DNA of 64,000 bases from Pagrus major (lineage: Eukaryota; Chordata; Actinopteri; Spariformes; Sparidae): the NCBI RefSeq assembly GCF_040436345.1, contig NC_133215.1, forward strand, positions 22,929,806 through 22,993,805. The letters run 5' to 3'. The notes under the pieces are model-generated. The model ran no database searches and had not been told where the DNA came from. It was given only the letters and a program-made list of their open reading frames with translations. The position numbers were made by a program, and so were the translations under genes. Positions 1 to 64,000 of this stretch are shown here, piece by piece (position 1 is the stretch's first letter; every line of letters begins with the position of its first letter).

Positions 1-1644
1 GAGGGTTGGAGGAGAGGTATGGTGAGAGATGGACAGATAGATGACCACTGGGAAGCCACACTGCTCTTGTAAACATGGGAAGAGGAGGAAGAAAGATCAT
101 ACATGTAAATTCAAGCTTAGAAGTTCATATGGGGATACAGGGTCATATACTGTGTAACGATAACTTCCTGCAAATTAAAGGGAGGTTCGAGAAATATTAA
201 GCAAAGAAAAAGACAGAAGTAAAAAAAAGAAAGAAAAGAAAAGTAAATCGAGATAATTTATGGCTCAGTCTCCACGGTATGTTCACTTGTGTTCGCGAAC
301 GTTCACAACTAAGATCGAAAACTGTTCAGCAACAGAAAGCTGCGTTCAGTACATGCTTGTGTGAATAACACACAAAACACGTCCATGACCGATGAGGTCA
401 AACACGGGCCAGGTCTCCTACAGCATGTACCCTGAAGTTACCACTGCAAATACAGCGCAGGAAGTGGAGGAAACTAATGAAACAGGACACACAAACACCC
501 GCGAACTGATGTCACAGTTTAGTACTAACGGAGACGTGTTTTGAAGGAAAAGTGAGAGAAAAGGATGACATGAAGAAATGGAAAAAGGATGAAAAATAAG
601 CAGGGAGACAGACAACAGACAGAGCTACTGTAGTGATGTCACGGTAGTCTGGGTTTGGTATTTCAGGTTTGTGTGAATGGGCACAGTGTTGACACACCGT
701 CTGTGGATATAAACACATGGTTGTCAGGGTCAGCTGTAGGTCAAGGTATAACCTATCTACAGTATATAAAACAGTAGGGAAGCTTTTCGGCTTTTATTTT
801 ATAGATTTTATTTCTGTTTTAATAGTTTGAATAGTCCCAACTCTGCTTATTTTTAAAGTTAAACCAACATCTCGACACTCTGGGTCTTCAGATAGTCTGT
901 AGGGTTGAGTACCAGGTCCACAATAAATAACCTTTGGCCTTTGATAAAAGTAGAATTTGTAACATGTGACACTACATTAAAGCAAAACATCGGTATCTGA
1001 TTTCAAGAGTAATGTGTGTGATGTAAGCAATGAAAGTGAGGCTATTAAATTTCTTCGCCATTTCACACAGTATTGTAGAGAAGCTACAATGAAAAAACAG
1101 GAGTATTTTATCTCAATTTGTTTCTCAAATGATGCCAAGGTAATACATTTTTTTGCACAGAGATTTAAACTTGCTACATCCCGATAATTTTGTGTCGGGT
1201 TGAGGGGCCTTGTGTGATTTTTGTGTAATACTCCTCTCATTTATAAATGGGTTTGTCTTTGTGTTCTTGCTTGTCGGGGTCACACTGAGTACATGCAGCT
1301 GTTGGTGGTAACACACCCAAACGTTCCCATGCTGTGTAGTACCTCCCAAAGAGGTGTTGGACAAAAGCCAAATGGAGAGAGGAGAGTGTGTAGAGTGGTT
1401 AAGTGATGAGGTTGTGGTTCGATATGATCAGAACATGGATGCAAGATGGCAACCATTCAAAGAACTGTCCCACATATCCCTAAACATAATATCTGTACTG
1501 CTATTGTTTCGGTTTCTTTAATGCATAATGTTGCGACAGTGTGAGAAAATCCTCACAATGACCCTGACCACTTTACTAAACCTTCCAAAATGGCACCAAT
1601 GACACAAAATATCATTCCTAGATTTTCGAATTCTGGATACAAAC
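1..1644 (-). other. bptf intron 29, truncated by the window edge
   Basis: The exon that should follow residue 2586 was looked for on the minus strand and not found, so this stretch reads as intron. It contains only short AT-rich frames without recognisable protein similarity. Confidence 0.6.
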
Positions 1645-4600
1645 CTCTGATTCTCTTCTCTCTCTGCAGGCGTCATGGTCTTCTTCTGCTTCAGGTGCTC
1701 GATCACAGCGTTCTGTTTCATCACCACCTGAAACACATGATGCAGAAACATGTCAAAACAAACCACATGTTTAACAACAGAAACAATATTTACAGTTTGA
1801 GAGGAGATGGCTACAGGGAAGTAAAAAACAACCTGATAACATCTTTAAATTTAAGCACAAAATAAATACTATCATCTGGAATTAATTCAACGACCCCTTG
1901 TGACTTTAGTGTTGTCTAATGTGTACTACAAATATCTATAGAAATGGATTATTATTAAATATGACCAGGCAGTATAGTGCAGCATGTCAAATACACAGAG
2001 AGACAGGTGAAAATACACCCGTACACAGTAGTAACAAACAGAGACAAGGCCCAAGCTGAAAAAATAAACCCAGTCTTAGTGGAGGTTTGGAGGACGGTGA
2101 CTGTTTATGTGCTGATGGCAGGGAGAGAGCTGGATGACCCGGCTATGCTTGGTGCCTGAACACGCTCACTCACTCACTCACTCAAACACAAACACAAACC
2201 TGTTTCTGAATGATGTCGCTCTGGCTGGCTGTGTTGAGGGCCTGTTCCCTCTTGGCCTCTGCGGCTTGTCTCTTCTTCTGCTGTTGCTGTTCTCTGAGCT
2301 GCTGGATCCTTTGCAGCTGCTCCTGGACAGAAGCTGCCTGGATTGTCACTACGTTCCCAATCTGTGCGGACAACAAAGTGTGATGAGGTGTAAGATTTCG
2401 AATACTATAGTCTAAGAGTGTAAAGCAGTGGTGATCAGCCAACTGCACTGAATGATGATGCTGTTTCAAGCCCCTTAGCAAGGTCCAATGAAGGTGACAT
2501 AGGTTGCATCTGGTTTAGCAGGCTTGCTGCCCTACCTGTCCTCCCTGAGCTGAGGTGGTCCCAGTCTGTTGTATCTGGATAGGAAGCTGCAGTTTGATGT
2601 GCTGTGGCAGAGAGCCTCCACCCTGCTGGGCCTGCAGCTGGGCCAACACCTACAGCCAACAACACAGAAAATACACAAATTTAACAAAGTTGAAAGGAAA
2701 ACTTTTATACGAAACGTCTATTTAGATTAGTTAGATACCACCTTAATTTAATAGGGTGCCACCTTAAGAATGGCTGAATAGATTACATTAGTAGTTCACT
2801 GAATGACAAGGGTTAAACATTTAAAAATGCACATTCAGCTTTATAAATCAGGCTTTCTAAGACTTATTGATATTGGCAATTGTTTTGCACAATACAGTAA
2901 AGTCTCGTACGATGTGTCCATTTACTCAAGGTCATCTGAACTACAGCTGTGATTATGGCTAACACTACAGTGCTGATCTTTGCTAACCATACCTGTACCT
3001 GTTGCTGCAGCCCAGACACGCTGATGAGCTGTGGCGTCTGTTGCAGCTGCAGCTGGGCAGCTCCTCCCTGCGTTTTCACCTGCAGCGAGGTGGGTGACTG
3101 GATGGGCATGTGAGCCTGCGTCTGAGGGGGTAACTGGCCCTGCGGGGTGGCCGACGAAGGGGTGCTGGTGGTGGCCAAGGGGCTTGCCCCTGCCTGGACG
3201 GGAGCGGCAGCCTGCTGGGCGGGCTGAGCCGGGGTTTTGGTGGAGGTGGAGTTGGGCTGGCCAGGAACTGTGGTGGCTGGAAAGAGAGAGAGAAAGAGAG
3301 GGCGAGAGGGTCTCAGATGTTTTCTTTCAGCCACGGTATTAAGCGACTTTCCTAATAATGCTTTTTGTTCAAAAGGCCTGCATATTTACTGCAAATCACT
3401 CATTAGATACACAACAAATTCACATTTAACATCACAATTATTTCAAGAGTGTGTTATAGAAACTAATCTGACCAAAAATCATCTGCATACCTGTGCTTGA
3501 TGTGGGTGTGGCAGCTGAGGCCAAGGGGGTGAAGAGGAAGCGTTGCACCTGGCCGTTGGGCAGCGCTGCCTGCATGAGCTGCTGGCCAGGTCCTGGGATG
3601 ACGGTGACCCCTTGAGGAATGACCTGTAGCTGACCGGTGGTCTGGCCCTGGCCTTGAACCATAACCGTCAAAGCCTGTTGGGTGCCACCGACACCAGCCT
3701 GCCGATCTACACCTGACGCCGCTTGCTGCTTCTACATAGAGGCAATGAAGAGAGGGAGAGGCCTGTTAAACTGGTAAACTACTGATAAATTTGTCTATTA
3801 AGTATCCTTCATTTCAAATCATTTATCAAAGACATTTCATTGCAGTTTGGACGGTGTTCATCTCAAACTCTTTACACGTGGTCACACAAGACATACTGAA
3901 GTTTGTCTCTCTCACTAACCTGTGTGAGCTGGGTGAGCTGTGCCAGGGTCAGTTTAACCTGGCCTTGCCCCTGCGACCGTGGGGTGCCAGGTGGTGTTTG
4001 TCCTGCTGCGGTGGGGCTGGCTGCACCCTGGCCTGTGACCGTGGCGACAGGGCTGGCACCAGATATTGCCGTGGAAACTGCTTGGCCACGAATGATCTGC
4101 GTCACTACTTGCTGTCCACCCTGGCCTGAAGGAGAAATTTGTATAAAGAAGATGGTAAATTTAACAACACTTTGACACAAGCAGACATGATGGAACAATT
4201 CAATTTTAGCTTGTTGCTAAATTTCGTACAGCAGTTTAAGTGTAAAATTCAAGCACTTTTCAAGCACGTAAACAAAAAATTTCACTCCTGAAGCCTTTGT
4301 CATCACATCTAAATTGGTATTACAGATGCACTGAAAAATAAAGTTTACAGAATAAATTGAATGAATTAATGTATACTGGCACTTTGTTTATCTTACCAGC
4401 TTTTCATTTCAACTGTTATTGTATATGTTGATCGTGACATCAGAAGACAACAAACATATGACAATGGAATTGGTTCATCTCAAATACTTTAAGATTTTTG
4501 GTTTACATGAGTGATTATGCAGATAAAACACCAGGTTATGTATGAAAATCAACTATTTTCAAGGATTATATTCAAATTAAAGTATATTCCTAACCTTGAA

Positions 4601-7600
4601 AACATAACGGTTAAAATTTAGCCTTTTACAAACAGTCAAGACTGTAAAAACTGTTAAACTTGCTGCCAGTATGCAGTCAATCTTTGAGGATGAGTTACTA
4701 TTTGTTACCTTGCTGAACCACAAGGGGAGTTCGGAGTATCGTCTTTCCCATTGGTCCCGTCTGCTGGATCGGTGTTCTGATCACTGTCATTCCTGGACGG
4801 ATCTGACCACCAGCTGCCAGAACCTGGAAGGATATTTTCATGAAAACGTTACTAATTAGTTTTTTCAAAGCTGATATCATATTGATAAACTGTCACAATC
4901 TGACAAAAGGAAAGGAGAGGTCATAAATCAAGGTCAAAAAGAGGAGCTTGTCTGGAGCCGATTAGGAAAAAAAAACAGTATGGCATTATATATACAAAAT
5001 ACATTTTATTCTATTTTCATAATAAATAATACACAGAAAAAACACTTGCAATAAAAGAACAGCAAAGGTAACAGAATCAGTAATGCAAGAGCTTTTGCAG
5101 ACACAATGAGAACAAAACAAGAAGCAAAGCTGTACAGACTTCAGTTGTGGCAACTTGAATAAAAACACCTCTGCAGATAATTCAGAGCAGGATGAAGGGC
5201 AGATGTACCTGTTGCTGGGAGCCTGGGGTGTTGGGCCTGATGTTGAGCGTGGTTGCGCGTGGCTGGAATGTGGTGTAGGTCTGAGCACCGCCTGCTGTGC
5301 TGGATGGGATGATACCCAACACTTTCTGCTGAACCACACCTGCAGAGAGAAGAGAAACAGAAAGATACCAAAGTGAACAACGGGGAAGAAAAGAGTCAAA
5401 TCAGTCACGACATAATCATCGGAAACTGGTGGAAAGATGAGAGAAGGAGAAATATTCAAATGTATTGCATGGTAAGAGTGAATGAGAGAAATGCTGCAAA
5501 GACAAGACAGTTTAGGTTTGAAGTTTAAAGACTTGGACAGTTAAGATTCAAATGTTTAGGGTTGCTTGCTGCATTTTTAAAGATTTTAGAGAGATGAAAT
5601 TTAACTTTTAGGCCTTTTACTACATCAAACACATGCACCAACAAAAATCGTAAAATGTACAAACATCCCTAATACAATTACTGATGTGAATCAGAGGTTA
5701 CATATTTCTATGTTACAAGAAGTGCTGCATTAACACAACTCAATACATTAATTGTGGGCTTCTCTCCTTGCTAGATGGCCAACCGTTTGATCACAGCTGT
5801 GGTAAATATTAGTTGAGCAAGTAAACAAAATCTTCAAAGGCTCACTGAGAGCTTAGTTGGGTTTCCCCCAACATAACTGAACCCCCTCATACATTATGCA
5901 TGAATTTAGATTCCACTTTTTTCAACTTTAATCTGACAAAGGGAGCGTTTCATATTTGTTCAACGGGCTCTTTGCCCTAATGAGCTCACGTGAAGCCGGT
6001 GGCAGAAATGGAAACCATGAGGGTTGCTCTTTTTCCTCCGCTGCCTTCTTGCTGTGGTTTTTCAACCGCAACCGAGCAGGTAAGCCTATACATCAAGACT
6101 CTTCAAACGGAGACGTTAAACCCAGTCGTAAGACCAGGGGAGTAGCTGCTCTGGTCACACACATCAAACACGCTTTTCTATGGACTGGCTGTTTGGAGAG
6201 GTCGGGGAGTTGGGACTCTGGTGAGTGTAGAGGTATACTTTTATTCAAAAAGACGGAGGGAAAAAAAGGAAAACGGAGTCCCGCTATAGAGGGCTACCTG
6301 TCTGGGAAGCAGACCTCAGGGTAAACTTGTTTTCCTGCCTAACTTCCTTGAGCCCTTCCAAAACAAACAGGGAGCCCAAACAGTCAAATCAAACAGTCAT
6401 GCTGGATAAATACACATGTCCATTAAATGGTTACACTCCACCTGAACTCAGTTTCTCCTTCATGATAACTTCAAAGGTAAGAAAAATCACTTTCTTTGTA
6501 TCCTTGCATAATATTATTCTCTTTATCTGGTGATTTCAATGCTTTATTTAAGCAGTTTTGTAATAAATGATACATGTATTAGTACTATACACCGAGATGC
6601 TATTCTTAATGGCATCATCATTGCATCATGATTTTTTTCTCCACAGTTTTAGCTTGACAGAACTGACAAAACAGGATAACAGTCATTTTCAAGGCCTTAA
6701 AAGGGGTTTTCACCTGTAAAAATGTAATGAGGGCTGCAACTAATGTTTTTCAATCAATCAACAATTAATTTGCCAAATAATTTCACAGTTCATAAAATGT
6801 CAAAAAAAGGGCGATAAAAGGCTCATCACAATTTCCCACAGCCCAGAGTGACGTCTTCAATTTGTTTCTTTTGTCAAACCAACAGTCCAAAACCCAACGA
6901 CTCTTCATTTTCATTATAAATGACAAAGAAAAGCAGCAAATCCTTGTATTGAACACGCTCGAACCTGCAAATGTTTGACATTTTTGCATAAAAATGACTG
7001 AGAAGCTTAATTGAATATCAAATCGATTAGTAATTCCTTTACTTTCAGTCTACTAATCCATTAATCAGCTAATCATTGCAGCTCTACATCAGTTTGGAGA
7101 AATATGGATCCAGTTTAGAAAAGGTTTTCTAGATGAACCTTTTCTGTCCTTTGTTTTTGTTTATCTTTTATTTATATAAAGCATTTGACTTGAAATAACA
7201 CATTTTAATTTAATAAAAACATCTTCTGTAGACAGTCAGGTAATTGACTTTGTAAATGCTTAATCTGACCTATATAAGCCACCTCAGAGCTGTCAATTTT
7301 TTATTGGAGCATGTCAACATGACGGACCACCTCTGCTGAGTGTTAAGCAATACCCATCATCCAATAATTTGACAGAACCACAGAGAGGCCAGGCGGTGAT
7401 CAGTACAAACCATCGCTGCATCTGCGGTGTCAATATTGACATTTTTCAAAACGCTGTAAAGCATCGAACTTAAGATAGAACAATCCTGAATCCACAGTCT
7501 GGATTTAAACCTCAGACTACACAAGTCTACCATCCAAAATAAATGCTTTCTATTGGATTACCATGCCGACAGGACACAGCCAGACATGATGTGCTACACC

Positions 7601-9983
7601 AAACTAAGCTGCTGACTCATGAGGTTGGGCGCGTAGTGGGCACCACAATTTGGTTGGTGCAGACCAGGCTGCCACAGTAGCAAAACACACAGTGAGCAAC
7701 TGGCTGCTTCTGAAATAGTAGCACCTTTTACATTTAGTCAACTAGAAGCAGATGGAACAAAAAGTTTACCGAGAGCATAAGCGCACTATTACAGCTGGAC
7801 TAAATTAAGCTCAGCTTAACATTACACACAGTATGTGTTCATTTATTTAACTCTCCTCCCTCTTCCTCTATTGCTCAGTGCCCTGCATCGTTGCATTTAT
7901 CTTGAGTAAATTTGTCTTTTTGGCAAATGTGAACAGAGTAGTCACTCTCCTTTGAGCTTCGATTTTAGTCCCCACAACCTAATGAAAGAAATATCTCATT
8001 CTTTAGCTGCTGAATGCTCCAACTTCATCAACTAGCTGCTAACTCTGTCTGTCTGCAGTTTGATGCTGGGCAGGTATTGCAGAGTGGGTTTATCCAAGTT
8101 TTTCATTGAAAACTTCCTGCCTGCTGCGATTATAACCACTATTACGAGAGCGGTGGGAGTCAACCAAAGCAGTGACATGGGCTGGAAAACCAAAATGTGA
8201 GCTGCAAGACACTATAAACCAGTGCAGAACTGAGCAGAACTGCAGAGTAAGTGATTTCATTTTAATGCGTCCTATTCTTTAACAGTTTAATTCATTAAGC
8301 GAAGTCAAACTTAACTAGCAGAATAAAGCCAACAGTGATTCAGTGAACAAATCAGTGATGAGGGCGATGATTCTGATGTCTGGAACCGGGTTATAATAAA
8401 GATTATTTAGAACATTAGGACCATTGTAAAACCAGCTGTGACAACTGTGTGACTGATTCAGAGAGGCAGCGTGATCAATGTGTTGAATAGAGACCAGCAC
8501 TCAAACACCTGAGCCCTTTAGTTCTTCTAAGTCAGAATGACTTATGTGTTTGGCTCACTGAGAGTGGCAATCAAGGCCGAGGAATGTCTAATTTGTGTCT
8601 AATTTGCAGACTTCAAAATATTTGGGCCTGTGGTCGCTGCCACCAACAACATTTAAAATGAGTGAAGACAGACTCGGTCCTTTCTCAAGCACTGTGCGCG
8701 TGGTTGGCAAACTATCTTGCTTACAATGGCGTCCAATTAACGAGCCACATCTAATTTGGCTTCTTTGACACATTTGAAACGTCTCAGCTGTGGGGTCTGA
8801 GGTGGAGCAATGAAAACACAAACATACATGCATCCTGAGATGGAGGTGGATGGAAAGCAGTAATGTCTACACTGAATAAATCTAACTTGCGCACTCCGGT
8901 CTGCCTCCAAGGTGTGACTTATTAAAACCTGCCGTACCTCCTTGTGAAGTTGGCACATTGACTGTGACGATCTTGCTGTTGGCGGGCAGCGGCAGCTTGG
9001 TGGTCACTACTTTTCCACCCACTGAGGTTCCCGTAATCTGGAAAGTGTGCCCACCAGACGTGGCCACGGTGGTCTCCGTGCCCACTCCTTATAAAGCAAA
9101 CAAACAATCAATTACAACAAATACTGTGACAACTTTAAATCCAATAATATCACTACTTTTAATAAACCTCAATAACCACCACAGTGATTAACAGTCTTGA
9201 AACGCAATACAGTACAATTATACCTCAATGTAACATGTAAGGGTGAATGGTAAATTTGAGTAAGAACAAAGAGTACACTGTACTTCCCTACTGCTCCCCA
9301 AGACTTAAGTACAACAAACAGTTAGTTACACACATCTGCAAAGTACCTTGTGTGCTCTGACCCTGTTTGACCCAGGTGGCGAACGACTGCTGAAAGTTCT
9401 TGTTCTGCTGGAATGTGACGGGGGTGCCCATCTTGGTGGACAGCACCACCTTGGTGCTCGGGGTGCCCTGGCCTGACAGTGAACCGACGATGACTTTGGG
9501 CGTGGTGGCAGGTGTTGCTGGAGTCCCTGTTGGGGTCGCTGTGACTCCGCCTGGTTTCTGTTCCAGACGTTTCTGAGATGGAGTACAAGTCAGTCAGACC
9601 ATGACCATAGAAACCGATGACAGGAGTATTCCAAGAAAGAACCAAAATATAATATCAGTTGTGTAGAAATTAGTTATTACAGTGGTATAGACTGGGATAG
9701 CCGTTTGCTGTCTGGCCAAATTACACAGTCAGTAGAAATGAATACATTGTCTGTTGTCTTGGTCGAATTTTCACTCATATAAAAAGATTAATTGAGTGCG
9801 AATCCCAGTTATCAAACATTGTCATCTATTCCAAAAAAGTAAGATGTAAGATTAAAGTGAATCATACTTTTGAAAAGGCTTTCTTGCGTAATTGCTTTAC
9901 AAAGTATGAAGGCTTTGAGGAGATTGAACTAAACTAGACTCACCTTGGCCTGTTCTGCAGCTTGAGCTTTCTCTTTCTCCACC
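1645..9983 (-). CDS. bptf: bptf exons 19-29: Gln/Thr-rich activation-like region (residues 2002-2586)
   Basis: Exon 19 (9983-9944) is a 40-bp microexon encoding VEKEKAQAAEQAK. Exons 20-28 encode long Gln-, Thr-, Ser- and Pro-rich sequence typical of a transcription cofactor. Conserved anchors include VTFQQNKNFQQSFATWVKQG, QIRPGMTVIRTP, GQVKLTLAQLTQLTQ, GQLQVIPQGVTVIPGPGQQL, HIKLQLPIQIQQ and ASVQEQLQRIQQLREQQQ. Exon 29 (1727-1645) encodes VVMKQNAVIEHLKQKKTM and PAEREENQR and ends in phase 2. The next exon, starting MIVCNQVMKYILDKI in mammals, is not seen between 1 and 1644. Confidence 0.9.
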
Positions 9984-12900
9984 CTGTGAAAGAAAAAATA
10001 ACCAAATCAAAATGTTTACATGCTTTAATCTCCATAAAACACCCTATTTTTCTGATATTGTCCATTGATGCAGCACCTCTAGTCATCCTCCGTCTGATCA
10101 CTCTGTTAGTATCCATATCTTTAATCTTTTTAGTTTGGCAGGGCCAGGCAATTTACCTCGAGCAGAGGCAGGAGAATATTTACCTACTGACACAGTAAAA
10201 TCCATCCGACTCTCCTGTTTGACACTTTTATAAATCATTCTGATACTACATGTCAGGTGTAGGCATGACCTGCCTGACCCTCTGACCTTTCTGAGAAGGC
10301 TCTGATCTCCCAGAGGTCCAGCTCCTCCTCAGCCACCCAGGTCTCAATCACCACCGGGCCCGTCTGCTTGGCAGGCTCGTGTTTCTTGGGGCGCAAGGCA
10401 CTGGAGCGCAGCCCCTTCCTCTGAGGGGTGTGGGTTTCTGGGATGGTGGACAAATTAATAAATTAAAGACAAAAGGGCTGTTTGAGTGTTTTGCTGGTGG
10501 ACAAAGACAGAATTAAACACCGTGTGCGTGGTTTCTATTATTAACAACAGATGAGTGTTATCGTGTCTTATTTCTTGATGCAATAGGAAAAAAGAGCAAT
10601 TTACTGTAAGTGATGAACAGAGACAAATAGATGAGTTCATCCTTTTTTCTCAACTACGATCATGGTTTTGTGAGCTTCCATGTTCTTTGGTTTCAGGCAC
10701 TAGAACTTGTTCTGACTTCAGTGTTTAGTGGATCTAACCTTTTGGAGTCTCAGGCACTCCAAGGGGGCAGATGATTTTCCGGATGCAGTACTCTGAGCGA
10801 ATTCCATAAGGTCCCACGTCTCGGCGCTTGATGATCTCGGTGGTGGTGATTTCAGTATCCGATGTCTCTGTAGCAATGAGTGGGGATAGGGCTGGGTTGG
10901 TATGATGATGAGGACGAGAGCCCGAAAAGATGGAGGAAATGTGCTCCAACATAAAAGCACTGACACCCAAATGAGAATGAAAAGGCTGCGTCTTTTTCAG
11001 ACAGTCATTTTTGTGTTTCTCTGGGCCAACACAGAGATAACAGGGGTAGCCCGAGTATATAAAAGAAGTTATTGAGTTAATGAACAAGAAAAATGCTACC
11101 AGGTTGGAGGTGATCAATTATTGTGGAAATACCAGGTGCCTTTGTATCTACAATACAGGTAGGAGTATGACTATACATTTATCAAAAGATTCAAATAAGA
11201 ATCATGAAGGAATTCGATAAAGTTCGAAAAATAAATCTTCTATATCTCAAAGCACAATCTCAAATCTGAGTAGTTGTTCCCCATCTGGCCAGGGTGAGGC
11301 GCATCTTTATCTGGTGGAGGTTGGATGGTTTGGGAGGGTATGGGGGTCTACCTGTACGGGTGGTGCCAACAGCAGCCGATGGTTTGACAGCCATGTCGTC
11401 CCATCTGAGACAGGCCCAAAGGAGCCTCAGCATCAGGCTCACACCAGCCAGAGACTTCACGGTCTGCAGGCGATACCTAGAACACAACCCAGAGGTTCAA
11501 GTGTTACTCATATACAGTTGCATGCATCCAAGTATTGTGTGTTTTTTACAACTTTGCACATACACATAATAAAAATACAGCTACATTGAAAGAAAATGTG
11601 CACATTTTACTGAAAATTTTAATCTGAAACTGAAGTATAAACACAACTGATTGACAGAAAACTTTTTCTACAGCTATTGCCCACTCTCCTGGTGTCAAGC
11701 AATTCATTCGTGCAGGACAACTGACCCACAGTGACTCGCTCGGTGCTACAGAAAACACATCGCAGCAGGACCGCGGAACAGGAAGAGTAAAAACAGACTG
11801 AGGTTTTTGGTGAAGTTCTTGTCCGCTCATGACCATATCCATGACAGAAACAGATTAACTGGCTGCCATCTTAAATAAGTCATTTTAATACACTAATTTG
11901 GTTTGGGAACAGATTTTTATCTTTGACTACAAAAGCACACAAACAACAGTTTCAACTCACAAAAGTTCAAAGTGGAAGCTTGTGCATATTTCATTCGGCC
12001 TTTTTTAATGCAATAAACAATTTTGGGTGTAACAGACTGTGCTGAGCGTAGAATTAGATGACAGGATGTCATCCATCAATGAATAATTTCCTAAAGTTTT
12101 ATATCAGAAGTAATATTCCCTCCATGCATCATTATGGCCGGGACAGCTGTTCCGACAATGAACTTGGCACTGAGGACATGGACATTTAAAATTTCTTGAA
12201 TATCTACCAAAACATGATCATCACTGTTTGTGTGTGTTTGGTAGATATTCTCTTTCCCATGTGTAACCACAGGCGGGAAAATATCCCTGGGTTGTAGGGC
12301 TGGGTCGCTGCACAAAGTGAACATCCTGACACTTCTCCGACCGCCGGATGATTCATGGCTGCTTCGGAACTCTGAGGTCCGGTCAAAATAACCAGAGGTC
12401 CCTGTGTGACACCGGGCGCGGAGCCACAACATCACTCAGGGCCAAAGCCATGGACAGCAGACAGGGAGGGACAGGACATAATGAACAACTAATCAACAGG
12501 ACAGGCACTTAAAAACCAGGCCTGGGTTTAAAGGTGGATGCTGAAGGGAAATCAACCTTATCCCTACTGCTGTCATAAACACAAGTAAACATAATAAATG
12601 TATAATGAGTGGTTAAAAAAACAACTGTGATAATTCCATATGAGAACAAAGCTACACATGCCTTGTTTAGCCACTGACATCCTCTTCAGGGTGAACGATA
12701 AGTTAAAACTGTTCCAGCCTTCGCTCACTCAAGTGGCAGAGAATATGGCTCCAGTAAGATGTGTAACATTGGTGTTTTACTTCAATTTGTAGAAAATGTT
12801 CTGTTGAAATGATTATTTTGGTTCAGGAGAGAACTGAAGTGCAGTAAAAATGTAAAAAGAATTATTTAATTATTTTCATTGCCACATCACTTTACAGCTT

Positions 12901-15900
12901 TGTGTAATCACTTCTTGTCAATAAAGAGTTAAGGCAAACTGAAACAAAAAAATATTTGGTAAATGTGGAAAACTCCCGCTCACACCACAGCCATACATTT
13001 TGATTTCCAGTTCAAAGGATCAAGACTTTAAATGTGCTGAACTGTGACCCTGAAAACACACAACTGTTGATGAATACAACTTCTCTGGCTGGGTCGTCTG
13101 CTACAAAATATAAGTCAACTTTTTAAAAATCCAAGAAAAACACAGGGGTGTCCTCTGATCAAGGTTTATTTTAAAATAATTACCCTGAAGTGACCGTTCA
13201 TTAAAGAACAGTATGGGTGAATTCTAGCCCAGCCTTAAATTTTTATCAAAAGTAGGCCCCAAACAGAAAAATACTTTGGAACATCTATTTTGTGAGCCAG
13301 ATGCGTAGGAGAGGGATGAATAGATGAAAAGTTGCAAGCAAACTCCCACAGAGTGTAACTTGCGAAAATACATTTATGTGCGCATTTCATCATTTGACTG
13401 ATGAAGGTCTAGTACTGAAATTGTTCCAAAAAGATTTATTTTTGAAAGTTGGACAGTGTGCGGGAGTTTGCTTGCATTAAAAGCAGGCTACCATTAATTT
13501 GGAGTGATGCCATTGCAGGGTTTTAAATTAAATTAATATTACATTCATATTTTTTGGGAGTCAGTAGATACAAATCATGTTAGTCTGAGACTTTCTCTAT
13601 TGTAAGTTCAATCTTCATTTGGAATGAAGTTTAATGAGTTTAAGTTCAAAAAGATCCAAAGTGACTCTGTGTGATGACCATCATCTCAGGTCCTGACTTT
13701 AAATCTTGGCCCCAAGTCTGCATGTCCTGTAGTTGCTCCATTACTCTTGAACAAGAAACAGGCATTAAAAAAACACTTTGCTCCCCGACTTCCACAGAAT
13801 GTTGGAAACAGCCCAGTTGGTTAAAATGCAAAGGATGACTATCACCATGGAGATCAATTAAATCTTACTTTGCCAGCGACCTTGTCAGGGAATACGATGC
13901 ATAATCATTTGTACAGTGAGAAGAAGGGGGACAAAAAAAAAAAAACCCTGAAAAAGCTGTGTAAGAAAATAAAAAACAGAGAGCTTACCTCCAAGTGATG
14001 CCAAACGTGGGCCTGGGGGATGGATATGGCCAGATATCCGACGCTGGCTTGGCGTTGTAGCTAAATATGGGCACCTCACGGAAACCGCCTCGCCTCCCCA
14101 GCACCTTCAAGTCGTCGTGTGGCAGTACGAAAATACTCTTGCGGTTGCTCTTGGTGACAAACTTGCGGTAAGAAGGAAGGGCAGTGTCTGAGCGCGTCTT
14201 CTTGGTGCGGGAGAACTTGAGGAGGCGGACGCGGCCCTTTGTTAATGAAAAGTCCTCTTGCCTCACAGTAACAGATGACACTGAGGTTTCACCGCTGGTG
14301 TCCGTCGTTGACTTACTGATAGAAGCCAAAGCCGTCTTCTGTTCCTGTGTCACTGTTTCACTCTGACTGTCCTCTGACTGTCCGTCAAGCCCTGGGGAAC
14401 AGATTTTGGTCACAGTTGTTTTGGTCATTGTAGTAAGTGTGGACACTGCGCTGCTTTCTGTTGTTGCCACCACGGGCTCTCCAGATGCCTTTGATGGTGC
14501 CATCCTCATCTCTGTGGAGACTACCGTTGTGGAAGTTGTGGAGGTGGTGGTTATCTGGGTGATGACGGTCTTGAGCGGATCTGTTGTCCCACTGTGACTA
14601 CTCTCCTCTGCGAAGTCATCGCTCAGACTGGACTCCTCAGCTGAAGGGATAGGAGACGGTGCCATTCGGATGATCTTGATAACAGGACTGGCTTTGGTCT
14701 CCGTGGACGGAGATGGTGATGTGCTGTTGTGCTGTAGAGTGCTATGAGCATTAGCTCCAAGTGCGTCTATGTTGTTCTCCAGCCTCGATATCTTCAGCGG
14801 AGGTTTGTAGTCCTGCTCTGATATCGTCGATTTGCTCTCTACCTTAGAAGCAAGGCTTGTTTCCTTGGCCCCATCCTCTGTACTATCATTCACAGGAGCC
14901 AAATCTCCGTTCACTAAAGGCTTTTGCTGCATGCCATCCTTTAACGAGACCACCAGCCCTTGTTCCTCAACTTTACCAATGCTGTTCACTCTAGGCTGCG
15001 GACTGTTGGTAAGCACTCCGTTATTTGAGCTATTTATTACAGAGTTACTCAACATGCTTTCACTCCCCGAGCCATCATTACCATTTACCTGAGCGAGAGG
15101 AGAAACAGGCTCGGGAGTGCTATCACCTTCAGTTCTAGCTTGCATATTTTCTTGGTTCTCCACAGGCCCCATGCCATTTTCCTCTGTACCCAAATGGGAT
15201 GAGCTTAAAATTTCTGGGTTTTGCTGAGTGAGTTTAGAAGGAGATGTGTTTTGACTATTTTTTTGGTCAAGAACACTTGTCCTTAAAGAGTCCGGTTTCA
15301 AGTTCGGTTCCTCCGATGAAGTATTTTCAACATGTGCAGCCTTGGTAACATCTGATGGTACGCTGACTGTTTGGTGCTCTAAAGAGCTATGAATCCCCCC
15401 TGCTGCTGTTTCTTGCACATCAGGCAGTTTGACACCCTCTTGCCCTGAATTGTCTGAATTAGATTCTTTTGGCCCCGTAGTCCTTCCCACTAAATCTGCC
15501 CCCAGTTCCTGGGGCAAGGAGGTGATTTGGTTCTGTGGTGCTCCTGAATCTTCACCTGTACCTGTACTGCAACTGTCTTTGTGTTTGGAGTCAGGAGTAG
15601 GAGAAGGAAGAGGAGGAGCAACAATTTCATCCTTAGTTTTAGAGAGTTCAGCCTGACTCCCCCCTTCATCCTCTTGCCCTCCACCTTCTCCTGACCCTGG
15701 AGTTTGTGTTGTGGAAGATTTCTCCTCCACTTTCAATGCTTCGCCCAGTGCGAGCTGCGTGCGAGCGAGAGTATGGGGCTTGAGCGGTGACCGTGGCCGG
15801 ACTGGAGTGCTCAGTGCCGTAGTTGACGTGGATGAAACTGGTGCAGGAATCTGAGTGCTGGAGGCAGACACTCGCTGCCTCTGCCTCTCTTCAATAATGT

Positions 15901-18900
15901 GCTGCTTCTGTCGTCTGTCCAGCAGGCTGTCCAACTTGGAGGACTTGACCTTCTTCTTGTAGGCAATGCGGGTCAGGAAGCCCTTGCTGACATCCACTAC
16001 ATCGTAGTTGAAGGGTCGTGTTGGGCCCTCTGGAGGCTCTTCCTTCACAGAAACCTTTTCCTCCTGAACACTGGACCCTGGAGAAAAAAATAATTCAGAA
16101 TCTGCATTGATAAAGAAACAAGACACTTCATCACATCGTCCTTAAGATTTCTGTCAAAGTTGAAAAAGCTTGGAAATATTAACATAAATGTGTTTTATAA
16201 CAAGTTTAAAATGAAGCATAACTCATGCTCTACATGCAGTTGAATACAATGCTATAAGACTCTTAAGTCGCACTCTGTCATACTTTGCTCTTCATCTGAT
16301 CGCGCATCTGTGGGGTCCAACTCCATCTTTACAGGTGATGCATCAGGTGACAACTCCTCAGACTTTTCTTTTTCATCAGCTCCTTCTTTCGTTTCCTCTT
16401 CCATCTTCTCATTTGACTCCAAATCTTCGACAGACATCAGACGATCTGTTTCAGGCTTGGAGAGACTGGAAGAGTCTTGATCTTTTGCTTCACTGCTTAT
16501 GACAGCGTCTCCCTGAGCTTCTGGTTCAGCTACACTAGGCCGCCGACTCAAGTCCAGCAGGGTACATTTCTTGCCAAGTTTAGCATCTTTGGAAAACAAA
16601 ATGACAGCAAGAGTATAATTTTCAGATTAGGTTGAGAACAATCACCTGAAGTTACTAATGATTGCCATAACTCGTTAATCAACTCACTCATTATTTAGAC
16701 AAAAAAACAAACAAAAAAATCGTTGAAAAGTTTGGAATTTGAGTACAGTTGTAACAGCTCTTTAGTTTATCGCACATTACTAAATGACATCCACAGACGA
16801 ATCAAAGGGATGACCAACCTACAACACACAATGACAAACTGAACTAATTCACTCTCAGAGTCAAAGAGACTTTATATTAGAGAAAACCAAATTCCAAATA
16901 ACTAAAACCACATTTTAGGACCCAAAATTTCCCATTCCAGACCTTCCAGTTCTTTGCGGTAGTTGGCGTTGGTGTTGCCAGGAAGCCGGGGGACAAACCG
17001 CTGCACATACGTCTTACTGATCCAACTCCAGCCCCCGTAGCCCGTAACACGATATTCCTCTCCTTTCTGCTTCCACACCTTCACATAAGACAAGAAAATG
17101 TAGCAGGAATGAGGGAAATAAGGATGAAGAAACATCAAGAGGTGAAAGGTTTAAATGGAGAAAAATGAACAGACAGGAAAAAGGGCGCAGGTATAAATAG
17201 AGATTAGAAGTTTCGAAAGTTTTTCACACACTGATCACTAATTGCTGAGGGAAATGACTCACAGCAGAGCTCAACTTGCTGCATCAAAGAGGCTTTGATG
17301 GTCACTCACGCACTTACGCACAACATACACACCAGTGTTTCCCACAGCAATGAATCAGTTTTCCAGTCAGTAGACTACACTGAAATACTATTACCACCAG
17401 TGTGTAACCTGCAATGCTTGTGACCAAACGATCTTCATGTGACGGTGGTCCAGCCTCAATCTGATATGCTTAGTATGTACGCATGTGTGCACAAGGCTTT
17501 TCCCTGTGAACATTAATGGCAAGAAATGCCTAAATTATAATGTATTAAATTGACATTGTGCCAGGTTTGAAACAATCAATTGAAAGGACCTACCTGGTGT
17601 TTAATTGGAAAGGTGTACTTGACCCACGTGGCCTGCTGCATCGTCTCCTCATCCTCCAGCTTCTTCTCCCTCTTCTTTACTTTCTCTTTCTCTTCACGCT
17701 CCATGGACGTCATGCGGTTTAACCTGAAAACATGTTTCTTTTTAAATTGTGATACAGTACAGCCTGCTGCTCGTAGATTGTGTAATTGGGTTTTTTGGCT
17801 AGTGTGCTGCAGAGAAAACAGTGATTGGTTTCTTTTAAAAACCCTGCAGTATGAGATGAATTCATTATAACCATTCAACAACTCAGCAATTTTAGTTTAT
17901 TGAATAATATTTTTTTATTCTTATTAGGTTTAAATGAACAATTGGAATGTTTCTTGCGTGATGTAAAAGTATGATAAAAGCCTGATTAAAGATGAGAAGA
18001 TGACAGCTGCTCTTGAAACAGTTCCATGAAACATCCTCTCTCTCACAAGCACACACACACACACTTGTCAATGCTATAGATACATAAACACACATTCAGG
18101 TCCTATCCTTGTAGAATCTCGAACAATCACGTCTTTAAAAGGGGCGTTGTGGTGTTGAAGCAGTAGTACAGGCAGAGGTGGGTGGTGCTGGTAGTGCTGC
18201 AGTCTAAATATTATGCCTCACAGCGAGGGTGGGCCCTTTGATCTGATCTGGTTATGATCGCGTCTGCCTGCTAAACTGACCACACATCCCTGTGTACATG
18301 CACTGAATGCTTGATCGAGTTTTTAACTTTTGTGAAGTATTTGAATGTTTTGCATTCAAACTGAATTTTTGTTATTTTGTTTATGTATGTTTAAGAAATC
18401 ATATCATGCATACCTGGTGTGGCCCAGTGAGTCCTTCCAGACAGGCAGCAGAGCCACCGGTTTGATGGCACACTCCAGGATGGCCAGAGCCAGCGCAAAC
18501 TCTCTGGCCTTACTGCACATCTGAACTGCTTTGATCCAGTTGGTCCTACAAAACAAGCAAAGAAACATGAAACACTTTTAAATGTCCCTCTTCACTCTGG
18601 ACGCTTCACTTTTGGGCTACATGTAGTTTTAAGTTTACAGTCTGGTCATGGTCAAGTCTGAGCTTTCTTTCTTTTCTACACAAGCTGATTTAATTGTAAT
18701 ACATCATTGCCATACCACATGTCTCACTGACTCTGAGGTGTACCTGTGTGAGGCCCAGTTAGGGTGCATGAACGGTGCAGGGACATTGTTCTCCAGCTGG
18801 ATAATGGTGAGTCTCAGTGTGGAGATGGTCAGAACCTTAGAGCCATGAATAGACCCATTCCACTTAAACTCTCCTGCTGGTGTCATGCAGAACTTGTGGG

Positions 18901-21900
18901 AGAGATGCCGCCTCTTGTCGTGGTCCTAATGAAAAGACAAATTACGCTGGTTTTAGTCAGTTTTCATTGTCAACTCCTTATCATCTCTGACTTTTATGTA
19001 TTTATAATGATGGGAGAAACCCTTGCAAACACAATAGAATATTTATGAATATTCAAATGGTAAAAACAAGCCGTCATGCTCCTTGCCTCTCTGTGCTGGT
19101 GCTTGTTGAGGGCCACAGTGTTGGAGCTGTACTGGTTATGATAGACACGGTACTTCCCCTCCTGGCCAAGCCTGAAGTATTGGCAGAGTGTCCCCTTCAT
19201 CACCACGTCCTTGCTGTTGCGTGTGCTGACACGGGTGACGTCACCTTGTGCATTTACTACTAGTACCTGTAGAGGTAGGGTAAAATATGTAAAATATTAG
19301 ATATGAGTCATTTAGATTTATTAAAAGACCGTCTTATGACAACGAAGTTTATAATCCAATCTATAACATGATAAATAACCAGCTGCTCTGAGTAAAATAA
19401 GCATCATTACAGACACTGACACTGCAGTCTTGAAATGAGCTCGGGTTATCTCGCTCTTGCTCATCACCCTAAAAGTCCCACTACTAAATTATGTGTTACT
19501 GGGCAACAAGCTAGCACAAAATAACGCTGAGTAGCCTCAAGATTGTCCCTTTAATCTCCAAGCTTAATTTCCACCCCAAGTACCTAAAACTTTTTGTCCG
19601 AGAAACTACTTTTTTAAGGAACTAAACGGTTCTTTGGGTTCCTAAACTTAATGTAGACATGACACATTCACTTTTCTTCTCACCTCCTTGCCCTCTTTGA
19701 AGCCCTTGTTGGCTTCGTGGACAGCAGCAGCCACCTGCTGGTTCTTCAGCTGGCTAAGCTTGCTGTCTGGGTTCCTCAGCCGGGTCACCATGCGAGTCGC
19801 TGCAGACTTCTTACTACTGAGACCTGCCGTCTCACCATTGGCTGAGTCTTTAATGTCTCCTGGAAACCCAGCACCAGGTTCAGTCAAAGACAGAAGAAAT
19901 CAAGTCATACACAGTAAGTTGTAAACTCAATCTGAGCATGATGATGTGCAACGAACATTAACAGTGGCACCCTCTTGACAGTGGTTACAAAAGTAATAGT
20001 GGTAATATGCTCATACTGCTTTTCTCACATAAATAAATCTATTACTATTGTTTTGTCAGACCTGTGTCATCAAAGCTGGCCAGGGATGACTGGGAGGACT
20101 TGTCAAGCAGGTCTGGAGGTTCAGGACCTCTGGGAGGGACCCCAGCTCCCATACTGCTGTTACTGTTCTCCTCGCTGATCTGGGAGGGCTGGCTCAGGCT
20201 GGGGACGCCATCTCCACTGATGGAGATAGAATCTGATGATGGGGTTTCTGCAACACAGACAGAAAATCGCAAGTATTGAACATTTCATAAACAAATTTGT
20301 TTCAGTTGTGTTGCTTTTTGTTGTCATCAGCCATTATCTGAGGCATCTTTCATGGTTCATTTAGGTGTTCCAGAGAAGTACAGGTGTTAGCGAGGACTAG
20401 AATTACTGAGCGGGAAAAAAAACAAGACAAATTGTAGCATCAAAGCTGTCAACAATGACCAATCAATATCAGCACACGTAGAAGGCCAATCATCATGAAG
20501 GCAGAAACTTTCTTGTGATAGTTCTCATATAGTTAAGGCTGTGGCTCCCTCTACTGATAATTCATGTGTAATGCATGCACAAAATAACTAGTTTGAATGG
20601 AGGGATGGGTCACTTGAAAGCAATGGGTGACCAGTCCAGGCAAAGCAAGGTTCCAACAAGGCATGTGCGCACACTATAACACTGATCACAACGATGAACA
20701 GTGAAGCTCTGTGATTATTAAGGATGAATATGTGCAGATCATCACTGAACTATTTTCACCAAAGGTGGTGCCTAAACAGGAAGCCGTCAAAGCAGAGGTT
20801 CCAATTACAAGCAAGCAGCAGAAGAAAAACATCTGATAACAATTCTTGCACCAGGCAAAGTGAACGCTGTCCCCAGTTGACTAAGGCTCAGTTGCAGTCA
20901 TGCTGATTGCAGTGACAAGGCTGTCTGATTGCAAATCAATCGATGCAACAGCTGGAAGTATTCCCTGGCTGAAGAAACGAAAATTGGAATAACGAACACA
21001 AAAGCCAGCAGATGGAGTGAGAGCCACATGCAAAGAAGTTGGCTGGGAAATGGTCAGGTGAAACTATAAGGCATTGGTTGTATATGGCCCAGCAACCAAG
21101 CCATTGGTGATGTTAGGGGTATGAGATTCATCATACAGTCCTGTGAAGATGCAGGCTGCAGCTAGGGCTGGGTTTAAAAGAAAAAAAAAAAAAAAATCAA
21201 ATCGATCTTCATTCGAATGATCCGATATCAATACATACAATACTTTCAATATATGTCTTTCCTGTAAGGGTTTACAGGAAAGGCATAAAAATTGATTTGC
21301 TAAATCAGTGATGTTACCCAGCTCTAACTGTGGCCGTAAAGCATATCCCCTAAAAGCGCTTAATGAGGTCAACTTCACCCTGAGACGTCCTTGTATACCT
21401 TTGGTGTTGCCAGAGACCTCCATATGGGAACATCCCTCTATCACAGCCTGTACGGTGGAGGCCGGGGGCCATGGGGCCTCAGTGGCCAGGCTATAGCTCA
21501 CAGCGGCAGGGAGGGTTTGCGTTGGAGCGGAGGTTGCTGGAAGTATAGGTCCGTCTGAGATGCTACTGCCACTACTGCCTTCTCGGCCAGTGGGTGGAAC
21601 TTCGACAACTACAGATGGACAGCAGCAGTGTTGTAAATATGTGGCTTTTAGTTTATAATGCATTAATAACTTGAAGACGATGCAGAGGCAGTGATGGGCT
21701 GACAAATATGGTCCGATCATAAAATCATCATTAATTGAAAAATAAAAAATGTAGACATTATTGGCAAAACTACATATATTACCTTTAAAAATGTATTGCA
21801 GTTTTCTTTTTTTTTTAAATCAGGCTTGTATGAGACCACATTTAGACATTTATATTTATTATGCTCTCAAGAGTAATTAGATGCCACTTACCAAAGACAT

Positions 21901-24900
21901 TAGCGTTTTGTTCTCCTGCCCATGCAATAAATGTCTTATTATTGTGTATAAGGGCCTCTTTGTTGCACTGGATAATATATTCAGCAAGACACCAACATTA
22001 ATTAACATATGTGCTTTGTGAGTGCCAAACTTGAGTCTTGAAAAAGAGCACAGCATTTCTAATTGGTCTAAGAGCCAAACAACAGAGGAATTGATTCTTA
22101 AATCAATAACTAATTACACCATTGTGATGATGTCCTTTTTTCCAGGCTCAAAAACAGAATAGAGAGGAGGCACTGAGTCTGAGAGAAACTGTTTTTCAGG
22201 TCAGACCTCACAATGCTTTTATGCTACCATTATTACTACTTTGGGACACAGATTTTGCTGTGCTTTCTTAATACTTAAAATATAAACATCATGATCACCT
22301 CCTGTTTTGACGCCATCCTTTTTCTCTCCTGTGACTTCTTCTTTTGTCTCCTCTTCCTCCTTTGTAAGAGCTTTGACCCTGCCATCCTGCTGCCCATCAT
22401 CCTTCAACTTGGCCTCCTCGGCTTCCTTCTCCACCTCCACCTCCTGCTCCTTCTTCTCCTTTTCCAGCCGCGCTTTCTGGGCCTCCTCGGCCACACGTCT
22501 TTTCACCTCCTCCAGCTCCTCCTCCTTCTTAGCCCGCAACCGCTCCAGGATGTCCTCTGGATGAGAGAGGAAGATAAAGGACGAAAGTTGTGAAACAAAA
22601 GATATAAGAGGCTGAGCCAATTAATCGTGATCAAAAACACAAAAACAGGGGAAAGCCGACAAATAACTCCTCTAAAATGTCAAAGTATTGTGTGTCTAAG
22701 AGGGGAAAGTTTCAGATGATACTGAGAACACACTTTATAAAGCTTAATGGAAAGGTGTTATTTAACAGTGCTCAATAAATCACAAAATGCACATTAAAAG
22801 CTAGAAGAGCATCAGACAAAAGTTCAATGCAAGATAAGATGTCAAGTGTTGGGTGTGTAATAACGATAACTTTGGTTCAGCTCTTAAAGATATAACCAAA
22901 ACACTGAAAGAAGAGACAAAAAGGGTGTGTTTTGGAGGCCATGTTATGATACGCCTGAACTTTAAACCGCAAACTAAGAGAAGACACAGAATAACCTTCC
23001 AGAGGACCTCCTTCCTTAGACTTCACAAATGATGCCAGATTGTTTACAGGATTTACATTACATGATTTGCATCCCCTAATCCTAACCTGTGTAAATCTCC
23101 ACAATAAAGTTAGGTTCTAGTGCATGAAACCAGGAAAAGGAAGGAGAAAAGGGGGCTCTCTAAAAACCCTTAACTTCTGATAAAACACACCGTTGTGAAT
23201 TTAATAGAAGGGAAGAGGAACAAACGAAAATGCTAACTGACTTCTGTGTATCATTGAAGCAGACAATATTGTGTGAGTCTGTGTGGTACTACAGCTTTAG
23301 TGGAAGATTCTGTGGTAAAGTCGTTTTTATTCAATACTCATTGTTTGTGTATGTTATGCCCAATTAGGAACTCTTGCATCAAGCAGAAACACGATTACTG
23401 TATGCAAATGTTTAGGCTTCTCTTATATTGACACTCAAATCAGAAAAAAACAGCATGTTTGTTAAATTCTTCTATGTTTTGTTTCTCATCTTTGATTCAC
23501 TAACAATGCATTTCATTGCAAATGAAGAGGCAGGGCTGACACATTCACTATATCCTAACTGGGTACAACACTTGTACAACTTAAATAACACTGGATGAAG
23601 GAAGGTTTACACTTGTGACCAAGTTGGATGAAAAATCCCACATTTTATCTGTGAACGTGATAAAGACACTGAATATAAAAACTAAGCTTAAGCATAACAG
23701 TAATTTTAAATGCCTCTCTCTTTCTACACAATGTCACTTTTGTTAGTTCACATTAGAGCCTGACCAATATATCGGTAGCCAGTATTATTGGGCGATATCA
23801 TCAGGATCTCTGCATATGTTGTCCCTTATGAGTTGATATGAAAACATTTGGGCACTTGCCCAAAAAATGAAGTAGTCGTTGGGCTCTAGTTCACATGATA
23901 TCATTTTAAATGTTTCTGGACTTTAATGTAATATCATGGATTAGTTGTGAAAACAGCTGCCAAATATACTAACAGGAACCATGAGGAGCTGCACTTTCTG
24001 GGCATTAAGTGTTTTTTTCAAGCACTTATCTGCTGGGCACTTTACAGACCAATTAATCACTTGTGTATCTCTGGTTTTAAGTGTCAGTCACACATATTTT
24101 TTACATGTTTGAGATGTTACTGAGCTAGCTGGTGTGGTATAGTGCCATTTCGAAAATGTTTGACAAAGACTGTATTTATTCTTTCAAGTTGTGTATATTT
24201 TTATATGCTTGGGTTATCTACTCCCTGGGGTAAAAAACAAAAAAGGTTGAAGTCTTTTATAAGCAAGAATCAACTTATTCAATTCAACTTATTATTATTT
24301 ATCTTTGCATAACAGTTGCTCTCCAAAGTTGAAATGTTAGAAACTTCCACTGCACGTCAGACTGAATGTCCTTAACATGATGTGCTCACAGGTAAGTGAT
24401 TTTTAAACCAATAAATCAAACAAAAAACATAGGCATGAATTTGGTGGACACCCTACAGACAGAAACGACAGGATGAGGGACTGAAGGGAAGTGCTGGATA
24501 CTAGCCAAAGTGGGACCAGAGTAAGGTTACATAATGGCTGGGTTGATTCCTATGTCCCAACCATCTATGACTGGGTGGCATTCATGAGTATTTGAGAGAA
24601 AGCAGGCAGAGAGAGATAGAAAGAGAAAGGGAAGAAAAAATGACTTTGGGCTTAAAGAGATCTTTTTTCCCCTGTTAGCCGTGATTAAATTTGACAACAG
24701 GAAGCTTCTCAGAATCGCTGAAAATTTTATTATTATTTTATTAATGAGAGAAAGAATAAGGAGCTCTTTACCATTAGCGACAGTGAGGTAACACTTGTTG
24801 CTGCCACGGGCCTTGTTGGTTAAGTCCTCGGTGATGTCCATATGCGCGTGCACCTCGTCCCTTATCTCTTCAAGCGCTGCATACAGGTCGGCCTCCCAGT

Positions 24901-27900
24901 ACTCCTTATCCAAACAATCTATGAGCTCAGCTAGCTGGACCTGGAAAGTTAAAGGAGTTCAATAAGTGCAAGACAAGATTAACTCAGTGATATGACAGTC
25001 GTGCTGCCAAAAAACAGGGAATGTTTGGATGTATTTTGTTCATTAAAAAGACAGACTAGGGTTGTGACCTTTACTTTAATAAGTAAGAAATTAAAATGAG
25101 TCTTTTAAATCATATAATTCTATTGTGTGAAGAGCATACATGACCCCAGTAAGAGAAAATGATGAGTCGAAATTTACCTTGGTGCTATAGTACCAGATGG
25201 CTTTGTCCTCCTGTTCACCATCCTCCTCACTGTAGGGGAGACATGAGAGAGGAGACATGAGGGAAAAAAAGAAGACAAAACAGTGAGGGATAGGACAAAC
25301 AGGAGAAAAAATACGAAAAAAAAATGAAGCTCCACACATGCTTGCTTTCTATATGTTGTGCAGCTTTGAATAACATTTGTTCACATTTTGTCTAGTCAGT
25401 AGATACAGACTGCAGATCAACCACTTGTCCAAGTTTAAGAGGCAGCAGTTTATCTGTCATTTCTGTAATTCGTTTTTTATGTGTGTTAAATTCACAGGAC
25501 CAGCTTCAGTCACACAGGTCTCTTGGTAAAAATGTCCCAATAAAATTGGATCCCTTAATACCTGCTGTATTTGACGGTCTTTAAAAGGTGTAAACAAAAG
25601 GCAAAGCATAAATAAAACAAACTAGACTAGCACTCAGTAGAGTGCATACCTCCGGCAAAGCCCAACAGTCTCCTTTAATTCAATCAAGCCTAATCCAATA
25701 TCAAATTTAAAATTGAACATATTTATATCCGCTAGATCCTGATTTTTATTTGGATCCACATCAAATTGTACACACACATAGCTACCAGCCACCTCAATAT
25801 GCCTTATTGTTAAAACCAGATCCATGCATTATTCCCTAAGAAATTAATGATAATGTGAAAAACGCCCAATTTCCCAATATTAAAGAAAGTGAGAAAAAAA
25901 ATTCCTGAACCCGTGTCTTTATCTGGATCTGCACCAACAGTTAATTAATGGGGTCTATTCTGGGTCGACACCAATCCTCCATCCAAGTTCAGAGGAAATC
26001 AGTTCAGTAGTTTTTGTGTAATCCTGCTGACAAACCAACCAGCCAACAGATGGTCATGAATGAAAACATAACCTCGCTGGTGGAGGTGATGAAGCACTTC
26101 GAATAGTTTATATTCAAAATAATAATGTCGAGTTTAAAGATTAAAATCAATGGCATGAAATTAAAACAGCTGTAAGTGATATTTTTTTTTAAATATATTC
26201 CAGCAGAAATCACTGTATAGAGTATTTGGTCAGTAACTCACGTCACTATACTAAATGACTGAAACCCTAAGAAATTCAATAATTCATGAAAATATCCGCC
26301 CTCCCCTTTTGCCATGAACATGTGTGTACCTGTAGGGTTCAGCTGGAGCTGTACTGACTGCAGGAAGCCTTAACTTGTGCAAAGCCCAGCACAATAACAA
26401 ACATCAACAAGGACACTTGAGTTTGTCTAGTAGCAGCTAAAGAGAATATCTAAGAGTTTTCTGCCCAGCATGGTCCTTGCCGAGGGACTGTGAAGCCTGA
26501 GGCCATGTAACAGTGGTGTCTATTCAGCATCCTTTACTTGAGGCACATGTGCGTGCACACACACACCAGCACCCTACTTCTGTGCACATCATTCATTGCA
26601 CGTACATCCAGTCACACAAACTTTCCTCTGTGCACACTACTTGTATGCACAAACACACACAGCCTCTGAAGTGAAGATCAGTAATGCAGCACCTGCTGGG
26701 GGCCAATTTGGAGAGCAGGACGAAGCAGAAAGGAAGAGAGGGAGTGAAATGCAGCCACGACAAAATTTGGGCCACCAACCTTATTAAATCTTATATTGTT
26801 CAAGTGATCCATGCTCCTTTATGGTTTATGTAGCAGGCCTTCTGCTGCTGCTGACCCAGCATACAAACCATCTGTGACTGCTCAATACCAAGATAATTTG
26901 CTAACGTATGGGACCAATACTGCTGATGGTCAGATTATGTTAAATTCTATGGACAGACACTGTTATTTTTGGTTTATTAAAACAGCAGGTCTAACCACCG
27001 TGCAGGTCTGTACTCATATGAAATATCCTAAGCTTGTGGTATGCTCAACTTTAAACCTAAGAGCTCATAACTTTTTGTCACTGGCAGTGACAAAATGTAC
27101 TGTTCTTCACACATTCATGCAGCTACATCATGGTTCGATACACTGCATGTAGAAGTTGTTTGCTCAACTTCAGGCTTCAGTCTTCCAATAGTGTATAATG
27201 TATTCTACAAATCTGTTTCATTAAACAAGTTTGTGGTGTGCATGTTTGACTGAAGTACTCGCTTTTGCTTGTAAAACTGACACAGCTCATTTGCTGTCAA
27301 TTTGAATGGGCCACCGCAGGTCATTCAGCCTGCCTTTATGACCCCCTCTGCCGACCAGAGTGAACCTCTGGGTTGACGTAGCCAGGCTTTTAGCACCAGA
27401 CATCTCTTTGGGGATGGAAATTTAATTTAATGTAATTTACACAACAATAAGGTGGTTAAGCTATAATATTTATGAAGTTTCTATGATGCTGTGGGATAAA
27501 CCTGTGACAACGATCGCACATGAAAAGAGGGGGTCAAATACAGGTTGCTTGTGCTCCGTGTGGGTCTCCTACATTAAAGAGGTATTATTAATGCCTTGGA
27601 TTAGCAAAGAGGGTAGAGCAGGTATAAAGCCAGCCACGCAAAGAGCTTCACAGACATCCTTCTAACATAATGAAATTTGTGCAAATATATGTACTGGTAG
27701 TGAAGTGTTATTATGTAATGATACTATTTTGGCAAGGACACTTGAAAAAGTAATTTAAATTTGAGAGACCATAATGGTGAATAAAGACCACATCAAAATG
27801 TTTCACACAGTCAGTCCTAACCAAGTGTTAAAGTAATATTTGTAATATGTAAGAATTATTAATTTTTATTTTTTTAAATGGCATACTGGGGCGCCCCAGT

Positions 27901-30900
27901 AGCTCAGTTGGTAGAGCATGTGCCCAATGTACAGACACGCTCGCTGCAGCGGCCCTGAAATCGAAACCAACCTGTGGCCCTTTTATGTATGTCATCCCTT
28001 CTCTCTCTCATCCAGTTTCCTGTCATCTACCCAAGCTGTCTAATTAATTCATTTAAAAAAGGCATATTATCAATGTGCGAGACTGCAACATGACCAAGTC
28101 CCCGACATGTCTACTGTTGACATCTGTGCAATAATCTTGGCACATAATTGAAACATAGTGAACTTACACGACAATACGGCGATCGAGGAACCAGTATTTT
28201 CGGCTGTGTCGGTCATAGCCGACTGGCAGTTGTCGAATAAATGGTCTGCTTCTCTGCACTTCTGGGATGCAATCCGCCACACCGGGTACCTTGTGTGCCA
28301 CACACACCTCGCACTGCCACTCATCCTCCGGCACTTCCTGCAACGGTGGCTTCACACACTCCAAATGGTAAACAGCTGAACATGTCTCGCAGCACAGCAG
28401 GTCACCAAGGCGATGGCATACCCTGCAGTGGTCGTCGTAGGCCACTACCCCTTCAGACATTAGCTCCTCTCTGGCAATGTTGGTTGCCAGGAACTGGTCC
28501 ACCAAAAACTGGAGAACTTTGACTTTGCTCTCCAATGGTTCATACGGGTAATCCTCACTCTCCTGGAAAGGCAGAATGTGCCGGTACTCCGGGTCGCTCT
28601 CACAGTACGCCCGCAACACCTCTGGCCAGGTCATACCATCCACAAAATACAGAGTGGAGTTGACCGAGTCCTTCACGTCAGCTGGACCAAATGTGGTGTT
28701 GGAAGTGTCTTCCTCTCTGAGGATAGCTTTGAGCAGGGAGATGTGTGTCTCTGCCAACAGTGTGCACTGCTCCTGGCTGGCAAGTGCTGCACAGAAATCC
28801 TCAAAGCGGAACGGCGAGAGCCGCAGAACTGAGCCAAAGTTGCGGAGAACTTCGTAGACAGCAGACACATTAAGGAGCTGTGAGGTAGGGACCAAGAGGT
28901 CATCAGAAGACTTGGGAAGCTCAAGGGCAGGAATGTCTTTAGCCTCAAGGATAGGAGACTGCGGTCGCATTGCCCGACTCTTTCTCCGGCCTGCGTGAAA
29001 AGAAAAGAGCCAGGAGTTAGAAGAAAGTTGGCATATAGAACAGAAAAAGAAAATAAATAACAAATGTGTATATAAACCCCTGCAGACACTGTGTATAACT
29101 CTTTGGAATTAGTACAAGTTTACAGGCAATAACATTCAGGTATTTGAAGAGACCATTGTTGCTTTGAGCCACCACAAAATGTTCAAATGTGGCAACTCTG
29201 CGTGTCCCTGTATACAATGGACTGAGCTATATACCTTATGTTTACCATGAGGCAATGCAACCTAATGCCTGAACTTATCATCCTTGATGCCTCATTGGAC
29301 TCTCGGATTTTGCACTAGTACAGTGTTTGGAGTAATGATGGTACTTGGGGATCTCCCAAGCTCCAAATTCTGTCTGTATTAAAAAAAAAAAAAAAAAAAA
29401 GATACTATAACAACATACCAATGGAATTTATAGGACTCAACACCCTGTCTAAATACTTCATAGGACTTGTGAAATGTCTAATTTGAGGCAATGACAAATG
29501 AGTGCTAATGGCAATGGGGTTATTTATAAGTAGTGCAACACTGGAGAAGTTCAAGGCAGACAAGCACATTCTTCTCCCAAGACAATAAGCTAAATGCTAA
29601 TTGCACCCACTAGATTTATAAGCCTGTAATTCATGCAGATGGTACAGCATATGTACTGTACCTGTATATGACCTCTGGATTATCTGTCTGTGCACATTAT
29701 CAATTTCTGAACCCAGTAATGTGGAATAATCCTGCATTTGTGGATGATCTAAATGCGTCAGTCCAGGTCATTCAACGTGGCTTCATGACACTGCTCCTGA
29801 CCAATATTAAATACGTAACTGCTTGAAGAAATACTTCTAAAGTCACTGTAGGATTAATATACTGTTGCAACACAATATATATGAAATCACTATATCCTTA
29901 CAGCGGATTGGTGTGTGTTTCCAGTCTTCTCTTGTGCTCTTCATAATTTCAAAGATGCTATAACATGATTGCACTGTGGGTTGCATTACCTTTTATGTAT
30001 CTGTATTGTATCTTCAGTGTAAACACTGCAGTAACTGCCAATAAACTGTTAAGCAAATATATTTGTATTTGTTCTGACTCTGGTATAATTCTGTGGTTTA
30101 GCATCAATGTGTAAACAGAGAAACAGCGATGGGACTACAGCAGCAGAACTGGCTGCTTCACAAATGATGACAGTCAGGGATTAGGGGTTGACTGCTGCAG
30201 GTTCATTATTCAGCATCAAACACAGGGATTTTGTGAAAAAGTGGTATGTGTGCCGGTGTGCAATGTGTTTGGAAACAGCATGGGTATGTGTGCCAGTGTA
30301 GGTGACAGCCAAAGCACAGTTATGTCTGGCCATCAGCATAGGTCTTATAAAAGATCCCTCACACTTGGCTGCACAATGCTGCCATGTTCACATGTCTTCA
30401 AAAAAGGGAGGCAGCCTTGCCGCTGGAAGTTAAAAGGTAAGTGAGTAATCCCTGAAAACACTTACATTGCATCTAAGCCTGACAAGAATGCAGTGAGGTG
30501 ACATAGGGCGAACAAATAAAGAAATTCAACCTACACATAAATTTTTCTCTCTGAAGAACATTTCTGTTTTGAAGCAAAATGTATTCCCGCAACAAAAGAC
30601 GAAGGTCTGATGTCATGGTCACAACAAAAGACTTAGCTTTTCTGTAGAAGAGATATTTAAATGCACAAAATACCCAAGTCTGGATCACCTTTACATCTAT
30701 CTTTCTAATTCCATCTCGATTCATTAGTTCCAGCGGCTGGCACAATGCTTTCAGTGCATACTTTAAATAACAGATGTATGAATTGATTATTTGGCAGACA
30801 CAACTTCATTTACATGACTGTCCACAAGTATGGACGTGATGGCTCTAATTTGCTCACCTGATAAACATAGGAGTGGTTACTATGGTAACGGTGCACCACG

Positions 30901-32200
30901 TAATATTGTAATGAGTTGATGTTTGCAACAAGTGAAAAAAGGAGCGCCTCTCTTCAAAACAAAGACCTGTCAAACTCATTTAGCAACATTATGCAACTAA
31001 AATACGGCTTCCGAAATAGAGTTGGATAAGGTTCACAGGTCTAATGATTGTGCGTAAAAATAATGCAGTTATTATCTATTTGCAGTGTAACATTTTCATT
31101 TCAGGTAGTTCAGCTTTGGAAAAAGTTGAATTGTTAATAAGAGATAAATGGTCAACAATGTTTATAAAATACGTGTTTTGATGAAGCGCAGTTAAAAGTG
31201 TAGAAACAGCAGTTTCTGTGTTATTACATACGTAGAAATGCTGAATGAATGAAACAAATGAAAAGTTGTTAACGTAATCTCCATACATCCTGTTTCAGTG
31301 AGTATGAAAACGCGTTAAATACAGCACGCATGAAAAAATCCGGTAAAAAAAGAAAAAAAAGAAAGGCACTAATACATTCTTCATCATTAAATGTCAACAA
31401 AAAATGTGCTGATCCGACAAAAGTCAAAAACATGAGAGCCGGTTGAAGCGTGGAGTAGATCTGCAAACCAGCCGCGAGCTGAGCACACGATAAACAAAGG
31501 CCTGTTTCTGAGTGCAAGCTCCATTTTGAACAATGCGGCTTGGTTTCTGTACTGAGCTAAAAATAAAATGCACACTTTAAGTAATGCAAACCTGCTTTAA
31601 GTGCGTGCACTTGCAAACGATCGTACCTGGGGTGCTACCGAGCGTGCTGTGGCTCCTAAAACTACTCTCGGTACAGTAGCTGGCATCATCATCATCTGGT
31701 AGTTCCTCCAGATAGTCAGAGTCGTTTCCTAGGGCCTCCTCTTCTTCAAGATCCGACGAAGGGTTGTCGTTCAGGAGTTCATCTTCGTCTGACCTGTAGC
31801 TTAAATTATCATCCTCCTCGTCGCTGTTGTCGTCGTAGACCACCTTGGTCTGAGGCCGCCTCACTCCGCCTCTACTGCCGCGGCCGCCTCTCGACCCCCT
31901 GCCTCTCCCTCTGGTTCCTCTGCCCCGCGATCCCGCGGCCGTCGCCGTGGTAGAGCCTCCAACTTTCCTGCGGCCCCGGGACGAATGAAAGTTCTCTCGG
32001 CCGGAGATTTCTGTATCCACCTCCGCAGAGCCAGTGCCGCAGGCGCCGCCGCTTCCTCCCCGTCCCCGACCCCGTGCTCTGCCTCTTCCCCGTCCACGCA
32101 TCCCTCTGCTCCTGCCGCCCCGAGAGCCGCGGACTGGCCCGGGTGAACCTTCCCGCATCACTGCTGCTTGTTTGGGCGGCCTTCCTCTTCTCCCCCTCAT
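1645..32200 (-). CDS. bptf: bptf, bromodomain PHD finger transcription factor (29 exons, 3' end outside window)
   Basis: Largest subunit of the NURF chromatin-remodelling complex, which tethers the ISWI ATPase to modified nucleosomes in the nucleus. Exons, in transcription order: 32200-31627, 28990-28168, 25229-25178, 24940-24772, 22556-22299, 21608-21399, 20247-20062, 19859-19684, 19266-19087, 18925-18744, 18545-18414, 17723-17594, 17078-16943, 16586-16284, 16077-13989, 11476-11352, 10867-10739, 10437-10287, 9983-9944, 9572-9347, 9087-8938, 5339-5209, 4823-4709, 4125-3920, 3731-3491, 3276-2993, 2649-2536, 2361-2200, 1727-1645. All phases join, giving 7,757 nt. The translation follows vertebrate BPTF throughout, from the N-terminal GRRGRPPKQ to AEREENQR. 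The exons for the C-terminal PHD finger and bromodomain lie beyond position 1. The start was chosen because it matches the family N-terminus. Exon ends are read by eye and a few may be off by a codon. Confidence 0.95.
6729..7087 (+). repeat. Dispersed fish repeat in bptf intron 21, copy 1
   Basis: The element begins agggctgcaactaatg and ends gctaatcattgcagctct, so its ends are near inverted repeats. Its interior (gtcaaaaaaagggcgataaa, caccaatttccca-like runs, ccaacagtccaaaacccaac, aaagaaaagcagcaaatcct) recurs in reverse orientation at 51319-51655. It belongs to a family I recognise as abundant in fish genomes, probably a non-autonomous DNA transposon. The family name is not certain. Confidence 0.75.
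10287..11476 (-). CDS. bptf: bptf exons 16-18: conserved segment after the long exon (residues 1867-2002)
   Basis: Exon 16 (11476-11352) encodes YRLQTVKSLAGVSLMLRLLW and RWDDM. Exon 17 (10867-10739) encodes ETSDTEITTTEIIKRRDVGP, YGIRSEYCIRKIICP and GVPETPK. Exon 18 (10437-10287) encodes TPQRKGLRSSALRPKK and VVIETWVAEEELDLWEIRAF. All match mammalian BPTF nearly residue for residue, in the same order, with phases 2-1-1-2. Confidence 0.9.
13989..16586 (-). CDS. bptf: bptf exons 14-15: acidic exon and 2.1-kb Ser/Thr-rich exon (residues 1070-1867)
   Basis: Exon 14 (16586-16284) is Glu/Asp/Ser-rich. Its end at CAAA|GTATGA is inferred from phase. Exon 15 (16077-13989, 2,089 bp) is a single long open frame, mostly low-complexity Ser, Thr, Pro, Glu and Gln and probably disordered. 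Its start (FNYDVVDVSKGFLTRIAYKK) and its end (TALPSYRKFVTKSNRKSIFV, then PYPSPRPTFGITWR) are strongly conserved in BPTF, which fixes frame and identity. The donor is TGGAG|GTAAGC. Confidence 0.88.
16943..19266 (-). CDS. bptf: bptf exons 9-13: conserved middle block (residues 817-1070)
   Basis: Five consecutive exons (19266-19087, 18925-18744, 18545-18414, 17723-17594, 17078-16943) encode one of the most conserved BPTF stretches. It includes YFRLGQEGKYRVYHNQYS, HKFCMTPAGEFKWNGS, NWIKAVQMCSKAREFALALA, RMTSMEREEKEKVKKREKK and GEEYRVTGYGGWSWISKT. No catalytic residues are known here; the block is characteristic of the NURF301/BPTF family. The intron after exon 9 has a GC rather than GT donor (AGAGAG|GCAAGG, 19087/19086), paired with a normal acceptor (TTTCATTAG|GAC). 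Confidence 0.9.
19684..22556 (-). CDS. bptf: bptf exons 5-8: charged linker (residues 540-816)
   Basis: Exon 5 (22556-22299) encodes a Glu/Lys-rich, probably coiled-coil stretch starting EDILERLRAKKEEELEEVKR. Exons 6 (21608-21399) and 7 (20247-20062) encode poorly conserved Ser/Pro-rich linker. Exon 8 (19859-19684) returns to conserved sequence, TRLRNPDSKLSQLK and QQVAAAVHEANK. Exons 6 and 7 rest on open frames plus matching phase-1 borders rather than on recognisable domains, so they are less certain than exons 5 and 8. Confidence 0.8.
21163..21326. repeat. Short MITE-like element in bptf intron 6
   Basis: A 164-bp unit bounded by 11-bp terminal inverted repeats, tagggctgggt at the left and acccagctcta at the right. 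It contains a poly-A run, several atcgat/gatatc-type motifs and an internal hairpin with perfect 11-bp arms (21257-21267 with 21272-21282, 4-nt loop). Many short fish DNA-transposon derivatives look like this. It lies 73 bp beyond the exon 6 donor. Confidence 0.6.
23756..23895. repeat. Fragment of a gatatc-rich dispersed repeat in bptf intron 4
   Basis: The stretch starting gcctgaccaatatatcggta followed by gggcgatatcatcaggatc resembles a common fish repeat built on imperfect atatcgg/ccgatat motifs. A related motif set appears at the right edge of the window (63935-64000). Boundaries are vague. Confidence 0.4.
24772..25229 (-). CDS. bptf: bptf exons 3-4: conserved segment after the PHD finger (residues 466-540)
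   Basis: Exon 3 (25229-25178) is 52 bp and encodes EEDGEQEDKAIWYYSTK. Exon 4 (24940-24772) encodes VQLAELIDCLDKEYWEADL followed by the MDITEDLTNKARGSNK block. Together with the end of exon 2 this looks like the WHIM/WSD-type region known from ISWI partner proteins, which packs next to the DDT domain. Both segments match mammalian BPTF closely, and the phases (0, then 1) are consistent. Confidence 0.88.
25633..26095. repeat. Retroelement-like dispersed repeat in bptf intron 2
   Basis: This contains the runs cctgaacccgtgtctttatc, ggatctgcaccaacagttaa, gttcagtagtttttgtgtaa and cctgctgacaaaccaaccag, ending at cctcgctggtggaggtgatg, with a matching cctccggcaaag near its start. I recognise this set as a high-copy fish repeat, probably SINE- or LINE-derived. 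The exact family was not determined. Confidence 0.6.
27889..28055 (+). repeat. tRNA-derived SINE in bptf intron 2
   Basis: The 5' part resembles a tRNA, with an A-box-like tagctcagttggtagagcat and a degenerate B-box (cctgaaatcgaaacc). It is followed by a conserved tRNA-unrelated body (cctgtggcccttttatgtat, then gtcatcccttctctctctca and tttcctgtcatctaccc). The order and wording match a widespread fish SINE type. The copy is diverged, and its 3' end runs into AT-rich sequence. It lies about 110 bp from the donor of bptf exon 2. Confidence 0.7.
28168..28990 (-). CDS. bptf: bptf exon 2: DDT domain and first PHD finger (residues 192-466)
   Basis: This 823-bp exon carries the DDT domain at about residues 233-293 (AVYEVLRNFGSVLRLSPFRF and on), the module that binds the ISWI ATPase in related remodellers. 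A WHIM-like helical stretch follows (around LQFLVDQFLATNIAREELM). The first PHD finger is at about 378-421, with the Cys4-His-Cys3 pattern complete: C380, C383, C392, C395, H400, C403, C418, C421. The exon ends in the RKYWFLDRR motif. All of this is nearly identical to mammalian BPTF. The acceptor is CACGCAG|GCC and the donor is GT|GTAAGT. Confidence 0.93.
29381..29400. repeat. Poly-A tract in bptf intron 1
   Basis: Twenty consecutive A residues. No retroelement body could be recognised next to it, so it may be a simple repeat. Confidence 0.8.
31627..32200 (-). CDS. bptf: bptf exon 1: basic and acidic N-terminus (residues 1-191)
   Basis: The exon opens with an AT-hook-like GRRGRPPK motif, followed by about 110 residues very rich in Arg and Gly (repeated RGRGR/SRGG units). 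It then turns sharply acidic, with runs of Asp, Glu and Ser, and ends in the conserved DASYCTESSFRSHST segment found at the same place in mammalian BPTF. The donor is CCAG|GTACGA, phase 1. The local DNA is strongly GC-rich, as expected of a CpG-island first exon. An in-frame Met 46 codons upstream (32338) is unlike the family and was not used. Confidence 0.9.
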
Positions 32201-32483
32201 TGTGGGAGAGAGTATTTGCTGTTCCGCTTCAATCTCGGTGCTTGAATAAACCACGCACACCGGAGAAAAGCGGGGGACAAAAAAACCAACAGGTTTGGTG
32301 ACAGTTCTCGACGAGTCCCCACCAAGCCCCGGTCTCAATTTCAGGGCGGAAAGCTCAAACTGAATGGCCGGTGTCCCGCTTTGGGTCGCCTGCAGACGCC
32401 ATTTTTCTTCTCAGCTCTCCCTCCGTTGAAAACACAGCAGGCCCCAGAGTTGCGTTAAGCTAACCATGGATACCAGTGGACGT

Positions 32484-32751
32484 ACCGGAAGTGAAGCGCT
32501 TTTCCCTTCAAAGTAAAAGCAAAAGCCAAACTACATAATGAGTAGAATGATTTAATAATTGTGTACATAACATTACACACGTATCTAATCCGATTACATA
32601 GATTTTTCATATCTCATCATGGTTGTTTGTGTAATAAAAAAATATTTTTAAACGTTTTCGTTCTTACGATTTAAGGACAACACATCCGGAAGTGCGGTTT
32701 TAATCCTCTAACTTGACAGTAGGGGCCTAAGTGGATGCGAGGTCACGTGAC
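32484..32751. promoter_or_regulatory. bptf upstream promoter region with ETS and E-box motifs
   Basis: Two ETS-type motifs (accggaagtg at 32484-32493 and ccggaagtg at 32686-32694) and one palindromic E-box, gtcacgtgac at 32742-32751, lie 280-550 bp upstream of the bptf start codon. No TATA box is obvious. This fits a TATA-less housekeeping promoter; which transcript start is used cannot be read from sequence alone. Confidence 0.5.
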
Positions 32752-32759
32752 TCACTATT

Positions 32760-33614
32760 CCACAATAGACGCAATTGCCGTGCTAGTTCATAAAATTAGT
32801 TATCCGTGCAAACGCTTTCCGCCAATAGTTCTTTATTCGAGTTGGCTGGTTCTGGTATATGGTTTTAATCACAGGTGAGTCGAGTATATTCAGTAAAACA
32901 CCATCATTCATTTTCGGCTCTGTCGCCATCATCGTCACAGCAAAGCGAGGCGAGAAGATCAGCATACGTCCGTCACTGAGCTCCCAATACATGAACCTAT
33001 AGAAGTCGGCATAAAAGTTAGCAGCACGCATATTTTCAGGGTGTAGATGACATGCATTTGGAAACAGCAGTATTGTGTATCTTAAGCAAATATATTTTCT
33101 ATAACTTTAAGATTACTTTTTGTTTATTACCTAGGAACCTGGCTCCATTTAAGTAATCTCAACCTGTTCATTTACCTGAAATACTGTAGAACAAGAGCGA
33201 TGCTGAGCTCCTGCAAAATAAACGCTACTATAAACTGCAGTGCAACAATGCAGCGCGCAATATTTAACCGAAGAGTAGGGGTGCAATCCTGCGGGGGTCC
33301 GCGACATCCTCCACTCTTTCCTTTACTATGAGCGACTCTCTGAGCTGCACTTGATGGATTAGCTGAGCTAACAGTTCATTTCTGAAAATCGTCTTCGCCT
33401 TTGTTTGCTTTCCTTCTTTAGCTAGCTACTTTAAAAAGAGAAAAGACACAGCTCTATCTTCTGTTTACCTGGCATAGCTAGCCAGCCGAAAGATAGCAGG
33501 GGAACTTTTATTGTAACTGATATTATCAAAGGATAATTACATAAAACTGTATATACATGCAATATTAAGTATGATTATGTTTATTTTGCCACTATATGAA
33601 GATATATGTTATCA
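32760..33614. other. Intergenic region between bptf promoter and tRNA-Ser
   Basis: No protein gene is supported here. A strong plus-strand splice donor (acag|gtgagt at 32874/32875) may end a first exon divergent from bptf. The rest is AT-rich and without recognised features. Confidence 0.4.
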
Positions 33615-33696
33615 GTTGTCGTGGCCGAGTGGTTAAGGCGATGGACTAGAAATCCATTGGGGTCTCCCCGCGCAGGTTCGAATCCTGCCGACAACG
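33615..33696 (+). tRNA. tRNA-Ser (anticodon AGA)
   Basis: An 82-nt cloverleaf. The acceptor stem gttgtcg pairs with cgacaac (33689-33695), with discriminator G at 33696. The D-arm is tggccgagtggttaaggcga. The anticodon loop is ctAGAaa with AGA at 33648-33650, reading serine UCU/UCC codons. The long variable arm is typical of tRNA-Ser, and the T-arm is ggttcgaatcc. It nearly matches vertebrate tRNA-Ser-AGA. A T5 Pol III terminator follows at 33700-33704. There is no intron, and CCA is not encoded, as expected in eukaryotes. Confidence 0.97.
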
Positions 33697-33699
33697 TCG

Positions 33700-33704
33700 T
33701 TTTT
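33700..33704 (+). terminator. RNA polymerase III terminator of tRNA-Ser
   Basis: A run of five T residues begins 4 nt after the tRNA 3' end; a second T4 run follows a few bases later. Confidence 0.85.
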
Positions 33705-35062
33705 GTTTTGTGTTGGTGTCTCAATACCATGGTTGCATTATGGAGGGAAAAACCAAAACCTTACCAACACGACCTGTCAAGAGCACACTAAGCTAAATCA
33801 AGGATTTCACGACAGCAACACCAGTTTGCTACTGTATTTGGTTTGATTGGCCAGCTTAACAGTTCCTAACCAACTCCAAACGGAGTCCTACCAATTCCTT
33901 GCTAAATGCTTGCAATGTTAAAAAAAACAAAAGTTTTTCATTAAAATAACTTAGTATGTGTTCTTAAGTAATAGCTGTAACAAAGTAACCCATTCTCTGG
34001 ATTATGTTGCGTTAAATTTGCTATTATAGTTAGCATATATCTGCAGGCCTTCTTGTAGACTCATTTTTCCTCGCACCTTTTCATCATAATGTCCCTCAAG
34101 TATGTCAAGTCTTCTTACAGCAGGTCAACAGCACCAGTGATTGTTTCCAGTTAGCAAATCAGGCAGCATCAATACATTTCTGCAATTAATATTTACTCTG
34201 AATTATTTGCCTAAGAAAAGTCTGTCACCAATTTATTTTGTTTTTGTTCTGCCATTGCCTGATGTTACTGTTTTTTAACTCTGTTCCTTATACATTGAAC
34301 TGTTATGGCTGATTGTCTGTACATTATACTAAAATAAAAAAATATATAATCAGGCCACAGGTGTGTTCCCATACAGCAAGTGAGGAGTCGAGCCATAGCT
34401 ACTGTTAACATCACCTCACCAGCTCAAACGTCCTTTATACAGGGACCAAATAATAATAATTACAATATTAATACAAAGCACTGTCACCTTTCATTATCCA
34501 CAATATCAGTGTGCAGAAAAAAACCATGACACATGGATTAAAAGTTTACTCTTGATATATATTTGTATTCAAAATAAAAGGTCTTCCTGTGGGAAAACCC
34601 AGTACAAAGTGACAGCTGATAGATTCACAAATATTCAGTTGTATTAGCACACATACAAGGAAACAGCCAGTCACTCACAATTAAATGTTCAATGGCAGAG
34701 TCCCATTAGAAATGTTACAAACCTTTGCCATACTGTCGTATGAGGTGGCTTCTGCATGCATTTTACAAACCTAATATTAACCAGTTTGGCATATAAGCAG
34801 AATGCTGATTTATCATGCAAACTACATTACCTGACTGGTCAACATCAGCTTCAACAAGTTTAAAACATGGTTGAAAGGCATCTGCAAGTTATTCAATGCC
34901 AAAATTACATCAAGAATTATTTTCATATACAGTAAAACATCTTGAATTCTGATGGCTGGTACTGTGCCAAAAAACACTTAATATTATACCATTTGGTTGA
35001 CAAGTAAACAACCCTTGAAACCACCACTGGTGAAAAGTTGGAGGAGAAAATATGTTCAATGT
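33705..35062. other. Spacer between tRNA-Ser and the 3' end of nol11
   Basis: AT-rich sequence without supported genes. Part of it may be nol11 3' untranslated region if the early poly-A signal at 35063 is not used. Confidence 0.5.
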
Positions 35063-35068
35063 TTTATT
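35063..35068 (-). terminator. Candidate nol11 polyadenylation signal
   Basis: AATAAA on the minus strand lies only 25 nt after the nol11 stop codon. Such a short 3' untranslated region would be unusual, so a downstream signal may be the main one. Confidence 0.4.
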
Positions 35069-35092
35069 AAAAGTATACAAATTGGACACATT

Positions 35093-38000
35093 CTAAAACA
35101 GCTCAATGATTTCAATGGAGTATTGTCCGACATCCTTCTTTCCCTTCATCTTATTGAGCTCTTGGAGGCTGCCCTCGATCTTTCCAAGCTCAGAAACCAG
35201 TCTCACCTGAGGACACAAGAGGGCATCTTTAACATCTTTCTCAGATCACTTTTCACATGTGACAACTTCTCCAATAAAACAGCAGTAAATTTGACATGTT
35301 TTGTGCTTTTTTAAACCAGAAAAATTCACATTCAATAAAGTGTTTGTTACCTGAGACTTGACAAAGCTGTGAAGGTTCAGTAGTAAGCCTTTGGCCTCAG
35401 GAGTCATCACTAGCACTGTGAAATGGGCATCCAATACCATGCATACCCAATCCATGATCTACAGTCATATGCAAAAGAAAACAGAGTAAGTAATGTCCGA
35501 ACTTATGTTACATATTAGAAGTATATCTTTTTTTAAAGTTGGAAAAACTGTCTCCATCTTTTTATGCTGACTGTGTGCACTGTGGCTACACTTAAATCAG
35601 ACTGCACACAGTTCAGGTTAAAATGCGAGTACACCATTTCTGAATTTGACAATCTGCCAGCACAATCCTTTTTTCTGCCTCCAGACTTGTCACTTAAGTG
35701 TCTTGGTGTGACAGACAGTTTCTGCACGGATATGTCAAGTGTGCCCATCCTAATTATCTAGTGAAGACACCGATTCAGACCTGTGTCAGACTTGGTGATC
35801 TCAATCCGTGCATCTGTGGGGAAGCATCTTGGGAATACTTGAGGTAAAGGAACTGCAGGTACTGGAGGAATAGCTGAGTGGACGAGAAAGAAAAGTGATG
35901 AGTAAACACAGTTTTTAAAGCATCTGTAGTTGGTGTTTTAAAAAAAAAAAAAAAGCTGCAACAGGTATGGTATTAACTGTTTTGGAACATGAATGTGTGT
36001 TAATGAATGTTACTCACAACAACGTGCTGGGAGGAGAGATCTTTTAGGTGTGGGACAAGGAAAGTGTCACTGTACGCCGTCAACAGGACCTCATTTCTGT
36101 GCAACTTGAATTAAGGTACTATATTCCTATGTATGTTCAGACTCAAATCATTACACACCAAAAAGTTTGCAATTTATGTTCTGTCTGAGTGACTGTGCAC
36201 TGGAAGGATACAGTAGAACAGCCTTGTGTAATCCTACAGGACAGATCTGTTCTGGTGGAGTTGCGCTCTTCTCCTTGTCCTCTTGTCCGGTCTTAATAAC
36301 GACTCTACCTCCACCTACTAGGGCATCTGAGCAGTCCTGGTCAGTGGGGGTGGAGCTGAAACCGTTCTGCAAGCCAACCGGGGCACGCTCCCTTGCAATT
36401 AAGGTTTCCATGAAGGAGACACTGTCAGGCTCCAGGCTCAATTTCTCTGCTTCAATGTCTGGCATACTGCAAGAGGAAGGCAGAACAACAGTTATTTTGT
36501 CATTTTATGTTGAACAGAATCAGGCTAATAATCACCTGGATTATACTGTATTCATATTATTTTATCAGATAAGTTCCATCAAACTAAAAAATGTAAATCA
36601 ACCGTTTGAAGTCACTACGTGCAGACTGTATTACTTTGGTGCCTCCCAGTGGAGGTATCAAAAGTAGCAGACATTAACTCATGCCCACATTAGGAGCATG
36701 CACTTCAAAACCGCTAGTTTTACCTGATAAAGGCCTTCAGGCAAGCGCAGGTGACAGCTTCTGGGATGTCAGGGAAGAACTGCAAGCAGAGCTGACACAG
36801 AAAGAAGTCCCTCCTCTCCAGGGCCAGAAGCACAAGGTCAGGACACACACTGTTGAGGGTCATATGAAGGTAAATGGTCAAATTTGACAGAAACAACACT
36901 TGACTGAATTACTCTGGCAGTATTTAGGAAGACTTCATTCCCAGGAAAATTCCTGCATGATTATTTAAACCAACTCAATTACAACATTTATTTTCAAATG
37001 ATTTTTGACTGAAGACTGAATGATAGCTTTGAGAGTCAAAATTTCAGTGAATTTTCCATTACAAAATAAGTCATCCTGCTTTCATGGCCATGCCTTACTG
37101 ACCTGTGGCAGAGGGACTGGGTGTGCACTAGCTGTGCCAGGGTGCTCGGGGTGTAGAAGGCCGGATCAGCCAGGCTCCGGGACACAAGCGTTGATGCTAG
37201 CTGCCCCACCAAAGGCTGCAGGTCCTGGATGTCTGCCCTGGAGAGGAGCCCCTCTACCTCTCTCTGGACCTCTTCAACTGGTGCCGTCTGCACGAAGAAA
37301 TTAAAATATTTTGTAATTATAAAATTACATTTCTGTTCAGATTGATTCAGTATTTTGTCAGAGAGAAATCAAAATTTTACCTTAATGAACTCCAGAACTT
37401 GGTCAACTGTTAAACCAGCTGCTGATTGGGTCTTACGGTTTGTTCTCTGTGTGGAAAGAGAGAAGAATCAAACCATAAATGATAACATCGACAGAAATAT
37501 TAGTGAACCATTGCTCATCATTCAAACTCACACACAGAATGTAACACACAACAGCAACTGGTGCTCCTATGGCTCAAGTGTGGGAGCTTTATTATTCAGT
37601 AATATGCACCATCTCCTCTTCCCATCTATACAAGCTCCCTTATTTTGCCTTACCGTCTTCCTGGTCTCGACTGCTCTGGAGGGCTGAGCTTTATCTCCAT
37701 GCAGAATGTTATTCCAAGATGGTACACAAGCTGGTGCTTTGAATTCTGCAACAGTCAGAAAAACACATTGTATTGAGTGAACATGCACAATTGCAATATA
37801 CAAAGTGCAGCATCATTAAGAACAGCCACATGACCGAATATGCATGAATTGGTTTGTTATAGCAATATTGGCTGTATTAATGCATGTAGTTATTGCAAAA
37901 GTAGCAGTATTACATATTTGATTTAGCTCACCTTCAGTCTTGGCCTGCTTTAGTTTTCCCAGGGCAGAGGCCAGGGAGGATTTGGGGCACTCATATGGAA

Positions 38001-41000
38001 TAACAGAGAGGGTTTTCCCATGTGGAATGAATAACTTGTTGGAGTAAGTCCATAGCTAAATCAGAGAAAAAAAGGAAAATGAATACAAACAGGAACTTAC
38101 AGTACAAGTTAACTTAATTAAACAGCAATAACATAAACAACACAACTGGTGTATTTATGTGTCAATTTCAAGATTGTAAACTGCCATAAAGTTGTGAGGA
38201 GGGACAGCGAGCCCCGTCACAGTGGAGAGCAGACACAATGCTGTACCAAAGTCATACAGTCCTCCATCAGCACCCAGCAGCTGGAAGGACAGGGAACCTT
38301 GGCCTGCAGTAATAACAACAATGAGGGAAGCCCGAGTGGGAGTACTTCCAACCTCAACAGTACACACCGGTTACTGCCCTATATCAGCTCTACAGCGCTG
38401 CCACTAACATGGCTAAAAATCATTAACAGTATATTGTTTTATTCACTGATCGTCAAACACTGGCAGGTTATTTTCCATGTAATACACCAGAGCATTCCTA
38501 CCTGTCCATAGATTTTACCCGCCATTTCTTTTCCTGCCTGAAGCGTCTGGAAATTGGTATTCCAGATGCAGAGGAAGTCTGAAAAGAGCCATTCAAGAAC
38601 CACGCACACTTACATCAGATACTGCAGTCACATAGCTTCAAGTCATCATTCTAATGCATTTACTCTGCATACTCTTTTGTATGAATTTAATGTGTGTAAA
38701 AAGCTAATAAAACAGACAGCAAGGTAAGCAAACTTAGAACACTTTTTAGACACAGCTCTGGTATTGTGCAGGCCGACTGAAAACATTGCAGTGTATCCCA
38801 GATTGACTTCATTAAGCTCTGTCATGGATCATCATGGTCATTTTAGTGGGGTAAAAAAAAAACCAATCAGATATCTGAGCAGAGCATTTGTGGTCTTCAG
38901 TTAAAAGGAGTGTAATTAAACTGCGTTCACCTTTACCAGCTCCAGCAGAGGGGTGTGGAACCCCCACAACAGCTACATGGGCTTCATCTAGGACCTGGGC
39001 CGATGCTGCCTCCAGCAGGCCCTCGCCGACAGGAAGACCCAGCAGCAGACTTCGAGGCAACGCAAGAGCATGGGCCCCCTCGTCAGCCCCCAGGCCCCGT
39101 ACAGAGACAACGCTCTGGTACACATGACCATTAGGGTCTGGTTGGCAGGACAATGAAGGTAAAAAGTATTACTGAGGAAGTAGATTGGAGGGAACTAATG
39201 ACAGCCAACTTACTTAACTTCTATGTAATATATTGTGTTTTTGCATCATAAAGTTGACCTAAGTCTGTTTTTGATACCAAGTGTAGAATGCATTATGTAA
39301 TCAAAAGATATTCCACCCTACTGAAATCAATGGATCAGTGTTGGCTACTTATCTAAGTGGACACTGACACTGAATGACAGGGCTTGGGGCTCTCATTCAA
39401 GGCAACAGGCTTTAAATGTATTGTCCTTCTTTCTAAACCATTTACCCTTTAAAAACCACCCAGAGCAAAACTAGCTTTGTGCTGTTTAACAGTGACTGAT
39501 ATTAAATATATTTACGCAGGAAACTCAAGCTTACAGAGGTAAAGCAGGCAGATGTGTTTATCCCTGTAGGAGGCAGAGAAGCTGAGCGGGGAAAGACCGG
39601 GCTCCTCTCTCTCAAGCCGGTACCTCTGTAGGGTGTTGGGATTCAGTCTGTGCAGGTAGAGGAAATTGTCCCCTTTCTGTGGGAAGACATTAACAGCTGT
39701 TCACAGCAAACAGTCCTTTACAAATACAAGTCACAAAGAGTTGATGCACGTGTCCACAGACAAAACGAGTACAGACAAAATAAATGAGTCATAAGGCACA
39801 GGCACATAATTATGAACTAAAATGAATAGTCTTTACAGCTTAGTAGTGAATGCTTAATAATAAATTATTGACGTGAATTGTGTTTTTTCTCAAAAGCCAA
39901 ACAATTAAAATGATGTTACCTGTTCAGTTGTGAAGATGACAAACTGCTGTGACTCTGCAACTATGTTAGTGCTCCACCTAACAACAAACAGAAGCATCAT
40001 CAACACGCTACAAGAGACAACAGGTCAGACTGCAGAACAGCACGGCGCTATATTTGAAATATCACTGTCTGGGTTGTCAAAGATAGTGATGCTGACCTAA
40101 TGGCCTCTTCTTGAGCAAGGACTTCCTCTATAGGCTGCTGGGGAGCAGACAAGAGGGAGTCCAGGAGTCTCACAGCTCCTCTCTGGAACAAGACCACAGG
40201 CTCCCCTCCAGGCAAACAGTGAACCCTCCAGATATCTGATGACACCTGGAAAGAATAGATTAATAAGAAGCAGGCATGAGAATGCTTTTTAATCAGTGAG
40301 GGCACTTTTAATAATATCTTAACTTGGCTATTATATATGCTATGGAGAATTCTTGGATTAAGGGACTTTCTAAAAGGAAGTAAGTACTGTATTAGGAGGA
40401 CATTGTTGATTTGGTTTATATAACTAGTTACCATGTTGGAAAGCTGGATTGGTAAAGGTGGACATATTCTAAATAAAGAGACCACAGCCAAATGAGCATG
40501 AGGCAATTGCAACAAATATAAAACAGCTGCACAAACATTTTCTGACTAACAGTATTGAGAATAAAAAAAACTCAATGTGACATTTTAGAAGCGTAAACTC
40601 ACCCTATTCATAGGAACAGGATTTAAGGATTACACCGACCTCCATGTGACCATAAATCACCTCATCAGATTATGATTGGACTGGACAAAATATTCATGGA
40701 GTTAATATAGTATGTAAAGTAATCACATACAATAAGTGCTCCATGCTTAAGATTTCAGCTGTGGAAATGAAAATTCCATTTTCATTTTAGTTCAGTTTCA
40801 TTAATCCAGTCATTCAGATGAGGTACAATGGACATGTTCAAATAGAGCTCACACAGAGTGCTTTTCAATGTGAATAAAACCTCATCCAGCATGCTTGGTG
40901 GAATGCCATGAATGCCTATAAGGCTAGATTATCCAAAAGTGTACTGTTATCTCAAATCGATTCATCACGTCTCATCCCTCTCCAAGATATCAGGCTTTTC

Positions 41001-43293
41001 ACTTTGCCTTGAAATGTGGCTGTTTGGAACAGGTGCAAACACTGTTGTCTTAAAGACATGATCAGACTATACATCAAACAAACTATTTTAAGCACAGCCT
41101 GGCCTTAAAGGCAAATAGAGACGAGAGCTGAATAGCCATGTTCACACTCACAGTTGCTTTGAAGGCCTTATCGAGGAGTATGTCTTCATCCTTCCAAATT
41201 CTGATCACCTTAAAAACAAAACACAAACAGACATTATTTTGTGTATTTCTAGGCATTTAAAGTGACATCTAGTGTTTGAATTAGGGCTGCATGATATGGT
41301 AAAAGAAAAAAATCCTATTGCGATTATTTTGAAAGATATTGTGACTGCGATATGATTCACGATTTGTAGGAATCATCCTTCATCATCATTTTTGCACCAC
41401 AGTTTTCTTTTTCACTGAATTAATTAATTAATTGAAATTATGATGATGTGACATTTGTTGGAGTCTGTAACAAACATGTTTTCTTATGTCTGGAGAACAG
41501 GATTTGTAGACCTAGTACTTTCTTCATCACTATAATATGTAAATATAATGCTGTTTTGTCACACAATATACTTTTAAAAAATGCAGCTTCTTGTGAGTTG
41601 GGCACTATAGCCTATTGCAGTTCTGATCATATTTCGATTAATTTAAAATGTGCAATATGTAAGAAAATTAGTTTAAAACACTCAAAAATTAACTAAAATT
41701 ATCAACAGAATATGAAGAAATAACAGTGTTGACATTGTGCCAAAGACATCCATGTAAGCCTATTGTGTCGAGGAGACATCTACATAATGCTAACCAGCTA
41801 GACCCAGGTCTGAAAAGCTCCTTGTCCCAGCATTTAAAACCTCCTGTGCAAAAGGTGTAAACACCAACACTCCCCTGGCAGTCCAGCTAGCTGCACGGCT
41901 AAATGAGCTAACAGACTAATGGCAGCTAAAGGCATGGATGTATAAACAGAATACACTTAGCAGTGGTCGGCAGTTACACTGAATTCTCTTGAATTCAAGG
42001 TGGCCAACTCTTACGTATGCCCCCTTTAATGACAAATTAAATAACAGACAGGTTTACTTTTTATGGGTCACACAAATTAGTGAGGTCAATACTTCAAATT
42101 AGGTTAAATTGTGTAGTAAATAAGATAATATTAAGTAACCAGGCCAATTGAACTTTGTCTAATATAAACCAATTCGATGGGAGAATGAAGTCAACATCTC
42201 AGTCGTTGCTTTTTCAGTGAACTTTGTGCTTAAACTGTACGGAAAAGGAAAAGGTTTAGCCCGAGTAGGAACTGACTGGTTCATTTTTGCAATATCAATC
42301 TGACAGTGAGTCAGTGCAGCTCCACAAAGACTTTGCTGCAGCCTAAGCAAGCACCACAATCCTTCTCATTAAGGCTCATGTGCTTATCTTCACCATGCCC
42401 CAACAAGAATGACTAAAAAGTCTACCTTGCTGTCTGAGACCGCCACATATTCTTTGGTCTGAGAGTTGTAGACCGCCGGGCAGGTCAGGGTCTGTCCTTG
42501 TTTCACTGTCCAGCTGCTCAGCGGCTTCTGGTCTGAAACCTGTCAGAACCACAGCAACACAAAAGAAAGGACAAGTTAATGACGTGAGGAAGGTTTTACC
42601 TATCATTACACAAAATAGTTTCCCTCACATAGCTAGATCTACAATGTAAATGTACTGTTGACTGCTTTATCATGCCATAGTCTAACTCCCATCATGCTAG
42701 CTGGAAACAAGGCAGTGAGACCAGTACTGAAAGTTCACAGTTAGTGAGGAGGAGATGCTTGGTGCATTATTTAGCGATGTATGGAGATGTATAATAAATA
42801 CAACTAGCTAAATATGCACGCTGACTTTAGCAAAGCCATTATTAGTTAGCTAAATGTGTGTGTCTAGCAGGTGATATAGCGACCGTTAGCTAACGTTTGC
42901 TTGTTGTTGTACACTGGCTTGATGTTTAATTAACTACTCCAACCCTTTTCACGCCTACTAAGAAAGAAATCAAGGCACTATTCAGTTAGCTGTTAGCTGA
43001 GGTGTACGTCTTCTCTTGACTGTTCTGGTGGTTTCTGTCGCGAAGAACATCCGAGGATGCCAACACGAGTTGCGCACACACACAGGTCGCACTGATCAGC
43101 TGGCCCCGGTTAGCAGAGCCTCCTCAAAACAATCTTTAAACGTTACCTTGTACAACGTGACAGATCTGGTTGTGTCGGTGACCACGACATGGTCGCTGTC
43201 TCTCTCCGCTTCGATCCCCTGAATGCCTGAATTAGTCAGAGTTTGACCTGGAACAAGTCCGCACAACGTGTATCCCTCATACAGCGCGGCCAT
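35093..43293 (-). CDS. nol11: nol11, nucleolar protein 11 (complete, 18 exons, 730 aa)
   Basis: Component of the t-UTP/UTPA part of the small-subunit processome, needed for rDNA transcription and 18S pre-rRNA processing in the nucleolus. Exons: 43293-43147, 42539-42426, 41208-41152, 40245-40097, 39977-39920, 39676-39535, 39137-38931, 38578-38502, 38055-37932, 37745-37654, 37446-37381, 37287-37103, 36849-36724, 36466-36212, 36096-36018, 35873-35781, 35458-35351, 35206-35093. All phases join (2,193 nt; human is about 719 aa). The N-terminus is [21 protein letters not shown]-like segments follow ([20 protein letters not shown]). The conserved C-terminus includes [27 protein letters not shown], and ends [11 protein letters not shown]. 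The least certain borders are exons 14/15, joined as VLL|NEVLL. Confidence 0.94.
38172..38304 (-). ncRNA. Candidate H/ACA box snoRNA in nol11 intron 8
   Basis: Read on the minus strand, the stretch folds as hairpin - H box - hairpin - ACA. Hairpin 1 has lower stem CCAAGG/CTTTGG, a pocket, and upper stem GTCCTTCCA/TGGAGGAC (one bulge). The H box ACAGCA (fits ANANNA) is at 38244-38239. Hairpin 2 has lower stem CTGC/GCAG, a pocket, and upper stem GTGAcGGGG/TCCCtccTCAC. ACA is at 38177-38175, three bases before the inferred 3' end. The length of about 131 nt is usual for the class. The DNA is more GC-rich than the rest of the intron. Human NOL11 hosts SNORA38B, as I recall, so this may be its fish counterpart; sequence identity to SNORA38 was not checked. 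Confidence 0.7.
41283..41720. repeat. Dispersed fish repeat in nol11 intron 2
   Basis: Starts ttagggctgcatgatatggt, continues with attgcgattattttgaaaga and gactgcgatatgattcacga, a pattern I recognise from a high-copy fish repeat family. The right boundary is uncertain. Confidence 0.6.
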
Positions 43294-43324
43294 GCTGGAC
43301 GAGAAGAAAGTGGAGCTCGTCGAA

Positions 43325-43334
43325 TCTCGCGAGA
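43325..43334. promoter_or_regulatory. TCTCGCGAGA palindrome in the nol11 promoter
   Basis: A perfect 10-bp palindrome sits 31 bp upstream of the nol11 ATG. TCTCGCGAGA is a known core element of TATA-less housekeeping promoters in vertebrates, linked to ZBTB33/Kaiso-type binding. Position and sequence both fit. Confidence 0.6.
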
Positions 43335-44725
43335 AAAGACGAATGTTTGTCAGCGGCCACCGGAACCACGAGACTGCTCTCTGCTACACCCTGGCTACAA
43401 GTATCATAATCATCATGAACCAAACTGTTGTTCAAAGTGAAATATTCTCTTATCGTGTATCTCAATGAAATGCACTTCAGCATTCAAGAAAATTAAAATA
43501 TTTTAGATGTGTGCATCATTTACATATATGTAAACATATGCCTGACATATATGGATCTTTTGGAAACCTTTAAATGTCCACAAAAAAGTACAATAAAGTA
43601 GTGTTTAAGCAATTTTTAACTGAACAGTATAAAAGATAACACTTTTTTATCAGCTAATAACTCAGGCAACCTTGCCAAATCTCAATAAATCTTTTTTAAA
43701 TTGCAGATTTTGTCCCCATCACTTTTTAAAAGCATAATTTGTTTAAAATGTCCTATTGGGCATTGGTCTGAACAATACATACCTGCTCACAAAATCCATT
43801 TACAAAGGCTGCCCTTAAGTTATTAAGATTTCAAAGCATCACTACTGTACATATTCCCTTTATGAAGGCCATAATCACATTCGTTTTGAGTGTCATAGGA
43901 GTTGATTGGTGGCCACATTGATAGGCTATATAATAATGCAAAACAAGACATAACAATTTTAAGTTTGAAAAAAGCCGACCCATGTTCACCACCACATGGC
44001 TGACCCACCACAGACCTCTTTATATGTTGCTAAGGTCAATGTAGAGGAGGGTTTGTTTCCTATGACAAAGCCTATCACAAGTGGGTGTGAAGTTGTTATC
44101 GCCTGTGTCGTTATGACTCATGGTATCTTCTGTTCCGTTCAGATCACAACAAGAGAATTGAGAGAAATATTTGTGAGACAGAATAATTACCCATGAAAGC
44201 TCTTCATGAATGCATTAGTGATCTGATGCTAGTTCAGATTTTGAGACATGGCTAAAGAGCGTTTATGGCTAAAGATTTTCTGCCAGTAAACGTGTCATAT
44301 TTAATTCATTGCCTTTAGAAATCATGGATATTACAATGTGATTTTGTTTTTCATATATGAGAAAAAAACATCTGCAACTATATACAGGGTTTACCCTTAT
44401 TTTGTAGAGCACTCATTACAGTGTCCACTTCCACTTTCGCTTTAAAAAAAAAATCTTACCTAACTCCTAAATCAGTATAAACAGGAGAAAAAGGGTTATC
44501 AAAGAAAAAGGCTTCTCCCTCCTATTATGCTGTCACATTCACTGAATTGTTCATCACATTTTGTATTAGGCTTGTTTTATGCTTTACAGAGTTGCCTTGA
44601 AAGGGAAGTAGAAGCATAACACACTTTCTAAATCAGTAGTGAGTCAGATAAAATTATGTTAAATGTCAAATTTGTCGGAACTGTGCTCCACACAACAACA
44701 AGACATCTTGAGTCAGACCATATTC
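43335..44725. other. Spacer between nol11 and apoh copy A
   Basis: AT-rich, no supported gene and no recognised repeat. Short open frames here lack any protein similarity I can see. Confidence 0.55.
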
Positions 44726-44731
44726 TTTATT
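44726..44731 (-). terminator. apoh copy A polyadenylation signal
   Basis: AATAAA on the minus strand, 80 nt past the stop codon, a normal distance for a compact 3' untranslated region. Confidence 0.7.
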
Positions 44732-44810
44732 TTTAGAGAGCAGAACACACAGCCAACTTTTCCATATCGCACTGGTTTAATAATCACCAGAGAAGGGACC
44801 TGCTGCTGTT

Positions 44811-47800
44811 TCAACACTGTGTGATTTCTGATGGAAGTGAACCTGAATTTAATGTATACTCGGCACTGCCGGGATCTAGAAGAGAGACAGACATACACAA
44901 ACAGACACATAGAACAGGTTAGAATGGTTACACTCAAGATAACAAAAGTACAGATCCTTGATAATAATAATCCCTTTTCATAGGGACATTCTGAACTAAT
45001 TCATTGACAGACAGTCACAGAAAAACAGACTCAAGTAGTTATAATCCAAGATACAGATCCAGTTTCATTGCAGTTTTCTTGATTTGGTTGATGATGGGAG
45101 CACTCTGCACACTAGGCCATCGCTTGATTGTAATGATAGTGCTTCTCTGCTTGGAGTATTACAAATAGGTGAAATCTGAATTGGGATAAATAGGAAAAGC
45201 GAGCAGTAATTGATTAATTTTAAATATTGATGAATATATAAATCCCCAAATAGCCTGTAGTCAGTAACAGCCCCCAGTCGCAACCAGTTTTATTATGATG
45301 CAGCCTAACTCCAATTTTGGCATCAGGGACTCACTCCCATGTGTCTAAGTCTGGATTACTAATTTGGCAATGTGGCCAACTCTCCTGAGGCCTCAGATCA
45401 CCAGAGGTATACCAAGAGCTCCAGGTTTATTTTATCAGTTTCTTTGTAGTTATCTGATTATTCATAATGAGTATGGGAATATGCTCAATATCCAGTGAAA
45501 TGTGAAAGTTCTTATGGTCGGTCTGCTTTATTACATAATTTTAGTTCAGGTCAAAATCTGGTTTTATGAAATGTATCGTTTCAGCTGATTTGTGTTTAAG
45601 TTCTATATCATTATGTGTTTAAAGCAAAGTTGAGGCAACACACGTTTACTGCACATAATGCACAGACAATGAAGGGAAATAAACAAGTAAATAACAAATG
45701 AAGCTGTTAGCATAAGTATAATACTTTTTAATAATGCACAGCAGCAGACACAGACATGTTTCAGCCCTTGCCCCTCGTCAGCGTTACCGTATCTTATTTG
45801 CGAGTGCTGATGACTTCATTTGTTATTTCGTGATTCGTGATGGGTCTCTCATAAGACTTTTTCAAGTTGAGCTTGCCAGTTATTTTGAAAGAAAAAACTA
45901 ATTACAGCTACAACACCAGTAAAAAAAGTTCGTCTTTGGGGTGGGAACAATGCCCGAGTGACTACAGTCACTTTTTGAATCAAAATGGGAGCTGAGGAGT
46001 GATAGTGACATGTACACAAATACATTTTATAAAGTCTATCTTGTGTTTTGGCTGTGGCTTTGAATGAATTTTTAATGAAACATTGTGCTGTTTCATGAAA
46101 TATCGCTTACGTTCAAAGCAGTCTGGGATTTTGAGTTTTCCATCGATGCACTGGGTTGGCACAGCGTAACCACAGTTCCTGGCCTTGTCCCTGCAGTAGA
46201 CTGAGACGATTTCTTTGTGTAAGACTTTGTTAGGGTTCAGGTTTTCGATCCAGAGTTTTCGTCCTTTGTAGAGTATCCTTCCTCTCTGTATGGCAATGCT
46301 GCAAGGAGCTGCAAGTCCCAAGAAGAAAGAAAAATTAGGGAGCGATAGTGAAAGATATGAGTAGGGACTGATGTTTAAATGTGAAAGCTGTTGCTCCCAT
46401 ATTTGGATGAGTTTATATCAGTCGACATCTGACAATATAGATTGGTTTCAAATGCATTTTAAGTCAAATGCATTTTAACATCCAAAAACTTTTTCCTATT
46501 GTGTTTGAACCTCTCTTATAGTCAACAGTCATAAAATTGGATGTAAAAGTAATGGAATTTGGTTGATTATCATCAGACTATCGAAGTCTGGGACAGAGGG
46601 GAAACAGGAACACATACATCCAAACTGGGAAACACATCAAACCTTTCTCTACTTTCCAAGATCACCCCTAAAACTGCAGTTATAACCAAAATTTGTCATG
46701 CAACGTGACTGTAATATAGGTTGTAGCCCTACCCTTGCAGGATGGCTTTTCAGACCACTTCCCATTCTGCTGACAGACAATCTCGAGGTTTCCTTCAAGT
46801 ACATAGTCTCCATTGCAGCCATATTTGACAGTTTCCATGTAGTCATAGTCCCTCTGGTCGTTGCTTGACATGTAGCCTCTGTCGATGTTCACTGGTGGAG
46901 GGCAGGTCACCACTGTGAGGGGAACAATGTGGTCCCTTCATCAGAGAGACTCAACTAATGGAAATGTGGCATGTTGTCAGTCACTAGGTGTTTTCATATT
47001 TATTTATTTTTAATCAATATTTTTATCATATATAATATTAACTGTTTGGCAATTATCTCATGATGTGACAGATGAAGTGATTTGGAAAATTTCCCCTGCA
47101 GATGGTGAAGATCAAATTGGATGTAATTAGTTAATTTGTCATAATTATGCTGACCTTTTCAGCTTCAGCTGTTGCACAATTTTGACCTTTTAACTGGAGG
47201 AAAGTGTTTTTCTTTCACACAGTGGTGTTAGAAACTCATCCATATCCACGAAAACTGTTTTGCAGACTGTTTTGACTGTGATTTACAATATAAGGCCTTA
47301 AAAAGAGATTTCACAGCGTCTAATGGCTATTTTGTGTAATACTCTGTGATTCTTGAGAATTTGTTTGTGTAAGTGCTTAGATAGAAAAATTCATTTGAAC
47401 ATTTAAATTCCACGTAATCTGGAAAAAAAAAACTACATAAGTGGTGAGTTGTTTTCTGATCTTCTGATATCAAGATCAAGACTGAAATTTAAACCTGGGA
47501 TTTGTTAATAAAAAGAATAAATGTCACAACTTTATAATACATGTATTTTTTTGGCTGGCTCACATCCTACAGTAAAACTTTGAAGTTGCGACCAGTAAAT
47601 ATATCTTGCAATAGCACAATAATTGGTATTATTTCAGTAACTCATGCTTTTCTGACCTTCGTACCTTGACATTCAGGTGTCTTGGTCCAGGTGCCACTGG
47701 CAGTGCACTCTGCTCTTGGTTCGCCAATAATTACATGTGGAGGCAGGCACTTGTACGTCCCTCGGTCGCCATATTCAGTGGTGTTCCCACTGATCCTCCT

Positions 47801-50691
47801 GTCATAAACTATCATCCCAAACTGTGGGATTGGAGCAAGTCCACAGGTCACAGCTGCAAGAAAGACACAGAATGTGACAATTTGTGTATTGCATGCATGT
47901 ACTGTATGTGTTTAGGTTTCTCCTTTTGTTTATAAGTATGTGTGTTATATTATTTTATGTTGCACGTGTTGCTCAGATTTACAGCGCGGCAATCTCAGTG
48001 ATAACTTCATTGCGGTCCATTAACAAATGTGTTTTCACTGGTCCATTTCGAGTGAAGAATGTGAACACTGCAATTGTGTGCTTGTCTTCTAAGACCAGAG
48101 AAGATTTTATATGAGAGCAAGATAAGATAAACTGTTACTGATCCCAAACTATCCCTATGAAATTTGGTTGTTACAGCACCAGAGGGACAACAATAAACAC
48201 AGATAAATAGAGAACATTAGAGAAATAATAATAATAATAATAATGAGAGGTATATTAAGCTACAATAGAATAGAGTAAAGATAGATTTAAGTGGATTTGG
48301 AGACAAAAATGACAACTGTGTGTTGTATGCTTTTCTCTTTTAGTGGAGTGGATTACATACATTTGCACTCTGGTACTGCTGTGCTCCATGTTCCATTGGC
48401 AAGGCACTCAGCAGTGGCAGCTCCAACCAGGGTGTACCTGTACACAGAGGTGGAAGTAACTAAGTGACTACATCTATTTAAGTGCAGCATTTAAGGCAAA
48501 TTTTTAGGAACTTGTACTTTACTTGTGTGTTTGAATTTTATGCTGCTTTCTATTTCTACTCAAAGGCAAATATGGTACTTTTTACTTAACTGCATTTATT
48601 TAATGATTTAAGCTGCAACATTAAAATTCATCTTACATGTTACTACATCAGTAAAAATGTTATATAATAAAGTAAGAACTAAAGAGGTAATTTGTCTGCA
48701 TTGTGAGTCCTTTTACTTTGAAACTTTAAAGGATTAGTTCACCCAGAAAAGAATATCCACTCATTATCTAGTCAACCTCATACAGATGGAATTTCGAGAT
48801 CCAAAATTGATTTGAAGAGACATTATTTCCAACCGTCAAGCTAATGCATCCACTTCAGATGGGATGCACAATTAACGCTTTTAGGTTAGCAGCTACAGTG
48901 AGGATTTTGGATTTAAAAAGGGTGAAAATAATGTCTTCCAGGGACTTGAATTAAACTGGATGAGCTGTATGGAGCATTTTCTTCCCAGTTGTTTTTCTAC
49001 ATTTTAAAACAAGTCTACTTCAGTTGCTTAAGAGAATGGTGCAACGCTGTTTCGCTTCCGGAAATGTTTTGAGGATGACTAAACTTCATCTGACCTTCCA
49101 TCTGCGTGAGGGTGAGTAGATAATCACTGAATTTTCATTTCTGGGTGAACTGCCCTTTAAGTATATTTTCTTGGTGATACTAACATACTTTTGCTAAAGT
49201 AAGATTTTGATTGCAAGATGTGCAACTAAGAGTTTTCAAACCATCCCATTGGTACTTTTATTCAGTAAAAGATGTTAATACTTCTTCCACTGCTGCCTGT
49301 TTTATACTTGTCAGTGTTGATAAAGCAGATTACATGAATTAAAATATATAAAATTATATCAACCAGTGAATTAGGGAGAGCGAGAGCAAATGACATACGT
49401 CAACAAGATGTTGTTGCCTACCCTTCATGACAGGTGTAGTTGATTGTACTCTGGTACACAGTATCCTCATAGTCCAGTTCTCCATTAGACAGTAGATCAG
49501 GATAGGGGCACCGTTTTGCTGTAAGAGAGAATACAGTTCGGAGAATACGTGTAAATGTTCTGCAATTTCTTTGTACAAAATATGCAAACATAGAATGACA
49601 TGTCTGCAGTTTCTACTTTAGTATGCCACCTTCATGAAGCCAAGTTGTGATCTAGTTGTGCAGACTGTCTGCACCAAACATGTTCATCATTTCTTTCTCC
49701 AATACACAGAGAAGGAATCATTTATGTTTAGTCCTGAATCTACACATTCATATCCTCAGTCCTTATCTACATATTTATAATACAAATCTTCCCCAAATCT
49801 ACTAAAGCACTGTATTTTTCTATACCACATCAAAAATAAGTCTTCATTTCTAGTAAGATTGGAAACTCTATCAGTGATAATTGAATTAATGATTATTTCA
49901 GTTAAATTACTTCATTATACAACTATATTACAAGCAAAAGGTTGTTTAAACATGTTAAATTTGAAGAAAAACTCAAATGTGCAGTATAAGATGATCTGTC
50001 ACAAGTTCTCACTAGAATAATGGAGACCCACGTATGCACAGTAATTTGGTTTTGGTCCATTCTCCACTGGCAATGCAAACAATCGTCCGAGGTCCCAACA
50101 CAGGGGTGTATCCCTGTTTACAGGAGAGCGCTAACTCTGCACCGGGGTTGAAGAACCTCTGAAGCCCAGTCATCTCAATGTTGGCAGCCAGCTGAGGTCT
50201 GAAACACACTGCAAAGACAGATGAAATCAATAATGACTGGGTATAGACTCTCAAATATGTTTGACAATCTATGCCAACATTTGACAAGGGAATCAGAAAA
50301 TCTATTTCTGTCAAGAAGAACACTGAATTTAAGTGTCTTATAGACAGGGAAGAAAAACCTGTTTCATTCATGTTGGATTAAAAATGTATTGAATCAAACT
50401 ATTTCAAACAGTGAATGAAAAAGATATACAGTATATTTTTTAAAATCTAAGGATAAATACATGTGATCAGTACTACTTCAACAAATTGCTTTTGAATCAG
50501 TCTCTCATAAGATATAGAGGTTATCTGATGCTAAGGTCATAAAAACAAGTCATAAATCTCTATACAAGTGGTTTAAACCATATGACCTCAAATAAAAAAC
50601 AGTAATAATAGTAAATACCATTGTCATGTCCGGATGTCACAGTGATAGAAAATGCTACCAAACATAGCAGAAAAGTCATAATCCGTTCCAT
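44811..50691 (-). CDS. apoh: apoh copy A, apolipoprotein H / beta-2-glycoprotein I (8 exons, 351 aa)
   Basis: Secreted plasma glycoprotein that binds anionic phospholipid. Exons: 50691-50619, 50208-50032, 49518-49422, 48437-48361, 47853-47665, 46912-46733, 46308-46111, 44875-44811. Phases all join (1,056 nt; human 345 aa). Residues 1-21 form a signal peptide (MERIMTFLLCLVAFSITVTS). CCP1 is exon 2, CCP2 exons 3-4 (split in the domain as in mammals), CCP3 exon 5, CCP4 exon 6. The distinctive fifth domain (exons 7-8) has six Cys and ends exactly at its last Cys, EITQC, as human ApoH does. Several NxT/S sequons are present (NYT, NGT, NTT). The human membrane-inserting LAFW loop is not conserved; the aligned segment reads SAEYTL. 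Confidence 0.92.
48224..48244. repeat. (AAT)n microsatellite in apoh copy A intron 4
   Basis: About seven AAT units in tandem, just downstream of exon 4 on the gene strand. Confidence 0.8.
48445..49295. mobile_element. MITE-like element in apoh copy A intron 3, split by a second MITE
   Basis: Left end cagaggtggaagtaactaag, right end tacttcttccactgctg: near-perfect terminal inverted repeats. The interior (gaacttgtactttacttgtg, ggtacttttattcagtaaaa) matches a high-copy fish family with tacttttactt-rich ends. The element is interrupted at 48726-49160 by another MITE. Flanks cctgtaca (48437-48444) and cctgtttt (49296-49303) share five of eight bases and may be a decayed 8-bp target duplication, which would suit a hAT-type element. 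Confidence 0.7.
48726..49160. mobile_element. Nested MITE with TTAA ends
   Basis: Terminal inverted repeats ttaaaggattagttcaccca at the left and tgggtgaactgccctttaa at the right. TTAA at both ends fits the target duplication of piggyBac-like elements. The family is very common in fish. It lies wholly within the element at 48445-49295, so it inserted later. Confidence 0.7.
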
Positions 50692-50699
50692 CCTTCGTT

Positions 50700-51690
50700 G
50701 AAATGTGCAGACGTTCCTTGGATCTTTCCTCTGGTCTCTCCTGTTCAAATACTGAATCTGTCCACTCTTCCACTGCTGTTTGTGTTTCTCTATAAAATCA
50801 ACAGATAAGAGCAGTATGAAGTAACCGCCCGCTGATGGCGCTTGTTTTGTTTTTTTCTCTGCTTTTGACATTTTACTGGAAGTGAAACACTCCAGCTGTG
50901 GACTTTCCCTTGTTGATGCAATATTACGAAACAACAAAAGTTTATCTTTAAAATGGCATTTGACCCCAGCTTGTTCGGACTTGAATCATTTTAAAGAGCT
51001 CATCATAATGAGACAGAGACACAAAAACAAAAAATATAATAAAATAATGATTTGTCCATTAGAGTTATTATATCAGTTATTAGGGTAGAATTCTCAGAAA
51101 TGTGCAGGTCTTACTTCCTATCAATCAAAAGTTGATACATCACAAGACATGCCAATAAAAAGATTTTTTCTTTCAGAGAGCAGCTACGGTACAGATTTCC
51201 TATCAATGTTCAAATTGAAATAGGTTGGTAGGTGTACTTTACCTCTTCCTATTACACTTTCAACTGTTCATACTGGTCATTTCCAACATAAGCTGAGATC
51301 CCCAAAGCCAACGCTGGAAACTGGAGCAGCAACGATTAGTCAATTATTTAATTAGTCGAACAAAAGAAAATCAGTTGCCGACTATTTTGTTAGTTTAATT
51401 GTCATTTTTTAAGCCAAAATGTCGAACATTTGCTGGTTCCAGCTTCCTAAATATAAGGATTTGCTGCTTTTCTTTGACCTTTTTGGGTATGAAGAGTCTT
51501 TGGGTTTTGGACAATCAGTTGGACAAAACAAGCAATTTGAAGACGTCGCTTTGGGCTCTGGGGAGTTGTGATGAGCATTTTTCGATTCAATTAATCATGA
51601 AAATAATTGGCCGATTGATTGATAATGAAAATAATGGTTATTTGCTGCACTACCGTAAACAAGCATGCACACAAGTTCCGATTTTTCAAA
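50700..51690. other. Spacer between the two apoh genes
   Basis: About 1 kb that includes the apoh copy A upstream region and the repeat at 51319-51655. No other gene is supported. The start of copy A and the poly-A region of copy B are close together, consistent with tandem duplication. Confidence 0.55.
51319..51655 (-). repeat. Dispersed fish repeat, copy 2 (between apoh genes)
   Basis: The reverse-orientation relative of 6729-7087. Shared runs include the complement of aaagaaaagcagcaaatcct, of ccaaaacccaa and of tgacgtcttcaa. Both ends keep gcagcaac/gttgctgc-like terminal motifs. Confidence 0.75.
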
Positions 51691-51835
51691 TTCAGTTTTT
51701 ATTGTAACCTGCTGGGTATGTATGAACAGTTTGAATGTACATATGGCATGAAGTTACAGATTGGGAACATGGTTTCTTCAGGACATTGACTCTCATGTAC
51801 CACACCAGTATTTTGCATCCTTAATAAAAACTCAT

Positions 51836-51841
51836 TTTATT
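51836..51841 (-). terminator. apoh copy B polyadenylation signal (first candidate)
   Basis: AATAAA on the minus strand 141 nt after the stop codon; a second AATAAA occurs at 51703-51698. Which one is used is not known. Confidence 0.5.
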
Positions 51842-51981
51842 ATCAAATGAAAATGACAGGCGAATAAACAATGAAGGTTACCGATAACCAAAATGGCCTC
51901 TGTCTTGCACAGATTCATTTCATGATCCAATCAATCACATCCTTTCCTGGTACATGGAGTTTCACGTCATTCTGTGCCAAG

Positions 51982-58657
<6,676 letters not shown>

Positions 58658-59928
58658 CTTCCCGGCAGTGAAGACTCTTCAGTGACGGGGCCAACATAAG
58701 GGCTGCCGGGTAAAAGGGCCCCCGATAGCCTGATCCAATCACATGCCAGTGTAAGCTATTATTGATTGAGCACAAAGGTCCTAACATGCACATTTACCCA
58801 GAGCTGATCGATAACCTTGATTTGGTACAAGAGGCAGCAGCAGACATACGAATGATATGAACTCATAAATAATGGAAGGGAGAGTCTCCTAAGACACTGC
58901 AAATACACAGATATAGATGTTTGATGAAGCGTACTTAAGCCTTGTGTTACCAATGCTCAGTAGCTTTCTGCTCTAACGTTGCAGAGATACAACTTTACAG
59001 AAATAATGCCACACAACAAAGGGGTATGCTGTGTTTGTGTTATATTTTAAAAGATGCTTTTTGGTCCAATTAGGAAAACCTAGAAGGCATAAAATCAGGA
59101 TAAGGAGATAATCCATCACTGAAGTCAAGCCATACCTGAAGAGATCAAATAAAAATGTGTTAGTCCTTAATGAACTAGATAAACTAGGCAGATAGACTAC
59201 ATAATTTGAAAGAAATATACATCATGTCACTGACAGCTAAAAGCTCTTTCTTTTCCTGCTTTTCTTTCTCTTGAGCGATGGCTGTTTTAAATGGGCCTGA
59301 GCCCAAAACCATCTGGTTTCAGGGAACAGCAGATTATCCAACCCAGTTTAATTTGCAAATATTTGTCTTCCACATAAAAAGGATCGAGATGGTTCAGCTG
59401 CTCTGCTGGTCAGTGAACCCAAGGGAATTGGTAAACTTTGGAGATAGCAAGTGAGTCGCAAAGAGTTGGTGAACCCCCGTAGCTGTGAGAAAATGTTTCA
59501 AATGGGAAGACGTGTAATACAAACACCAGCAGTGATGAACTCAGTTAAGGACGTATTCATAACCACAGCAAAGGCCACATTATCAGAGATAACACTGTGA
59601 GCTTAACCTCTTCAACCAGGACCAAACAGATGGACCATCAATGCAACTCAATGTTGTTCAGACAAAAAAAAAGTTTGTTTTTTGCAGAAAAAACATTCAA
59701 TTTTAGTAAAAAACAAACAAACAAACAAAAAACAAACAAACAAACTGGGTTTTGAGGACTGCACAACAAGCACAAGACATTAAGATAATTTAATTATGAT
59801 TTGATGTTTCAGCCAGTATGGCCATCCTCAGTTTGAGTATATTTCTTAATAAACGCACCACATAGCTTAAAAGATGTGTTAGACCAAGCAGATACTTAAA
59901 AAAATATCTTATCATACAATGTGGGGAA

Positions 59929-59930
<2 letters not shown>

Positions 59931-59984
<54 letters not shown>
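59931..59984. repeat. (ATT)n microsatellite
   Basis: About 18 ATT units in near-perfect tandem array. Confidence 0.95.
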
Positions 59985-59985
<1 letters not shown>

Positions 59986-60760
59986 TATTTTAAAACTGCT
60001 TGGGGGGAAGTTAACAACACATTCTGGCTTCAGGAGTTTAAATATAAAGAATATTGATTGAGTTGAACGATTAATGGTTTTGAATGGCTAACACACAGTA
60101 GTATAAGTGTAAATACAATGACAATGATGAGGGGACAGAAATGGTTGGTGGCACAACACAAGGCTCACATGGAAGCAAGAGCAATTTCCAATGGCGATAT
60201 CACCAATATCCTGTGTTTTTCTCTAAGAAACCAATAAATGTCCATTATGAAGATGGTTACTTTTATCATAATTGCATAATATTTATTTAAGATGAATAGT
60301 GTGAAATACAAAAGAAAGAGTTAGGCCACTCAACCACAGTATTAAAGGACCTGAGCTTATGTGTGAAGTACTTGTGCCGGACTGAGCTCATGCAAGAAAT
60401 AAACAATTCTTACAGAGCAGCTAAAAAGGTGTAATGCACTGTTGCTCCACACGATGACGCCCCCATCCCGAATTCCTGCAGCGGGACACGCGGCCTCCAC
60501 CCTCCCGCTGACAGCGGTCCTGTTGCGTGACATCAGCCGGAGTGAGAAGGAGGAAGCGGAGCGGAGCAGCTGTCAAGTTGGACGAAGATACACACAGAGC
60601 ACGAGCAGGAAGTTTGTTTTAGGAATACAGATAGCTGAAGAGCCTTTTGGACACCACCCTGGGACAGCTGTAAGGGATCAAAGCACATTTAATAATAAGA
60701 GAACCATGTTCTCTGGGGTTTGGGGCGATGGAAATGTGCTGTAACATGTGTTAAGTTTGC

Positions 60761-60792
60761 AATAATAATAATAATAACACTAATAATAACAC

Positions 60793-60844
<52 letters not shown>
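60761..60844. repeat. (AAT)n microsatellite, interrupted
   Basis: About 28 units of AAT, interrupted twice near its left end by cac triplets (aataacact), then pure. Confidence 0.95.
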
Positions 60845-61562
60845 CCACTACAGACTTTTCCTGCTTGTAAAAGGTTGCATGTTAAAATCCTTCAGGAACT
60901 GAAATATGGATGTACTCACTCTGTGTTTGAATATGCAGAAAGGTTTCATGGATTCTTTTTGATGGTCGGTGCGCCTCGCTTTCATGTATTGTTTGTCAAC
61001 AAGACTGAGCCCCTTTGTGACTGAGATTAAAGGCTGCACAGATACAGAGCTACACTAAGAACAGCCAGCTGTTAGTTTGATGACTATTTCAAACTATAAC
61101 CCAGTTATACAACCAGTTTCCAGTTTATTCAGGACACCCAGATACAAAATAATGCAGTCCAACAGCCCAGTAATAAATTAATGTGACATGATAAAGTTGT
61201 TGAATCTGTTTTAGAGAGGGGTTATTTTAACTTTATGGTTCTTTTAGAGGCTATGGTGATTGGTGCTGTGCTATGTGATACTGTTTCATGAAGGTTGCAT
61301 TTACAGCACTCAGCTGTGTCATGTGTGACTTCAAATAATGAGAGCGATGTAGTGTAACTGCAGTCCCAGTTAACTGCACACTTATAAAGCAATCTAGACA
61401 AAAGTAGTCCATAAAAGCTCCATGTGCATACAGCTGCACAGTTACTGGATTAGACTAATAAAAAGGCAAGACAGAATCAATGATTGACTGTCAGTTTAGG
61501 GTAAATAAACTGAAATAACTCTTTCTCATACCCCCTGTTAATAAATACAAAATAAAGTACAT

Positions 61563-61663
61563 TTAAATTTGAGGTACTTAACTTAAGTATATCCGATTTA
61601 TGCAACTTTACACTTCTACTTGACTACATTTCAGAGGAAAACATTGTACTTCTTCTTCTACTA
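61563..61663. repeat. Fragment of the tacttttactt MITE family
   Basis: Runs gaggtacttaacttaagtat, cacttctacttgactacatt and cagaggaaaacattgtactt match the interior of the family seen at 48445-49295. No terminal repeats are visible, so it is a fragment. Confidence 0.5.
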
Positions 61664-62514
61664 GGACCCACATACACTCAATTATGTTGCTGATTAGACC
61701 TGCTCAGGTTTAAGATCTGTTGGGATTTAAATGAGGTCATCATTTAGGCTACTTATAAGATGATAAGATAATGATTAAGTCTTAAATTGCCCTGCAACAG
61801 AATTAACAAGAGCTTCTTCCAACACTGGTATCAGATCCAGTTCAATAGCTCAATTACAAGATGATGTTATGCATTTTGCTCTTAGTAAAGTTTTTTTCCA
61901 CCCTAAGCACTTGTTTTTGAGTACTTTCTTTGCAAAAAGTTAGTGTAAATAAGGAAGTAAAGAACTATAATGAGTTGAATGCTACAGTTACTATGAAGCA
62001 GTAACAGTAACTGTAAAAGTATGTGTACACAAACAAGGAGGGAATATTATAATGAACATTAAATCTAAAGAAAAATAAATAATTGAAGAATTTAGACTAA
62101 TATTTACGAAATAGTGCAGATGTAAGGAGTGCAGAAAATAAATAATACAACAATGTTCAAACTCCTATAGACATTTTCAGGAATGTTCTCTGTAGTTGGA
62201 TGCATGTGGGCAGGTAAGTTGCAGGATGCCACCCCCAAAAGGTTAACGGACTTTTATTTTGAAGGGACCGGATGTAGCACCCCCTCGCCGTGGCTGACTT
62301 GACGGCGTGCGGAGCTGTCAGTGGAGCAGCCCAGTGCGACCGACAGGCAGGGAAAGCCCTCAGACAGTAAGCGCAGTGTCTCCGGTGAAGACCGCCGCTC
62401 CACACTCTGCTGGCTCCACACTGAGGGCTGCGCCGCTACACGGACTGAAAAACACGCCGACACAGCAAAGCACGACTGAAGCTGCAGCGTTGAACCGATT
62501 TTCAGAGGGGGGAC

Positions 62515-62681
62515 ATGGCTGATGTGAGTTCAAACGAGTCGTCCACCGCGGACGTGGCGAACAGGTTCGCTCGCAAAGGTGCTCTGAGGCAAAAAAACGT
62601 CCACGAAATCAAGAACCATAAATTCATAGCCCGGTTCTTCAGGCAGCCGACTTTCTGCAGCCACTGCACCGACTTCATCTG
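62515..62681 (+). CDS. prkca: prkca, protein kinase C alpha, first coding exon (partial gene)
   Basis: Conventional, calcium- and diacylglycerol-dependent Ser/Thr kinase. The 167-bp exon encodes about 55 residues starting [18 protein letters not shown]. It contains the autoinhibitory pseudosubstrate [17 protein letters not shown] (about residues 17-33, with Ala in place of the phospho-acceptor) and the start of the C1A zinc finger (H in NHKFIARFF, then CSHC). The donor is ATCTG|GTAAGC, phase 2. MADV and [10 protein letters not shown] point to the alpha rather than beta isoform, and the divergent apoh neighbour agrees with human synteny. C1B, C2 and kinase exons lie to the right of the window. 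Confidence 0.95.
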
Positions 62682-64000
62682 GTAAGCCTTCCCTTCTCCC
62701 ACCTCCACCACCCTGCCTGACGGCTGCCTGTTGCATGTTGGATAACTTCAGTCGAGTAGCCACACTCTGCTCGATGATGTAACACAACTTCACGCTAACT
62801 TTCCCTGCAGTGTTCACACTCGTGAGAGACTTTTCTTGCTGGTAAAAGTCACAGAGCATTTGTGTCCAAAAGTCGTCAGCTTTGTCTTCCTAGTAGTGTT
62901 TCTCTCCAGGGATCCCAACTTGTCGAGGTTTTTGGTCCAAGCGGTCCCGTATGGGAGGAGTTCTGCGGTTGTTTATGTTATTAGTCAAGCATTGAGATAA
63001 ACTGTTTGAGTGAAACATCTGTTTATCGTTGTGATTCTATCTAATTCCCAGTGAGAAATCAAAGCAATCATCAAATCCCAGGACCCCTTTCTTGAGAAAT
63101 GTTGCCTAAGTTAACACCAAAGTAAAAGAAAACTGTTACAGCTGTTCACGTCCACTTCTGTTGTCTTGACTGGACCTGGTGAAAGTTTCTGGATGAGTAA
63201 CAGGCTCCTTTTCCTGGCACGTCATTCAGCCTTCCATTTATTGGTTGTTACTGTGGAGAGCAGCTCAAGGTTTTATGGCTCAAAGAAAAAACTCTCATAG
63301 CTGCACACTGGCTCGATTTTTAGGGGAAACTTTACAGTTTGCTGGCACTATGAGGCCATATGGAAAAGATCTTCACCTACACAGAGAAATGGCTCAGCAT
63401 ATGCACATGGTGTTCAGCTGCAACACACTTGAAGTGGGCGGTGATCGCAGGGAGTGTGCCTTTGTGCTGCAGTTCTTGCCAAGTTAAAGTATTTTGAAAG
63501 TATGACAGATTTACCTCAGTTTAGTTGAAGTGTTTTTTTTGTTTTTTTTAAATGTTTTATCATTTTGCTGCTCTGTAAAGATCACCTCAGGTATGTCTCA
63601 ACTGCGAGAGGAGATAACTTGCAGTCAGCTCGGTAGAGTTGCACCCACGTTTACAGGTGGGAGTGTGATCTCAGGCCATTTATTGCTTGTGGCTCATAAC
63701 CTCGACAGTTTTACAGCATGACCTGTGCTCCATTCCTCAGCAAAGCACAGGCTCAACATGAAACTTAAAGGCAACACGTTGTTGATTTGCTGTGTAAATG
63801 AAAGAAGGGAGCCTCTTTACGCTAATTTAGATGGTTAATCAGTTTAGGTTTAGTTTAATCAAGTGTTAGTTTCAGTTTCAGTCGACGATTTAAGGTTTTT
63901 CGTACAGGTGGTGCAGTACAAACTGGGGATAGACCGACTGTCGCGGCCTGATATTCAGCATTTTACGATTATTGGTATCAGTATCGGTATCGGTGTTGAA
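62682..64000 (+). other. prkca intron 1 (truncated by the window edge)
   Basis: Begins with a consensus donor. No further exon is seen before the edge. The last 65 bases (gatattcagcattttacgat, ggtatcagtatcggtatcgg) look like the start of a gatatc/atcgg dispersed repeat related to 23756-23895. Confidence 0.6.

Follow-up and report, generated by a model that had tools for sequence, protein, structure and literature searches.

Organization of the nol11 locus

The window, which is the whole stretch of 64,000 nucleotides of Pagrus major DNA analysed here, carries on its minus strand a gene identified as NOL11 by its exons, which after translation and joining by eye match the NOL11_N family of Pfam (2.3e-52 and 2.7e-26). 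An intron of this gene with a GT donor and an AG acceptor (38501..38056) encloses, on the host strand, a sequence that an earlier note had read as an H/ACA snoRNA located in nol11 intron 8. The number 8 comes from exons counted by eye in the open reading frames, and on this count the proposed position is the right one. The features of the locus are given below, where C10 denotes the contig that carries a related copy of the element in an eif4a intron.

38056..38501, minus strand: host intron, 446 nt, GT donor and AG acceptor; nol11 intron 8 by eye count
38155..38370, minus strand: open frame of 71 codons that spans the element, judged incidental (no Pfam match; disrupted in the C10 copy)
38172..38304, minus strand: probable H/ACA snoRNA, SNORA4-like, whole element with inferred ends (fold, template scan, shuffles, DNA search of its own genome)
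38245..38303, minus strand: 5′ hairpin with a 9-bp basal stem, a pocket of 4+5 nt and an upper stem (template scan)
38239..38244, minus strand: box H, ACAGCA, which fits ANANNA (sequence, template scan)
38181..38232, minus strand: 3′ hairpin with predicted guide pocket (template scan, target search)
38222..38227, minus strand: left guide strand CTCCAC, the same in the C10 copy, with 6 predicted pairs downstream of 18S U1347 (human numbering)
38186..38192, minus strand: right guide strand ACTTTAT, with 3 contiguous predicted pairs upstream of 18S U1347, against 5 for the C10 copy
38175..38177, minus strand: box ACA, 3 nt before the inferred 3′ end (sequence)

Architecture of the nol11 element

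The minus-strand sequence 38304..38172 folds into two pocketed hairpins with an MFE of −49.6 and a z-score of −2.78, a result matched by one of 200 shuffles. The element displays the hairpin-hinge-hairpin-tail organization of box H/ACA snoRNAs, with a pocket in each hairpin and with upper stems that end at a distance from the boxes within the expected 14–16 nt. In the 5′ hairpin the end of the upper stem is separated by 14 nt from the hinge motif ACAGCA, which conforms to ANANNA. Similarly, 15 nt lie between the end of the upper stem of the 3′ hairpin and the ACA, and a further 3 nt lead from the ACA to the inferred 3′ end. The ACA box is paired in the unconstrained fold and unpaired in the template fold.

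The template used to scan the window defines a hairpin by its box, an upper stem of at least 3 bp ending 14–16 nt before that box, a pocket with no fewer than 3 nt to the left and 4 nt to the right and a basal stem of at least 4 bp; a full match consists of two such hairpins with ANANNA between them and ACA at the end. Scanning both strands of the window returned 24 two-hairpin matches (8 on the plus and 16 on the minus strand), among which the nol11 element is top-scoring at −44.4, with the next among the matches listed at −32.4. Its 5′ hairpin scores −26.0. Eighteen locally dinucleotide-shuffled 64-kb strands (1.15 Mb) produced 178 template matches, the best of which reached −32.6, while shuffling the 133 nt in place yielded 6 matches from 3420 shuffles, the best at −29.7. 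The H/ACA anatomy of the nol11 element is well above chance, and these window-scale and in-place controls make a chance fold very unlikely. Both the fold and the template score support the anatomy described in the earlier note, namely two pocketed hairpins, an ACAGCA hinge and an ACA 3 nt before the inferred end. The length of about 131 nt given there was close, the present estimate being 132–133 nt, and the open frame that it counted as 70 codons is present with 71 (38370..38155). The template is specific rather than sensitive, as the related C10 copy fails as a two-hairpin match and passes with its 3′ hairpin only. Nor is the fold of the C10 copy any more stable than those of its shuffles (z −0.16).

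A related copy in an eif4a intron

The genome was searched as DNA over 785,883,843 bases in 25 contigs, and the counts of places are lower bounds. With the nol11 element as query at least three places were found, comprising the window itself, an identical one on contig C4 and one on C10 at 76% identity (E 4.7e-16), a similarity that marks the nol11 and C10 sequences as homologous. The C10 copy as query listed the same three places (again at least three). Identity between the two copies amounts to 74–76%, with 97 of 131 aligned positions identical.

The host on C10 is an eif4a gene; in tblastn its exons are about equally similar to human eIF4A1 and eIF4A2. The copy is positioned between the exon ending ITTDLL and the exon starting ARGIDV, in the eighth intron among the 10 exons shown by tblastn, or the ninth if residues 1–10 form an unhit first exon. 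Another intron of the same gene harbours SNORD10 (L007 8475-8614, minus strand; 78.8 bits, cut-off 37). Human SNORD10 resides in EIF4A1, and the C10 gene may therefore be a paralogue, not an orthologue, of the gene that hosts the chicken counterpart of ACA4. In the chicken catalogue (PMC2653536) this counterpart of ACA4 and snR83 is assigned to intron 9 of EIF4A2, and the target is given for its 3′ pocket. By our own count the C10 intron is the intron listed for chicken ACA4.

Differences between the nol11 and C10 copies are concentrated in the apical parts. Across the 133 nol11 positions, the core formed by stems, pockets, boxes and tail is identical at 80/99 and the apical parts at 17/34 (Fisher p 0.0013), with the border between the two drawn after the alignment was seen. 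The left guide strand is fully retained (6/6), the right guide strand agrees at 4/7 positions, the ACA is unchanged and box H agrees at 4/6 with ANANNA in both copies. When the 35 pairs of the nol11 fold are traced in the C10 copy, 24 are unchanged and 4 remain paired after a change on one side, so that 28/35 still form, while 7 are broken and none shows a compensatory change, this being a comparison of two distinct copies only. The pair structure was taken from the nol11 copy and the comparison therefore favours that copy. Outside the element the two loci show no similarity beyond that of shuffled sequence, in comparisons of 200 nt on its 5′ side and of 116 and 200 nt on its 3′ side, although the BLAST match extends 8 nt beyond the 5′ end.

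Family assignment

At the curated cut-off, an Rfam search of the whole window returned the tRNA only and did not detect the nol11 element. When 201 bases around the element were searched at a relaxed threshold, the best same-strand match was SNORA4 (RF00394) at 18.6 bits (E 1.3, cut-off 56), slightly behind a bacterial family on the opposite strand (E 1). In the SNORA4 alignment the hinge, the guide strands and the ACA are in register and the 5′ hairpin is aligned at its base only. The match depends on the length of sequence given, SNORA4 being absent from the list when 2501 or 8701 bases were searched. For the C10 copy, SNORA4 is the sole Rfam match at E up to 10 (22.4 bits, E 0.18). Both copies score below the 56 bits of the family cut-off and are therefore named SNORA4-like, and the identification of the C10 copy as SNORA4 rests on its place and target, not on its Rfam score. 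A genome-wide search with the SNORA4 family, in which 52 of 78567 first-look candidates were scored, gave no listed match at E up to 10; this search is insensitive here, because two distinct copies exist and yet none was listed. Thus the Rfam SNORA4 model at its cut-off misses both the nol11 and the eif4a copies, and snoRNA lists of such genomes that are built from Rfam only may be incomplete.

The nol11 element resembles SNORA4/ACA4 in the types and spacing of its boxes, in the left guide strand CTCCAC of the 3′ hairpin and in the 18S U1347 target predicted for that hairpin, and the genome also holds a related copy in an eif4a intron. In contrast, its host is nol11, its Rfam score lies far under the cut-off and its right guide strand is altered. 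Human NOL11 hosts SNORA38B, which is likewise of H/ACA type, and the earlier note had pointed to a covariance search against SNORA38 (RF00428). This family was rejected, with no covariance match at E up to 10 in the searched stretches around the element; the relative is SNORA4 instead, and the common host of SNORA38B and the nol11 element looks coincidental.

Predicted target of the 3′ pocket

Targets were sought in a partial set of human rRNAs and snRNAs (28S in part) together with two fetched LSU contigs of eukaryotes. In the predicted stem register of the nol11 3′ pocket, a search for uridines offering at least 3 pairs per side and at least 8 in total left a single candidate, 18S U1347, with 3+6 Watson-Crick pairs. 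The C10 3′ pocket fits the same uridine with 5+6 pairs. Two neighbouring registers of the nol11 pocket gave 1 and 7 other matches, all in the fetched LSU contigs. Shuffled guides equalled the observed score in 42/300 cases over the whole target set and in 48/3000 over 18S alone, and 36/3000 had a match in 18S at U1347 itself. Since shuffles can reach the score, the prediction leans instead on its coincidence with the published target and with the uridine that the C10 pocket fits. The table in PMC3542256 assigns human ACA4 to 18S U1347 and yeast snR83 to 18S U1290, the same site, which is also the one predicted for the nol11 element. A different site, 18S-1367, is assigned to SNORA15 in a review table (PMC6466398). 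Some other guides in the chicken table are given with duplexes of 3+6 and 6+3 nt (PMC2653536).

The 5′ pocket of the nol11 element has no convincing target in this set, with 2 matches in the predicted register (both in L001), 1 and 0 in the neighbouring registers and 84/300 shuffled guides doing as well. For the C10 5′ pocket, whose register is ambiguous, 28 registers were tried and gave scattered matches that were not interpreted, the best being 28.5 in a 28S piece, 25 at 18S 1444 and 24.5 at 18S 681.

Probable origin and possible function of the nol11 element

Taken together, the template scan, the shuffles and the relative in the eif4a intron are best explained if the element is an H/ACA snoRNA encoded on the same strand as its host nol11, as the earlier note had suggested. 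Judged from its sequence, it is probably an intron-encoded box H/ACA snoRNA and a paralogue of the SNORA4 (ACA4) gene of the eif4a intron that has moved into nol11. It looks like a plausible new gene of a well-known class and not a new kind of element; a search of literature listings showed no paper on an H/ACA RNA in a fish nol11. A SNORA4-type gene would have been copied from the eif4a intron into nol11 intron 8. The eif4a position would be the older one, the direction of the move being suggested by the position in chicken and by that in human. SnoRNAs are documented to move from one intron to another among broadly expressed genes (PMC3511168).

We infer that the nol11 element is expressed and active. 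After splicing, the RNA would be freed from the nol11 intron and processed to about 132 nt; it would associate with dyskerin, NHP2, NOP10 and GAR1, and the 3′ pocket would help to turn 18S U1347 into pseudouridine. The 5′ hairpin may have a structural role or be an orphan guide. With no more than 3+6 pairs left, the nol11 guide may be less efficient than the eif4a copy. If this reading is true, a relocated copy of an old guide RNA has been added to a gene that acts in ribosome making, and the two copies constitute a pair for testing how much guide pairing suffices.

The weak right guide strand, with 3 pairs against 5 in the eif4a copy, makes a dead or decaying SNORA4 copy that has lost expression or guiding the main rival. 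This view agrees with the prediction, for most of the vertebrates examined in PMC10234308, that fewer of the annotated snoRNAs are expressed than not. Against decay, the nol11 copy has a better fold (z −2.78) than its eif4a relative (z −0.16), it retains its boxes, pockets and box spacing with divergence concentrated apically, and H and ACA motifs are reported in the same study as commoner in expressed than in silent H/ACA snoRNAs. On balance we regard decay as unlikely, but as an alternative to be taken seriously.

Returning to an active paralogue, a more speculative and rather doubtful extension is that nol11 harbours a lineage-specific second SNORA4 gene with a share in, or a tuning effect on, modification at 18S U1347, acting as a separately regulated guide of low efficiency that would lead to variable Psi1347, or that this gene is en route to a new target. 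A target that has already changed, reached through the altered right strand or the 5′ pocket, is improbable. The right guide strand does differ at 3/7 positions and the 5′ hairpin is strong, but no better vertebrate rRNA or snRNA site was found in the partial target set, and neither the few matches of the 5′ pocket nor its shuffled controls favour another uridine. Least probable of all, and very remote, is a nol11 cassette exon or a chance fold: the open frame, the CTGCAG just before the element and the GTACAG within it could suggest an exon with its splice sites, but the frame has no Pfam match and the element's relative lies in an intron of an unrelated gene. In the C10 copy, moreover, a stop codon interrupts the frame and a 2-nt gap shifts it (alignment read by eye), which makes an exon unlikely, while the shuffled controls argue against chance.

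Other features of the DNA

A region of at least 18.7 kb that includes nol11 (window 34484-53245) is duplicated on C4:37704600-37723381 (L006, L008) with 98.9–99.9% identity. The C4 duplicate ends at an N gap of 2500 bases and its other end was not reached, its length thus being a minimum. It probably reflects either a second haplotype retained in the assembly or a duplication that happened very recently.

The window also contains a tRNA-Ser (AGA) gene at 33615-33696 on the plus strand, with 64.7 bits in Rfam. On the minus strand, positions 38816-38880, which probably belong to the preceding nol11 intron, gave a weak match of SNORD12 type (23.8 bits against a cut-off of 43) that was set aside as probably due to chance.

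Scans for eukaryotic rRNA in viral contigs found none. Eukaryotic LSU rRNA is present on contigs titled as bacterial MAGs (L001, L002). In L002 the LSU contains an insertion, and the contig ends, soon after the rRNA, in GGGGTTT repeats (by eye). Given the eukaryotic LSU rRNA and this repeat end, the MAG bins seem to contain eukaryotic contigs.
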